Below, piece by piece: positions 1 to 48,404 of a DNA stretch of 48,404 nt; positions within the stretch are counted from its first letter, which is position 1; each line of letters opens with the position of its first letter. The stretch is from positions 1 through 48,404 of the forward strand of contig CACZSH010000012.1 in NCBI GenBank assembly GCA_902783785.1. Reading direction: 5' to 3'. The translations under genes and the position numbers were made by a program. Source of the DNA: an uncultured bacterium (GTDB taxonomy: Bacteria > Cyanobacteriota > Vampirovibrionia > Gastranaerophilales > Gastranaerophilaceae). The notes under the pieces were generated by a model that saw only the letters and a list, made by a program, of their open reading frames with translations, was not told the origin of the DNA and did not search any database.

Positions 1-2496
1 ACCGCAGGTATGTTACAGTTTTTACCAATATTTTTAGGTATTGTAAAATCACCATATGATCCTGCTCGTGCAACTTCTTGTCAAAAATGTGCTCGTGCAG
101 GCGGAAAAGATTCTGATATAGAAAATGTTGGTCGTACTCCACGCCACCATACTTTCTTTGAAATGCTCGGTAACTTTTCTTTTGGTGATTATTACAAAAA
201 AGAAATTATTCCTTGGGCATGGGATTTTGTTACCAATGTATTAAAACTCGATAAAGACAGACTTTGGATTACTATATTTGAAACTGATGATGAAGCTTAT
301 GAAATTTGGCGTGAAGTAGGAGTTCCTGCTGAACGTATTAAACGTAAAGGTAAAAAAGATAACTTCTGGGGACCTCCCGGAGCATCAGGTTCTTGCGGAC
401 CATGTTCTGAAATTCACTACGATTTAGGAGAACAATTCAAATGTTCTGATGATTGCGGTATTGACACCTGTGAATGCGATAGATGGGTTGAAATATGGAA
501 TCTTGTATTTACTGAATTATATCAAGATGAAGAAGGTAATCAATCACCTCTTGAATCAAAAAATGTTGATACAGGTATGGGTTTAGAACGTATTACAATG
601 GTTTGTCAAGGTGTTACTTCAACGTTTGAAACAGATTTACTTCGTCCGATTTTAGACAAAGTTGTTGAAATGAGCGGTGTTCCTTATAAACAATCAGAAA
701 AAACTGATATTTCTCTAAGAATAATTACAGACCATGCTCGCTGTGTAACTTTCTTGATTAATGACGGTGTTATCCCTGGTAACGAAGGAAGAAGTTATGT
801 TTTAAGAATGATTTTAAGACGTGCGTTAAGACATGGCAAAATTTTGGGAATGGAATTACCGTTCTTGCACAAACTTGTTGATGTCGTTCTTGAAAATTAC
901 GGCGATGCGTACCCTGATTTAAGAAAGAACAGACAAAAAATAGTTGATACTATTCTAAAAGAAGAAGAACGCTTTAACAAAACTCTTGATAGAGGTTATA
1001 AATTGTTAAATGAATTTATCGATAATAAAAAAGATATAGATGGCGAAAATGCTTTTAAATTATATGATACTTACGGATTTCCGTTTGAATTAACCAAAGA
1101 AATAGCGGAAGAAAGCGGTCTTAAAGTTGATGAAGACGGATTTAAAGCTGCAATGAAAGAACAAAAAGACAGAGCAAAAGCTGCAACTCAAAAAATTTCC
1201 GTAACCGGTGATATAAAATATGCGAAAGTTGAAGAAAAAGTCGGTGCTACTGATTTTATAGGATATACTGATTTGGAATGTGATACAAAAATTCTTGAAA
1301 CTTTAGACGGTGAAGGATATGTTGATGTAGTTCTTGAAAAAACACCTTTCTACGCCGAATGCGGCGGACAAGTCGGTGATTCCGGCATTATTGAAAGCGA
1401 TAGTGTAAAACTAAATGTTCTTACCACTTTTAAAGTTAATAAATTGTTCGTTCACAGATGTGAACTTGTAAATGGAGAAATCGAAATTGGTTCAACTGTT
1501 CACGCTACTGTTGATAAAGAAAGAAGAGGACAAATAAAAGTTCATCATACTTCTGCTCACTTGTTACAATCAGCTTTACAACATGTTTTATCAGGTGATG
1601 TTCATCAGGCAGGTTCTCAAGTTGAAGAAAATAGAATGAGATTTGACTTTACATTTGATAGAGCAATGACTGATAAAGAAATTCAAAAAACTGAAGATTT
1701 AATTAATGAATGGATTTCAGAAGATTTAGATGTTGAAACAAAGGTTATGAATATTGATGAAGCTCGTGCAACAGGAGCTATGGCTTTATTTGGCGAAAAA
1801 TATGAAGATGAAGTCAGGGTTGTTTCAATAGGTGCTAATAATTGTGAAAATAATGATGATGTTATTTCAAGAGAATTTTGTGCAGGTTGTCATGCTTCAC
1901 ATACAGGACAATTAAGACTTGCAAAAATCATTTCTGAATCTGCTATTGCAGCTGGAACAAGAAGAATTGAAGTTGTTGTTGCAAAAGCTGCATTAAAATA
2001 TCTTTCTGATAAAGCTGATGCAATTGATAAATTAGCTTCAAAATTCAAAGCCCAATTTAATGAAGTTGAAGTTCGTGTTGATAAACTAATTGAAGAAAAT
2101 AAAGAGCTTCAAAAGGAACTTTCATCTGTTAAGTCTGCACAAGCAAAAGATAAATTTAAAGAATTTGCTTCAAAAGCGATAGACATTACAGGTGGAAAAT
2201 TATTTGTGCAAAAAATGGAACAAATTGATTCAAATGCTCTAAAAGAAGGTGTTGAAATGCTTGCAAACAAACTTGGTGATTCAATTATTGCAGTTGTTGC
2301 CGGTACTTCAATATTTGTAAAAGTGTCTGATAATTTTGTTGCAAACGGTATCAATGCAGGTAATATTGTAAAAGAAATTGCTGCAGCAACAGAAGGTAAA
2401 GGAGGCGGACGTCCTCAATTTGCCCAAGGTGCCGTAAAAAATCTTGATGCTGTTGATAATATATTGGCTAAAATTGAAAATGATATAAAAGGCTAA
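1..2496 (+). CDS. alaS: Alanyl-tRNA synthetase, 5' end cut by the window
   Basis: Class II aminoacyl-tRNA synthetase that charges tRNA-Ala and hydrolyses mischarged Ser/Gly-tRNA-Ala. The reading frame is open from base 1 (Thr-Ala-Gly-Met matches the family's TNAGM), so by comparison with E. coli AlaRS about 40 N-terminal residues lie outside the window. The class II core has RHHTFFEMLGNFSFGDYY and VDTGMGLER. The editing domain has a HxxxH zinc motif (HTSAH, near 1555) and a second motif CAGCH (near 1880) where most family members have CGGTH. The C-terminal C-Ala domain ends with GKGGGRP. A Cys-rich insert (CSDDCGIDTCEC) follows the SGSCGPCSE segment. dut follows after 2 bases, so the two are probably co-transcribed. 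The CAGCH, HTSAH and YAECGGQ (usually YAESGGQ) variants are noted because they sit in or near the editing site. Confidence 0.97.
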   Translation, partial: TAGMLQFLPIFLGIVKSPYDPARATSCQKCARAGGKDSDIENVGRTPRHHTFFEMLGNFSFGDYYKKEIIPWAWDFVTNVLKLDKDRLWITIFETDDEAYEIWREVGVPAERIKRKGKKDNFWGPPGASGSCGPCSEIHYDLGEQFKCSDDCGIDTCECDRWVEIWNLVFTELYQDEEGNQSPLESKNVDTGMGLERITMVCQGVTSTFETDLLRPILDKVVEMSGVPYKQSEKTDISLRIITDHARCVTFLINDGVIPGNEGRSYVLRMILRRALRHGKILGMELPFLHKLVDVVLENYGDAYPDLRKNRQKIVDTILKEEERFNKTLDRGYKLLNEFIDNKKDIDGENAFKLYDTYGFPFELTKEIAEESGLKVDEDGFKAAMKEQKDRAKAATQKISVTGDIKYAKVEEKVGATDFIGYTDLECDTKILETLDGEGYVDVVLEKTPFYAECGGQVGDSGIIESDSVKLNVLTTFKVNKLFVHRCELVNGEIEIGSTVHATVDKERRGQIKVHHTSAHLLQSALQHVLSGDVHQAGSQVEENRMRFDFTFDRAMTDKEIQKTEDLINEWISEDLDVETKVMNIDEARATGAMALFGEKYEDEVRVVSIGANNCENNDDVISREFCAGCHASHTGQLRLAKIISESAIAAGTRRIEVVVAKAALKYLSDKADAIDKLASKFKAQFNEVEVRVDKLIEENKELQKELSSVKSAQAKDKFKEFASKAIDITGGKLFVQKMEQIDSNALKEGVEMLANKLGDSIIAVVAGTSIFVKVSDNFVANGINAGNIVKEIAAATEGKGGGRPQFAQGAVKNLDAVDNILAKIENDIKG

Positions 2497-2498
2497 TT

Positions 2499-2936
2499 AT
2501 GATATTAAAAGTTGAGTGTTTAGAACATAACCGTGTTTTACCCGAATACAAAACGAGTGGTGCTGCAGGTATGGACTTATGTGCAGCTATTGAAGAACCT
2601 GTAGTTTTAAAACCTTTAGAAAGAGCTCTTATTCCTACCGGATTAAAAATAGAGCTTGAAAAAGGTTATGAGGCACAAATAAGACCACGCTCAGGTTTAT
2701 CTATAAAACACGGTATAACTTTGATAAATTGTGTCGGAACAATTGACGAAGATTATAGGGGCGAAGTATGTGTTCCTGTTGTAAATCTTTCTAGTGAAGA
2801 ATATACAATTATGCCTGATGAAAGAATTGCTCAAATGGTTATTTCAAAATATGAAAAAGCCAAAATAGATGTTGTTACAGAACTTTCTGATACCAAAAGA
2901 GGCGAAGGCGGTTTTGGTTCAACAGGAAAGGCTTAA
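2499..2936 (+). CDS. dut: dUTP diphosphatase (trimeric dUTPase)
   Basis: Hydrolyses dUTP to dUMP and pyrophosphate, keeping uracil out of DNA and supplying dUMP for thymidylate synthesis. All five trimeric dUTPase motifs are present in order: AAGMDLCA, PRSGLSIKHGI, GTIDEDYRGEV (catalytic Asp in the GTIDxDYRG signature), ERIAQMVI, and the C-terminal phosphate-covering arm RGEGGFGSTG. At 145 residues it has the usual length. It starts 2 bases after alaS and is followed 5 bases later by an unknown gene, so the three are likely one operon. Confidence 0.96.
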   Translation: MILKVECLEHNRVLPEYKTSGAAGMDLCAAIEEPVVLKPLERALIPTGLKIELEKGYEAQIRPRSGLSIKHGITLINCVGTIDEDYRGEVCVPVVNLSSEEYTIMPDERIAQMVISKYEKAKIDVVTELSDTKRGEGGFGSTGKA

Positions 2937-2941
2937 TTTAT

Positions 2942-3316
2942 ATGACGAATCAAGAAGACAGAGCCTATGTAGGCAGGTTGATTATTAAAGTTTTAACAGA
3001 CAAAATTTGTGCAAGAGAAGCTATTTTGCATTTTCCTGAAAACCATCATGATAAATCCATTCAAGCAGCATATCATGCTCTTGTTCACAGAGAAGCAGAT
3101 GAAGACTTGCGACGTAGAGATTTATTGTACAGAGATGAACAAGATGATTATTTAGAATTTATCGCAAATACTCTTGCAACAGGAGAAGATTTACCGTCAA
3201 ATATTTTGGAAAACTATGCTCACTATTATTCTGATATGAGTTTAAAAGATAAAAGCGGTATAAAAGGCTTTGTTGAAACTGTTCACAGATACTTAAATAT
3301 TGACAAAAAGGATTAA
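2942..3316 (+). CDS. Conserved-looking hypothetical protein, 124 aa
   Basis: I do not recognise the family. The protein is charged and probably all-helical, with no signal peptide or membrane segment. The centre is rich in Arg, Asp and Glu (HREADEDLRRRD), followed by a segment with several Tyr residues (ENYAHYYSD). It starts 5 bases after dut, with AAAGG upstream of the ATG, so it is probably translated from the alaS-dut transcript. Its codon use resembles its neighbours. It converges with hydF across about 80 bases that hold only a weak hairpin at 3334-3351. Confidence 0.75.
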   Translation: MTNQEDRAYVGRLIIKVLTDKICAREAILHFPENHHDKSIQAAYHALVHREADEDLRRRDLLYRDEQDDYLEFIANTLATGEDLPSNILENYAHYYSDMSLKDKSGIKGFVETVHRYLNIDKKD

Positions 3317-3399
3317 TTATTTGTATTCCACAATTCTTTGACCATAAAGAAACAAGGAGCAAAGAAACTCTTTCCCTGAGTTATATTAAATATTATTTT

Positions 3400-4593
3400 T
3401 CAATTAAATATTTCGATTGCTCTTTCTAAAATTCCTACGCAATACGATATAACAAGTCCGTAATTAGTTATAGCAATACCTTTTTTATTTGCTATTAAAA
3501 TTCTTGATAAAATTTCACGTCGGTTTGTCATACATGCACCACAATGTATGATTAACTTATATTTATCAATTTCAGGAAAATTATGTCCTGTAAAATATTC
3601 AAAATTAAGATTATAGCCTAATTTTTTTTGTAACAATTTCGGAAGTTTAACCCTTGCAATATCATCTTCTATACTATGATGAGTACAGCTTTCAAGGATT
3701 AAAACTCTATCGTTTTCCTTTAAATTTTTAATAGCTTCTATTCCTTTTACAAAAGCATTTAAATCGCCCTTTAATCTTGCAAAAAGAATAGAAAAAGATG
3801 TTAGAGGAATATCCTTTGGTACAATTTCATCAACTGTTTTAAAAGCTTGAGAATCTGTTATAACCAATTTTGGTTTTACTTTTAAATTTTCCAATGCATC
3901 TTGTAATTCTGACTCTTTGACAACAACTGTAATACAAAATTCATCAAGACATTCTCTCAAGGTTTGAACTTGAGGGAGAATTAATCTTCCTTTCGGGGCT
4001 TCTTTATCAATTGGAGTTACAAGAATTACAAAATCTTTAGGTTCAACTAAATCAGATAAAATTTTAGGTGAATTTACAAAATCATCAGGTAAAATTTTTA
4101 ACAAACAGGTGTTAAATTTCTCTGTTAAATCATTATCATAAAGTGCAGAAGTTTCTAAAATATTTTCGGTATATTTTTTTATATCATTTAACTTTTCTTC
4201 AGAAATTTTATTTTCATCTGACTTATTAATTACAATAAAATACGGAATAGAAAATTCATTAAATTTATCAATTAATGATTTTTCAATATCACTTATTCCG
4301 TTATAATCCAAAACAATAATTGAGATATCACATCTGTTTATTGCCGATAAAGTTTTTTCGATACGTTTTTTACCAAGAGTCGTTTCATCATCCAGTCCTG
4401 CTGTATCTAAAAAATTTACAGGCCCTATCGGAAAAAGTTCCATTGATTTTTCAACTACGTCAGTTGTTGTTCCTTTTTGTTCAGAGACAATTGAAACACT
4501 TTGAGCAGTTATAGCATTGAGTAAAGAAGATTTGCCGCTGTTTGTTTTTCCAAAAATACCAATGTGAAGACGTAGAGATTTTAAGCTTTTCAT
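3400..4593 (-). CDS. hydF: [FeFe]-hydrogenase maturation GTPase HydF
   Basis: HydF is the scaffold GTPase on which the 2Fe subcluster of [FeFe] hydrogenase is assembled before transfer to the apo-enzyme; its partners are the radical-SAM enzymes HydE and HydG. The N-terminal TrmE-type GTPase domain has the P-loop GKTNSGKSS, DTAG and a NKSD specificity motif. The C-terminal cluster-binding domain has SCTHH and HCGACM, the three-cysteine pattern that defines HydF. Its length of 397 is normal. No hydE, hydG or hydrogenase gene is in the window, so it stands alone here between tRNA-Ala and a convergent gene. AAGG precedes the ATG, which lies 16 bases beyond a strong hairpin ending the tRNA transcript. 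Confidence 0.95.
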   Translation of the reverse strand: MKSLKSLRLHIGIFGKTNSGKSSLLNAITAQSVSIVSEQKGTTTDVVEKSMELFPIGPVNFLDTAGLDDETTLGKKRIEKTLSAINRCDISIIVLDYNGISDIEKSLIDKFNEFSIPYFIVINKSDENKISEEKLNDIKKYTENILETSALYDNDLTEKFNTCLLKILPDDFVNSPKILSDLVEPKDFVILVTPIDKEAPKGRLILPQVQTLRECLDEFCITVVVKESELQDALENLKVKPKLVITDSQAFKTVDEIVPKDIPLTSFSILFARLKGDLNAFVKGIEAIKNLKENDRVLILESCTHHSIEDDIARVKLPKLLQKKLGYNLNFEYFTGHNFPEIDKYKLIIHCGACMTNRREILSRILIANKKGIAITNYGLVISYCVGILERAIEIFN

Positions 4594-4609
4594 AAATACC
4601 TTATTATAT

Positions 4610-4637
4610 AAAAAAGACTTCCGAAGAAGTCTTTTTT
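4610..4637 (-). terminator. Terminator of tRNA-Ala with cUUCGg tetraloop
   Basis: A perfect 12-bp stem (4610-4621 with 4626-4637). On the minus strand it reads GACTTC-TTCG-GAAGTC, the very stable C(UUCG)G tetraloop, followed by a T-run. It lies between tRNA-Ala and hydF and should end the tRNA transcript. The flanking A/T runs are symmetrical, so it could also act on the plus strand. Confidence 0.85.
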
Positions 4638-4638
4638 A

Positions 4639-4714
4639 TGGTGGAGGATAGGAGGCTCGAACTCCTGACCCCCTGCGTGCAAAGCAGGTGCTCTACCAAC
4701 TGAGCTAATCCCCC
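4639..4714 (-). tRNA. tRNA-Ala (anticodon TGC)
   Basis: A full 76-base cloverleaf with encoded CCA. The acceptor stem is GGGGGAT paired with ATCCTCC and contains the G3:U70 wobble pair, the main identity element read by AlaRS. The anticodon stem-loop CCTGC-TTTGCAC-GCAGG carries TGC, and the T-arm has the standard TTCGAGC loop. It has its own promoter (4731-4759) and terminator. Confidence 0.98.
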
Positions 4715-4730
4715 ATCGGGTTGTATGTTT

Positions 4731-4759
4731 ATTATATATTTAAAAAAAAATTTTGTAAA
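4731..4759 (-). promoter_or_regulatory. Sigma-70-type promoter for tRNA-Ala
   Basis: On the minus strand, TTTACA (4754-4759), a 17-base spacer and a perfect TATAAT (4731-4736) end 17 bases before the tRNA 5' end at 4714. Transcription would start about 7-10 bases upstream of the mature tRNA. Confidence 0.75.
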
Positions 4760-4872
4760 TACCTTTTTTTATTTTTCTTAATGTATCTTGGTAGCCATAT
4801 TTTTACCTAACTGGATTATAGTAAAATCTTTTATTACATTTTAAATTATTTTATATGATAAAGGAGGTTTTT

Positions 4873-5469
4873 ATGAAAAAATTATTATTAGTTTTAGGCT
4901 TATCTTGTTTGTTTTCTATAAGTGCTACTTCTGTTTTCGCTGAGTCTTGTAATGATTCAGATTGGGTAAAACCAATGAACGATAATGAGTGGATTTCAAA
5001 AGCTCCAGATTGTGGGTGTGATACAAAAAAAGACGACTGCAATTCTTGTTCTCGTTGCCATGAAATGGCTGAAAAATGTCCGCTTAATAATTGTTTTGAA
5101 AAGAAAAGAGAAGAATTATACTGTCGTTTAAATTTGGATACGTGTCAACGTAATCAGGCTAAAAATATAGAAAATATGTATAAAACTGCTCTTGATAACG
5201 AAAGAGATGCTATTAAATCGGCTCACAAATGTTTATGTGAAAAAATTCAAGCACCATGTCTTGATAAATCTGCAATTCGTTCTCAAGAAAGAATCCTTAA
5301 ACAAGAATTTAAAAATTTGAAATCTACTATGAAATCTGTTGATAAAGAATTTAAACAAATTCTTCAAGGTGGACAAAAATCAGAATATCGTAAAATAAAA
5401 CGTGAAATGAAATATAGAGTTAAAAAAGCTTCAAAATATTGTTGTAAACCTTGTAAATGTTCTAAATAA
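4873..5469 (+). CDS. Exported cysteine-rich Spy/LTXXQ-like protein
   Basis: A probable periplasmic protein of 198 residues. I start it at 4873 because AAGGAGG sits 6 bases upstream; the in-frame ATG at 4855 would place that ribosome site inside the gene. A classic signal peptide (MKKLLLVLGLSCLFS... with VFA/E cleavage) is followed by a Cys-rich stretch with CGC, CNSCSRC, KCP and NC. A helical region then resembles the Spy/CpxP family: LNLDTCQ takes the place of the first L(S/T)xxQ motif and ILQGGQKSEY that of the second. The tail is CCKPCKC. I count 17 cysteines in the mature part, unlike Spy itself. The helical part suggests a chaperone or envelope-stress role; the cysteines suggest metal or disulfide chemistry. 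Both are inference. Confidence 0.8.
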   Translation: MKKLLLVLGLSCLFSISATSVFAESCNDSDWVKPMNDNEWISKAPDCGCDTKKDDCNSCSRCHEMAEKCPLNNCFEKKREELYCRLNLDTCQRNQAKNIENMYKTALDNERDAIKSAHKCLCEKIQAPCLDKSAIRSQERILKQEFKNLKSTMKSVDKEFKQILQGGQKSEYRKIKREMKYRVKKASKYCCKPCKCSK

Positions 5470-5488
5470 TTCTTTTAGTTAATAATGT

Positions 5489-5518
5489 AAAGAGTGGATA
5501 ATATTTCCACTCTTTTTT
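5489..5518 (+). terminator. Intrinsic terminator after the Cys-rich gene
   Basis: The stem AGAGTGGA/TCCACTCT, extended by two A:T pairs, is followed by a run of T. It begins about 20 bases after the stop at 5469. Confidence 0.85.
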
Positions 5519-5612
5519 GTTACAATCTTTACAAAATTGGCTTAAAAAAGTCAATTTTCTTGAGTTCTTTAACTTTATTAAAGTAAGGATATTAAAGAGG
5601 ATTATTAGATTT

Positions 5613-6056
5613 ATGTCATTAGGCTTGTCAAGCGTTAATATTATTAAGACTGTTGATAGAAGTGCTATTGATGCTGTTAAGGATCAAATACTTAATAATG
5701 CTCAACAAAAGGCAGCTCTTGTTGCTAAAAATGACGTTATGAACGATGCTCGTGCAGAATTTAGACAAAGAACTAATCCTTTCTCTTTTGATATTTCTGC
5801 TACAAATAAAGATTCTTCTTCATCTTCTTTTGCTTCATATTCTAATGAAGGTCAAAATAAAAATGGAAAAGATGATGTTAAAAAAGTAACATTAAAACAT
5901 AAAGTAAATCTTGAAAATGAATTGCAAACACAATCTATTCAAGAGTCTATTATGCTTCAAGCTCGTAGACAAATTAGTGGTAGTTCTGATTTGATGAGTA
6001 AGTTGAAATTTTTACAAACTCAAACAGCTATTTCTACTTATTCTGCTACGGCATAG
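5613..6056 (+). CDS. Small Ser/Gln/Ala-rich protein, 147 aa, paralogue-like to the next gene
   Basis: Family unknown. The frame is open from a TTG at 5517, but that codon lies in the terminator tail, so I start at the ATG at 5613 (AGAGG upstream, with long spacing). There is no signal peptide. Predicted helical ends flank a Ser-rich, Asn/Lys-rich centre (DSSSSSFASYSNEGQNKNG). Two short motifs recur in the 135-aa protein 190 bases downstream: NPFSFDISATNK here (NPFSNKFSATNK there) and KLKFLQTQTA here (KLQFLNAKAA there). Their order is reversed between the two proteins. The low complexity, helical termini and polar middle resemble secreted filament or effector-type proteins, but no known family is evident. 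Confidence 0.7.
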   Translation: MSLGLSSVNIIKTVDRSAIDAVKDQILNNAQQKAALVAKNDVMNDARAEFRQRTNPFSFDISATNKDSSSSSFASYSNEGQNKNGKDDVKKVTLKHKVNLENELQTQSIQESIMLQARRQISGSSDLMSKLKFLQTQTAISTYSATA

Positions 6057-6086
6057 TTTTGTTTATAAAAAATGTGAATTGACTTA

Positions 6087-6112
6087 AAAAGACACTTTTG
6101 AAAGTGTCTTTT
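6087..6112 (+). terminator. Intrinsic terminator
   Basis: The stem AAAAGACACTTT/AAAGTGTCTTTT has a 2-base centre and ends in TTTT. It lies 31 bases after the stop at 6056 and separates the two small genes, so the second needs its own promoter. Confidence 0.85.
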
Positions 6113-6181
6113 CTGTTGTTTGATAATATTTTCTATTTTAAGTTGTATATTAAGATTTGTAACAGAAATAGTCTAACCCCC

Positions 6182-6209
6182 TAAAGTTTACATGGTTTTG
6201 TGCCGATAA
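6182..6209 (+). promoter_or_regulatory. Sigma-28 (FliA/SigD)-like promoter
   Basis: TAAAGTTT (6182-6189) and GCCGATAA (6202-6209) match both E. coli FliA consensus boxes at every base. The spacer is 12 bases against the usual 11. It is intergenic and ends 38 bases before the ATG at 6248. An ordinary sigma-70 pair is not apparent at this place. Known FliA/SigD regulons contain flagellin, chemotaxis and autolysin genes. Confidence 0.65.
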
Positions 6210-6216
6210 GTAATAT

Positions 6217-6246
6217 GTAAGGGATAACAAAACAGGTAAGGGATAA
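6217..6246 (+). repeat. Direct repeat GTAAGGGATAA in the 5' leader
   Basis: Two exact 11-base copies (6217-6227 and 6236-6246) lie 19 bases apart, start to start, in the predicted leader. The second copy contains the AAGGG ribosome-binding site of the gene at 6248. The first could be a decoy site, a regulator site or a small duplication. Confidence 0.7.
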
Positions 6247-6247
6247 G

Positions 6248-6655
6248 ATGACTTATAACGTTGGTTTACAATCTCATAAGGACTTAGATGTTAAAGCATT
6301 AAAAACTATCACTAATGATATTTTTGATAATGCTTCAGCTCAAACTTATACTCCTGCTGTTAAAGTTAGAACTGTTACAGGTATTGATTTATATAGCGGC
6401 AAAGTTGATTCTAATACAGCAAGACATATCGCTATTTCTAATTCAGGTTTACAAGTTCAAATCAATAATGATTTAGCTGCAAAGTTACAATTTTTAAATG
6501 CAAAAGCTGCAGCTAATACTTTGCAAGAAACTTCTACTGCGATTGCAGGTGTTGCAAGTCAAGTTATTGAAGAGCTAAAAAGTGAAAATCCTTTCTCAAA
6601 TAAATTCTCAGCTACTAATAAGAAAACAGGTTATTTATTTATTAAAGCTGCATAA
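6248..6655 (+). CDS. Small protein, 135 aa, under a sigma-28-like promoter
   Basis: Family unknown. There is no signal peptide or membrane segment. It is rich in Ala, Asn, Ser and Thr with likely helices (NDLAAKLQFLNAKAAANTLQ) and ends in a NPFSNKFSATNK motif. It shares two short motifs with the 147-aa protein upstream. The start at 6248 is supported by AAGGGAT 6 bases upstream. The promoter type, polar composition and lack of a Sec signal would fit a substrate of the flagellar or a similar export apparatus, or an anti-sigma or chaperone protein. That is inference only. It is followed by two hairpins. Confidence 0.75.
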   Translation: MTYNVGLQSHKDLDVKALKTITNDIFDNASAQTYTPAVKVRTVTGIDLYSGKVDSNTARHIAISNSGLQVQINNDLAAKLQFLNAKAAANTLQETSTAIAGVASQVIEELKSENPFSNKFSATNKKTGYLFIKAA

Positions 6656-6697
6656 AAATTTTAAATAATATAATTTTCCCTTTCCCTAAAAATTTTC

Positions 6698-6733
6698 AAG
6701 GTTGTGTGTGTTTAACGAACAACCTTTTTTTTT
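6698..6733 (+). terminator. Intrinsic terminator of the 135-aa gene
   Basis: The stem AAGGTTGT (6698-6705)/ACAACCTT (6719-6726) with a 13-base loop is followed by an uninterrupted T-run. It starts 43 bases after the stop. Confidence 0.8.
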
Positions 6734-6736
6734 GCA

Positions 6737-6774
6737 AAAAATAACCGAGGTTTAATTAAACCTCGGTTATTTTA
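6737..6774. terminator. Bidirectional hairpin between convergent genes
   Basis: A perfect palindrome with 19-base halves, core TAACCGAGG/CCTCGGTTA, and AT-rich flanks on both sides. On the minus strand it lies 12 bases after the stop of the deaminase-like gene and should terminate the 8974-6787 operon. Confidence 0.85.
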
Positions 6775-6786
6775 TTTTAAGAAAAT

Positions 6787-7401
6787 TTATTTATTGTTAT
6801 CTTGTCTTTCAGGTTTATATACTTTATTTCCTTCTATAACGTAGGTATCTAATGATGCTTTTCCTGCTTCTTCAACAATTCCGCCATACATTTTTATACC
6901 GCGTTTTCTGAATTGTGCTTTCCAAAGTAACGGTTTATAACCTTCGTCAAAACCTGTAATTTTTTGTACGTCTTTAGAGTTTACGCTGTAATAAACAGTA
7001 TCAATACCAGACCACATTATGCCGCCTGCACACATTACGCATGGTTCTGCAGTTACGTACATTTTCAAACCTTTGTTTGATAAATCATATGTTCCTAATT
7101 TTTTACATGCTTCTCTTATACAATTCATTTCTGCGTGATGTAGAGGGCATTTATCTTTGATTACTGTATTTGATGTTTCTGCAACTAAATTCCCGTTTTT
7201 ATCATATATTGCAGCTACGAATGGTCCGTAACCTTGTTTTATTCTTTCATTATTGTGGTTGTGTAATTCCATAATGATTTTTTCAGCTTGTAATTTTTCA
7301 TCAGGTGTCATAACCATTGTATTCAGTGTTTCTGCTGAAATCGCAGGAGTAATTAATCCTAAACCTACGAATAATGTTAATAGTGACAATAATTTTTTCA
7401 T
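6787..7401 (-). CDS. Exported guanine/cytidine-deaminase-like protein
   Basis: A zinc-dependent deaminase fold of the CMP/dCMP family. The HAE motif (residues 89-91) supplies the zinc His and catalytic Glu, and PCVMC (120-124) supplies the two zinc Cys. The GPF...N layout and the downstream GFDEGY resemble guanine deaminase GuaD more than TadA. The oddity is the N-terminus: MKKLLSLLTLFVGLGLITPAISA/E is a textbook Sec signal peptide, so the enzyme should act outside the cytoplasm, probably on nucleobases in the periplasm. It is the last gene of a minus-strand set, 21 bases after the transketolase half; AAAGGA precedes its start. The substrate cannot be fixed from sequence alone. Confidence 0.85.
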   Translation of the reverse strand: MKKLLSLLTLFVGLGLITPAISAETLNTMVMTPDEKLQAEKIIMELHNHNNERIKQGYGPFVAAIYDKNGNLVAETSNTVIKDKCPLHHAEMNCIREACKKLGTYDLSNKGLKMYVTAEPCVMCAGGIMWSGIDTVYYSVNSKDVQKITGFDEGYKPLLWKAQFRKRGIKMYGGIVEEAGKASLDTYVIEGNKVYKPERQDNNK

Positions 7402-7422
7402 AACTTAAGTTCCTTTACTTTC

Positions 7423-8235
7423 CTATGCTAATTCTGCCAATGCTTTTTCTAATTCTTCATCATTTGGAGCTTTTCCATGCCATCCTGCATTATTTTCCAT
7501 AAATGATACACCTTTTCCTTTTGTTGTGTGCGCAATGATTGCAGTTGGCTTGTCGCTTTTTTTAGATTCCATTAAAGCACTATATATGGCTTGAATGTCA
7601 TGACCATCTTCAAGTTCTATAACATTCCAATTGAATGCTTCTAGTTTATCAGCTAAAGGTTCTAAAGCTTTTACTTTTTCAACATCACCGTCAATTTGAA
7701 GCATGTTTCTGTCTATAATTGCTGTCAAATTGTTTAATCCTCTATGAGGGGCTTGCATAAATGCTTCCCAGCAAGAGCCTTCTTGCAATTCACCGTCACC
7801 AAGATATACAAATACATGAGATGGTTTTTTATCTAACTTTAATCCGATTGCCATACCGCAGCCCATTGATAGACCTTGACCTAATGAACCTGTTGCAACT
7901 TCAACCCCAGGTAAGTGTGTGTTTGGATGGCCTTGTAATCTTGAACCAAAAATTCTGAATGTCATTAATTCTTCTGCAGGGAAAAATCCTTTTTGTGATA
8001 ATACTGAGTACAAAACTGCTGAGGCATGCCCTTTAGAAAGAATAAATCTATCTCTGTCCTCTTTCCATTCAGGAGTTACATTCATTACTTTTTGATATAA
8101 AGTTGTTAAAATTTCTACAGCAGATAATGCCCCGCCGCAGTGACCTGATTTAGAGTGGTTGACCATTTTAACTATATTTCTTCTGGTTTGTTTACACAAA
8201 TCTTTTAATTCGTTAATTTCTTTTTCTTCTAACAT
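7423..8235 (-). CDS. Transketolase, N-terminal (TPP-binding) subunit
   Basis: This is the first half of a split transketolase, 270 residues, carrying the thiamine diphosphate pyrophosphate-binding domain. Visible landmarks are NHSKSGHCGGALSAVE, SKGHAS, GSLGQGLSMGCGMAIG and the TPP motif GDGELQEGSCWEA followed by NN (near residues 145-175). Split transketolases normally have the C-terminal (Pyr domain) subunit immediately downstream; here a deaminase follows, so the partner must lie elsewhere. The start is 1 base after the stop of the GT26 gene, with AAGGGG upstream. Without its partner it would be inactive in the pentose phosphate pathway. Related split enzymes can act on other ketoses, so the exact substrate is open. 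Confidence 0.92.
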   Translation of the reverse strand: MLEEKEINELKDLCKQTRRNIVKMVNHSKSGHCGGALSAVEILTTLYQKVMNVTPEWKEDRDRFILSKGHASAVLYSVLSQKGFFPAEELMTFRIFGSRLQGHPNTHLPGVEVATGSLGQGLSMGCGMAIGLKLDKKPSHVFVYLGDGELQEGSCWEAFMQAPHRGLNNLTAIIDRNMLQIDGDVEKVKALEPLADKLEAFNWNVIELEDGHDIQAIYSALMESKKSDKPTAIIAHTTKGKGVSFMENNAGWHGKAPNDEELEKALAELA

Positions 8236-8236
8236 A

Positions 8237-8974
8237 TTAAACCCCTTTTTTTAAATATTGTTCTTCAATTATACTACAAATAAATTTTGGCAGTGTAGGA
8301 AAAATTCTTTTAAATCTTTCAGGTTGTTTTATTGTTCTATAAAGCCATTCAAGTCCAATTTTTTGTAAAATTTTTGGTGCACGTTTTACATTGCCTGCCC
8401 AAACATCAAAACTTCCGCCAATACCTATCATTAATGTTGATGGTAATATGTGTTTTGCTTCATATATAAATTCTTCTTGCTTTGGAGCTCCCATTGCTAC
8501 AAGAAGTAGTTTTGGAGATTTTTCTTTTATTTCATTTATTATTTCTTCATTATTTTGAAAATATCCGTTGTGCGTATACACTATATTCAAATCAGGGTAT
8601 TGTTCTGAAAATTTTTCTGAAACTTTTTCAAGCACTTCTTGTTTTGCTCCGACAAGTGCGATAGGAATACCTGTTTTTGCAGCTTCTTCAACTAAGTTCT
8701 TTGCAAAATCTATTCCTGCAATTCTATCAACTTTTTGACCTTTAATTAATAATCCGATTTTTATTCCAATTCCATCAGCAATAACTAGTTCTGCTTCTTT
8801 TAAAATTCGTTCAAGGTTAGAATTTTTTTTTGCTGTTTCAATTATTTCCGGATTTATTGTAACAATGTGTGTACTTTTAGAATTATCAAGAAGCGCTTTT
8901 GCATAACCAAAAGCTTCTTCTTTGCTGAATGTGTCTATTGGAAAATTCAATAAATTTACAGTTTTTCTTTCCAT
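8237..8974 (-). CDS. WecG/TagA/CpsF-family glycosyltransferase (GT26)
   Basis: Transfers a sugar such as N-acetylmannosaminuronate or N-acetylmannosamine from UDP-sugar to a lipid-linked acceptor in envelope polysaccharide synthesis. Family signatures are the N-terminal TINPEIIETAKKN, ADGIGI with R in DRIAGID, the central LLLVAMGAPKQEEF and the C-terminal GSFDVWAGNVKRAP...GLEWLYRT. The length of 245 is normal. It is the first gene of a three-gene unit. I see no Shine-Dalgarno site: TATAAT on the minus strand lies only 7 bases before the ATG, which would give an almost leaderless mRNA. The precise sugar is not decidable. Confidence 0.92.
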   Translation of the reverse strand: MERKTVNLLNFPIDTFSKEEAFGYAKALLDNSKSTHIVTINPEIIETAKKNSNLERILKEAELVIADGIGIKIGLLIKGQKVDRIAGIDFAKNLVEEAAKTGIPIALVGAKQEVLEKVSEKFSEQYPDLNIVYTHNGYFQNNEEIINEIKEKSPKLLLVAMGAPKQEEFIYEAKHILPSTLMIGIGGSFDVWAGNVKRAPKILQKIGLEWLYRTIKQPERFKRIFPTLPKFICSIIEEQYLKKGV

Positions 8975-8999
8975 ACTTTACATTATATACAAAAAAAAC

Positions 9000-9028
9000 T
9001 TGAAATAAAGAAGAATTTAATATAGTAT
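9000..9028 (+). promoter_or_regulatory. Probable promoter of the repeat protein gene
   Basis: TTGAAA (9000-9005) is followed after 15 bases by TATAGT (9021-9026), or after 17 by TAGTAT (9023-9028). The ATG is about 28 bases further on, with AAGGAG in between. Confidence 0.5.
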
Positions 9029-9055
9029 ATTTTTGTCAAAAAGGAGATAAATATC

Positions 9056-9535
9056 ATGATGAAAAAATTATTAGTTGGTATATGTTTCTTATCAATGATT
9101 TTTGCAACAACTGCTATTGCAGCTGAAACATATACAGAAAAATTTGTACAAAGTAAAACTCAAAAAATTGTTGATGCTGAAAAGAAATTAAGAGCAAAAG
9201 ATGCTGAAAATAAAGCAAAAATTAAAGCTCAAAAAGAGGCTAATGCGAAAAAAGAAGCTGAGTTAAGAGCAAAAATTAAAGCAAAACAAGATGCACAAAA
9301 AAAGAAAGAAGCTGAGTTAAAAGCAAAAATTGAAGCTCAAAAAGAGGCTAATGCGAAAAAAGAAGCTGAATTGAAAGCTAAAATTAAGGCAAAACAAGAT
9401 GCACAAAAAAAGAAAGAAGCTGAGTTGAAAGCTAAAATAGAAGCTCAAAAGAAGAAAGACCAAGCAAAAAAAGCAGAAGTTCAAAAGAAAATTCAAACAA
9501 AGAAAGATGCTTGGAATACATTAATTAGTAAATAA
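9056..9535 (+). CDS. Exported Lys/Ala/Glu-rich repeat protein
   Basis: A 159-residue protein: a signal peptide (MMKKLLVGICFLSMIFATTAIAA/E) is followed almost entirely by charged heptad-like helix. From residue 54 there are four 18-residue units of the form AKI-x-A-x-x-x-A-x-x-KKEAEL-(K/R) and a partial fifth. Units 1 and 3, and units 2 and 4, are near identical, giving a 36-residue (108-bp) higher-order period. It should form a long single helix or coiled coil in the periplasm, as in TolA-like linkers, but lacks a membrane anchor and a terminal domain. AAGGAG precedes the ATG at 9056; the adjacent ATG at 9059 is the alternative start. Function unknown. Confidence 0.8.
   Translation: MMKKLLVGICFLSMIFATTAIAAETYTEKFVQSKTQKIVDAEKKLRAKDAENKAKIKAQKEANAKKEAELRAKIKAKQDAQKKKEAELKAKIEAQKEANAKKEAELKAKIKAKQDAQKKKEAELKAKIEAQKKKDQAKKAEVQKKIQTKKDAWNTLISK
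9215..9460 (+). repeat. In-gene tandem repeat, 54-bp units in a 108-bp period
   Basis: Units at 9215-9268, 9269-9322, 9323-9376 and 9377-9430, then a partial unit. Alternate units are most alike at DNA level, indicating that a 108-bp pair was duplicated. Such an array can change length by slippage or recombination without breaking the frame. Confidence 0.9.
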
Positions 9536-9554
9536 TATAATTAGATATAAAAAC

Positions 9555-9590
9555 AAAAGGGTTCTGGAAATATTTTCAGAACCCTTTTTG
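9555..9590 (+). terminator. Intrinsic terminator of the repeat protein gene
   Basis: The stem AAAAGGGTTCTG/CAGAACCCTTTT has a 10-base loop with further A:T pairing and ends in TTTTT. It lies 20 bases after the stop. Confidence 0.88.
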
Positions 9591-9601
9591 TTTTATTTAT
9601 T

Positions 9602-9635
9602 ATTCCATATTTCTTTACGTTCATGAAATGTGGAA
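9602..9635. repeat. Inverted repeat downstream of the XRE gene
   Basis: ATTCCATATTTC (9602-9613) pairs with GAAATGTGGAAT (9624-9635) with one G:T pair and a 10-base loop. On the minus strand it follows the XRE stop by about 30 bases, but only a mixed A/T tail follows, so it is either a weak terminator or a palindromic binding site. Confidence 0.5.
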
Positions 9636-9666
9636 TAATTTGTTTGAATGAAATATCAGATTTTTA

Positions 9667-9891
9667 TTATTCTCTAAAATTAAACAATTCTTGTTCTGTT
9701 TTTTCTAAAGCTTCACACATATCAAATAACAAACCGAGACTAATTGTCCTTTTTGCAGTTTCAATTTTAGCCAAATGCTCTCTGGATATATTTAATATTT
9801 CTGCAAGCGTATTTTGTGATAAGCCTTTTGCTTTTCTTGCAGCCTTAATATTTTTAGCTAAAAGTAACAATTTTGTAGTCTTATTTGTCAT
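9667..9891 (-). CDS. XRE-family (Cro/CI-type) helix-turn-helix regulator
   Basis: A 74-residue protein that is essentially one HTH_3 domain: LGLSQNTLAEILNISREHLAKIE gives the helix-turn-helix, followed by the typical LFDMCEALEKTEQELF helices. There is no second domain for sensing or dimerisation. Such single-domain proteins act as repressors in toxin-antitoxin modules, prophages or small restriction units, but no partner is next to it. Its promoter faces a HAD stub on the other strand. Start by length and domain completeness; no Shine-Dalgarno site is visible, and the predicted leader is only a few bases. Confidence 0.88.
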   Translation of the reverse strand: MTNKTTKLLLLAKNIKAARKAKGLSQNTLAEILNISREHLAKIETAKRTISLGLLFDMCEALEKTEQELFNFRE

Positions 9892-9904
9892 ATTTTTATT
9901 TTCG

Positions 9905-9933
9905 GTTATAATGAAAGAAATGTATGTAGTCTA
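9905..9933 (-). promoter_or_regulatory. Promoter of the XRE gene
   Basis: On the minus strand, TAGACT (9928-9933), a 17-base spacer and TATAAC (9905-9910) end 13 bases before the ATG, predicting a very short leader. Confidence 0.55.
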
Positions 9934-9945
9934 AAAGAGAATAAA

Positions 9946-10050
9946 ATGGATAATTTTAAAAAGAAAATATTAATAGATTTAGACGGAGTATTAAATGAGT
10001 ACCGGTCGGCAGTTTCTTTTGGTTCTGTTTCTTTGCTGACAAAGAAATAG
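9946..10050 (+). pseudogene. N-terminal stub of a HAD-superfamily phosphatase
   Basis: The 34-codon frame begins MDNFKKKILIDLDGVLNEY, the exact layout of HAD motif I (hhhhDxDGV) of small phosphatases or 5'-nucleotidases. A working enzyme needs well over 100 further residues. After about codon 19 the sequence switches to unrelated codons and stops at 10050 inside a hairpin element (10022-10053). It appears to be the start of a gene cut off by insertion or deletion. No matching 3' part is seen in the 125 bases before the SLH gene terminator. Confidence 0.65.
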
Positions 10051-10053
10051 AAC
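10022..10053. repeat. Palindromic element at the end of the HAD stub
   Basis: GTTCTGTTTCTTTG (10022-10035), a CTGA loop and CAAAGAAATAGAAC (10040-10053) form a 14-bp stem with one G:T pair. The preceding CGGTCGGCAGTTTCTTTTG has a composition unlike the surroundings. It looks like one copy of a small dispersed palindromic repeat (REP/MITE-like); that identity is inference. Confidence 0.55.
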
Positions 10054-10120
10054 AATTGAATAATCAATATAATATTTAACCTTGTGGTCAAAGATATGTA
10101 GGATAATTTATTGAAAATAA

Positions 10121-10150
10121 AAAGAGGATGATTAAACAATCATCCTCTTT
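10121..10150 (-). terminator. Terminator of the 629-aa SLH protein gene
   Basis: A perfect 13-bp stem AAAGAGGATGATT (10121-10133)/AATCATCCTCTTT (10138-10150) with an AAAC loop; the minus strand continues as TTTTATTTTC. It lies 26 bases after the stop. Confidence 0.88.
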
Positions 10151-10175
10151 TCTGCAACAAATAATAATCTAATTA

Positions 10176-12065
10176 TTATTCGTTACAACCAAAAGCAACA
10201 GTGATATGTTCTCTTGGATTAACTGCAGATATTTTGTATCCGTTTGGATCAACTAAATAAGCAAACTCGTCGCCTGAAGTTTGGAATAAGCCCATTGTAC
10301 CAGATATTGCAGTTCTTGTTATATCGATTGGAGATTTAACCGTTTCAATTACGGAATCTGCTAAACTTCTTCCTGCTGCAGGTAATTGACCTTGTAAAGT
10401 TTCACCTAAAGCTACACCAACACCGCCAGATACGTTTTCTACCGCATTACCCAAGTTAGAAATTGCACCACCTACTGTTCTACCTGCAATACCAACAAGT
10501 GAGCCAGCCCATGTGAATGGCATTGTTACTAATCTTGATACAGGATTTGGTGTATTACGTTTTGTTATTTGTGCTGTTAAAATTTGTTGAGGTAATTGTG
10601 CTTTACAATCTCCGTTTTCAATTTCTGTGAAAGCTAGTTTTAATGCACCTTTTTGTGAACCGGAAGGTCTTATAACTTCTACAACTTTACCGTTTACATA
10701 CGAACCAACAGGGTATGTTGTTCCGTTAATAGTTATACTTTCAAGAGTTTTGGCGGTAAAGTGCTGACCTACATTTGCATTTTTAGCATTTACTTGATCT
10801 CTGAATTCCATTTTTAATGTAGGAACTTGTATTATTTCTTCATCAGCAACGTATGCATCTTTTGACATATCAAGAGGACAAGCTGCATTTGCTGTTTGAG
10901 GGTTTTTATCATATCCTGCTGCTACACGAACAGGTTGTAACATCGAAGCTATTTCTGCTCTTGAAGCTTTTTTATCAGGATTAATTTTGTTTGATGTTGA
11001 ATTATCTAATGCACCTAATTCAATTGCTTGCGCGATTGGAATTTGTGCCCATTCAGGAATTGTGTGCGCATCTGAGTATTTTGATAAAATTTCATCTGCT
11101 TTACATTTATCAATATTGCAATTTTTTGAAGCGTGTGATAGAGCAACCAGAGCTTCTGCTCTTGTTACAGGATTATGAGGCTTAAATGTTCCGTTTGGAT
11201 AACCTTTCATTAAATCTTCGTCAACGGCTTTTGCAATTAAAGGATTAGCCCAGTTTCCTGCAGGAACATCCGAGAATAAACATTTTGTTGCAAGTCCGCA
11301 AGTGTCCATATTCATACCTTTAACAAGCATTGTTGCAAATTCTGCTCTGGATACATTTCGTGATGGTTTAAACATACCATCAGGATATCCTACTACAACG
11401 TCGTTTTTAGCTAATTTGTTTATATCGCATGCTGCCCAATAATTATCTGAAACATCAGGGAATGCTCTCATTAAGTCTGCGGCTGCACCGGTTAAACCTT
11501 TCAAATGAGAATTAAATTCAAACGGAACATAACTTTTCTTTAATACGTCCATAGAATTTTCGGTATTTATATCGATAGGACATCCGCCGCATTTAGTTTC
11601 TTCTTTTTTTAGACAATCGTTACCTAAAACCGGAATATCGCATGCTGCACCTGTCATTGAAGAATTATTGATAGTACTGCCATTTGTTTTTGCCAAGCTG
11701 TTACCGTTGAATGTGCTTCCTTCTGTTAGTGTAATACCGTTACCTAATTCACCTACATAGTTATTTGTGCCGTAAATTGCGTTAGGGTAAGCATAAACTT
11801 GATGCATCTCTTGTCTGGTCGCTGTTGCAGGGTCATTACAACTTGCGCAAGCAGGTTGTGCGGGTTTTGCACATCTATCTTCTTCTTCACATGGTGTTAC
11901 TGCTTCGCATGGATCAACTTTTTGTTCCATTTGATAAGGACAAGCGCCACCTGTTACTTGCGGTTCAATCTTATTACAACCGCAATCTGCCATTGCTGCA
12001 CCAAAAGAACTTGTTGCTACACCTAATGCTATTGCTGCAGCTACTGTTAGTTTTTTTATTTTCAT
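10176..12065 (-). CDS. SLH-domain envelope protein, 629 aa
   Basis: A cell-surface or outer-membrane-attachment protein. A signal peptide (MKIKKLTVAAAIALG...AMA/D) is followed by a Cys-rich linker (CGCN, CEEEDRC, CASC) of about 170 residues. Three S-layer homology repeats follow near residues 200-255, 262-315 and 325-380, each with FxDV and GYPDGxFKP...TRAE-type landmarks; the third is degenerate. Next comes a beta-rich segment (TYPVGSYVNGKVVEVI) and a Gly-rich stretch near 515-550 (GRTVGGAISNLGNAVENVSG) resembling a glycine zipper. SLH domains bind pyruvylated wall polymers or link outer membrane to peptidoglycan in cyanobacteria-like diderms. AAGGAGG precedes the start. It shares architecture with the 427-aa protein at 13364. 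Confidence 0.92.
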   Translation of the reverse strand: MKIKKLTVAAAIALGVATSSFGAAMADCGCNKIEPQVTGGACPYQMEQKVDPCEAVTPCEEEDRCAKPAQPACASCNDPATATRQEMHQVYAYPNAIYGTNNYVGELGNGITLTEGSTFNGNSLAKTNGSTINNSSMTGAACDIPVLGNDCLKKEETKCGGCPIDINTENSMDVLKKSYVPFEFNSHLKGLTGAAADLMRAFPDVSDNYWAACDINKLAKNDVVVGYPDGMFKPSRNVSRAEFATMLVKGMNMDTCGLATKCLFSDVPAGNWANPLIAKAVDEDLMKGYPNGTFKPHNPVTRAEALVALSHASKNCNIDKCKADEILSKYSDAHTIPEWAQIPIAQAIELGALDNSTSNKINPDKKASRAEIASMLQPVRVAAGYDKNPQTANAACPLDMSKDAYVADEEIIQVPTLKMEFRDQVNAKNANVGQHFTAKTLESITINGTTYPVGSYVNGKVVEVIRPSGSQKGALKLAFTEIENGDCKAQLPQQILTAQITKRNTPNPVSRLVTMPFTWAGSLVGIAGRTVGGAISNLGNAVENVSGGVGVALGETLQGQLPAAGRSLADSVIETVKSPIDITRTAISGTMGLFQTSGDEFAYLVDPNGYKISAVNPREHITVAFGCNE

Positions 12066-12285
12066 TCTTTAACCTCCTTATTTACTTTTTACACAAAGTT
12101 CTTTTAAACTTCATTTTGATTATCATTCTTTAATCATTTATAAACATTGTCTGAATTACTTATTCAGTAGGGCTATTTCAAATTTTAAAAAAGACTATAT
12201 TAAAATTTTTATCTATTTTTTAAATATAGTTATTTCTTTTATTTATTTTGTAGTAAGATTTTTATTATAGGAAGTGAGGATTTTT

Positions 12286-13281
12286 ATGAAATTAGGTATG
12301 CCTAAGGCAATGTCTTATTACTATTATTTTCCCTTTTTATATGGATTTTTTAATAAATTGGGAATAGAAATAATTTTATCTGACAATACTACGAAAAAAA
12401 CTCTTGAAGATGGTGCCAGTCGTGTTGTTACCGAAACTTGTCTTCCTATTAAAGTTTTTATAGGGCATATTATGAATTTGATTGAAAAAGGTGTAGATAA
12501 AATTTTTGTTCCTTCATATCAATCTATTGCGCCTAAAATTTATAATTGTTCAAAAATTAGAGGACTTCCTGATTTAGTTAGAAATGTTATAAAAGAAAAA
12601 TTTACTATAGTTGAACCGACTCTTGATAAATCTGCTAAAAATCAAGGTTTACACGAATTTTTAATTGAATGTGCAAAGTATTTTGATATAACAGATTTAA
12701 AATTAATAAAGGAAGCAGAACAAGCCGGCTGGAAAGTTTATAATAATTTTCAAGTAATGGTTAAGTATGGAATGCAGTATGCTAAAGCTTTAGATTATGC
12801 ACTTAAAGGTCAGGTTTGTTTAAATGAAGAAGAAACAAAGGATTATCCTATAACAATAGCTTTAGTTTCACATGCGTATAACATATATGATGAAAGAACT
12901 TCAATGAAAATTTTTGATAAGCTTGAAAAAATGAATGTAAAAGTTTGTACTGCTCTTCAGGTTTCTCAAGAACATTTAGTTGATGGTATTACTGCTATGG
13001 GACAAAATTACTATTGGGCAAACGAAACGGAAATGACAGGTTGTGCAGGTCATTATTTAAAAGATAATAAAGTAGACGGAATGATTACACTAACAGCTTT
13101 TGGTTGCGGGCCTGATTCTTTGATGCTGGAAAGAATTACCAGAAAAGCTAAAGAGTATTCTATGCCTCTTTTAAATCTTACAATTGATGAACATACAGGT
13201 GAAGCAGGTTTTATTACCAGACTTGAAGCTTTTGTTGATATGTTATTTAGAAAACAACGAGCTTTAAAACATATTTCTTAA
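12286..13281 (+). CDS. COG3580/DUF2229 acyl-CoA dehydratase activase-related protein
   Basis: 331 residues matching the DUF2229 part of large 2-hydroxyacyl-CoA dehydratase activase proteins: KLGMPKAMSYYYYFPF at the start, SRVVTETCLPIK, then KIFVPSYQSI, TGCAGHYL and TAFGCGPDSL near the end. The conserved Cys in ETC, YNC, GCAG and FGCG could hold an iron-sulfur cluster. In many genomes this region is fused to or lies beside an ATPase activase (HgdC-like); here it is alone between two SLH genes. I start at the ATG at 12286, because the in-frame GTG at 12274 is part of the GTGAGG ribosome-binding region. The exact role is unknown. Confidence 0.85.
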   Translation: MKLGMPKAMSYYYYFPFLYGFFNKLGIEIILSDNTTKKTLEDGASRVVTETCLPIKVFIGHIMNLIEKGVDKIFVPSYQSIAPKIYNCSKIRGLPDLVRNVIKEKFTIVEPTLDKSAKNQGLHEFLIECAKYFDITDLKLIKEAEQAGWKVYNNFQVMVKYGMQYAKALDYALKGQVCLNEEETKDYPITIALVSHAYNIYDERTSMKIFDKLEKMNVKVCTALQVSQEHLVDGITAMGQNYYWANETEMTGCAGHYLKDNKVDGMITLTAFGCGPDSLMLERITRKAKEYSMPLLNLTIDEHTGEAGFITRLEAFVDMLFRKQRALKHIS

Positions 13282-13363
13282 TATATATCTTGAAACTATA
13301 TCTTGTTATTTGTAATATTATGCTGAATAACACAAGCATAATTAGATAAATAGTGAGGTAAAA

Positions 13364-14647
13364 ATGAAAAAAATATTCGCAGTTGTTTTAACGTTCTGTA
13401 TGTTAAGCATAAATATGATGCCTGCTTTTGCAAGAAGTTCAATAAAAGATGTTTCTGCTAAGTATTGGGCAAGCAAAGAAATTCAAAATGTTGTAAATAC
13501 AAATATTATGACTTTGGATTCTTCAAATAAATTTTATCCTGAAAAATCAATTACAAGAATTGAATTTGTTCAATCGCTTTTAAAACTACTTTCAAATGAT
13601 AATTTGAATGTAAAAGTAAAAAATAGTTTTACTGATGTAAATAAATCAGATTCATATTATGAAGATGTTCTTCGTTCTCAACAATTAGGTTTGGTATACG
13701 GATATCCTGATAAAACATTTAAACCTCATAGAACAATGTTACGTTCAGAAGTTACATCTGTTATAAGTCATATTACCAAAGACAAATATACTGATTTGGG
13801 TATTTTAAACCAATTTAAAGATAAAAATGATATTCCTTCTTGGGCGACAAAAGCTTATGCAAAAACAATTAACTACGGTATTTATGTAAATCATCCTTGT
13901 GAAAAATGTTTAGAACCAAACAGAGAATTAACAAGAGCAGAAGCTGCAGTTATTTTATCAAGATTGCAAAGCAAATTACATATTGTTAAATCACAATACG
14001 TTAATGAAAATTTAATAGCGGTTGAGCATTTAAATGTTTCTAAAAAAGCTCCTGTAGATACTGTAAATATAACAAATACAAGAAATATCATATGCAAAAA
14101 TAATTTGTTGGAAGTTGAATTTTCTGAAAGATATTGGTCAAAACTTTCAAAAACAGGTGAATTTGTTCATTTTGATGTAGAACAAAATATTTATACAAAA
14201 GAAGGAACACTTATATTACCGGAAGGAACAAAATTAATCGCTGAAGTTACGGAAATAATTAAGCCAAAAGTTTTTAATAAGAATGCAAGAGTAAAATTTA
14301 ACTTTAGACAAATAATATTACCGTCAGGTCAAACAATTAATATTTCGGCTATGCCATATAAAGACGGATATTTAAAAGAAGGTCCTTGGATGACAGCTGG
14401 TAAACTTGCAGCTTGGACAGTCGGTTTAGGAGCTATTGGTGCAGGCGCTGGTGTAGGTTTTGCGTTTATTCCTGCAAAAGCTGCTATTGGTACAGGTTTA
14501 GCTATTGGTATTCCTGTTGGTTGCGGAGTTGGGTTTATTACAGGCTTAGTTACTCCGGGTCTTCATTACCGTGCTAAATGCGGAGAAGATGTTCTTATTA
14601 TTTTGAATGATGATACTTCAATTCCAAAATGTACTTGCGGTAAATAA
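13364..14647 (+). CDS. SLH-domain envelope protein, 427 aa
   Basis: A signal peptide (MKKIFAVVLTFCMLSINMMPAFA/R) is followed by three SLH repeats at about residues 27-80 (IKDVSAKYW), 88-140 (GYPDKTFKPHRTM.RSE) and 147-205. A beta-rich segment follows (LPEGTKLIAEVTEII...LPSGQTINISAMP) that recalls the C-terminal domain of VirB10/TrbI-type proteins, then a strongly Gly/Ala-rich hydrophobic stretch (near 345-390), and a last segment with KCGEDV and CTCGK. It has the same order of parts as the 629-aa SLH protein but lacks the Cys-rich linker. GTGAGG precedes the ATG. Likely an envelope anchor; binding partner unknown. Confidence 0.92.
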   Translation: MKKIFAVVLTFCMLSINMMPAFARSSIKDVSAKYWASKEIQNVVNTNIMTLDSSNKFYPEKSITRIEFVQSLLKLLSNDNLNVKVKNSFTDVNKSDSYYEDVLRSQQLGLVYGYPDKTFKPHRTMLRSEVTSVISHITKDKYTDLGILNQFKDKNDIPSWATKAYAKTINYGIYVNHPCEKCLEPNRELTRAEAAVILSRLQSKLHIVKSQYVNENLIAVEHLNVSKKAPVDTVNITNTRNIICKNNLLEVEFSERYWSKLSKTGEFVHFDVEQNIYTKEGTLILPEGTKLIAEVTEIIKPKVFNKNARVKFNFRQIILPSGQTINISAMPYKDGYLKEGPWMTAGKLAAWTVGLGAIGAGAGVGFAFIPAKAAIGTGLAIGIPVGCGVGFITGLVTPGLHYRAKCGEDVLIILNDDTSIPKCTCGK

Positions 14648-14656
14648 CTATTTAAT

Positions 14657-14690
14657 ATAAGGCGGATTTGATAATATCCGCCTTATTAAT
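14657..14690 (+). terminator. Intrinsic terminator of the 427-aa SLH gene
   Basis: The GC-rich stem TAAGGCGGAT/ATCCGCCTTA with an 8-base loop is followed by TTAATTTAAA. It starts 10 bases after the stop. Confidence 0.8.
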
Positions 14691-14710
14691 TTAAATAACC
14701 CAAATGGGGT

Positions 14711-14738
14711 TTGTATTTAAAAAATTTTTCCTTATAAA
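14711..14738 (+). promoter_or_regulatory. Promoter of the thioredoxin-like/CcdA pair
   Basis: TTGTAT (14711-14716), a 16-base spacer and TATAAA (14733-14738), 23 bases before the ATG, with AAGGAG in between. Confidence 0.6.
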
Positions 14739-14761
14739 ATGTTTAAGAAAAGGAGATTTTT

Positions 14762-15169
14762 ATGAAGAAAAATATATTTATAATTTCACTTATTTTTATT
14801 TTACCACTTGTAGCATATTTTACTTTATCGACAATAAAAAGTGATGCAGAACAAAAAGTATCTGATAAACAACCTTGTAATGTAAAAATTATAAAATTTT
14901 CTTCTGCATTGTGCAGAGATTGTAAAAAACTTGCTGAAGTTATGGATGAAGTTTATCCTAAATATCAAGATAAAATTGATTTAGAAAATATATCAGCTGA
15001 AAAAGATGATAAACATACAATATCTCTTATAAAAAAATATAATGTTACATTAGTTCCGACTTTAATTTATATCTATGATGATAAAGTTTTAAAACGAACA
15101 GAGGGTTCGTTATCAGCTCAACAATTAGAAAATAATATGAAAGCTCTTATAAATGGAACATTACGTTAA
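14762..15169 (+). CDS. Membrane-anchored thioredoxin-like protein
   Basis: 135 residues: an N-terminal hydrophobic segment (residues 4-24) without a clear cleavage site, then a thioredoxin fold with active site CRDC (near residues 51-54) after KIIKFSSAL, and VPTLIYIYDD with the cis-proline typical of thioredoxins. It probably faces the periplasm as a thiol-disulfide reductase or a TlpA/thioredoxin-like electron acceptor. The last 17 bases overlap the start of the CcdA/DsbD-like membrane gene, so the two proteins are translated together and very probably work together: the membrane protein passes electrons from the cytoplasm to this protein. Confidence 0.88.
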   Translation: MKKNIFIISLIFILPLVAYFTLSTIKSDAEQKVSDKQPCNVKIIKFSSALCRDCKKLAEVMDEVYPKYQDKIDLENISAEKDDKHTISLIKKYNVTLVPTLIYIYDDKVLKRTEGSLSAQQLENNMKALINGTLR

Positions 15170-15857
15170 TTTGTTTTCGGCAGGTGCAAATGCACCGATA
15201 TTACTTTTGGTATCATTTCTGGGTGGTGTGATTGCATCTGTTTCACCTTGTTCTCTTGCAATTATTCCGCTGATAATGGGGTATATTTTAGGCTTTTCAA
15301 AACAAAATTCACTTAAAACGTTTATTCAACTTCTATTTTTTATATTAGGTTCTGCCGTAATATTTTCTATTATAGGAATATTATGTGCCGTAACGGGTAG
15401 AGTCTTTATTTCAATAGGCGGTGCATATTTTATGCTCATTATGGCATCGTTTGTTATGGTTATGGGGTTAAAGCTTTTGGGTATTCTTGATTTTGAAATG
15501 CCTGTTATTATAAAACAAATTCCTAAAAATGACGGCAGTAATTTAATTTTGTATCCGTTTGTTGTCGGAATATTCTTTTCTCTTGCAGGAACACCTTGTT
15601 CTACACCTATTTTGGCGGCAATAATGAGCTTTGCTGCTTTGTCAAACAAAATAGTCTTAGCTCTTATGATGTTGTTTTTATTCGCAATTGGTCAAGGTCT
15701 TATTATTCTTTTAGTTGGTGTAGGATTGTCTAAAGTTAAATCTATGAATAAAATAGCTAAATTCTCTGATTATTTATTAAAATTTAGCGGACTTATTCTT
15801 GTTTTTGCTTCCGTTTATATTTTTTATAAGATTTTCTCTCCCTATATTGTAAATTAA
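15153..15857 (+). CDS. CcdA/DsbD-type transmembrane thiol-electron carrier
   Basis: 234 residues with about six transmembrane segments and the two redox cysteines of this family: SPCSLAIIPL in the first segment and TPCSTPILAA in the fourth. CcdA/DsbD beta domains move reducing equivalents from cytoplasmic thioredoxin to periplasmic proteins, for cytochrome c maturation or disulfide repair. No cytochrome c maturation gene is nearby. It overlaps the thioredoxin-like gene by 17 bases. The ATG at 15153 is the first that includes the full first membrane segment. Confidence 0.92.
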   Translation: MEHYVNLFSAGANAPILLLVSFLGGVIASVSPCSLAIIPLIMGYILGFSKQNSLKTFIQLLFFILGSAVIFSIIGILCAVTGRVFISIGGAYFMLIMASFVMVMGLKLLGILDFEMPVIIKQIPKNDGSNLILYPFVVGIFFSLAGTPCSTPILAAIMSFAALSNKIVLALMMLFLFAIGQGLIILLVGVGLSKVKSMNKIAKFSDYLLKFSGLILVFASVYIFYKIFSPYIVN

Positions 15858-15875
15858 ATATCTATGTTATAAAAT
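15847..15875 (+). promoter_or_regulatory. Possible promoter of the ribH-murQ-gpsA-ricT genes
   Basis: TTGTAA (15847-15852), a 17-base spacer and TAAAAT (15870-15875). It overlaps the end of the CcdA-like gene, and read-through from that gene is also possible. Confidence 0.4.
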
Positions 15876-15902
15876 TAACAATATAAAGAAGTGGAGTGAT
15901 TT

Positions 15903-16364
15903 ATGAAAGTTATTGAGGGACAATTAACTACAAATAATGAAAAATTTTGTATTGTTATATCAAGATTTAATGAGTTTATAGGTTCTAAATTATTATCAGG
16001 AGCTATTGATGAGTTAAAAAGACATGGTGTAAAAGAAGAAAATATAGATGTTGTATGGACTCCGGGGGCTTTTGAAATTCCAATTGTTGCAAAAAAATGT
16101 GCAAAATCAGGTAAATATAACGCAATTATTACTTTAGGCGCTATTATCAAAGGTTCTACTTCTCATTATGATTATGTTTGTGCAGAATTATCAAAAGGCA
16201 TTGCACAAGTAAGTTTGGAAACAGAAGTACCTGTTTTATTCGGTGTATTAACAACCGAAAATATTGAACAAGCTATAGAAAGAGCTGGTACAAAAGCTGG
16301 AAATAAAGGCTCTGATGCAGCTAAGGCTGCTATTGAAATGGCTAATCTTTTGAAAGAGATTTAA
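15903..16364 (+). CDS. ribH: 6,7-Dimethyl-8-ribityllumazine synthase
   Basis: The penultimate step of riboflavin synthesis: condenses 5-amino-6-ribitylaminouracil with 3,4-dihydroxy-2-butanone 4-phosphate. Landmarks are SRFNEFI (substrate stacking), [23 protein letters not shown] with the catalytic His88, [12 protein letters not shown] and AGTKAGNKG. Full length, 153 residues. The other rib genes are not in the window, so this gene is separate from a riboflavin operon; I see no FMN riboswitch upstream. murQ starts 3 bases after the stop. Confidence 0.96.
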
Positions 16365-16367
16365 TTA

Positions 16368-17261
16368 ATGACAGAAATTATAACAGAATACTTAAATGAA
16401 AATACCAAGGATATTGATATTATATCTACGGTTGAAATGATAAAAAAAATAAATGATGAAGACAAGTTGGTTGCTCTTGCTGTAGAAAGTGAAATTGAGC
16501 ATATTGCGGAAGCTGTTGATTTAATTGCTGCAAGCTTTAATAAAGGTGGAAATCTTATATATTTTGGTTGCGGAACATCAGGAAGACTTGGTGTCCTTGA
16601 TGCATGCGAATGCCCTCCAACATTTAGTACAAATCCTGAAATGGTGCAAGGGATTATTGCAGGAGGAAAAGATGCTTTTGTAAAAGCTGTTGAAGGTGCT
16701 GAAGATAATTTTGATCAAGGAGTTGAAGATGCAAAAATCCTTGCGCCGGAAGATGTTTGTGTGGCTATTTCCGCAAGCGGAAATCCTAAATATTTGTTAG
16801 GAGTATTAAAAACAGCTAATAAAGTAGGAGCTAAAACGATTGCTGTTACTTGTAATCATGAAGCAAAAATCAAGGATGAAGTAAAAGTTTGTATTTGTGC
16901 AGAAGTTGGTCCGGAAGTTATTGCGGGTTCAAGCAGAATGAAAGCCGGTACTGCTCAAAAAATGATTTTGAATATGCTTTCAACAGGTTCTATGATTAAA
17001 ATAGGTAAGACTTACAAAAATCTTATGATTGATTTGAAAGCAACAAATGATAAATTGAAAGACAGAGCAATAAGAATTGTTTCTCAAATTGCGGAAACTA
17101 CTCATGCAAAAGCCTTTGAAGCATTAGAAAAATCAAATTGGGATGTAAGGGTTGCCGTAGCCTCTATTGTTTTAAACAAAGATGTTACCGAAGCAAAAAA
17201 AGAATTAAAAAAATGTGGTGGAGTTTTAAGAAAATTATTAAGTAGTGGGGAAAAAGTTTAA
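16368..17261 (+). CDS. murQ: N-acetylmuramic acid 6-phosphate etherase
   Basis: Cleaves the lactyl ether of MurNAc-6-phosphate to give GlcNAc-6-phosphate and D-lactate, recycling cell wall sugar. The SIS domain is clear: YFGCGTSGRLGVLDACECPPTF (Glu81 in ECPPT), AVEGAEDN, ISASGNPKYLLG and GPEVIAGSSRMKAGTAQK. Full length, 297 residues. It sits between ribH (3 bases) and gpsA (2 bases), so it is co-transcribed with unrelated housekeeping genes. No MurNAc transporter or kinase is nearby. Confidence 0.95.
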   Translation: MTEIITEYLNENTKDIDIISTVEMIKKINDEDKLVALAVESEIEHIAEAVDLIAASFNKGGNLIYFGCGTSGRLGVLDACECPPTFSTNPEMVQGIIAGGKDAFVKAVEGAEDNFDQGVEDAKILAPEDVCVAISASGNPKYLLGVLKTANKVGAKTIAVTCNHEAKIKDEVKVCICAEVGPEVIAGSSRMKAGTAQKMILNMLSTGSMIKIGKTYKNLMIDLKATNDKLKDRAIRIVSQIAETTHAKAFEALEKSNWDVRVAVASIVLNKDVTEAKKELKKCGGVLRKLLSSGEKV

Positions 17262-17263
17262 AT

Positions 17264-18265
17264 ATGAAATTAACAGTTTTAGGTGCAGGATGTTGGGGGT
17301 TGACGCTTGCGTGGTTATTAACAGATAATTTTGAAGAAGTTACTGTTTGGGGAAGAGAACAAGATTTATCTGAAGAATTAAAAAAACAAAAGAGAGCCTC
17401 AAAACCTATAGAAGTTCAATTGCAAGATAAAGTTGAAATAACTTCTGATATAAAAAGTGCAATTAATGGTGCGGATATTATACTATCAGTTATTGCAACA
17501 AGTGGTGTAAGACCTGTTTGTGAACAGCTAAAGGCTGCCGGTGTTGATAAAAATCAAGTACTGGTTAATGCATCAAAAGGTATTGAGTTACCTTCATTAA
17601 TGAGAATGAGTGAAGTTATAAAAGATGTTTTACCTGAGCAAAAACTTGTTGTTTTATCAGGGCCAACTTTAGCAAAAGAAGTTTTGTTAGGTTGTCCTAC
17701 TGCTGCTTGTGTAGCTTCTGATGATATGGAAGTGGCAAAATTCGTTCAAGAAAAATTAAGTGTTAAAAACAGATTCAGACTTTATACAAATTCTGATGTA
17801 ATTGGTGTTGAATTAGGCGGTAGCTTAAAGAATGTTATTGCAATTGCAGCAGGTTTTGCTGATGAATTAAAATTGGGCGATAATACAATGGGTGCTCTGT
17901 TAACTCGAGGTATGGCAGAAATTATCAGAATTAGTACAAAATTGGGGGCTAATCCTTCCACTTTATATGGACTTTCAGGCATGGGTGATTTGATTGCAAC
18001 ATGTTCAAGTCCTCTTTCAAGAAATCACACAGTTGGAGCTATGATTGCTCAAGGTAAAAAAATTGATGATATATTAAGAGATTTAGGCTCTGTTGCAGAA
18101 GGTGTTCAAACATCAAAAGCTTTATGCGAATTAGCTAAAAAATTTGATGTTGAAGTCCCTGTATCAAATGCTATATACCAAGCTGTTTATACTGATACAC
18201 CTGCTAAAGAAGTCTTTATGAATTTGATGAACAGAAAATTAAAAGAAGAAGAAAAATACGTATGA
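17264..18265 (+). CDS. gpsA: Glycerol-3-phosphate dehydrogenase [NAD(P)+]
   Basis: Reduces dihydroxyacetone phosphate to sn-glycerol-3-phosphate for phospholipid synthesis. The N-terminal Rossmann motif is GAGCWG (family GxGxWG). Further signatures are GPTLAKEVLLGCPTAACVAS, the catalytic-lysine region GVELGGSLKNVIAIAAG, DNTMGALLTRGMAEI and LSGMGDLIATC with SRNHTVG. Length 333 is normal. It overlaps the PSP1-domain gene by 4 bases (ATGA). Functionally it links to tpiA and plsX further along. Confidence 0.96.
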   Translation: MKLTVLGAGCWGLTLAWLLTDNFEEVTVWGREQDLSEELKKQKRASKPIEVQLQDKVEITSDIKSAINGADIILSVIATSGVRPVCEQLKAAGVDKNQVLVNASKGIELPSLMRMSEVIKDVLPEQKLVVLSGPTLAKEVLLGCPTAACVASDDMEVAKFVQEKLSVKNRFRLYTNSDVIGVELGGSLKNVIAIAAGFADELKLGDNTMGALLTRGMAEIIRISTKLGANPSTLYGLSGMGDLIATCSSPLSRNHTVGAMIAQGKKIDDILRDLGSVAEGVQTSKALCELAKKFDVEVPVSNAIYQAVYTDTPAKEVFMNLMNRKLKEEEKYV

Positions 18266-19185
18266 CAAAATTTGCAGTAAGATATTTAAAAAATACATAT
18301 TATCCGTTAAATGTTCCTTCTCACATTAAATTAAATTGCGGGGATATGGTTCTTGTAAGAACGGAAAAAGGAGAAGAAGCTCTAAAGGTTATTTGTTTAA
18401 ATGATAAAATTGTTGAATTTTGGGAAAAAAGTAAACTTAATCCTGAACCATTACCTGTTGTTAGAGTTTTAACAGAAAAAGATAATGAAAATCTTGAATT
18501 ACTGAAAAAAGAAGAAGTTGAAGGCTTTTTCAAGTGTAAGGATTTGATTAAAAATCACAAATTGAATATGAATTTAGTTCAATGCCGATTGACTTTTGAC
18601 AGAAAAAAAATAACGTTCTATTATACAGCACCTGAAAGAGTAGATTTCAGAAATCTTTTAAAAGATTTAACGCAAACTTTTAAACGTATAAGAATTGATT
18701 TACGTCATATTGGTGTTCGAGATGAAACAGCTTTAATGGATGGTTGTGGTATTTGCGGAAGAGAATTTTGTTGTGGCTCTTGTATGAGAAAATTCTCTAC
18801 AACAAACGTAAAACTTGCAAAAGACCAAGGTATGCCTATAGCCCCGGGTAAAATATCAGGAACTTGCGGCAGACTTTTGTGCTGTCTTTCTTTTGAATAT
18901 TCTAATTATATAGAAGCAGCAAAAGATATGCCTCCTATTGGTTCAGGTGTTATGACTCCTGATGGTTTAGGTAAAGTTTGTGCTTTACATTTCTTGAATG
19001 GTTCTGTTCAAGTAAAACTTGAAGATGGCAAAATTAAAGATTATATTAAGTCTGATATTGAAATGATTGATGGTGATGTTAATGTTGATATCGATGTTCC
19101 AAATTTAAATTATCAAGAAGATGATTCAAATATAGACATTTCATCACTTGAAGATGATAGAAACAGTTCTACCGGTAATATTTAA
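18262..19185 (+). CDS. PSP1-domain protein, RicT/YaaT-like
   Basis: 307 residues with the PSP1 C-terminal domain: a Cys-rich centre GCGICGREFCCGSC (161-174) and TCGRLLCCLSFEY (201-213). In Bacillus, RicT (YaaT) joins RicA and RicF in a complex carrying [4Fe-4S] clusters that supports RNase Y-dependent mRNA processing, sporulation and competence; that is known for the homologue, not shown here. Its coupling to gpsA by an ATGA overlap suggests strict co-translation. The C-terminus is acidic and low in complexity (DDSNIDISSLEDDRN). Confidence 0.9.
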   Translation: MTKFAVRYLKNTYYPLNVPSHIKLNCGDMVLVRTEKGEEALKVICLNDKIVEFWEKSKLNPEPLPVVRVLTEKDNENLELLKKEEVEGFFKCKDLIKNHKLNMNLVQCRLTFDRKKITFYYTAPERVDFRNLLKDLTQTFKRIRIDLRHIGVRDETALMDGCGICGREFCCGSCMRKFSTTNVKLAKDQGMPIAPGKISGTCGRLLCCLSFEYSNYIEAAKDMPPIGSGVMTPDGLGKVCALHFLNGSVQVKLEDGKIKDYIKSDIEMIDGDVNVDIDVPNLNYQEDDSNIDISSLEDDRNSSTGNI

Positions 19186-19189
19186 TTAT

Positions 19190-19218
19190 TTGTTATTTTG
19201 GTATTTTTTATTTATAAT
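19190..19218 (+). promoter_or_regulatory. Promoter of gatA
   Basis: TTGTTA (19190-19195), a 17-base spacer and a perfect TATAAT (19213-19218), 27 bases before the ATG, with AAGGAG between. Confidence 0.75.
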
Positions 19219-19245
19219 GAACTTAATTGAATTAAGGAGATAAGT

Positions 19246-20709
19246 ATGAATGAACTTTTGAAAAAAAGTGCAGCTGAACAAGCAAAAATGATTGCAAATA
19301 AAGAGGTGTCTGCAGTTGAATTGTTGAATGCCACTTTTGAACGAATAAATGAAGTGGAAGATAAAGTAAAAGCGTACAATTCTTTATGTAAAGATTTGGC
19401 GTTGGAAACTGCAAAAAAGGTTGATGAAAAAATTTCTAAAGGTGAAGAGTTGCCTTTACTTGCGGGAGTACCTTTAACTTTAAAAGATAATATGAATTAT
19501 ATTGGAACAAAAACAACTGCATCAAGTAAAATTTTAGAAAACTTTGTTTCTCCATATAATGCAACAGTTACAGAAAAACTAATTAACAATATGATACCAA
19601 TTGTGGGAAAAGCTAATTTAGATGAATTTGCAATGGGTTCATCGAATGAGAATTCAGCTTTTAACAATGTATATAATCCTTGGAATTTAAATAAAGTTCC
19701 CGGAGGCTCATCAGGCGGTTCAGCTGCCGCTGTTGCTGCTTTGGAATCAGCGTTATCTCTTGGTTCTGATACCGGCGGAAGTATTCGTCTTCCTGCAAGC
19801 TTTTGCGGTATTGTAGGTATGAAACCAACTTACGGACGTGTTTCAAGATATGGTTTAATTGCATTTGCATCATCATTAGACCAAATTGGTCCGTTTGCAA
19901 GAACAGTTGAAGATGCTGCCATGCTATTAGAAGTTATATCAGGCTTAGATCCTAAAGATTCAACATCAATTGATGCACCTGTTGAACATTATTCTAAGCA
20001 CTTAAATGATGATATCAAAGGTAAAAGAGTTGGTGTTATAAAAGAATTATTGGCTGAAGGTGTTGATAATGACGTTAAAAAAGCTATTGAAACTGCTATT
20101 GAAGATTATAAATCAATGGGTTGTGATATAGTTGAAGTTTCTTTGCCGTATTTAAAATATTCTATTGGTATTTACTATATTCTTGCAACAGCAGAATGCA
20201 GTTCAAATTTAGCTCGTTTTGACGGTGTTAAATACGGTTACAGATGTGAAGGTGCAGAATCTTTAATTGAAATGTATAATAAAACAAGATCAGAAGGCTT
20301 TGGTGATGAAGTTAAACGTAGAATTATGTTAGGTACATATGCTTTATCTTCAGGATATTATGATGCATATTACAAAAAAGCCCAACAATTAAGAAGACTT
20401 GTAAAAGAAGACTTTGACAGAGTATTTGAACAAGTTGATATTTTAATATCTCCAACTTGTCCTAATACTGCATTTGAAATAGGTTCAAAAACAGAAGATC
20501 CTCTATCAATGTATTTAACTGATATTGCAACTATTAGTGCAAATCTTGCAGGCATTCCGGGTATAAGTGTTCCTGCGGGATTTGATTCTTCTAATATGCC
20601 AATAGGTCTTCAAATAATGTCTCCTCAAATGACTGAACAAAGATTATTTAATTTTGCTTATAAATTTGAACAATGTCATGATTTTTATAAAAAAATAGCA
20701 AATTTATAA
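19246..20709 (+). CDS. gatA: Aspartyl/glutamyl-tRNA amidotransferase subunit A
   Basis: The glutaminase subunit of GatCAB, which converts Glu-tRNA-Gln (and Asp-tRNA-Asn) to the amidated form. The amidase signature and the Ser-cisSer-Lys triad are visible: Lys80 (LTLKDN), Ser155 (PGGSSGGSAAA) and Ser179 (SDTGGSIRLPAS). Length 487 is normal. gatB and gatC are not adjacent, so the complex is encoded at separate loci, as is common. Its presence implies indirect charging of at least one of the two amide tRNAs; a tRNA-Gln with a U1:A72 pair lies at the window end. Confidence 0.96.
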   Translation: MNELLKKSAAEQAKMIANKEVSAVELLNATFERINEVEDKVKAYNSLCKDLALETAKKVDEKISKGEELPLLAGVPLTLKDNMNYIGTKTTASSKILENFVSPYNATVTEKLINNMIPIVGKANLDEFAMGSSNENSAFNNVYNPWNLNKVPGGSSGGSAAAVAALESALSLGSDTGGSIRLPASFCGIVGMKPTYGRVSRYGLIAFASSLDQIGPFARTVEDAAMLLEVISGLDPKDSTSIDAPVEHYSKHLNDDIKGKRVGVIKELLAEGVDNDVKKAIETAIEDYKSMGCDIVEVSLPYLKYSIGIYYILATAECSSNLARFDGVKYGYRCEGAESLIEMYNKTRSEGFGDEVKRRIMLGTYALSSGYYDAYYKKAQQLRRLVKEDFDRVFEQVDILISPTCPNTAFEIGSKTEDPLSMYLTDIATISANLAGIPGISVPAGFDSSNMPIGLQIMSPQMTEQRLFNFAYKFEQCHDFYKKIANL

Positions 20710-20724
20710 TTTTATAGTTATTTT

Positions 20725-20760
20725 AAACGGCGGGCAGATTTTTAATCTGCCCGCCGTTTT
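20725..20760. terminator. Bidirectional terminator between gatA and the GT-C gene
   Basis: A perfect 16-bp, GC-rich stem AAACGGCGGGCAGATT/AATCTGCCCGCCGTTT with a TTT loop and T/A runs on both sides. It lies 16 bases from the gatA stop and 3 bases from the stop of the convergent membrane glycosyltransferase. Confidence 0.92.
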
Positions 20761-20762
20761 GT

Positions 20763-22271
20763 TTATTTGTTTTCTATTACGTATCCTTTAAATCTTTGAC
20801 AAGAAAATTCTTTTTCTATTTTGGCAGTACTTGGAAGTATTAAAGATTTTTCGGTTGCTAAAAGAATAAAATTCCCTTTATAAATTGAAGGTTCTTCTGT
20901 ATAATCAATTTTTATTCTTTGTTCATCTCTTAAGTATGGAATAATATTCAAAATATTCCAACCATTAGTTTCAGTTATTATTATTGGAGAATTTGTTGTT
21001 TTTATTGGTTCACAGGTTGTATTTACAAAAATATTTTCAATATTTCCTCTCGATATTGCGATACGCGGAGGATTTAACATTGAATCATAGCTTTCAAATT
21101 TTGTAGGAAGTGTAAAACTTATCGTAATAATTATACAAATTAATGATATCAAAACAGTCTTTAACTTTTTTGTTTCCAATATTATTGCAGGAAGTATCAA
21201 TGATAATATCGGAAATAGAGGCTCTGTATAACGTAATACTTTTTGTGGTGCAAAAAGCAAAAATAAAATATAGCAAAACAAATTTATACCTATTAAAATC
21301 CATAAAATATTATCTTTTAGTAATTTTTTATTAAAAATTAACGTTAATATTGAAATTATAGTGATAATACTATAAAATAAATAGTTTAAAAGTATTTGAT
21401 AACTTGCAAACAATGCTAAATTTAAATTATTTGTTATATTCGACAGTAAAGAATTATCTGAAATTCCAACTCTGGGTGCGTAAATAAAATCTAAATAATT
21501 CGGATAAATTAAAAAAGTTAAACCAATAGCAATTATAAATGAGCAAATTAAAAACCATCCAGAACGTTTTTTTATCAATAAAATCAGCCCTAAAATTGCA
21601 GAATAAATTATACCATAATATCCGCTTAATATTGTTATTGTTCCTGATGAAATTATTTTTGAAAAATTTTGTACTGTATTTATTTTTTCGGTTTTATATA
21701 TATACACAAAAACATAAGATAAAAATACAAAAGCCATTTCTTGAAGAGCATAATATCTCGCAAATATACTCATTGATATTGTTCCTGTATTCAAATAGCA
21801 AAAAGCCAAAATAAATGGTATGTATTTTTTATCAAAATTCAATAAATTTATTAGTTTAAACATAAAGAAAAATGATAAAGAAAATAAAATTAAATTAAGA
21901 TAAAAGCCTCGTTGATAAATATTTTTTATATCAAAAGAATTCAATCCTATTTGAGATATTCTAAAAAGTGAGTAATATAAAGGGGTATTTGGTGTATCTC
22001 CGTTGTTGTGAAATCTTAAAGATTTTAAAGAGTTAAGAATTTCTTTTGGCGAATTATCGTTTAGTCCAAAAACAATCTCTTTTATTTCTTTTCCGGTATA
22101 TGTTTTTTCTGTATCAAAATATTTTGTAAATCCGTATTCATTATTTTTTGATATAACAACTGTGAAAATTTCATCAGTATGGAAACCTTGTTTTTGGCTA
22201 AACCAATAACATCTTACAAGTAATGCAAGAATAAAAACTAATATTGTTAAAATTATTGTTTTTTTTGTCAT
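20763..22271 (-). CDS. GT-C fold integral membrane glycosyltransferase (PMT/ArnT-like)
   Basis: 502 residues with an N-terminal membrane segment, the luminal motif GFHTDEIFT (acidic residues after the first membrane helix, as in PMT_2/ArnT enzymes) and IFARYYALQEMAF. About ten further hydrophobic helices and a soluble C-terminal part follow. Such enzymes use polyprenyl-phosphate sugars to glycosylate lipids or proteins on the outer face of the inner membrane. It begins 3 bases after the isocitrate dehydrogenase stop, so it is the last gene of the citrate operon despite the lack of an obvious metabolic link. The exact acceptor is unknown. Confidence 0.8.
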   Translation of the reverse strand: MTKKTIILTILVFILALLVRCYWFSQKQGFHTDEIFTVVISKNNEYGFTKYFDTEKTYTGKEIKEIVFGLNDNSPKEILNSLKSLRFHNNGDTPNTPLYYSLFRISQIGLNSFDIKNIYQRGFYLNLILFSLSFFFMFKLINLLNFDKKYIPFILAFCYLNTGTISMSIFARYYALQEMAFVFLSYVFVYIYKTEKINTVQNFSKIISSGTITILSGYYGIIYSAILGLILLIKKRSGWFLICSFIIAIGLTFLIYPNYLDFIYAPRVGISDNSLLSNITNNLNLALFASYQILLNYLFYSIITIISILTLIFNKKLLKDNILWILIGINLFCYILFLLFAPQKVLRYTEPLFPILSLILPAIILETKKLKTVLISLICIIITISFTLPTKFESYDSMLNPPRIAISRGNIENIFVNTTCEPIKTTNSPIIITETNGWNILNIIPYLRDEQRIKIDYTEEPSIYKGNFILLATEKSLILPSTAKIEKEFSCQRFKGYVIENK

Positions 22272-22274
22272 AAA

Positions 22275-23270
22275 TTATAAATTTTTAATGATTTCATCTC
22301 TAAATTCGGTAGTTGAAGCATTTCCGCCTAAATCTGCCGTTAAGGATTTACCCTCTTTTAAAGTTTTTCTTAAAGCTTTGTCTATTTTTTCTGCATAAAC
22401 TGTTTCGCCAATATATTTTAACATTTCAATTGCAGAAAGTAATAGAGCTGTTGGGTTAGCCTTGTTTTGACCCTTTATATCAGGCGCAGAACCATGAACT
22501 GGTTCAAATACTGCATAATCTTTTCCGATATTTGCTCCTTGTGCAACTCCAAGTCCTCCAATTAATCCTGCGCATAAATCTGATACAATATCACCGTATA
22601 AATTAGGTAATACCATAACATCAAATTTTTCAGGATTTTGAACGAGTTGCATACAAGCATTATCAACAAGAATTTCGTTATATTCTATGTTCGGATATTT
22701 TTCTTTTACTTTTCTGCAACATTCTAAAAATAAGCCGTCTGTTAGTTTACAAATATTTGCTTTTGTTACTGCTGTTACTTTTTTTCTTTTATATTTTACT
22801 GCATAATCAAATGCGAATTCTGCAATTCTTAAAGAAGCTTCTCTTGAAATTATTTTTATACTTTCAGCGTGATTTTCGTCAATTTGTCTTTCAATTCCTG
22901 CGTATAAATCCTCTGTATTCTCTCTTACAATTACTAAATCAACATCAGAAAATTTTGTATTTATACCATCAATATTTTTGCAAGGACGTAAGTTTGAATA
23001 TAAATCCAAAGACTTTCTCAATTGGACATTAACACTTCTGAAACCTTTTCCGATTGGTGTTGTAACAGGTGCTTTCAGCGCAACTTTATTCTTTTTTATT
23101 GATTCAATTACTCTATCAGGCAGCGGTGTACCTTCTTTTTCAATAACATCTGCTCCTGCAGTTTGTAAATCCCAGTTTATTTCTAAACCAGATGCCGCTA
23201 TTATTTTTACTACCGCATCTGTTATTTCAGGACCAATTCCGTCTCCGTTTATTAAAGTTACGGTTCTCAT
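22275..23270 (-). CDS. NAD-type isocitrate dehydrogenase (isocitrate/isopropylmalate dehydrogenase family)
   Basis: A beta-decarboxylating dehydrogenase of 331 residues. It starts VTLINGDGIGPEIT, has FRSVNVQLRKSLDLYSNLRP (the Ser-x-Asn-x-x-Leu-Arg substrate loop of isocitrate dehydrogenases), VIVRENTEDLYAGIE, the catalytic Lys in VTKANICKLTDGLF, DNACMQLVQNP, and the NAD site VFEPVHGSAPDIKGQNKANP. The loop and the operon favour isocitrate over isopropylmalate; homoisocitrate cannot be excluded. It overlaps the aconitase-type small subunit by 4 bases (ATGA). Product would be 2-oxoglutarate, feeding glutamate synthesis. Confidence 0.85.
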   Translation of the reverse strand: MRTVTLINGDGIGPEITDAVVKIIAASGLEINWDLQTAGADVIEKEGTPLPDRVIESIKKNKVALKAPVTTPIGKGFRSVNVQLRKSLDLYSNLRPCKNIDGINTKFSDVDLVIVRENTEDLYAGIERQIDENHAESIKIISREASLRIAEFAFDYAVKYKRKKVTAVTKANICKLTDGLFLECCRKVKEKYPNIEYNEILVDNACMQLVQNPEKFDVMVLPNLYGDIVSDLCAGLIGGLGVAQGANIGKDYAVFEPVHGSAPDIKGQNKANPTALLLSAIEMLKYIGETVYAEKIDKALRKTLKEGKSLTADLGGNASTTEFRDEIIKNL

Positions 23271-23755
23271 AGTTCCAAATCTCCGTGTTTTTTGATATGT
23301 TCAATTAATCCGCCTTCATTTAAAAGTTTTATCATAACTTCTGGCAACGGTTGAATTTTTATTTCGTTATTTTGAGTAAGATTTTTTACAACTCCGTTTT
23401 TAATATCTATATCAAGTTCATCTCCGGCATTGATTTTGTCTGTATCGCATTCAATTAATAAAAGACCGATATTGATTGAGTTTCTGTAAAAAATTCTTGC
23501 AAAACTTTTTGCTAAAACTGCACCAACACCTGCAATTTTAATTATTTGCGGTGCATGTTCTCTTGATGAACCCAATCCAAAGTTATTTCCTGCAACAACA
23601 AAATCGCCCTCTTTCATTTTTGATGCAAATTCGGGATCGGCATCTTCAAGAACGTGTTTTGAAAATTCTTTTAAATCAGAACGCAAGTGGAATAATCTTC
23701 CCGGTGCAATGTGGTCTGTCGAAATATTATCACCAAATTTAAAAACTTTCCCCAT
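23267..23755 (-). CDS. Aconitase/homoaconitase-type small subunit (LeuD-like fold)
   Basis: A 162-residue swivel-domain subunit of a two-subunit hydro-lyase. GDNISTDHIAPGR leads into the substrate loop HLRSD, and AGNNFGLGSSREHAP is the family signature. In this family an Arg in the loop (YLRT in archaeal homoaconitase) is associated with tricarboxylate substrates, whereas isopropylmalate isomerases have a hydrophobic residue there; HLRSD therefore points to citrate/aconitate or homocitrate. It begins within the stop codon of the large subunit (TAATG) and overlaps the dehydrogenase gene by 4 bases. Confidence 0.85.
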   Translation of the reverse strand: MGKVFKFGDNISTDHIAPGRLFHLRSDLKEFSKHVLEDADPEFASKMKEGDFVVAGNNFGLGSSREHAPQIIKIAGVGAVLAKSFARIFYRNSINIGLLLIECDTDKINAGDELDIDIKNGVVKNLTQNNEIKIQPLPEVMIKLLNEGGLIEHIKKHGDLEL

Positions 23756-25008
23756 TATAACACCTCTCTTACATCTGCTATATAACCTTTAATTGCGCTA
23801 TAGGCAGCAACTGCAGGACTTGATAAATATATAAATCCTTTAGTGTTACCCATTCTGCCTTGAAAATTTCTGTTTTGAGTTGCAAGACAAACTTCTCCGT
23901 CTCCTAAAATACCTGCATGAACTCCTACACATGGACCGCATCCGCTTGTTACTATTGATGCTCCGCTTTCTACAAATGTTTCAATTAAACCTTCTTTTAA
24001 AGCTTGCATAAAAACTGTTCTTGAAGCAGGTGCAACAAGTAATCTTACATCAGGATTTACCTTTTTACCTTTTAAAATCTCTGCTGCAACTCTTAAATCT
24101 TCAATTCTTCCATTTGTGCAAGTTCCTATAAATACTTGGTTTACTTTTATATTTTTTAATTCGTCAACTGCTTTTGTGTTATCAACCGTATGAGGACAAG
24201 ATATTGTCGGTTTTAATTCTGATGCATTTATTTTTATAATTCTTTCATAAACAGCATCTTTATCCGCTTTTATTTCAACAAATTTATCTTCTCTTCCTTT
24301 TTCTTTTAAATATGCCAAAGTCTTTTCATCTGTTTCAAAAAGTCCGGCTTTAGCACCTGCTTCAACTGCCATATTTGCAATTGTAAATCTGTCTGACATT
24401 GACATATTTCTTATTGTTGAACCGCTAAATTCTAACGCTTTATAAGTTGCTCCGTCAGCGCCAATTGTACCAATAAGATGAAGGATTAAGTCTTTTGCGT
24501 AAACACCTTTTTGAAAATCTCCTTCAACTTCAACTTTGAATGTAGCTGGTACTTTTAACCAAGTTTTACCAAGTGCCATTGCTACAGCAATATCGGTTGA
24601 ACCCATACCTGTTGCGAAGGCTCCTAATGCACCTGATGTGCAAGTATGAGAATCTGCACCTACAAGAATTTCTCCGGGGTTTACATACGTTTCAACAAGT
24701 CTTTGGTGGCAAACACCTTCTCCTACTTCTGAAAGTACTGCACCATATTCTTTTGCAAATTCTCTCAAAACAGTATGAGTGTTTGAAAGTTCTTTTCTTG
24801 GACTCGGTGCTGCGTGGTCTATAAATAAAATTGAACGTTCAGGATTTGCAAGTTTATCTTTGCCCAATTTTTTAAATTCATTGACCATTAACGGTCCTGT
24901 TCCGTCTTGAACTGCTGCTACATCTACTTTTGCAATTACAAGTTCTCCTACTTGAACATTGCGTCCTACGTGTTTTGATATTATTTTTTCTGCTATTGTT
25001 TGTCCCAT
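23755..25008 (-). CDS. Aconitase/homoaconitase-type large subunit (LeuC-like fold)
   Basis: 417 residues holding the [4Fe-4S] cluster: FIGTCTNGR supplies one Cys and TSGCGPCVG the other two. Other landmarks are DHAAPSPRK, GADSHTCTSGALGAFATGMGSTD, and ATQNRNFQGRMG near the C-terminus. By sequence alone it would be labelled LeuC (3-isopropylmalate dehydratase). The neighbours (Re-citrate synthase-like, isocitrate dehydrogenase-like, HLRSD small subunit) argue for aconitate hydratase. It lies 21 bases after the synthase gene. Confidence 0.86.
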   Translation of the reverse strand: MGQTIAEKIISKHVGRNVQVGELVIAKVDVAAVQDGTGPLMVNEFKKLGKDKLANPERSILFIDHAAPSPRKELSNTHTVLREFAKEYGAVLSEVGEGVCHQRLVETYVNPGEILVGADSHTCTSGALGAFATGMGSTDIAVAMALGKTWLKVPATFKVEVEGDFQKGVYAKDLILHLIGTIGADGATYKALEFSGSTIRNMSMSDRFTIANMAVEAGAKAGLFETDEKTLAYLKEKGREDKFVEIKADKDAVYERIIKINASELKPTISCPHTVDNTKAVDELKNIKVNQVFIGTCTNGRIEDLRVAAEILKGKKVNPDVRLLVAPASRTVFMQALKEGLIETFVESGASIVTSGCGPCVGVHAGILGDGEVCLATQNRNFQGRMGNTKGFIYLSSPAVAAYSAIKGYIADVREVL

Positions 25009-25029
25009 TTTAGCCTTCTTTTGTTATTT

Positions 25030-26325
25030 TTATATTAGTAAATCTTGATATTTTCTGCTTTTTGGTGCGTGTGCGGGTTCGTAGTATGGTGTTACTGTCA
25101 TAATTTTTGCTGCAAATTCAGGATAATAATATATGAATTTTAGTTCAGCATCGGTTAAAGGTTTTTGAGTGTGTACATTGGCATATCTTGCAAGTTCAAG
25201 AATATTTCTTGCATCTTCTTCATTTTCAAATTCAAGTTCCATTTTTTCGTAGACATTTCTAAAACCTTTAATACCGCCGTATTCTCCGGTTGTTATCATT
25301 CTTCCTGTTTCAACTATTTCAGGCTCACCTCTGCCTAATTCTTCATAATCATAAAGTTCATAGTTTCTTCTGTCTTTTAAAGCTCCATCGGCATGTATCC
25401 CTGATTCGTGTGCAAAAGCGTTACTTCCTACAGCTGGTTGGTTTATAGGTATTGGTAATCCAAATGCGTAAGCTGTGTATTTTGCAAGTTTCCAAGATTT
25501 TGATAAATCTATTTGTTTATCTATTTTGTATTTATCTTTAAAACCACTTGATTTTAGTACTGCTAATAAGCAAGAAATTAAATCTGCATTTCCGGCTCTT
25601 TCTCCCATACCGTTTATAGCTGTATTTATATAAGCATTAACTCCGCTGTCTATTGCTGCTTTTGCACCCATAACAGAATTTGCAACAGCCATTCCTATAT
25701 CGTTATGGTAGTGAAGTTCTATATCCATACCTGTTTCTTGTGCAATTTTTGTTATTCTTTCATAAGAAGTTTGTGGGTCGTCAAAACCTAATGTGTCGCA
25801 GTATCTAAATCTGGTTGCACCTTTTTCTTTGGCATTTAAGCCCCATTTTATTAGATAGTTAATGTCGCTTCTTGATGCATCTTCCGCATTTACACCTATT
25901 GAAATTGCACCTTTTTCTTTGGCACATTCTACAGCTTCGTTAGTGAGTGTGATTATGTCTTCTTTTGATTTTGTTCCTTTGTATTTGCCTTGTATCATTT
26001 GGTCTGATGTTGATACCGATAAGTTAACGTATTTCAGTTTTGGACAATTTTTAAAAGATTCTTCTACATCTTTTGCTATTCCTCTCATCCAACCTGAAAG
26101 TTTTGTTCTGTTTATTATTCCTGCTTCAACTAAATCTAGATTTGCATTTAGGTAATTGAGTTCATGTTTTGTTGTAGGAAATCCGAATTCAGACTGAGTT
26201 ATACCTAAACTATTTAACATTAGGTTTATAATAGTTTTTTGTAATTTTGCTAAACCTAATCTTGATGTTTGAACACCATCACGGTTTGTAACATCTACAA
26301 AATGTATGTATTTATCTTGTGTCAT
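25030..26325 (-). CDS. Re-citrate synthase (homocitrate synthase-like)
   Basis: A DRE-TIM metallolyase of 431 residues that begins VDVTNRDGVQTSRLGLAKLQ and continues SEFGFPTTKHELNYLNANL, the pattern of the clostridial Re-face citrate synthases (Clostridium kluyveri type), which anaerobes use in place of the usual Si-citrate synthase. GVNAEDASR, RYCDTLGFDD, ELHYHNDIGMAVANS (metal-binding HxHN-type site) and the NGMGERAGNADL loop are present. The C-terminal part has SNAFAHESGIHADG. Homocitrate synthase is the alternative, but no lysine or nitrogenase genes are near. The reaction would be oxaloacetate plus acetyl-CoA to citrate. It follows DUF4914 after 19 bases. Confidence 0.85.
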   Translation of the reverse strand: MTQDKYIHFVDVTNRDGVQTSRLGLAKLQKTIINLMLNSLGITQSEFGFPTTKHELNYLNANLDLVEAGIINRTKLSGWMRGIAKDVEESFKNCPKLKYVNLSVSTSDQMIQGKYKGTKSKEDIITLTNEAVECAKEKGAISIGVNAEDASRSDINYLIKWGLNAKEKGATRFRYCDTLGFDDPQTSYERITKIAQETGMDIELHYHNDIGMAVANSVMGAKAAIDSGVNAYINTAINGMGERAGNADLISCLLAVLKSSGFKDKYKIDKQIDLSKSWKLAKYTAYAFGLPIPINQPAVGSNAFAHESGIHADGALKDRRNYELYDYEELGRGEPEIVETGRMITTGEYGGIKGFRNVYEKMELEFENEEDARNILELARYANVHTQKPLTDAELKFIYYYPEFAAKIMTVTPYYEPAHAPKSRKYQDLLI

Positions 26326-26344
26326 TTTAACCTTCTTTTAATTA

Positions 26345-28237
26345 TTAATAATTACCTGGGATAATTTTTTCGTAGTCATCTAATGTACCGTTATCCATGC
26401 AACAACCTATAATGGCTTTTCCTAAAGGGTGAAGAGAGCTTTGCATATATAATTTTAATTCTTTTTTAAAGAAATCTTCTAATTGTTTTGCTCCTGCATC
26501 ATAACCTTCTAATCCGACTTCAGGTTGAACTGTTACATCTAAGAATTTTTTAGACATAGCAACACCTTCAACGTGAATTTGTTCAGGAATATAACCTGCC
26601 AAAGGATGTCTTGCCGGATGAAGATTGATTTTCTTCATTGAAGCTTGACCTCTTCTTGCAAGATATTCTCTTATAACCCATTGAGCCATAAATCCAACCT
26701 TCCAGCATCCAATATGTTGATTTGGAATAAGGATATTTTTAGTTTTTGTTGTTTGCATAAATTGTTCAAGCAAAATATTTGCAAAATCAACTCTTTTACC
26801 TGTTGCAAAAGGCCAGAAAGAACCTACGCCTTCACTTTTTATATCAAATAAATTTGAATCTTCTCCGCTTGCATCAATACTAGGATTGTTAAATCCTCTA
26901 GGTGCTACCAATCTCCATAACCACGCTAATGCAGGAGGAAGGACATGCATCATTCCGAAAATTCCGTATGAAGGATTTTCTTTTGTACAAGGAGGAGTTC
27001 TTAATCCAAAGCTTCTGTAATCTATATCAATTGGGCCATCTTGGATATTTTCTATTAATTCTCTCGGAATAATTATTCTCGGATTAGAACATCTTTTACC
27101 GGGTTCATCTTCTACGTGTTCCCAAATCAAACAAGTTGAATCAGGATGTCCATTAATATTAAAGAATAATAAAGGTTTTTCCGGATGTATTGTTACTTTT
27201 TCCAAGTGAGGATCTGTTCCGTAGCTGTCTATATGGTCAATTCTTATAAACCATGCTTTTTCAGCATCAGTAACAGCTAATTTGCCGTGTTTTTGAAATT
27301 CAGGATTTGATAATGCCATATCATCTGTTAAAGGTTGTAATTTACAAGAATGACCTAATTCAAGGTATCTTAGTTCTCCTGTAAGAGTGTTTTTTCCTAA
27401 AATTAAACGTCCGTCTTCTTCACGGTGAACATATTCAAGCATTTCACTTTTACCGCTTCCTGACGCTCCTTCGTGAAGAATTGTTGTATCGTTATCATAA
27501 GGTGTTACAACATCAACAGTTGATGCGTGCATCGTTACGTAATCTTCTTTTAGCCCCAGTGCTAAAAGTATTCCGTAAACACCTTTTTTTGCACTCGGCC
27601 CTGGGTATAAATTATATGAAAATACTTCGTGTACACCGTTTTGTTGATTATGAACAACAACTTGTTTTCCGTCATAATGTGTATGTCTGAATGGCGGAGC
27701 AAGATAAATTATAGCTTTAGGGTTGAATTTGTTGTCTATTTCATCAATTGGAATCATTCCTTGCATATCATAAACACTTGCTGCAAAAAATGCTGCATTC
27801 TTAGGTGCAATTAATAGTGCAGGATATCCGTAGTCAATGCCGCCTGCCATAAATGGAAGAACTATCAATTCATTGCTCTTTAACCATTCTAATGTTTGTG
27901 TTCTTACAGGTTCAAATTCTGCTTGAAATCTGTCCTTGTATAAAACTTTATCAGTCATTTCTATATTATTAACAACCATACAATTAGGATCACGTCTTCT
28001 CATATACGCTTCTGTATAGTTTATACAAAGTCCGTTTTTGCATTTTACAACGTTTGCTTCTTCTATTTCTCCTCTGCCTTCAACATTGTATGTTACGTGA
28101 AAAATTTTATTATCTTTTCCTCCCATTGAAAGTTCAAATAACTGTTCTCTGTTTTCTGGAACAATTACGTTTTGACAATTATCAATAGTGTTACGTACAT
28201 CTTCTGCTAATACCCAATTTTCCCAAAGTCTATTCAT
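26345..28237 (-). CDS. DUF4914 protein with PEPCK/HPr-kinase-like P-loop
   Basis: A 630-residue protein I assign to DUF4914. The centre carries HEGASGSGKSEMLEYV (near residues 260-275), a P-loop of the HPr kinase/PEP carboxykinase type, then a possible kinase-2 segment (LQPLTDDMALSN). A conserved C-terminal part has FWPFATGKRVDF and IPNQHIGCWKVGF. The length is like GTP-dependent PEP carboxykinase, but the GTP-enzyme motifs are absent. As first gene of the citrate operon it could supply oxaloacetate from PEP, or be a kinase regulating the pathway; both are inference. The start is supported by AAGGG upstream and a good promoter at 28271-28299. Confidence 0.8.
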   Translation of the reverse strand: MNRLWENWVLAEDVRNTIDNCQNVIVPENREQLFELSMGGKDNKIFHVTYNVEGRGEIEEANVVKCKNGLCINYTEAYMRRRDPNCMVVNNIEMTDKVLYKDRFQAEFEPVRTQTLEWLKSNELIVLPFMAGGIDYGYPALLIAPKNAAFFAASVYDMQGMIPIDEIDNKFNPKAIIYLAPPFRHTHYDGKQVVVHNQQNGVHEVFSYNLYPGPSAKKGVYGILLALGLKEDYVTMHASTVDVVTPYDNDTTILHEGASGSGKSEMLEYVHREEDGRLILGKNTLTGELRYLELGHSCKLQPLTDDMALSNPEFQKHGKLAVTDAEKAWFIRIDHIDSYGTDPHLEKVTIHPEKPLLFFNINGHPDSTCLIWEHVEDEPGKRCSNPRIIIPRELIENIQDGPIDIDYRSFGLRTPPCTKENPSYGIFGMMHVLPPALAWLWRLVAPRGFNNPSIDASGEDSNLFDIKSEGVGSFWPFATGKRVDFANILLEQFMQTTKTKNILIPNQHIGCWKVGFMAQWVIREYLARRGQASMKKINLHPARHPLAGYIPEQIHVEGVAMSKKFLDVTVQPEVGLEGYDAGAKQLEDFFKKELKLYMQSSLHPLGKAIIGCCMDNGTLDDYEKIIPGNY

Positions 28238-28270
28238 TTATTTCTTAATCCCTTCTTCTACCACCATAGT

Positions 28271-28299
28271 ATATTACAATAATTTTTATAATATGTAAA
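28271..28299 (-). promoter_or_regulatory. Promoter of the DUF4914-citrate operon
   Basis: On the minus strand, TTTACA (28294-28299), a 17-base spacer and TAATAT (28271-28276), 33 bases before the DUF4914 start. It lies directly after the stop of the DUF1836 gene (28310). Confidence 0.65.
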
Positions 28300-28309
28300 A
28301 GAATTTACA

Positions 28310-28852
28310 TTAGTTGTTAATTGTTCCTAAATAGTGTAGAACTTTTTTTGTATAAATTCTGTTGGTAAATGCTATTAATGCAGAGCGAATTGCTTCTGAT
28401 AAAGGTGTAATTTTAGACGCAAAGCTTTCTGCTGAAAATTTTCTTGTTATAAATGTTGATTGAAGAGCTGCTTCAAGTTCAATACATAAGTAATTATAGG
28501 CTATTTCTTCAGTGTAGCTTGCTATTTTGTAGAGTTGTAATATCTCTGCAGTTTCTGATATGCTTAATACTTGCTTAAAAATACCGATTACAATAAGTTG
28601 TACTAACTGTATTTTTGAATATTTTTTATTTATTGGTGGAAGTATAACTTTTTGTTTAACATAATTGTTTATCATTGTAGATGTTATCGAACTTTTTTCT
28701 CCCGGTATTCTAAAAATTGATAATGTTTTATTTAATAGTTCTGTTAATTGCTCCATGTATAAATCAAAATTTGGCAATTCATCAAATCTTGGCATTTTAA
28801 AATTACCAAGCTCTTTTGCGGTTTCTGTTTCGATAAAGAGTTTTTGTTCCAT
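28310..28852 (-). CDS. DUF1836 putative transcriptional regulator
   Basis: 180 residues. The pattern LPNFDLYMEQLTELL...TSTMINNYVKQKVILPPINKKYSK followed by LVQLIVIGIFKQVLSI is that of DUF1836, a MerR-like helix-turn-helix family. I start at the ATG at 28852; the longer frame begins with TTG at 28885 and would add an unlikely hydrophobic MILFFLLYN stretch. It is on the same strand as, and 72 bases before, the citrate operon, so it is a natural candidate regulator of that operon. TACAAT lies only 6 bases before the ATG, suggesting a leaderless transcript. Confidence 0.8.
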   Translation of the reverse strand: MEQKLFIETETAKELGNFKMPRFDELPNFDLYMEQLTELLNKTLSIFRIPGEKSSITSTMINNYVKQKVILPPINKKYSKIQLVQLIVIGIFKQVLSISETAEILQLYKIASYTEEIAYNYLCIELEAALQSTFITRKFSAESFASKITPLSEAIRSALIAFTNRIYTKKVLHYLGTINN

Positions 28853-28912
28853 AATTTTATTGTACAACAAAAAAAATAAAATCAAACTAAATATGCTAAT
28901 TTTTAATATTAC

Positions 28913-28941
28913 TTGACATAGTTTTAAATACCAGATAAAAT
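28913..28941 (+). promoter_or_regulatory. Promoter of the acyl-CoA synthetase gene
   Basis: A perfect TTGACA (28913-28918), a 17-base spacer and TAAAAT (28936-28941), 29 bases before the ATG. Confidence 0.75.
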
Positions 28942-28970
28942 ATTTTATATTAATAAAACTGAGAGCGGGT

Positions 28971-30941
28971 ATGAATTTATTTAATTTAATTGAACTTGAA
29001 GATAAAATAGAAAAAAGAGCCGGTGAAATTGTCGGTGAATTAAAAGAGATTGATGAGTTTGTTAATAAGTATAAAAATCTCTCAAATTATTTTAAATGTA
29101 AAATATCTGAATATGGCGATTTAGAAGCTGTTACAGATAAGTATTGTAAAGTAGAATTAAATTATAGAGAATTGGAAGAAAATATTTCTAATTTTGCGTC
29201 AGGTTTGCAATCTTTAGGTATTGAAAAAGGATCTCATGTCTCTATTTTAACAGAAAATAATGGCAGATTTATGATTTGCGAACAAGCAGTTTTAAGATGT
29301 GGTGGAGTTGCTGTTTTAAGAGGTTCTAATGCTCCTGTTGATGAATTGGAATACATTGCTCACAATAGCGATAGTTCGGTATTAATTTTAAAAGATAAAA
29401 TTTTATTTAACAAAGTTAAACATTTTCTTAACCAATGTAATTTAAGATTTGTTGTATTAATGTTTGATGAAGATGTTGATAAAGATGGTTTAATTTGTCC
29501 TGTTTATACTTTCGATGAAATAGTTGAAAAAGGAAAAAATAATCAATTTTATGAAGTTGAAATAAATCCTGATGATAATGCTCTTATATTTTATACGTCA
29601 GGAACTACAGGTAATCCAAAAGGGGTTTTATTAACTCATAAAAATCTTCTTTCTCAATATCCTTCTATTGTAGAAGGTTTGGATGTTAATAAAGGTGAAA
29701 AAACACTTCAAATACTTCCTATTTGGCATACATATGAACATATTGTACAAGTTTATTTTTTTGTATCAGGATGTCATTTGTATTTTACTACAATAGCTAA
29801 GTTAAAAGATGATTTAGTAAAATATGATATTGATATTCTTGCCTCTGTTCCTCGTATTTGGGAAGCTATAAGACTTGGTGTTTATCAAAAATTAAAACAA
29901 ACTTCAAGTTTAGCATATTATATTTTTGATTTTGCAGTTAAAACCAGTATTAATTATAAAATTCATAAAATGTATGCCGAAAGACGTATTACAAATAAAC
30001 AATCTCGTTATAAATTAAGAGGCAGAATTTATCATAAATTTATGAGAGCGTTTACAAAACCTTTGCATATTTTGTTTACAAAAACTATATACAAAAAACT
30101 TAAAAAAGCCGCAGGACTTAATTTTAGAGCAACCATTTCCGGTGGTGGTGCTATTACAATGAAAGATGAATTGTTCTATGATGCAATCGGTGTAAATTTA
30201 AGAGTTGGTTATGGTTTAACTGAAACCTCTCCTGTTTTAACCTTGAGATATGTTAATGATAAAAATTATTTGGGTTCGGCTGGAAGACCATTTAAAGGAA
30301 CTGATATAAAAATAGTTGATGCACAAACAATGCATCCTTTAGGTATTTTCAACAAAGGTATTGTAATGGTAAAAGGTCCTCAAGTTATGAAAGGTTATTA
30401 CAAAGACGAAGAAGCAACTAAAAAAGTTCTTTCAGAGGACGGATGGTTTAATACCGGTGATTTAGGTTGGCTTACAGGGGATGATAATTTAGTTCTTGTT
30501 GGAAGAATGAAAGAAACTATCGTTCTTTCAAATGGTGAAAATGTTGAACCTGTGCCTATTGAAGAAGCTTGTTTAGGTAGTCCTTATATCGATCAAATTG
30601 TTCTTGTAGGACAAGATGAAAACAGTATTGGAGCGCTTGTTGTACCTTCTCATGAGGCTCTTGAAAAATGTTCAATTGCAGCGAAAACTCTAACTTCAGG
30701 TAAAAATTTAACTATTAATAATCCTAATCTTAGAGATTTGATTAAGCATGAGTTGAATAAGTATATTAAAAATAAACCAAACTTAAAATCTTTTGAGGCA
30801 ATAAAACATTTTGAGGTGTTGAAAGATACGTTTAATGTTGATAACGGTATGATGAGTAATACTGCTAAAATTAAGAGAAACAATGTTTTTGAAACATATA
30901 AAGATATTATTTCAAAAATGTTTTCTGATAAAAATAAATAA
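28971..30941 (+). CDS. AMP-binding long-chain acyl-CoA/acyl-ACP synthetase
   Basis: 656 residues of the ANL adenylating superfamily. P-loop-like motif YTSGTTGNPKGV, ILPIWHTYEH, GYGLTETSPVLTLR, GWFNTGDLGWL and a terminal-domain motif VGRMKETIVLSNGENVEP are all visible. The long form with the KLKKAAG...FRATISGGG segment is that of FadD15/AAS-type long-chain enzymes; in cyanobacteria the related AAS recycles free fatty acids to acyl-ACP. Activation of fatty acids for lipid synthesis or repair is more likely than beta-oxidation, for which no gene is present here. It is monocistronic and ends 2 bases from a convergent gene. Confidence 0.9.
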   Translation: MNLFNLIELEDKIEKRAGEIVGELKEIDEFVNKYKNLSNYFKCKISEYGDLEAVTDKYCKVELNYRELEENISNFASGLQSLGIEKGSHVSILTENNGRFMICEQAVLRCGGVAVLRGSNAPVDELEYIAHNSDSSVLILKDKILFNKVKHFLNQCNLRFVVLMFDEDVDKDGLICPVYTFDEIVEKGKNNQFYEVEINPDDNALIFYTSGTTGNPKGVLLTHKNLLSQYPSIVEGLDVNKGEKTLQILPIWHTYEHIVQVYFFVSGCHLYFTTIAKLKDDLVKYDIDILASVPRIWEAIRLGVYQKLKQTSSLAYYIFDFAVKTSINYKIHKMYAERRITNKQSRYKLRGRIYHKFMRAFTKPLHILFTKTIYKKLKKAAGLNFRATISGGGAITMKDELFYDAIGVNLRVGYGLTETSPVLTLRYVNDKNYLGSAGRPFKGTDIKIVDAQTMHPLGIFNKGIVMVKGPQVMKGYYKDEEATKKVLSEDGWFNTGDLGWLTGDDNLVLVGRMKETIVLSNGENVEPVPIEEACLGSPYIDQIVLVGQDENSIGALVVPSHEALEKCSIAAKTLTSGKNLTINNPNLRDLIKHELNKYIKNKPNLKSFEAIKHFEVLKDTFNVDNGMMSNTAKIKRNNVFETYKDIISKMFSDKNK

Positions 30942-30943
30942 TT

Positions 30944-32215
30944 TTATTTTAAACAACAGTTTTTGTATTTTTTACCGCTACCGCAAGGACAAGGATCGTT
31001 ACGTTTTACATTTGAATAATCAATACCTTCCTTTTTCTTTGTATCAACTATATTTGTCAATGTTGATGAAAATACATTTGAATTGTATAAAATTGTTGTA
31101 TGTGAAAATATTTTGTGTTTAGTATCTTTATATTTTTTCAAAAGGTCTTCAAATGTGTAATTTGTGTTTAAAATTTTATTTGCTATTTCTGTAAATTTAG
31201 GATATTCTTCGTTTATTTTTGAAAGTATTCTTGCAGAAATAGATGGAATTTCCAAAAAATATTTTACGCATTTATCGTAATTTTCAATATTTTCATAATT
31301 ATCTTCTGTTAAAATTCTTACAAGGCTTTTGTAGAATGGTACAACATAAAGTCCTTCTTCTTCATCAAACATAACAGCTATGTCATAAATTTTTTGTTTG
31401 TTGTAATAACCGCTTACGGAATTTTCTATAAAATTTGTGTAATTCGTATTATAATCTTTTACTTCAAAATATTTGTATTCTTCAGGTTCTTCTATTTTTC
31501 CTTCCAAATCAACTAGTGTCCCGTTTTCGGTATATTCGTTGAACATAGATATTATTTCTTCTGAGTGATTACTTGTTGTGAAAATGATGTCTGTACCGAA
31601 AGCTTCAATAAATTTTTGCTTCATTGTTTTTACGTTTGTTTCGATTTCTTTTTGTTTTTCTTCGTTATCTGAGTATACAAGATAAGGTTCTTGTATGATT
31701 TTTGCAACGGCAAATCTCATTGCCTCTTGTCTTTTGGTTGAAGATAAAGCTCCTGAAATGTCAATAATATAATATTCGTTTTCAAATTTTAGTAATCTTG
31801 CAACAAGAAATTGTCCTATACCTAAACTTCTTAAATTGGTCATTTTAAAAGTATATGTTGTTTCATAAATTTTTTCGTTAACAAGATTTAGAAGTTCAAA
31901 TCCGTTTTTAAGTTTTCTTTTTATTTCAAATATTGATGAAATAGGTGTTTTCAATGCGTTTAAAAGATTTATTGCTTCTGTTGGAAGAGTTTCGTGTTTT
32001 TGAAGATAGAGTTCAATTATTGAACAATTTTTTTCTGGTAGATTTCTTTCAAAAATATATGGAACGGCAAGTTCTTGGAATGTATTATTCTTAAATCCGC
32101 CCATTGTTTTAACGTATTCTTCAAAATCACTTCTTACTTCTATATCGTCTTGTATAAAGTTTGATAATTCTTCCAAAACAAGATTAATTTCGTTTGATAC
32201 TATGTCTAATTGCAT
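30944..32215 (-). CDS. SEC-C zinc-motif protein, 423 aa
   Basis: The only recognisable domain is the C-terminal SEC-C motif: RNDPCPCGSGKKYKNCC, a Cys-rich zinc knuckle found at the end of SecA and in many otherwise unrelated proteins. The first 390 residues are acidic and probably helical, with no recognised family. No signal peptide. The start has GAGGTG upstream. The gene is isolated: convergent with the acyl-CoA synthetase gene and divergent from ffh. The SEC-C motif often mediates ribosome or SecB contact, which is suggestive beside ffh, but nothing more can be said. Confidence 0.82.
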   Translation of the reverse strand: MQLDIVSNEINLVLEELSNFIQDDIEVRSDFEEYVKTMGGFKNNTFQELAVPYIFERNLPEKNCSIIELYLQKHETLPTEAINLLNALKTPISSIFEIKRKLKNGFELLNLVNEKIYETTYTFKMTNLRSLGIGQFLVARLLKFENEYYIIDISGALSSTKRQEAMRFAVAKIIQEPYLVYSDNEEKQKEIETNVKTMKQKFIEAFGTDIIFTTSNHSEEIISMFNEYTENGTLVDLEGKIEEPEEYKYFEVKDYNTNYTNFIENSVSGYYNKQKIYDIAVMFDEEEGLYVVPFYKSLVRILTEDNYENIENYDKCVKYFLEIPSISARILSKINEEYPKFTEIANKILNTNYTFEDLLKKYKDTKHKIFSHTTILYNSNVFSSTLTNIVDTKKKEGIDYSNVKRNDPCPCGSGKKYKNCCLK

Positions 32216-32330
32216 TTTTCACCTCATCAATTTATGAATAAAATACATTAAATAATTCAAAAAAACAATACTTACAGTTGTCCTATTTTTTTATGATATG
32301 ATTTTAATAATACTGAATAAAGGGAAAAAT

Positions 32331-33695
32331 ATGTTTGATAATTTAAGTGAAAAACTTCAAGGGATAATATCTAATACAAGAGGAAAAGAATTAACTCAAG
32401 ATAATATGCAAGAAGCTTTAAGGGAGATAAGAAGAGCTTTTTTAGAAGCTGATGTAAACTTAAGGGTAGTAAAATCTTTCATATCTTCAATAAAAGATAA
32501 AGCGGAAGGTGAAAAAGTATTAGAAGGTGTGAATCCTTCAGAACAGTTAATAAAAATAGTTCATGATGAACTTGTTGATATATTGGGTAAGGAAAATAAA
32601 CCTTTAAATTTAACCGGTCATCCAAGTATGATAATGCTTTTAGGTTTGCAAGGTTCAGGTAAGACAACATCTGCAGCAAAACTTGCCGTTAAATTAAAAA
32701 AAGAAGGAAAAAGCCCTTTGTTAGTTGCTTGCGATGTTTACAGACCGGCTGCAATTTCTCAATTAAAAACGTTAGGTCAACAGATTGGTGTTGAAGTTTT
32801 TTCAATAGATGAAGAAAAAAATGTTCAAAATATTGTTCAACAATCATTAAACTATTCAAAAGAAAATGGTTATAATGTACTGATTATCGATACAGCAGGT
32901 CGTTTGCAAATAGATACGGATATGATGGCAGAGTTATTGTTGATAGACAGAATATTTAATCCTCACGAAAAACTTCTTGTTATTGATTCAATGACAGGAC
33001 AAGAGGCAGTAAATGTAGCAGAAAACTTTGACGCACAGCTAAATTTAACAGGTTTGGTTTTAACAAAATTAGACGGTGATTCAAGAGGCGGTGCTGCGTT
33101 AAGTATTGTTCACTGTACGGGTAAACCTGTAAAATTGACAGGTACAGGTGAAAAATTAAATGCTTTGGAAGATTTTTATCCGGAAAGAATTGCAACTCGT
33201 ATTTTAGGTATGGGTGATATTGTTTCTTTGGTAGAAAAGGCTCAAGAAGTTTTTGATGAAAAAGAAGCGCTTGAATTCCAAAAAAAGATGAAAAAAGCAG
33301 AATTTACGTTTGATGATTTCTTAAAACTTCAAAAGCAAATGAAGGCATTTGGTTCAATGGGTAATATTTTGGGTATGATTCCCGGACTAAATATAAAGAA
33401 AGACGACAGAGATTTGATTTCACATGAGGGTGAAAAACAAATGAAACGTATTGAAGTCTTTATTTCAAGTATGACACCTGAAGAAAGAGCAAACCCTGCA
33501 TTATTAAATTCATCAAGAAAGAAAAGAATCTCTCAAGGTTCGGGAATACCTTTGCATGATGTAAATATATTCATCAAACAATTTGAGCAAATGCGTCAAA
33601 TGATGAAAGGAATGTCTGATATGAAAGGCATGATGGGAAAATTTGGTAAGTTCGGCATGGGTAAAATGATGGAACAAATGAAACGATTTATGTAA
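32331..33695 (+). CDS. ffh: Signal recognition particle GTPase Ffh
   Basis: The SRP54 homologue that binds signal peptides as they leave the ribosome and, with 4.5S RNA and FtsY, targets them to the membrane. The N domain is followed by the G domain (GLQGSGKTTSAAKLA, ACDVYRPAA, IDTAGR, TKLDGDSRGGAAL) and a methionine-rich M domain ending GKFGMGKMMEQMKRFM. I start at 32331 (MFDNLSEK), with AAAGGG upstream; the longer frame from 32298 runs through the ribosome-binding site. Length 454 is normal. No 4.5S RNA gene is seen nearby. Confidence 0.97.
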   Translation: MFDNLSEKLQGIISNTRGKELTQDNMQEALREIRRAFLEADVNLRVVKSFISSIKDKAEGEKVLEGVNPSEQLIKIVHDELVDILGKENKPLNLTGHPSMIMLLGLQGSGKTTSAAKLAVKLKKEGKSPLLVACDVYRPAAISQLKTLGQQIGVEVFSIDEEKNVQNIVQQSLNYSKENGYNVLIIDTAGRLQIDTDMMAELLLIDRIFNPHEKLLVIDSMTGQEAVNVAENFDAQLNLTGLVLTKLDGDSRGGAALSIVHCTGKPVKLTGTGEKLNALEDFYPERIATRILGMGDIVSLVEKAQEVFDEKEALEFQKKMKKAEFTFDDFLKLQKQMKAFGSMGNILGMIPGLNIKKDDRDLISHEGEKQMKRIEVFISSMTPEERANPALLNSSRKKRISQGSGIPLHDVNIFIKQFEQMRQMMKGMSDMKGMMGKFGKFGMGKMMEQMKRFM

Positions 33696-33723
33696 TTGTT
33701 TTAAACAAATGTGAAGAAAGTAC

Positions 33724-33752
33724 TTGAATTTAGATTTTTTTTTAAATAATAT
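33724..33752 (+). promoter_or_regulatory. Promoter of the rplS-rbgA-rnhB-pnuC genes
   Basis: TTGAAT (33724-33729), a 17-base spacer and TAATAT (33747-33752), 34 bases before the rplS ATG. Read-through from ffh is also possible, as I see no terminator between. Confidence 0.6.
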
Positions 33753-33786
33753 AAAAATTACGAAGACAGAAAAAGAGGAAAGAAAA

Positions 33787-34143
33787 ATGAATCCTATTAT
33801 AGACGAAATGGAAAAAGAAATAATAGCAGGAAAAGAATTACCTGAAATGCACCCTGGTGATACAGTAAAAGTATTTGTAAGAATTATTGAAGGAAACAAA
33901 GAAAGAACACAAGCATTTGAAGGTACATTAATAAAAGAACACGGTTCTGGTTTAAACAAGACTATAACTGTAAGAAAAGTATTCCAAGGTGTTGGTGTAG
34001 AACGTGTATTCTTAGTAAATTCTCCAAGAATTGAAAAAATTAACGTTTTAAGAAAAGGTGATGTAAGACGTTCTAAATTATATTACTTGAGAGAACGTGC
34101 AGGTAAAGCAACTCGTATTAAGGAAAAAATTGAAAAAAGATAG
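33787..34143 (+). CDS. rplS: 50S ribosomal protein L19
   Basis: L19 lies at the 30S-50S interface. The sequence [22 protein letters not shown], the FEGTLI segment, [18 protein letters not shown] and [20 protein letters not shown] are diagnostic. I start at 33787 with GAGGAAAG upstream; the longer frame begins with TTG at 33724, inside the promoter. 118 residues. The usual rpsP-rimM-trmD partners are absent and ffh is the neighbour instead. It overlaps rbgA by 14 bases. Confidence 0.97.
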
Positions 34144-34972
34144 TCATATACACTGGTATCCGGGACATATTGCAAAAGCCGAAAGACAATTAAAAGAAAA
34201 ATTAAATCTTTGTGATGTCGTAATAGAGGTTTTAGACGCAAGAATACCGTTTAGCAGTATTTATAACAACATTGAAACATTACTAGGCGGGAAACCTCGC
34301 CTAGTTTTGTTAAATAAGGCTGATTTGGTTGACAGAAACGAATTAAAAGAGTTTGTTGAAAAAATAAAAAGTTCTTCAAAAATGCCTGTTATGGTTACAG
34401 ATGCAAAAAATTCAAAAGATTTGCAAATTATAGTTAAAGAAGTTTTAAAATTAGCAGAGCCAAGAATACAAGCAATTATGGCTAAAGGACTTTTAAGACG
34501 ACCTGCAAGAGTTATGGTTGTCGGAATGCCTAATGTTGGTAAATCAAGTGTTATCAATAAATTGACAAAATCTTCAAAAACAAAAATTGGCGCAAAAGCA
34601 GGTGTTACACGTCAACAACAATGGGTTAGAATAAATAAAGATATTGATTTGTTAGATACTCCTGGGATTATTCCTATGAGGCAAGATAATCAAGAAGCTG
34701 CAACAAAACTTGCATTTGTTAATTCTGTTTCTGAAAATGCTTATGATAACGAAACTGTTGCTCAAAAATTGTTAGACATATTGGCAAGAAAATATTCAGA
34801 GCAATTAAAAGAATATTACAAAGTAGATGAACTAACTTTAGAAAAAATAGCAATAAGCCGTAATTGGATAACTTCCGGTTCCGAAGCAGATATAGAAAGA
34901 ACGGCAACCTCTGTTTTAAAATATTTCAGAGATGGAAAATTGGGACAATTTATTTTAGATGAACTTATTTGA
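34130..34972 (+). CDS. rbgA: Ribosome biogenesis GTPase RbgA (YlqF)
   Basis: A circularly permuted GTPase needed for late assembly of the 50S subunit. Order seen: [17 protein letters not shown] at the N-terminus, G4 LLNKADL, then G1 [15 protein letters not shown]2 AGVTRQQQW and G3 LDTPGI, i.e. G4-G1-G3 order typical of the family. I propose the TTG at 34130, since AAGGA lies 6 bases upstream and the family normally starts just before the IQWFPGHM segment; a GTG at 34097 is the alternative. It overlaps rplS by 14 bases and rnhB by 14 bases. Confidence 0.93.
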
Positions 34973-35594
34973 ATTTGATAAATCGTTTAATAATATAATC
35001 ATAGGTACGGATGAAGCAGGTAGAGGGCCTGCGGCAGGCGGAGTTTTTGCCTCGGCTGTATTTATAAATAATTTTGATATAAAAAAAGATTTATCAAAAT
35101 TAAATGATTCTAAAAAACTTACAAAAAAAGTAAGAGAAGAATTATATCCAATAATTTTAAATAATACTGTGAATTCAACTGTTTGTATTGAAGTTGAAGA
35201 AATAGAAAAAACAAATATTCTCGCCTGTTCTTTGAAGGCGATGAAACTGGCATGTGAGAACGTTATTGCAAATATTGATATAAAACAAGAATTATTAACT
35301 ATTGTTGATGGTAACAGATTGATAAGAGATTACTCATATCCTCAAAAATTCATTATAAAAGGCGACGGAAAATCAGCATCAATTGCTGCTGCAAGTATTT
35401 TGGCAAAAGTATCAAGAGATAGATATATGGATAAACTTGATTTAAAATATCCGGAATATTGCTGGAAAAATAATGCAGGGTATCTTACAAAAGAGCATAG
35501 TGAGGCTATTTTAAAATATGGTATAACTCCATATCACAGAAAAAAATTTTTAAGAAATCTTCTTGACGAAGGAAAGCAATTAAGCTTACTATAA
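34959..35594 (+). CDS. rnhB: Ribonuclease HII
   Basis: Cuts the RNA strand of RNA-DNA hybrids and single ribonucleotides in DNA. The catalytic acidic residues are in GTDEAGRGPAAGG (Asp-Glu) and TIVDGN, with NDSKKLTKKVRE and KGDGKSASIAAASILAKVSRD. The family's RGPLAGPV is RGPAAGGV here, a mild variation. Full length, 211 residues. It begins inside the last codons of rbgA, the usual order in this operon. Confidence 0.95.
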   Translation: MNLFEFDKSFNNIIIGTDEAGRGPAAGGVFASAVFINNFDIKKDLSKLNDSKKLTKKVREELYPIILNNTVNSTVCIEVEEIEKTNILACSLKAMKLACENVIANIDIKQELLTIVDGNRLIRDYSYPQKFIIKGDGKSASIAAASILAKVSRDRYMDKLDLKYPEYCWKNNAGYLTKEHSEAILKYGITPYHRKKFLRNLLDEGKQLSLL

Positions 35595-35599
35595 TAATT

Positions 35600-36316
35600 A
35601 TGAATAAAACAATGCCAAAAAATATTTTTATTCAAGCTTTTTTAAACCTTAAATGGTTTGAATGGGTTATGTTTTTAACAATGATTTTTATAGGTGGTTA
35701 TTATGTCTTAATAGATAATACTCATCCTATGTGGTATTTAATTGTTAATTATATTTGTTCAATTATGGGTGTATGTTGTATATTTTTGTGTGCACATGCA
35801 AGTTGGACTAATTGGATTTTTGGTATTGTAAATACGTCTTTGTATATTGTTATTCTTGGATATAACCATGTATTTGGAACTATGGCATTGGAGTTGTTTT
35901 ATTATTTGCCAATAAATATTATTGGATTTTTAATGTGGCGAAAGCATCTTGATAAACAAGAAAAAGATAAATGTAAAACACGTGTTATGAGTTGGAAAAT
36001 GCGAATTATAATGACGGTAATTGTAATTGTAAGTGCAGTTATTTGTCATTATATTCTTGTAAAAATCGGAGGTCGAACCGCATGGTTTGATGCTTTTGTT
36101 GTTGCAGTCGGCTTGAATGCTATGTTTTATGAGGTTAAAAGATATGCGGATCAGTATTATTTGTGGATAATAGCTGATTTTATTGCCGTAATACAATGGT
36201 TTATTCTTGCAGATATGATTATGTTTACCAAAAAAAGTATTTATCTTGTTATGGCGGTATTTGGTTTATTTAATTGGAGAAGAATGCAAAAAGAACGAAA
36301 TGTTGAAAACAATTAA
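35600..36316 (+). CDS. pnuC: PnuC-type nicotinamide riboside transporter
   Basis: 238 residues with about seven transmembrane segments. The PnuC pattern is seen in SWTNWIFGIVNTSLYIVI, YYLPINIIGFLMW and the later ADQYYLWIIADFIAVIQW (Trp, Asn and Tyr residues lining the substrate path). PnuC proteins import nicotinamide riboside by facilitated diffusion; the vitamin specificity of the homologue (riboside or related B vitamins) cannot be fixed. It starts 5 bases after rnhB and its stop overlaps the rsmI stop by 4 bases on the other strand. No NadR/NRK kinase gene is nearby. Confidence 0.88.
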   Translation: MNKTMPKNIFIQAFLNLKWFEWVMFLTMIFIGGYYVLIDNTHPMWYLIVNYICSIMGVCCIFLCAHASWTNWIFGIVNTSLYIVILGYNHVFGTMALELFYYLPINIIGFLMWRKHLDKQEKDKCKTRVMSWKMRIIMTVIVIVSAVICHYILVKIGGRTAWFDAFVVAVGLNAMFYEVKRYADQYYLWIIADFIAVIQWFILADMIMFTKKSIYLVMAVFGLFNWRRMQKERNVENN

Positions 36317-37119
36317 TACAAAATTTCCTTAATATCATTTTTGTTTACTTCATATAAAGTTGAAATAATTTCTGAAATTTCTTTTGGTTTAAACCCTTGT
36401 TCTTTTAATTTTTCAATTTTATCTTTTAAATAAGAAAGTTCTTGATTTTTTTGAGCAAAAGTCATACAAACAAATTCGCCTTTTATTTCTGTATTTGAAA
36501 AATGATTGATAACATTTAAAATATCATCAACTATAATTTCTTCAAACATTTTAGAAAGTTCACGTCCTATTGCAATTTTTAAATTATGATTTTTAGAATA
36601 AATTATTTTTAGTGTTTTTAAAATTCTATTTGGAGATTCATAAAATACCATATTGGTATATTTATTTTCTTCATATAAATCAAGAATTTGTTTTTCACTT
36701 TTTGGTAAAAATCCTATGAATTTAAATTCTTCAGTATCTCTTGGAATTTGAGACAGAAATGTTGTTACTGCACAAGCTCCGGGAAGAGCTGTTATGTTAA
36801 TATTATTTTTTTTAAGTTCTGAAAGTAAAATCGACCCAGGGTCACAAATCATTGGTGTTCCTGCATCAGATACTAGAGCAATTGTTTTGCCTTCATTTAA
36901 AATTTTAATAAGAGAGTCTACACGTTCCTTTTCGTTGTATTTATGGTAAGAAATACATTTTGTTTTTATATCATAATGATTTAAAAGTTTTTGCGTAACT
37001 CTTGAGTCTTCACAGGCAATTATATCAACTTCTTTTAACACTTCTATTGCTCGTAAAGTTATGTCAGAGATATTTCCAATTGGTGTCGGAACAATATAAA
37101 AATCAAACTTTCTTTTCAT
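36313..37119 (-). CDS. rsmI: 16S rRNA (cytidine-1402-2'-O)-methyltransferase
   Basis: A tetrapyrrole-methylase-fold enzyme that methylates the ribose of C1402 in the decoding centre. Signatures: FYIVPTPIGNISDITLRA, IIACEDSRVTQKLL, ISYHKYNEKER, LVSDAGTPMICDPG (SAM site) and LPGACAVTTFLSQI. 268 residues, near the usual length. Alone on its strand. No Shine-Dalgarno site precedes the ATG; TAAAAT lies 6 bases upstream instead, a leaderless-like arrangement. Confidence 0.94.
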   Translation of the reverse strand: MKRKFDFYIVPTPIGNISDITLRAIEVLKEVDIIACEDSRVTQKLLNHYDIKTKCISYHKYNEKERVDSLIKILNEGKTIALVSDAGTPMICDPGSILLSELKKNNINITALPGACAVTTFLSQIPRDTEEFKFIGFLPKSEKQILDLYEENKYTNMVFYESPNRILKTLKIIYSKNHNLKIAIGRELSKMFEEIIVDDILNVINHFSNTEIKGEFVCMTFAQKNQELSYLKDKIEKLKEQGFKPKEISEIISTLYEVNKNDIKEILY

Positions 37120-37204
37120 ATATAAATTTTACCAAAAATATTGCACGAATTAAATGTTTATTTTAAAATAATTGAGTAATATAACAATAAAAGGGAGAAT
37201 TGAT

Positions 37205-37990
37205 ATGTCAAGAAGACCAATAATTGCAGGTAACTGGAAAATGAATATGTTACAAGATGATGCAAGAGCTTTATTTATGGGTGTTGCAAAACACGCAGAA
37301 GAATATACAGTAGAACAATTACCAACTATTGTAATTGCTCCTGTATTTACATCAATAGCAGCAGTAGAAAGCATGAGATGTTCAAAATGCAGACCTTTAG
37401 TTAAAACAGCAGCACAAAATTGCCACTGGGAATCATCAGGTGCATATACCGGTGAAATTTCAGTAGAAATGGTAAAAGATGCAGGCTGTGATTATGTAAT
37501 TATCGGACACTCTGAAAGAAGACAATATTTCTCAGAAACTGATGAAATGATTAATAAAAAAGCAAAAGCTATCTTAAAAGGCGGATTGTTACCAATTATT
37601 TGCTGTGGTGAAACATTGGAACAAAGAGAAGCAGGTCAAACAGATGCTCACATTACATCACAAATAAAAGCTGCTTTAGACGGAATCTCATCTGAAGATG
37701 TTGCAAAATCTGTAATAGCATATGAACCTATTTGGGCTATTGGAACAGGTAAAACTTGTGATGCTGTAGAAGCAAACAGAGTTATCGCCATGATAAGAAA
37801 TGTTGTTAAAGAAGTTGCAGGTGAAGCTGCAGCAGAGGCTATCAGAATTTTATACGGCGGATCTGTTAAACCTTCAACTATTGAAGAACAAATGAATCAA
37901 TCTGATATTGATGGCGCATTAGTTGGCGGAGCTTCTTTAAAAGCTGACAGCTTTAATGAAATTATTGATAACACAATGAAAACTATGTAG
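37205..37990 (+). CDS. tpiA: Triosephosphate isomerase
   Basis: Interconverts glyceraldehyde 3-phosphate and dihydroxyacetone phosphate. IIAGNWKMN (Asn10, Lys12), VIIGHSERR (catalytic His), AYEPIWAIGTGK (catalytic Glu) and YGGSVKPST/GGASLKADSF (phosphate binding) are all intact. I start at 37205 with AAGGGAG upstream; the frame upstream to 37172 runs through that site. 261 residues. It is not in a glycolytic operon here, and a strong hairpin follows. Confidence 0.97.
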   Translation: MSRRPIIAGNWKMNMLQDDARALFMGVAKHAEEYTVEQLPTIVIAPVFTSIAAVESMRCSKCRPLVKTAAQNCHWESSGAYTGEISVEMVKDAGCDYVIIGHSERRQYFSETDEMINKKAKAILKGGLLPIICCGETLEQREAGQTDAHITSQIKAALDGISSEDVAKSVIAYEPIWAIGTGKTCDAVEANRVIAMIRNVVKEVAGEAAAEAIRILYGGSVKPSTIEEQMNQSDIDGALVGGASLKADSFNEIIDNTMKTM

Positions 37991-37999
37991 TAGACGTGT

Positions 38000-38031
38000 G
38001 CAAGCATCGATTATTTATAATCGATGCTTGC
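38000..38031 (+). terminator. Strong hairpin after tpiA, without a clear T-run
   Basis: The perfect stem GCAAGCATCGATTA/TAATCGATGCTTGC (14 bp plus loop pairing) starts 9 bases after the tpiA stop. The bases after it (GGCATTTTA) are a poor U-tract, so it may be a weak terminator, an mRNA 3' stabiliser or a processing site before the 82-aa gene 29 bases downstream. Confidence 0.55.
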
Positions 38032-38059
38032 GGCATTTTAAATAAATAAGGAGAAATTT

Positions 38060-38308
38060 ATGGCACAACCATTTTCAAATCAACCTCAAGTAAAAGTAAG
38101 AAAAGCTATTATAATTTTTCTTAAATCGGCTTCTCAACCTATTGTAATTTATTCATCTAATCCTCAAAAAGATTATGAAGAATTAAAAAATGCAATGAAA
38201 ACACCTAATGTAGTTGTTGAAAAAGAAGCTTCAGGCCCAATTAAAAATTATTGTATGGTATCAAATAATATTTTAGGGGTAATATTACAGGATGAACAAT
38301 ATACATAA
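38060..38308 (+). CDS. Small hypothetical protein, 82 aa
   Basis: No family recognised. Soluble, alpha/beta-looking, with KAIIIFLKSASQPIVIY near the start and a C-terminal NNILGVILQDEQYT. No signal peptide. AAGGAG precedes the ATG. It overlaps yceD by 17 bases, so it is probably co-translated with it, and it heads the yceD-rpmF-plsX-fab set. Alternation of hydrophobic beta strands suggests a small compact domain, perhaps nucleic-acid binding; that is a guess. Confidence 0.72.
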   Translation: MAQPFSNQPQVKVRKAIIIFLKSASQPIVIYSSNPQKDYEELKNAMKTPNVVVEKEASGPIKNYCMVSNNILGVILQDEQYT

Positions 38309-38792
38309 TGTATTAATTGAAGATATTGAACAAGCAAACAATAAAAAACTTTCATATGAGTTTGATGATATAATAGAAGAAATTCCTACAAAAGGAAATA
38401 TTTATGCAAATTTAACATTAGAATCGCTTGGCGAGTTTATAAAAGTAACAGGAAATGTTAAGTTGATAGCTAAACTTGAATGTGATATTTGTCTAAATGA
38501 ATATGAAGAATCTATGGATTTTGAAATAGATGAAATGTTTGCAAAAAGCTCTCTAATGGAAGAATACGGACAAGAATTAGAACTTAGAGACGGGCAATTT
38601 ATAACAGATTTAAATGGTGAAAATGAGATAGATATAAAAGATTTATTGTATCAATCTGTAATAATTAATTTACCAGACAAAAAGGTTTGTGGTATAAATT
38701 GTAAAGAGGGTGTTTTTGAAACAGATGAAACATACAAAATTCCCGATGCGAGAATGGAAGTTTTTAAAAATATAAAAGTAGATAGAAAATAA
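38292..38792 (+). CDS. yceD: YceD/DUF177-family protein
   Basis: 166 residues. DUF177 is recognised by the central CDICLNEYEESMDFEIDE pattern with two Cys, a later DIKDLLYQSVIINLPDKKVC, and by position immediately before rpmF, the near-universal place of this gene. The family is linked to 23S rRNA or ribosome accumulation in plants and bacteria; the biochemical role is not settled. It overlaps the preceding 82-aa gene by 17 bases. Confidence 0.9.
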   Translation: MNNIHNVLIEDIEQANNKKLSYEFDDIIEEIPTKGNIYANLTLESLGEFIKVTGNVKLIAKLECDICLNEYEESMDFEIDEMFAKSSLMEEYGQELELRDGQFITDLNGENEIDIKDLLYQSVIINLPDKKVCGINCKEGVFETDETYKIPDARMEVFKNIKVDRK

Positions 38793-38808
38793 TAGAAAGG
38801 TATTAAAA

Positions 38809-39099
38809 ATGGCAGTACCAAAGAAAAGAACAGGTGCATCAGCACAAGCAAAAAGAAGAGCTAATTGGAAAGCAATTAAACCGACAACAACAACATGTAA
38901 AAATTGTGGTGCAACAGTATTAACACATACTGTATGTACTGAATGCGGTTATTATAAAGGAAAAGCAGCAAGTATAAAATCTCCAGATTATGTAGAAACT
39001 TCTTCAGAAGAAAAAAAATCTACAAAAAAAGCTTCAACTAAAAAAGCTAAAAAAGAAGTTGAAGCTTCAGCAGAATCTGAAGAAAAAACAGAAGAATAA
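38809..39099 (+). CDS. rpmF: 50S ribosomal protein L32 with charged C-terminal extension
   Basis: MAVPKKRTGASAQAKRRANWKA is the L32 start, and CKNC with CTEC form the zinc ribbon. The family is normally about 55-60 residues; this one has 96, with a Lys/Ser/Glu-rich tail (EEKKSTKKASTKKAKKEVEA) that is not part of the L32 fold. AAAGG precedes the ATG. plsX follows 33 bases later, the common rpmF-plsX pairing. Confidence 0.95.
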   Translation: MAVPKKRTGASAQAKRRANWKAIKPTTTTCKNCGATVLTHTVCTECGYYKGKAASIKSPDYVETSSEEKKSTKKASTKKAKKEVEASAESEEKTEE

Positions 39100-39132
39100 T
39101 AGCTAAGAGTAAGTATATATTCAGGGGATGAA

Positions 39133-40185
39133 ATGACAAGAATAGCAGTAGATGCAATGGGTGGAGACCATGCTCCTCATGAAATTGTAGCAGGAGCGTT
39201 GTGGGCTGCGCAAGAATATGGCGTAGCTATTGAATTTGTTGGTAAACAAGACCAGATAGAACATGAAATAGAACGTGTAAAAAAAATAGGTGTTATTTCT
39301 AAGGCTGGTGGTTTTAAAACTAAAAAAATCAAAATTGATGTAGATAAATTAGATATCAAGATAACACATGCTTCAGAAGTTATAGAAATGGGTGAAGCTC
39401 CGGCTCAAGCTATTCGTAAAAAGAAAAAATCTTCAATTGTTTTAACAGTAGATGCTGTTGCAAGTGGTAGTTCTGATGCGGTTGTAGCTGCCGGATCAAC
39501 AGGTGCCGCTATGGCATCAAGCTTGTTTGGTTTAGGTCGTCTTCATGGTATAGATAGACCGGCAATTGCTGTTACATTGCCAACATTGAAAAGACCAATT
39601 GTCTTGATTGATGGTGGAGCAAACAGTAGTTGTACACCTGAGATGTTGTATCAATTTGCGGTAATGGGCACAATATTTTCAGCAAATGTTTTAGGTGTAA
39701 GAAATCCTAAAATCGGTGTTTTAAATATTGGTGAAGAAGCTGGTAAGGGTAATGATTTAGCTCAAAAAACTTATAAACTTCTTGAAGCTCAAACAAGATT
39801 AAACTTTATTGGTAATGTTGAAGGTAAAGAAATTTTTTCAAATATCTGTGATGTAGTTGTTTGCGATGGTTTTGTAGGTAATGTTGCATTGAAAATAACA
39901 GAAGGTTCAGGTTCAATGTTATTTAAAATGTTAAACGAACAGTTTACAAAGAATATATTTACTAAATTTGTAGGTGCATTGACATTACCATTAATGATGG
40001 ATATTTATAAGAAAACTAACTATGAAGAATACGGCGGAGCTATTCTTTTAGGCGTAAAAGGTATAACAATTATTTCTCATGGAAGAAGTAAAGCTTATGC
40101 TATTAAAAATGCGGTAAGAGTTGCAAAAGAAGCTGTTGAAACCGGTGTTAATAAAAAAATCGCCGAATTGATAGAGAAGAAATAA
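39133..40185 (+). CDS. plsX: Phosphate acyltransferase PlsX
   Basis: Converts acyl-ACP to acyl-phosphate, the donor for PlsY in phosphatidic acid synthesis. Starts RIAVDAMGGDHAPHEIV, with SGSSDAVVAAGSTGAAMASS, RPAIAVTLPT, LIDGGANSSC, LNIGEEAGKG, CDGFVGNVALK and YGGAILLGVKG, all family landmarks. 350 residues, normal. AGGGGATG precedes the ATG. In most genomes fabH follows; here a 93-base gap leads straight to fabD. Confidence 0.95.
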   Translation: MTRIAVDAMGGDHAPHEIVAGALWAAQEYGVAIEFVGKQDQIEHEIERVKKIGVISKAGGFKTKKIKIDVDKLDIKITHASEVIEMGEAPAQAIRKKKKSSIVLTVDAVASGSSDAVVAAGSTGAAMASSLFGLGRLHGIDRPAIAVTLPTLKRPIVLIDGGANSSCTPEMLYQFAVMGTIFSANVLGVRNPKIGVLNIGEEAGKGNDLAQKTYKLLEAQTRLNFIGNVEGKEIFSNICDVVVCDGFVGNVALKITEGSGSMLFKMLNEQFTKNIFTKFVGALTLPLMMDIYKKTNYEEYGGAILLGVKGITIISHGRSKAYAIKNAVRVAKEAVETGVNKKIAELIEKK

Positions 40186-40278
40186 AAGATGTTGATAAAT
40201 TTATAATACGTTGATAATAAATAACTGTTGTCGTGATTTTCAATGACTGTTATTTTATTTTTGGGTGGGGATAAAATT

Positions 40279-41208
40279 ATGAAAAAATGTGCATTTATAT
40301 TTCCCGGTCAGGGTTCTCAGGCTGTTGGAATGGGTAAAGACTTGTATGATAATTTTGAAGGTTCAAAGCAAGTTTTTGACAGAGCAAATGAAATTTTAAA
40401 CAAAGATATTAAAAGTTTATGTTTTGATGGTGATGAAGAAACCTTAAAGCAAACAGTAAATACTCAGCCTGCGATATTAACGACTTCGATTGCAGCCTTA
40501 GAAGCTTTGAAATCAATTATTGATATAAAACCTGAATTTGTTGCTGGTCATAGTTTAGGTGAATATGCTGCTTATTATGCTGCTGGTGTTCTTGATTTAG
40601 AAAAAGCTTTGATTTTAATACAAAAAAGAGCAGATTTAATGAGTGATTCCCCGTCAGGTGCAATGAGTGCAGTTATAAATGCAACTGATGAACAAATAAA
40701 AACAGCTCTAAAAAAGGCTTATGAAGCAGGCTATGTTGATGTGGCAAATTATAATTCTCCTTCGCAAGTTGTTTTAACAGGAGAAAAAGAAGCAGTTGAA
40801 AGAGCTGGTGAAGTTTTAACGTTAATGGGCGTAAAAAGAGTTATTCCGTTGGCTGTTTCAGGTGCATTTCATTCTAAATTGATGCAAAGTGCCAGTGAAA
40901 GATTTGAAGAATTTTTAGAAAATATTGATATAAATAATGCTGAAATTCCTGTAATAACAAACGTTGATGCAGAAATTACAACAGAAAATTTTAAGCCGAA
41001 AATGAGCAAACAAATTTGTTCATCAGTTTATTGGACACAAACGATACAAAAAATGATAGAAAACGGTGTTGAAATTTTTGTGGAAATTGGTAACGGTAAA
41101 GTGTTAAGCGGTTTGAACAAAAAAATAAGTTCTGATATTATAAGTTATAACGTATACGACAAAGCAACTTGTATTGAAGTTGCAGAAAAATTAAAAGAGG
41201 TATTATAA
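40279..41208 (+). CDS. fabD: Malonyl-CoA:ACP transacylase
   Basis: Moves malonyl from CoA to ACP. FIFPGQGSQAVGMGKDLY at the start, the nucleophile elbow AGHSLGEYAAYYAAG (Ser92), the Arg in IQKRADLM and SGAFHSKLM (catalytic His). I start at 40279 (MKKCAFIFPGQG), with GGTGGGG upstream; the in-frame ATG at 40243 adds a hydrophobic stretch not present in the family. 309 residues. It overlaps fabG by one base (TAATG). Confidence 0.96.
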   Translation: MKKCAFIFPGQGSQAVGMGKDLYDNFEGSKQVFDRANEILNKDIKSLCFDGDEETLKQTVNTQPAILTTSIAALEALKSIIDIKPEFVAGHSLGEYAAYYAAGVLDLEKALILIQKRADLMSDSPSGAMSAVINATDEQIKTALKKAYEAGYVDVANYNSPSQVVLTGEKEAVERAGEVLTLMGVKRVIPLAVSGAFHSKLMQSASERFEEFLENIDINNAEIPVITNVDAEITTENFKPKMSKQICSSVYWTQTIQKMIENGVEIFVEIGNGKVLSGLNKKISSDIISYNVYDKATCIEVAEKLKEVL

Positions 41209-41933
41209 TGAGTGAAAAATTAGCATTAGTAACGGGCGGATCTAGAGGGATCGGTGCTGCTGTTGCAAAAGAACTTGCACAAGCAGGATATGATGTTGTA
41301 ATAACTTATGCAGGTAACGAAGAAGCTGCAAATAAAACTGTTGATGAAATTAAATCAACAGGCGTTGAGTCAGCTGCATATAAATTTGATGTTTCAAATA
41401 ATGAAGAAACAGTACGAGTTGTAAATGAAATAATAGAAAAATACGGCAGAGTAGATGTATTGGTAAATAATGCAGGTATAACTCGTGACGGATTATTCAT
41501 GAGAATGAACAAAGACAACTGGGATGCTGTTATAAATACAAATTTGTCAGGTGCATATAATGTTACTCAACCGATAGTAAAAATTATGATGAAACAAAGA
41601 AATGGTGTAATCATAAACATGGCAAGCATAGTTGGTGTATATGGTAATGCAGGTCAAGCAAATTATGCTGCAGCAAAAGCAGGAATTATAGGTTTTACTA
41701 AATCTTTGGCAAAAGAATTGGCATCAAGAAATATTAGAGTAAATGCCATAGCACCGGGATTTATTTCAACAGACATGACAAAAGGTTTAGATTCTGAAAA
41801 AATAGCAGAACATATTCCTTTAAAACGTCTAGGACAACCTGAAGATATTGCAAAAACAGTAAAATTCTTATGTGAAGAAGGTACTTATATTACAGGACAA
41901 GTAATTCAAGTTGATGGCGGACTTACAGTATAA
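41208..41933 (+). CDS. fabG: 3-Oxoacyl-[ACP] reductase
   Basis: NADPH-dependent ketoreductase of fatty acid elongation. SDR landmarks: TGGSRGIGAAVAKEL (nucleotide site), NNAGITRDGLFMRM, NMASIVGVYGNAGQANYAAAK (Ser-Tyr-x3-Lys) and NAIAPGFISTDMT. 241 residues, normal. Co-translated with fabD. acpP follows after 96 bases and has its own promoter. Confidence 0.96.
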   Translation: MSEKLALVTGGSRGIGAAVAKELAQAGYDVVITYAGNEEAANKTVDEIKSTGVESAAYKFDVSNNEETVRVVNEIIEKYGRVDVLVNNAGITRDGLFMRMNKDNWDAVINTNLSGAYNVTQPIVKIMMKQRNGVIINMASIVGVYGNAGQANYAAAKAGIIGFTKSLAKELASRNIRVNAIAPGFISTDMTKGLDSEKIAEHIPLKRLGQPEDIAKTVKFLCEEGTYITGQVIQVDGGLTV

Positions 41934-41959
41934 AGAATTTTTACAATATATAAACATAT

Positions 41960-41987
41960 TTGCCAAATAAAATTTAGATAGTATAAT
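41960..41987 (+). promoter_or_regulatory. Promoter of acpP
   Basis: TTGCCA (41960-41965), a 16-base spacer and a perfect TATAAT (41982-41987), 42 bases before the ATG. A separate promoter fits the high demand for acyl carrier protein. Confidence 0.7.
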
Positions 41988-42029
41988 TTAATAGTAAAGT
42001 ATATTAATTACAAAAATGAGGAAAAAAGA

Positions 42030-42260
42030 ATGAGCACATTAGAAAAAGTAAAAAAAGTAGTAGTAGATCAATTAAGTGTAGATGAAAGCTTAGTAACACC
42101 TGAAGCAAGTTTCACTGGCGACTTAGGTGCAGATTCATTAGATACAGTAGAATTAGTAATGGCATTTGAAGAAGAATTTGGCTGTGAAATTCCTGATGAA
42201 GAAGCAGAAAAAATTCAAACAGTACAAGATGCTGTAAATTACATTGATTCTCATTCTTAA
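42030..42260 (+). CDS. acpP: Acyl carrier protein
   Basis: Carries growing acyl chains on a 4'-phosphopantetheine arm. The attachment Ser is Ser36 in [19 protein letters not shown], and [19 protein letters not shown] is the usual following helix. 76 residues, strongly acidic. GAGG precedes the ATG. Its codon choice (many GTA and TTA) looks optimised for high expression relative to neighbours. Confidence 0.97.
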
Positions 42261-42291
42261 TTGAGGTCATAAACTTAAAATTTGTTAGAAT

Positions 42292-42334
42292 AAAGAGGAT
42301 TTACAGACATTTGGTTTATAAATCCTCTTTTCTT
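42292..42334 (+). terminator. Terminator between acpP and fabF
   Basis: AAAGAGGATTTA (42292-42303) pairs with TAAATCCTCTTT (42319-42330), 15-base loop, followed by TCTTT. It lies 31 bases after acpP and 22 bases before the fabF start, so fabF is partly insulated, or its expression depends on read-through. Confidence 0.75.
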
Positions 42335-42355
42335 TATTAATAGTGAGGAGAATTT

Positions 42356-43615
42356 ATGAGTAAAAGAAGAGTTGTAATAACAGGTATGGGTGCAATAACT
42401 CCATATGGCGTTGGGGTAGATAAGTTTTGGAATGGTGTAAAAAACTGTGAAAGCTGTATTACTAAAGATGACGGCTTAAAAATAACATTAGAACAACAAA
42501 CGACGCATATTTTTGGCAGAGTTTTACCGTATGATGAAGAAAAATACATGGATTCTAAAGATGCAAAACGTATGGATAATTTCGTTAAATATGCTATTGT
42601 TGCAAGTACTGAAGCAATGGAAGATTCAGGACTTGATATGGAAAAAGAAGATCCGTATAGAGTTGGATGTTTAGTTTCTTCAGGTGCAGGTGGTTTTAAA
42701 ACAATAGAAATCAATCATACTCAAATGTTAAAAAGAGGATATACAAAATGTTCTCCATTTACGGTTCCTGCTTTAATTGCAAACATGGCTCCCGGTAAAA
42801 TTGCCATAAAATTCGGATTAAAAGGTGTAAATAAATGTATTGTTTCAGCATGCGCAACAGGAACACAATCAATAGGTGATGCTTTCAGAACTATTCAATA
42901 TGGAGATGCCGACGTTCTTTTTGCCGGAGGTACAGAAGCTATTGTTTGTGATATGGGTGCCGGAGCTTTTTCATCAGCAAGAACATTATCAAAACGTAAT
43001 GATGAGCCTACAAAAGCTTCAAGACCTTACGATATAGATAGAGATGGTTTTGTAATGAGTGAAGGTGCCGGAGTTTTAGTTCTGGAAGAATTAGAGCATG
43101 CTAAAGCTCGTGGTGCAAAAATTTATGCAGAAATTGTAGGTTATGGACAAACTTGTGATGCCTATGATATGGTAGCTCCTGATCCTACAGGTCAAAGTGC
43201 AGCAAAAGCTATGGAATTTGCTTTAAAAGATGCGGAAATATCTCCGGAACAAATTGATTATATTAATGCACATGGTACAAGTACTCATGTTGGCGATATT
43301 GGAGAATCTCTTGCAATTGCCGATATTTTTGGTGATTTAGAAAAGAACAAACATTTAATGGTAAGTTCAACAAAAAGTATGCATGGACACTTAATTGGTG
43401 CTGCTGGTGCTGTTGAAGCCATAGTTTGTATAAATGCTATGAGAGAAAGCATTGTTCCTCCTACAATAAATCTTGAAAACCAAGATCCTGAAGTCGCAAA
43501 TTTAAATTATGTTCCTAATAAGCCTGTAAATGCAGAGTTGAAATATACAATGTCAAATTCATTTGGTTTTGGAGGACATGATGCTTCAATAGTATTAAAA
43601 AAATACGAAGAGTAG
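42356..43615 (+). CDS. fabF: 3-Oxoacyl-[ACP] synthase II
   Basis: Elongating condensing enzyme. The Cys-His-His triad is intact: Cys166 (VSACATGTQS), His306 (NAHGTSTHVGD) and His345 (KSMHGHLIGAAGAVE). 419 residues, normal. Near the end GFGGHDASIVLKKY has Asp where most have Asn (GFGGHNAS). GTGAGGAG precedes the ATG. Ends the fab cluster; fabH, fabZ and fabI/K are not in the window. Confidence 0.96.
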   Translation: MSKRRVVITGMGAITPYGVGVDKFWNGVKNCESCITKDDGLKITLEQQTTHIFGRVLPYDEEKYMDSKDAKRMDNFVKYAIVASTEAMEDSGLDMEKEDPYRVGCLVSSGAGGFKTIEINHTQMLKRGYTKCSPFTVPALIANMAPGKIAIKFGLKGVNKCIVSACATGTQSIGDAFRTIQYGDADVLFAGGTEAIVCDMGAGAFSSARTLSKRNDEPTKASRPYDIDRDGFVMSEGAGVLVLEELEHAKARGAKIYAEIVGYGQTCDAYDMVAPDPTGQSAAKAMEFALKDAEISPEQIDYINAHGTSTHVGDIGESLAIADIFGDLEKNKHLMVSSTKSMHGHLIGAAGAVEAIVCINAMRESIVPPTINLENQDPEVANLNYVPNKPVNAELKYTMSNSFGFGGHDASIVLKKYEE

Positions 43616-43635
43616 TAATTGAAAAATAAACTAAC

Positions 43636-43675
43636 AAAGCAAGGCGGTTTTCTTTAGAAAACCGCCTTGCTTTTT
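43636..43675. terminator. Bidirectional terminator between fabF and the helicase gene
   Basis: A perfect 18-bp stem AAAGCAAGGCGGTTTTCT/AGAAAACCGCCTTGCTTT around a TT centre, with T-rich tails both ways. It lies 20 bases after fabF and 15 bases after the convergent helicase stop. Confidence 0.92.
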
Positions 43676-43687
43676 ATATTAAAATAA

Positions 43688-46600
43688 TCATTCTTCTTTT
43701 TGATTAAAGATTCTGTCTAAGCAAGCTTGTGGCGAATAGAACCATTCTCTTGACGTTATTCTGTCTACTTTAAATCCTGAACGTTCGAGTATAGATTGCT
43801 TTTTCATATTAGAAATATGAGATTTTTTATTGTCTTCAACTCCGTCTATTTCTATGATTAAATTATTTCCAATCAATAAATCTGACGATAATCCTGCAAT
43901 TTCTGCTCCTGCTTTTACAGAATATCCTCTTTCTCTTATTTTTTCTGCAATTTCTTTTTCTAAAGGATTTTTATATAAATTTTCGTCAATTTCGTTGTTC
44001 ATTACCGCATTAAAGTGGTCATTGTATTCTCTAATGTACTCGAGATAACTTCTAAATAGACCTTCAGGTAAGTCGTTTATATCTTTTGATACAAAATTAA
44101 TAACTTTATATTTTGCACGAGTAATGGCAACATTAAATAAATTAGGCTTTTGCAAGAAAGTTAAACTTTGAGGATGACTGTCATTGGCATAAGCCCACGA
44201 CATTAGTATAATGTCTCTTTCATCACCTTGAAATGCGTGAGCTGTACCAATTTCAACTTCATGCTTTTGCATCATTCTTTCTGAAATAACTTTTCTTACT
44301 GATATTTTTAATTGGTCAACCTGAGCTCTAAATGGTGAAATTATACCTATTGTTACAGGTTTTTCTGGATTTTTTCTTTCGTCTTCCAAAATTATTTCAT
44401 GAACTTTTCTTACAACAGCTTCTATTTCTGGTGTATTTCTTGTTATGTTGCATTCTGGATCCATTTTTCCGTCAGGAACATTTACTATTTCCAAAACTTT
44501 TTCTGTTGATGAATTTTGATGCATAACTTTTATTCTGTCAGCATAAAATTCGTGGTTAGAAAAATTAATAATTGGTGGTAAACTTCTAAAATGTTCATCT
44601 AATAAAACAGGTGAATTACAATAGAAATTTGCAATATCGAACATTGAATTTGAACGATATTTCCACATTAACTGATATCTGTCAGGAATACCGTATTGAC
44701 TTAAAAATGACTGTTCTTTTGCTTTTTCTAAAAACGAAAGATGCGGTAATTGCTTATCATCACCTACAATTACAGCACGTTTTGCTCTGAATAGTATAGG
44801 AAAGCAGCTTGCTATATCGCATTGTGATGCTTCGTCTATTATTGCTACATCAAATAGTGCTGGTTTCATTGGTAGAGAACTTGAAACGGCATATGTTGTT
44901 ACACACCAACAAGGGAAAGCTTCTAAAAGCGGTCTGAAATCTTCTGTTTCAAGTATTCTGTTTTGAAGATTTTGTTGTCTTGATACAAGTGACTTTGCAT
45001 GTGTTAAAAGTCGTCCTCTTTTTTGGCTGTCATTTCTTAATCCTTTTAATGACTCAACTCTTATTGATTTTAATACATTTGTTACAAGTGAATGTTGTTT
45101 TGATTTTAGGTTATGTATTTCATTTATTAAAAGATGAAGATTTCCAATTTTTTGAATTTCTGTTTCATAGAGTTTTAGTCGTCTTTCTATTTTTGCGTAA
45201 GCAAGTTCATCTTTTAATCTTGAAATATTTAATTCCGAATCTTCGAAATCTTTCAAATTCAAAACTTTTTTAATTTTTTCTTTAGCGGAATAATTTTGAA
45301 GATTTACAATAAATCCGCTTTTATCAAAATTATTTTCTATAGTTTTTATAGCGCTGTTTAAATCTTCAACATCTTGTTTTTTTAGTATTTCTTTTATATA
45401 TTGTCTTTCTCCGAGAATTAATTCTTGGCTCTTTCTTTCTATTTCAGCTTTTTGCCATTCTCCTTCAAAACCGATTATTTTTTCGCAGTTATCTTCCAAA
45501 GATTTGATGTCATTAAGCAATTTTTTTATATCATCAACTTCGCTGAAAATAATGTCTTCTAGATTTTCATTCAAATCAAATTTTCCCGCTGCTAAGTCTT
45601 CGAGTTGATATTTTAATTTGCGTTGATAATCAAGTCTTCCTGCTCTTAATGCCAAAAATGGAGCGCCAAGATTATTTAATCTGTCAGCAACAACATCAAC
45701 TGCTTTATCCATTTTTGAAGCTACAAGAACTGTTTTACCTTCTGCAATTAAGTGTGCTACAAGATTTACTATTGTTTGAGATTTACCTGTGCCGGGAGGT
45801 CCAAAAACAGATACAATTTTATTTAATTCTATTTGTCTTATAACATTTTCCTGAGAATCGCTTAAAGAAAGTGGTGTAAGTGGCAAAAAATTTTCTATAT
45901 CATCCGGTTTTGGAATTTCTAATTGTTTACCTTTACTTTGCAGATATTCTTCATTTATAACATTTAATGCTGTTTCTCGATATATTCCGCTTGGTCTTTC
46001 TGCAATTTGGGTTAATTCGTGAAGAACTCCTGCTGTTGTGGTTGGACGTTTTGTCAAAATTATTGCACTTTGTCTGGTTAAACATATTTTATCTAATTTA
46101 ACTTGTGCCTTTTGAGATTTTTCTTCTTCATCTTCTATAAAATCATCTATATTATCTGCATCTATTGTATCTTTTTCTTTATAAAAATCTTTTTCCTTAG
46201 ATACATTGTCATCCTCTGTTAATTCCGGATTTAGTGATACATCAACATCTGGAATAATTGATTTTAATGTGGTTAAAAATATATCAAGCTTTTCTTGTGT
46301 AATTGGTGCAGACGGTACGGCATCAAGTAAAAATTTTAAAACTTGTTCCACTTCATCATCGTCATCAGCTTTCTTCATTAGCGCTGTGATTGCACCTGTA
46401 TTTAGTGAAATCATTTCTTCTGTTAAAAATAAATTTATATTTACTCCGTTTTTTTCTAATCGGCAAGGTGTGTAAAGTAATGGAGTTAAAAATTCATTAC
46501 TGCGTTTTTTTGATGATTTACCCACTAAAAATAAATATCCGTAAATTAAGTATTTATCTTTTTGTTCAGATGAGCTTTGAAGTAGTAATTCTGTTACTTT

Positions 46601-46819
46601 TGAATCATAAGCTGAAAGTTTCAAATATTCTAAATTCTTTGTGTAAAGTGTTTCTTCATCTTTTAAAAATATCCATTTGTTGGCTTTATCAGCTTTTAAA
46701 TTTCTGAATGTTGAACTCTTAACTTCTTCTCTAACACAATCGTGTAAATATTGACTTAATTTTTTTATAAAACTGTTATTAAATGCTGAATTAAGTGCTT
46801 TTGTCGCTTCTTGTAACAT
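43688..46819 (-). CDS. Superfamily 1 helicase fused to a PD-(D/E)XK-like nuclease
   Basis: 1043 residues. A regulatory N-terminal region (about 1-330) is followed by the Upf1/Dna2-type SF1 core: Walker A GPPGTGKSQTIVNLV (near 337-350), Walker B IIDEASQCD (near 660), GDDKQLPHLSFL, RSLPPIINFSN, IGTAHAFQGDERDI and NVAITRAKYKV (near 895). A long coiled-coil-prone insert lies between motifs Ia and II. The last about 90 residues (NPLEKEIAEKIRERGYSV ... SSDLLIGNNLIIEIDG ... GFKVDRITSREWF) have the Asp-x(n)-Glu-x-Asp layout of Vsr/DUF559-like PD-(D/E)XK nucleases. Such fusions occur in DNA repair and in phage-defence genes; this one stands alone. AGAGGG precedes the ATG. Confidence 0.85.
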   Translation of the reverse strand: MLQEATKALNSAFNNSFIKKLSQYLHDCVREEVKSSTFRNLKADKANKWIFLKDEETLYTKNLEYLKLSAYDSKVTELLLQSSSEQKDKYLIYGYLFLVGKSSKKRSNEFLTPLLYTPCRLEKNGVNINLFLTEEMISLNTGAITALMKKADDDDEVEQVLKFLLDAVPSAPITQEKLDIFLTTLKSIIPDVDVSLNPELTEDDNVSKEKDFYKEKDTIDADNIDDFIEDEEEKSQKAQVKLDKICLTRQSAIILTKRPTTTAGVLHELTQIAERPSGIYRETALNVINEEYLQSKGKQLEIPKPDDIENFLPLTPLSLSDSQENVIRQIELNKIVSVFGPPGTGKSQTIVNLVAHLIAEGKTVLVASKMDKAVDVVADRLNNLGAPFLALRAGRLDYQRKLKYQLEDLAAGKFDLNENLEDIIFSEVDDIKKLLNDIKSLEDNCEKIIGFEGEWQKAEIERKSQELILGERQYIKEILKKQDVEDLNSAIKTIENNFDKSGFIVNLQNYSAKEKIKKVLNLKDFEDSELNISRLKDELAYAKIERRLKLYETEIQKIGNLHLLINEIHNLKSKQHSLVTNVLKSIRVESLKGLRNDSQKRGRLLTHAKSLVSRQQNLQNRILETEDFRPLLEAFPCWCVTTYAVSSSLPMKPALFDVAIIDEASQCDIASCFPILFRAKRAVIVGDDKQLPHLSFLEKAKEQSFLSQYGIPDRYQLMWKYRSNSMFDIANFYCNSPVLLDEHFRSLPPIINFSNHEFYADRIKVMHQNSSTEKVLEIVNVPDGKMDPECNITRNTPEIEAVVRKVHEIILEDERKNPEKPVTIGIISPFRAQVDQLKISVRKVISERMMQKHEVEIGTAHAFQGDERDIILMSWAYANDSHPQSLTFLQKPNLFNVAITRAKYKVINFVSKDINDLPEGLFRSYLEYIREYNDHFNAVMNNEIDENLYKNPLEKEIAEKIRERGYSVKAGAEIAGLSSDLLIGNNLIIEIDGVEDNKKSHISNMKKQSILERSGFKVDRITSREWFYSPQACLDRIFNQKEE

Positions 46820-46871
46820 AATTCCCTCTTGACTTTATTGCTTATTTAGTATTTTAGGCTAAAATGAAAGT

Positions 46872-47990
46872 ATGAACATCATTGATTTGTACGAAAAATA
46901 CGATAATTTGTACTATGTAGGCGGAGTTGTACGTGATATTTTAATTAAGATGCCAAGTCAGGATGTCGATATTACTGTTGAAGGTAATGCTATTGAATTT
47001 TGTAAAAATTTAGAAGAGTGTGAAATTGTTCAAACAAATCCTGATTTTGGAACAGTAAGAATAAAACTAAATAATCAAGTTTATGATATAGCGTCTACAA
47101 GAAAAGAAGCTTACCCCAAAAAAGGTCATTTACCTGTTGTTACAGAAATAGGCTGTTCATTAAAAGATGATGTCATTCGTCGTGATTTTACCATAAACGC
47201 TCTTGCAAAAAATACTAAAACAGGTGAAATTATAGATTATGTTAACGGCAAAGATGACATTCAAAATAAAAAACTGAGAGTGTTACACGATGAAAGCTTT
47301 ATAGATGATCCAACAAGAATCATACGAGGGTTAAAATTTGCTACAAGGTTTGGCTTTGAGCTTGACGAACATACAAAACTCTTGCAAGATAAATATTTGA
47401 AAAATATTAATTACGATATGTGTTATAAAAGAATGAAAGATGAACTTATTTCTATGTTTAATCTTAATTCTAACAAAGCTTTTGAAACTTTTATAAATGA
47501 TAAAATTTATAAATTGATAACTGAAAAAGAAATAAAACTTCCGGATTACGATATCTCAGGTTTGATTGGTAAATATTATAAAAAAATAAAGAATGTTTGG
47601 CTTATTTATGTTGCTCTTGTAGATACAGAAAAACTTGATTTGAATAAAATTGAATCTAAAATAGTTGATGATTATCAGAAACTCCTAAATATTAATTTGG
47701 ACTCAGATTACAATATTGTTAAAGCATTTGAAACTTGTGAAACAGAATCACTAATTCTTTATGAAATAAATAAAAAAGACAATAAAGCTATAAAATATTT
47801 AGATAAATTAAATGAAATAAAACCCGAAATAAATGGTAATGATTTAAAACAAATAGGTCTTCCGCCAAGCGAAAAATATGCAAAAATTTTCGATTATATT
47901 TTGCAAGAAAAATTAAAAAATCCAGATTTAACAAAAGTGGAAGAATTGGAATTGGCAGAAAAATTTGAAAAAAATAAAGAAAATATGTAA
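46872..47990 (+). CDS. cca: CCA-adding tRNA nucleotidyltransferase/poly(A) polymerase family
   Basis: Class II nucleotidyltransferase of 372 residues: YYVGGVVRDIL, the metal-binding DVDITV, DFGTVRI, ASTRKEAYP (the RKE-type motif), DVIRRDFTINALA and DDPTRIIRGLKFATRFGF. This set fits a CCA-adding or A-adding enzyme; which of the two cannot be told from motifs alone. Because tRNA-Ala and tRNA-Gln here already encode CC(A), a repair role is likely for these. The start is the first ATG; no Shine-Dalgarno site is present and TAAAAT lies 6 bases upstream. It diverges from the helicase gene over 52 bases. Confidence 0.9.
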   Translation: MNIIDLYEKYDNLYYVGGVVRDILIKMPSQDVDITVEGNAIEFCKNLEECEIVQTNPDFGTVRIKLNNQVYDIASTRKEAYPKKGHLPVVTEIGCSLKDDVIRRDFTINALAKNTKTGEIIDYVNGKDDIQNKKLRVLHDESFIDDPTRIIRGLKFATRFGFELDEHTKLLQDKYLKNINYDMCYKRMKDELISMFNLNSNKAFETFINDKIYKLITEKEIKLPDYDISGLIGKYYKKIKNVWLIYVALVDTEKLDLNKIESKIVDDYQKLLNINLDSDYNIVKAFETCETESLILYEINKKDNKAIKYLDKLNEIKPEINGNDLKQIGLPPSEKYAKIFDYILQEKLKNPDLTKVEELELAEKFEKNKENM

Positions 47991-48009
47991 ATTTTTATTA
48001 AAACATGAC

Positions 48010-48042
48010 TGGCATGTAGCTGAAACATGAGTTAACATGCCA
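48010..48042. repeat. Inverted repeat TGGCATGT/ACATGCCA over a candidate start codon
   Basis: Perfect 8-bp arms (48010-48017 and 48035-48042) with a 17-base loop. The right arm contains the ATG at 48037 of the small ORF. It lacks a T-run, so it is not a typical terminator for cca; it could be an operator or hide the start codon. Confidence 0.55.
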
Positions 48043-48282
48043 TGTATGGACATCATAAAAAACTTGAAGGATTACAAGTTATCTCATAAGCAACGGATAT
48101 TTGCCAGTTATTTGAAGGATAATGCCGATTCATATACCTGTGTAGAACAAATAACTAATAGAGAATTCTTGCGTCAGTATTTTGCACCTGATAATGATTT
48201 TTTGATATATTCTACTGCCTTTTATGATTCAGCAAGACTTTGTAGATATAGTGAAGAAGAAAAAAATAGAAAAAGTTTGTAA
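48037..48282 (+). CDS. Weak small ORF, 81 aa, uncertain
   Basis: MDIIKNLKDYKLSHKQRIFASYLKDN... has plausible amino acid content with charged helices, but I recognise no family. The ATG at 48037 has no ribosome-binding site and lies within an inverted repeat; an alternative ATG is at 48046. It occupies the space between cca and the promoter of tRNA-Gln, with no overlap. It may be a real small gene, a remnant, or chance. Confidence 0.4.
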   Translation: MPCMDIIKNLKDYKLSHKQRIFASYLKDNADSYTCVEQITNREFLRQYFAPDNDFLIYSTAFYDSARLCRYSEEEKNRKSL

Positions 48283-48287
48283 AAATA

Positions 48288-48318
48288 TTGACAAATTTTC
48301 TTAAACTGATAATATAAA
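48288..48318 (+). promoter_or_regulatory. Promoter of tRNA-Gln
   Basis: A perfect TTGACA (48288-48293) is followed by TAATAT at 48310-48315 (16-base spacer) or TATAAA at 48313-48318 (19-base spacer). The tRNA 5' end is at 48330, so transcription would begin a few bases before it. Confidence 0.75.
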
Positions 48319-48329
48319 AGAGTACCTAT

Positions 48330-48404
48330 TGGGGTGTCGCCAAGTGGTAAGGCACCTGGTTTTGGTCCAGGCATTTCGGAGGTTCGAGTCCTTCCACCCC
48401 AGCC
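48330..48404 (+). tRNA. tRNA-Gln (anticodon TTG), last base cut by window
   Basis: The acceptor stem TGGGGTG/CACCCCA gives a weak U1:A72 first pair, G73 is the discriminator, and CC of an encoded CCA is visible before the window ends. The anticodon loop TTTTGGT in CCTGG-loop-CCAGG shows TTG. The T-arm has TTCGAGT with one G:U pair. U1:A72 is the known recognition feature of tRNA-Gln by GatCAB, consistent with gatA in this window. Confidence 0.97.

What the first reader, a model, noticed from the sequence alone, without database searches (positions are those of the whole stretch)
6182..6655. Sigma-28 (FliA)-type promoter driving a small unknown gene
TAAAGTTT and GCCGATAA match the FliA boxes at all 16 positions (spacer 12 instead of 11), placed 38 bases before the ATG at 6248, with a terminator just upstream. 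No flagellar gene is in the window. The 135-aa product has no Sec signal and a filament-like polar composition. It could be a flagellum- or export-apparatus-linked protein not yet described. Box match is seen; the role is inference.
Basis: partly seen in the sequence, partly recalled or inferred. Interest (0 to 1): 0.6.

Follow-up and report, generated by a model that had tools for sequence, protein, structure and literature searches.

The report
Sigma-28 promoter, filament-less export machine
A small unknown gene in a gut relative of cyanobacteria sits behind a conserved 'flagellar' (sigma-28) switch that persists even in relatives without flagella, where the same switch precedes a set of probably exported proteins; those relatives keep a second, filament-less flagellum-like export machine that may handle them.

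Summary
In detail: TAAAGTTT-N12-GCCGATAA at 6182-6209, 38 nt before an ORF of 135 codons (6248-6655). It is not chance. The genome encodes a FliA sigma factor over the family cut-off. The box core occurs 23 times in the genome against 1 in a reversed-pattern control. It precedes 19/21 family orthologues exactly, 78/80 further named orthologues within one mismatch (0/7166 exact in random stretches), and 15/17 homologues in six other families within one mismatch. The 12-nt spacer is the norm.

Half of 28 genomes lack flagellin and the flagellar-type FlhA, yet all 28 keep FliA plus a second, divergent FlhA. In genomes examined this belongs to an apparatus with FliE, FliF, FliH, FliI, FliPQR, FliN-like and rod proteins, without flagellin. 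In flagellin-less genomes FliA boxes precede the window-gene family, proteins with conserved ends and variable middles, and calpain-like proteins.

The window protein family is almost free of cysteine and tryptophan, helical/disordered, and matches no known family. Best explanation: a FliA-controlled late substrate exported by this apparatus. Rivals: a FlgM-like anti-sigma factor or a cytosolic chaperone. Promoter claim strong; export and partner inferred.

The parts
6182..6189 (+). -35 box TAAAGTTT of sigma-28 (FliA)-type promoter
   Evidence: exact consensus; TAAAG core conserved in 21/21 family orthologues and 79/80 named ones
6202..6209 (+). -10 box GCCGATAA
   Evidence: exact consensus; core [GA]CCGA in 19/21 family orthologues, GCCGA exact in 54/80 named ones, one mismatch in nearly all others
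6150..6164 (+). conserved upstream element TTAAGATTTGTAACA, 17 nt before the -35
   Evidence: TTAAGnnnTGTWACA-like sequence recurs upstream of the -35 in many named orthologues; only this match in the window; role unknown
6210..6247 (+). leader with perfect 10-bp direct repeat TAAGGGATAA (6218-6227, 6237-6246); the second copy overlaps the ribosome-binding site
   Evidence: sequence read; TAAGGAAA...AAAGGGAT leader recurs in orthologues
6248..6655 (+). small gene, 135 aa; proposed FliA-controlled exported substrate
   Evidence: homologues across the order; no Pfam or NCBIfam family; Cys- and Trp-free
6087..6112 (+). terminator-like hairpin after the upstream gene
   Evidence: 11 pairs, T-rich tail
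5613..6056 (+). upstream paralogue (147 aa), similar over the N-terminal about 45 residues; no FliA box of its own
   Evidence: profile match E=5.2e-4 at positions 1-45; best box 4 mismatches

Best explanation
The site is a genuine FliA (sigma-28) promoter and the 135-aa product is a late-class substrate of a type III export apparatus. Proposed working: the second, flagellum-related apparatus (divergent FlhA, FliPQR, FliE, FliF, FliH, FliI, rod proteins) is built; FliA, encoded near its rod genes in some relatives, becomes active and transcribes the window gene together with other small or variable proteins; these Cys/Trp-poor, helical/disordered products pass through the export gate to act outside the cytoplasm as structural or accessory component or effector. 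Supported by sequence: FliA, the box, its conservation, the box-bearing gene set, the flagellin-less apparatus. Inferred: that FliA transcribes the gene, that the product is exported, and that apparatus B is the route.
For: FliA gene over cut-off in the genome and in 28/28 genomes searched. Box core 23 vs 1 control in G000; tight pattern 85 vs 8 control over 14 flagellin-less genomes and 67 vs 4 over 9 flagellated ones (my sums). Box before orthologues: 19/21 exact core; 54/80 exact and 78/80 within one mismatch, control 0/7166; 10/17 exact and 15/17 within one mismatch in families f2-f7. In G003 the orthologue's promoter is the genome's only tight match. Flagellin and the flagellar-type FHIPEP occur in the same 14 of 28 genomes; the divergent FHIPEP in all 28; FliP repeats this over 23 genomes. 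Apparatus B parts; fliA lies about 4-7 kb from B rod genes in G007 and G021. Box-bearing genes in flagellin-less genomes include conserved-end/variable-middle proteins, five calpain-like proteins and a LysM-amidase. One Cys in 12,521 residues of the family versus 1.7% in 25 other window proteins.
Against: No transcript or secretion data. The window gene is not beside any apparatus gene in G000. Fold prediction is poor (pLDDT 57-58) with no PDB match for the window model. G000 has both a flagellum and apparatus B, so the partner there is ambiguous. Eleven genomes of the same family lack a detectable homologue, although G019, missed by a single-sequence search, has a boxed divergent candidate. 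Cys/Trp poverty also fits other disordered proteins.
Confidence: 0.55

Rival explanations
1. The product is the missing anti-sigma-28 factor: a FlgM analogue under its target's own promoter, holding FliA until the apparatus is complete and then exported.
For: Most widely box-conserved gene found; small, helical/disordered, Cys-free, one copy in most genomes; FlgM itself is a FliA-controlled exported protein (own knowledge). No other FlgM candidate was recognised (the 103-aa gene beside fliA has no convincing family).
Against: No FlgM match appears among the families listed for any of 52 members at E<=1 (25 of 30 families shown, all weak). Several members are 30-130 residues longer than the window protein.
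Confidence: 0.2
2. A cytosolic chaperone or assembly regulator for the exported proteins, expressed with them.
For: Co-occurrence with the box-bearing set; long predicted helix 74-112.
Against: Strong Cys/Trp avoidance is not a known chaperone trait (own knowledge); no match to T3S chaperone families.
Confidence: 0.12
3. An ordinary late flagellar gene; its presence in flagellin-less genomes is a relic.
For: G000 is flagellated; FliA classically serves flagella (own knowledge).
Against: Gene and box are kept in 13 of 14 flagellin-less genomes examined, and the protein stays conserved among those lineages (45-61% identity). Most flagellin genes checked lack the exact box.
Confidence: 0.08
4. 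The box is coincidental and a sigma-70 promoter drives the gene.
For: Overlapping sigma-70-like site 6187-6216, 9 of 12.
Against: Conservation of both FliA boxes and their spacing across the order; sigma-70-like matches are at chance frequency in the region.
Confidence: 0.03

Closest known systems
Escherichia coli/Salmonella FliA (sigma-28) class 3 promoters
   Different: Spacer usually 12 not 11 nt; box found before non-flagellar unknown genes and largely not before flagellins
Campylobacter jejuni Fed proteins (flagellar coexpressed determinants; Barrero-Tobon and Hendrixson 2012, known here from the reference list of PMC9856085, and own knowledge)
   Same: Non-motility genes under sigma-28 linked to colonization
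   Different: There the export route is the flagellum (own knowledge); here half of the genomes have no flagellin. No sequence relation tested
Chlamydia trachomatis sigma-28 (PMC10597470)
   Same: Sigma-28 kept without flagella alongside type III parts of flagellar descent
   Different: Regulon of two genes, hctB and tsp; here one to about a dozen tight boxes per flagellin-less genome
Buchnera flagellar basal bodies (PMC8109811)
   Same: Basal body and export genes kept in a host-associated symbiont
   Different: Here the apparatus coexists with a second, flagellar export gate in half of the genomes and is accompanied by sigma-28 promoters
Non-flagellar T3SS, Myxococcales type (PMC3459982)
   Same: Type III apparatus without flagellin
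   Different: Myxo systems lack FlgB, FlgC, FliE; apparatus B has such proteins

Membership tests
Sigma-28 (FliA) promoter | TAAAGTTT and GCCGATAA with 11-12 nt spacer | tested here: met
   16/16 positions, N12
Sigma-28 (FliA) promoter | cognate FliA sigma factor in the genome | tested here: met
   TIGR02479 228.8 bits over 189.6; NF005413 FliA 211.3 over 201
Sigma-28 (FliA) promoter | conservation upstream of orthologues | tested here: met
Sigma-28 (FliA) promoter | FliA-dependent transcript start near 6216 | not testable with these tools
   needs RNA data or in vitro transcription
FlgM anti-sigma factor | match to the FlgM profile | tested here: not met
   window protein: no family at E<=1; FlgM not among families listed for 52 members
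FlgM anti-sigma factor | binds FliA | not testable with these tools
   no interaction assay or complex prediction available
Type III exported substrate | Cys/Trp-poor, polar, helical or disordered composition | tested here: met
   suggestive only
Type III exported substrate | secretion through the apparatus | not testable with these tools
   needs experiment
Bacterial flagellum (apparatus B) | rod and MS-ring proteins FlgB, FlgC, FliE, FliF | tested here: met
Bacterial flagellum (apparatus B) | flagellin | tested here: not met
   0 of 14 genomes that have only apparatus B
Injectisome (NF-T3SS, SctV-type) | SctV equivalog score over cut-off | tested here: not met
   587 bits, cut-off 692; the FlhA cut-off is not met either (702 vs 772)
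Injectisome (NF-T3SS) | secretin SctC | not tested

The most novel reading that the evidence does not exclude
Gastranaerophilales carry a dedicated secretion organelle, a rod-bearing, flagellin-less flagellar-type apparatus under sigma-28 control, that exports a lineage-specific set of surface and effector-like proteins in the gut; the window gene is its most conserved regulon member and may be a structural or checkpoint component.
Probability: 0.4. Interest if true: 0.9.

Novelty: new variant of a known kind. Interest (0 to 1): 0.74.

Why it matters
A 2014 study described the incomplete flagellar gene sets of most Gastranaerophilales genomes then available as not encoding a functional flagellum (PMC4040986). 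The data here suggest that these partial sets are a separate, order-wide apparatus kept together with sigma-28 and with its own set of probably exported proteins, some calpain-like. If true, common but poorly understood gut bacteria have an unrecognised secretion organelle, and there is a natural case of flagellum-to-secretion conversion that kept both the rod and the flagellar sigma switch. The box gives a direct way to list its candidate substrates.

Tried and rejected
CsrA control of the AGGGA-rich leader: rejected as a general explanation, because CsrA occurs in 7 of 23 genomes, all flagellated, while the leader motif is well kept in flagellin-less relatives. Known family for the product: none in Pfam or NCBIfam. 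Fold comparison: two AlphaFold2 models of low confidence, one Foldseek search of PDB without a hit. A loose box pattern gave little contrast with the control in many relatives, so a tighter pattern was used. The full 20-member alignment was too divergent for the search for related loci, so a closer subset was used.

Full report
What was checked first. The two octamers are present exactly as described, once in the window and in none of 100 shuffles; 38 nt separate the box from the ATG. A weak terminator lies at 6087-6112. Window ORFs scanned hold no flagellar gene.

Is the box functional? The genome (G000, 1.78 Mb, 122 contigs) encodes a FliA/WhiG sigma factor over the curated cut-off (also over the FliA subfamily cut-off). 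The core TAAAG-N14/15-GCCGA occurs 23 times against 1 for the reversed pattern. A few of these 23 lie inside ORFs and some are repeats at contig ends, so not all are promoters. A tighter pattern gives 152 matches versus 12 control matches over 23 genomes (my sums). Upstream of the window gene's orthologues the core is exact ([GA]CCGA allowed) in 19 of 21 family genomes, with one mismatch in the other two. In 80 loci from the search for related loci, most of them titled Candidatus Gastranaerophilales or Melainabacteria, it is exact in 54, within one mismatch in 78 and lost in one; random stretches of the same loci gave 0 of 7166 exact. In 17 homologues from six other families of the order, 10 are exact, 5 have one mismatch and 2 have two. 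The N12 spacing between octamers is the norm (72 of 79).

What else is conserved. Upstream of the -35 many orthologues show a TTAAGnnnTGTWACA-like element; the leader carries TAAGGAAA...AAAGGGAT before the ATG; in the window this is a perfect repeat, TAAGGGATAA twice. CsrA was considered for the leader and set aside.

The gene and its family. The product is under purifying selection (dN/dS about 0.19 against the congener). A profile finds homologues in 130 of 146 genomes of the order, including 17 of 22 outside the window's family. No member matches a known family convincingly. There is one Cys in 12,521 residues and none in a second, partly overlapping set of 3,308, against 1.7% in 25 other window proteins. 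Models are low-confidence: helices near 15-31, 55-65 and 74-112 with a disordered tail, no PDB match for the window model. The gene just upstream (5613-6056) resembles the family over its first 45 residues but has no box.

Two export apparatuses. FHIPEP (FlhA/SctV family) exists in two full-length kinds. Kind A of G000 scores over the FlhA equivalog cut-off; kind B falls below both the FlhA and SctV cut-offs. Flagellin occurs in exactly the 14 of 28 genomes that have kind A; kind B and FliA occur in all 28. FliP shows the same split over 23 genomes. The kind-B cluster holds FliE, FliF with its flagellar C-domain, an unassigned 290-340-aa protein, FliH and FHIPEP; in G013 the same run also has FlgB-like, FlgC-like and two FlgE/F/G-type rod proteins and a FliI-type ATPase, and G007 has FliP, FliQ, FliR and a FliN-like protein together elsewhere. 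Rod-type proteins persist in flagellin-less genomes. In G007 and G021 fliA lies about 4-7 kb from the rod genes. Flagellin was the filament marker; hook and secretin genes were not censused, so 'filament-less' means without detectable flagellin.

The box-bearing genes in flagellin-less genomes. They include the window family, a family beginning MG(M/L)AASQARxLxLTAR with a conserved C-terminal segment and a middle of very different length, calpain-type proteins (two over the Pfam cut-off, three just below), a LysM-amidase and an HD-domain gene. In G000 a member of the SQAR-type family with a box sits next to, and divergent from, the kind-B fliE. By contrast, of about 21 flagellin genes checked only two have an exact box and several have degenerate ones; G000's own two show none on inspection.

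Interpretation. Shown: a conserved FliA-type promoter, a cognate sigma factor, a flagellin-less apparatus present wherever FliA is in the 28 genomes, and a box-bearing gene set. Inferred: that FliA transcribes the set, that the products are exported, and that apparatus B does it. The window gene is best read as a late substrate or component of that apparatus; an anti-sigma role is the strongest rival. In G000 itself the flagellar gate could also be the route.

Known work. Incomplete flagellar gene sets in most Gastranaerophilales were reported and read as loss of function (PMC4040986); a termite member is probably motile (PMC5877343). The Chlamydia sigma-28 case (PMC10597470), Buchnera basal bodies (PMC8109811) and Myxococcales systems (PMC3459982) are the nearest parallels. 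I found no paper in the held library that describes this apparatus or its regulon, which is not proof that none exists.

Noticed in passing
G000 C73 (L086:7044-8519): A soluble 491-aa protein whose C-terminal part matches the cytoplasmic half of FHIPEP (FlhA/SctV); similar partial matches occur in most relatives. Function unknown; possibly a docking partner.
   Followed up: partly
L193 and other flagellin-less loci, next to the window-gene orthologue: Conserved neighbours: a divergent 150-170-aa gene and a convergent gene starting MVDNRSAGFFGIGG; in G000 a relative of the latter sits beside the soluble FHIPEP-like gene.
   Followed up: partly
L184:380-2098: A FliA-boxed 573-aa protein with a weak, below-cut-off similarity to a metalloprotease-toxin domain family. 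Not pursued.
   Followed up: no
window 43688-46819 (-): Large helicase-like protein with partial similarity to anti-phage helicases (ProA, Hhe, PLuB), well below their cut-offs.
   Followed up: no
L291:7125-7877 and L291:10452-11207 (G007): Repeated pilin-like genes (KKHFGFTLAEVLITLGIIGVVAA) flank the rod-gene cluster near fliA.
   Followed up: no
window 3403-4593 (-): HydF, an [FeFe]-hydrogenase maturase, at high score, in line with fermentative gut life.
   Followed up: no

Follow-up and report, generated by a model that had tools for sequence, protein, structure and literature searches.

A conserved DUF4914 protein with a predicted PEP carboxykinase fold probably takes the place of PckA in some Gastranaerophilaceae

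The window, a stretch of 48,404 nucleotides, comes from an uncultured member of the Gastranaerophilaceae whose genome (1.78 Mb, 122 contigs) is 97% complete. At positions 26345-28237 it encodes a 630-residue DUF4914 protein, identified by its ORF, its Pfam match and its predicted fold. The original prediction gave these coordinates exactly and left the strand unsaid: the ORF starts with ATG, is preceded by a Shine-Dalgarno-like AGAAGGG and is encoded on the minus strand (28237 to 26345), and the plus-strand frame over the same positions is broken by many stops. Directly upstream on the same strand lies a DUF1836 gene (28310-28885; ORF and Pfam), possibly a regulator or the leading gene, and this neighbor is kept in the window's genus (loci L019 and L021). 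Downstream, still on the minus strand, a gap of 19 bp with a Shine-Dalgarno-like AGAAGG leads to a gene for a 431-residue HMGL-like synthase (25030-26325; ORF, Pfam and NCBIfam). ORFs and profile matches then define the large subunit (23755-25008) and small subunit (23267-23755) of an aconitase-family enzyme, the former of the aconitase/homoaconitase type, and an NAD-isocitrate-dehydrogenase-like protein (IDH; 22275-23270). A probable membrane protein of 502 residues (20763-22271) starts 3 bp after the isocitrate dehydrogenase gene, again on the same strand. The nearest named relative that we found is Candidatus Gastranaerophilales (L020), at 71% identity.

The gene had been described as standing before a Re-citrate synthase, and it does adjoin the HMGL-like synthase, which is probably such an oxaloacetate-consuming enzyme. 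Its own sequence places this protein no more closely than in the isopropylmalate/homocitrate/Re-citrate synthase group, to which Re-citrate synthases belong. Its best NCBIfam match is the homocitrate synthase family TIGR02660, at 261 bits where the cut-off is 462.9; no equivalog cut-off was reached among the 25 families shown, and the solved structures nearest to it are those of isopropylmalate and homocitrate synthases. The name Re-citrate synthase is plausible because of the operon partners, and it is on these that this part of the description depends.

The DUF4914 protein matches its family profile (PF16260) with 987.6 bits (E = 2.3e-297), with residues 10-626 covering profile positions 1-612 of 612, against a gathering score of 25.7 bits. 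The sole other informative Pfam match is to ATP-dependent PEP carboxykinase (PEPCK_ATP, PF01293), which falls below its cut-off (residues 62-265, 21.3 versus 26.5 bits); an NCBIfam PEPCK match is likewise sub-threshold (15.3 versus 636). Neither GTP-PEPCK (PF00821) nor any HPr-kinase family matched in Pfam at E up to 1. The function of the family had been called undescribed, and indeed we found no paper naming DUF4914 or PF16260 in a literature that omitted most subscription journals. Identity across phyla is 49-58%, and to judge from these alignments the family's conservation is far beyond chance.

This conservation extends to motifs of the catalytic type. In an alignment of 20 sequences (A2), KKG, HEGASG, DDM and NPR are invariant in all 20, and so are the KK pair, H237, the P-loop and NPR when compared as catalytic-type motifs, except at P-loop position 261. 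All of these are encoded on the minus strand. MRRRDP (residues 79-84, 27986-28003), also invariant, aligns with TGRSPKDK of the ATP-dependent enzyme PckA in a register uncertain by one residue, and is a candidate counterpart of the oxaloacetate-binding arginine of the PckA RxP motif, which we take to be R65 in Escherichia coli. By alignment, KKG (residues 217-219, 27581-27589) would correspond to the KK(S/G) of PckA, presumably the metal/substrate lysines K212 and K213 of E. coli, and His237 (27527-27529) to the metal-binding histidine of MHCS, presumably E. coli H232. The P-loop GASGSGKSE, which the original prediction had pointed out, is present at residues 257-265 (27443-27469) and aligns with GLSGTGKTT of PckA. 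Farther along, TDDM (residues 304-307, 27317-27328) contains the invariant D305 and D306, a candidate kinase-2/metal aspartate pair. These two residues pair with GDDIA of GTP-PEPCK in the profile alignment, whereas the DD of PckA pairs instead with a stretch near residues 282-283, so this assignment is provisional. Finally, the invariant NPR (residues 385-387, 27077-27085) aligns with NTR of PckA and PNAR of GTP-PEPCK. The roles suggested here for individual residues are those that such alignments would predict.

To examine the fold, we used two AlphaFold2 models of moderate quality, from shallow alignments of 12 and 13 sequences: model 1 of the window protein (pLDDT 67.1, pTM 0.70) and model 2 of a Phycisphaerae relative, L024 (pLDDT 69.2, pTM 0.78). 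Among the Foldseek matches shown, both models retrieved only PEPCKs, over their full length, with E = 2.6e-16 (to PckA) for model 1 and 1.9e-17 for model 2. In VIA comparisons with the Thermus thermophilus ATP-PEPCK (2pc9_B), model 1 aligned over 483 residues at 3.2 Å (Z = 24.7) and model 2 over 472 residues at 3.6 Å (Z = 23.5). The match takes in both lobes of the PEPCK fold, from residue 4 to 616 in model 1 and from 2 to 609 in model 2. GTP-PEPCK scored a Z of about 20 with either model. The C-terminal third has low pLDDT in both.

Profile comparisons support kinship with PEPCK over the N-terminal 60% of the protein. DUF4914 aligned with PckA at 82% probability (E = 9.9e-6, 381 columns, residues 27-504), and part of it aligned more weakly with GTP-PEPCK (E = 3.1e-4). 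When the halves were aligned separately by global profile, the N-terminal half matched PckA and the C-terminal half aligned with no PEPCK, leaving the nucleotide pocket unmapped; it is thus the modeled fold by which the C-terminal half may be counted as PEPCK. A search of the PDB sequences with a single DUF4914 sequence returned no significant relative, and searches with two DUF4914 profiles reached only T. thermophilus PckA (E = 1.2 and 0.031). The resemblance to PEPCK claimed earlier is therefore borne out by the folds of both models, where an unrelated fold had been named as the outcome that would count against it, and by the profile match. We consider it nearly certain from the predicted fold that DUF4914 belongs to the PEPCK superfamily, of which it is a separate, uncharacterised branch. 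It shares with PckA (EC 4.1.1.49) the whole fold and the aligned KK, H, P-loop and N-x-R positions, but it is about 100 residues longer, is 13-17% identical in structural alignments, scores below the Pfam cut-off, ends its P-loop in KSE rather than KTT and has a C-terminal sequence that does not align. With GTP-PEPCK (EC 4.1.1.32) it shares the fold and alignable EGW..H, DD(M/I)A and PN.R stretches, but the profile match is weaker and the P-loop is GASGSGKSE instead of ACGKTN.

The form of the P-loop had led the original prediction to place the protein closer to HPr kinase; from the gene's position before Re-citrate synthase it had suggested, as one of two possibilities, that the protein might phosphorylate a partner. 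HPr kinase/phosphorylase has the P-loop motif GxSGxGKSE, and the KSE ending of GASGSGKSE does speak for a protein or metabolite kinase of this type with a regulatory target, perhaps a PEPCK or the citrate enzymes. The placement is not supported, however: DUF4914 has the PEPCK fold over its full length, N-terminal domain included, is about twice as long as HPr kinase/phosphorylase and contains no RG[ILMV]G, the HPr-kinase motif. Membership in the HPr kinase/phosphorylase family itself is ruled out, as no such Pfam family matched at E up to 1. A kinase of this kind is an improbable reading of the protein.

A different question is which phosphate donor a PEPCK of this form would use. A review (PMC8100219) distinguishes ATP-, GTP- and PPi-dependent PEPCKs. 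DUF4914 could be a PPi-using enzyme, a short relative (about 620 residues) of the 1,100-residue PPi-PEPCKs (EC 4.1.1.38; 8e1u, 6k31), with which it shares the fold. Among all chains shown, PPi-PEPCK 8e1u from Propionibacterium freudenreichii aligned the most residues with both models: 587 of 630 in model 1 (Z = 22.2, 18% identity) and 571 of 620 in model 2 (Z = 22.5), although a chain of that size also leaves more residues available for alignment. The Z-scores slightly favor ATP-PEPCK (24.7 and 23.5); in model 2 the PPi enzyme is only 1.0 below the best ATP-PEPCK, practically a tie, and this model therefore cannot separate them. DUF4914 is half the length of these enzymes. Against the PPi reading, neither of its profiles matched a PPi-PEPCK among the PDB sequences at E up to 10, and its C-terminal half could not be mapped by sequence. 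We regard a PPi-PEPCK as possible but not as the expected answer; it is a sub-case of the PEPCK reading that we favor below, and the likelihoods of the two are not additive.

We then considered where DUF4914 occurs among 191 genomes of the window's family. It is present in 19 and PEPCK_ATP in 164, with both in none and neither in eight; PEPCK_ATP is thus found in 0 of the 19 genomes with DUF4914 versus 164 of the 172 without it. A Fisher test gives p = 3e-20 for this exclusion, a value that ignores kinship and that we do not use as proof. Most family genomes have a single PEPCK_ATP match, and the matches are of two kinds. Seventy-eight genomes have strong ones (E below 1e-40), corresponding to canonical PckA, and 86 have weak ones, nearly all to a divergent protein of ~550 residues that we call type D. 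This typing was by E-value, with seven of the weak ones examined in full, and the split is approximate because at least one weak row, in G149 (profile positions 402-465 only), is a fragment of canonical PckA. Type D ORFs (L056, L058, L059, L060, L064, L065 and L066) carry HKKG, GLSGSGKST and HDDAF, and the two that were scanned reach 56.9 and 73.5 bits with PF01293, while neither passes any NCBIfam PEPCK cut-off. Type D stands in for canonical PckA in many genomes of the family, and the form can differ even among species within a genus; the two interchange 11 times on a tree of 64 typed genomes. One genome, G031, has a normal PckA and a second PckA-like ORF of 651 residues, extended at its N terminus and with its profile match split (contig 3, L057:175-2130, plus strand).

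A species tree of the SRP protein Ffh takes in 90 of the family's 191 genomes, among them every one of the 19 DUF4914 carriers and seven of the eight with neither gene. It puts DUF4914 in three separate places, with three changes forced by well-supported branches. One place is the window's genus, g1; another is a lone genome, G055, from genus g21; the third is a clade formed by genera g6, g20 and g33. A single clade for g1 and the latter, big clade is rejected (p-AU = 9.5e-6). The DUF4914 gene tree joins the g1 copies with those of the big clade as sisters, and the G055 copy is distant and groups with a contig from a viral collection. From the places on the species tree and the positions in the gene tree, we conclude that there were at least two, and probably three, gains or moves of DUF4914; losses in between are also possible where g1 and the big clade are concerned. 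The viral-collection contig (IMG/VR L076, the same contig as L115) is the sole viral one found and has DUF4914 at its very edge (1-1881), which more likely represents flanking host DNA than a phage gene. A plasmid collection gave no match to DUF4914.

In each of the three lineages, carriers of DUF4914 are without PEPCK_ATP. With only three independent occurrences, a test on independent pairs is not significant (median p = 0.5). The sister genomes of the G055 lineage, G020 and G083, have neither gene. The same is true of eight genomes in the family altogether, two of them 99% complete, so a PEPCK is not indispensable there.

Other enzymes that could supply oxaloacetate were sought in 29 chosen genomes of the family: the 19 with DUF4914, seven with PEPCK_ATP (G006, G007, G009, G010, G012, G037 and G048) and three with neither. 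None of the 29 has PEP carboxylase. PYC_OADA, as ORFs of ~600 residues, is present in seven of seven PEPCK_ATP genomes, in none of the 19 with DUF4914 and in none of the three with neither, and it seems that PEPCK_ATP and PYC_OADA were lost together. The window's genome, the one member of the family searched for PEPCK_GTP, gave no match to it; nor did it match PEPCK_ATP, PEP carboxylase or PYC_OADA, which answers the earlier call to look for another pckA or pyc gene. As this genome holds the consumer, a Re-citrate synthase (Re-CS) homologue, DUF4914 would be its only supplier among the carboxylating enzymes tested, and the proposal that it makes oxaloacetate from PEP is plausible for that reason. 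Homologues of Re-CS (E below 1e-140) are found in 18 of the 19 DUF4914 genomes, five of the seven PEPCK_ATP genomes and all three with neither; the exception among the DUF4914 genomes, G063, has only a distant paralogue, with its contig broken at that place. However, two 99% complete genomes with neither gene, G050 and G080, have the Re-CS homologue and none of the tested suppliers, and this makes the argument from supply suggestive rather than compelling.

Recurrent linkage to citrate genes, the lack of which had been named beforehand as counting against the proposal, was not borne out by a survey of gene neighborhoods. In 11 other DUF4914 loci (L020 and L022-L031), tblastn over up to 10 kb on each side, where the contig allows, found no Re-CS, aconitase or IDH; for L023, L025, L026 and L027 this result comes from the tblastn survey alone. 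A counterpart of the synthase is also absent among the genes of 17 DUF4914 loci from other genera of the family (L038-L054). Three further loci (L019, L021 and L055) are cut inside DUF4914, and linkage in the window's genus is known from the window's genome alone. Conversely, 20 Re-CS neighborhoods from other genera contain no DUF4914. In one of these, from G048, the same four-gene Re-CS cluster lies about 4 kb from PckA and about 7 kb from PYC_OADA, both encoded on the opposite strand; no other neighborhood among the 20 has PckA. A conserved DUF4914-citrate linkage is thus ruled out: Re-CS adjoins DUF4914 in the window's own genome and in no other locus examined. Because no recurrent linkage was found, the role of DUF4914 must be argued from replacement.

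Outside the family, DUF4914 and classic PEPCKs coexist. PckA is present together with DUF4914 in three of 11 genomes reached through loci elsewhere (the GTP type was covered in one of the 11). Among 199 genomes of Roseospira's order, the Rhodospirillales, five have DUF4914, 62 PEPCK_ATP and 122 PEPCK_GTP, with a single genome holding both nucleotide-dependent types. All five with DUF4914 also have a classic enzyme, the ATP type in two and the GTP type in three. These cases rule out a universal exclusion of classic PEPCK, and DUF4914 is therefore not a general replacement. In two of the Rhodospirillales (G204 and G251; L074 and L075), the gene immediately upstream of GTP-PEPCK, in the same orientation, is DUF4914. 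Either the two PEPCKs have separate roles there, with a different donor or direction, or the arrangement speaks against PEPCK activity of DUF4914 in these organisms. It would also suit a regulator and its target, as in the HPr-kinase type of reading, but in the window's family PEPCK is excluded by DUF4914 rather than co-occurring with it, and phosphorylation of a partner is unlikely. The ORF lists of alphaproteobacterial DUF4914 loci, inspected by eye for HPr kinase among the neighbors, yielded nothing conclusive. Coexistence with canonical PEPCK fits a PPi enzyme as well: according to the review cited above (PMC8100219), an ATP or GTP enzyme is also found in most organisms that possess PPi-PEPCK.

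The same coexistence can be turned against any PEPCK role. PckA or type D, together with OadA, may have been lost for some other reason in lineages that happen to carry DUF4914, which would then perform an unrelated 2-oxo-acid or phosphate-transfer reaction on a PEPCK-fold scaffold. Such hitch-hiking would also agree with there being only three events, with the eight genomes that lack all forms, and with the absence of any form in G020 and G083, the sisters of G055. On the other side, all three DUF4914 lineages are without PEPCK_ATP, against 164 of 172 genomes that lack DUF4914 and have it, and the 11 changes between PckA and type D among 64 genomes look like one slot filled by alternative enzymes. 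We consider the hitch-hiking account unlikely.

The strongest functional evidence on DUF4914 is its replacement of PEPCK_ATP in the family. Since it is found there only in genomes without the classic enzyme, with which it is phyletically interchangeable, it probably does the job of PckA, and we put at roughly 0.68 the probability that DUF4914 is the acting PEPCK of the window's organism. It would catalyze the interconversion of PEP, CO2 and a phosphate acceptor with oxaloacetate and the phosphorylated acceptor, and the oxaloacetate would then pass to 2-oxoglutarate through the products of the adjacent Re-citrate synthase, aconitase and IDH genes. We infer both the catalysis and the direction of flux. 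The donor may be ATP or GTP, or it may be pyrophosphate, a serious candidate even if we would not bet on it. In Thermotoga maritima, searched as a control genome, DUF4914 is present with no PEPCK_ATP, PEPCK_GTP or PEP carboxylase; a PYC_OADA-family protein is also present, and oxaloacetate may therefore be made there without DUF4914.

More speculatively, DUF4914 could be a fourth class of PEPCK, probably linked to PPi or phosphate and only half as large as the PPi enzymes known so far. In this view it would have spread horizontally, ousting the nucleotide-dependent PEPCK together with its partner OadA where it arrived in Gastranaerophilales, and would serve as a C3/C4-node enzyme in T. maritima; we offer this only tentatively. 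Few parts of metabolism are as well charted as the PEP-pyruvate-oxaloacetate node. If a large, strongly conserved family of "unknown function" with a PEPCK fold does replace the textbook enzyme there, recognizing it would fill holes in the metabolic models of gut Gastranaerophilales and T. maritima.
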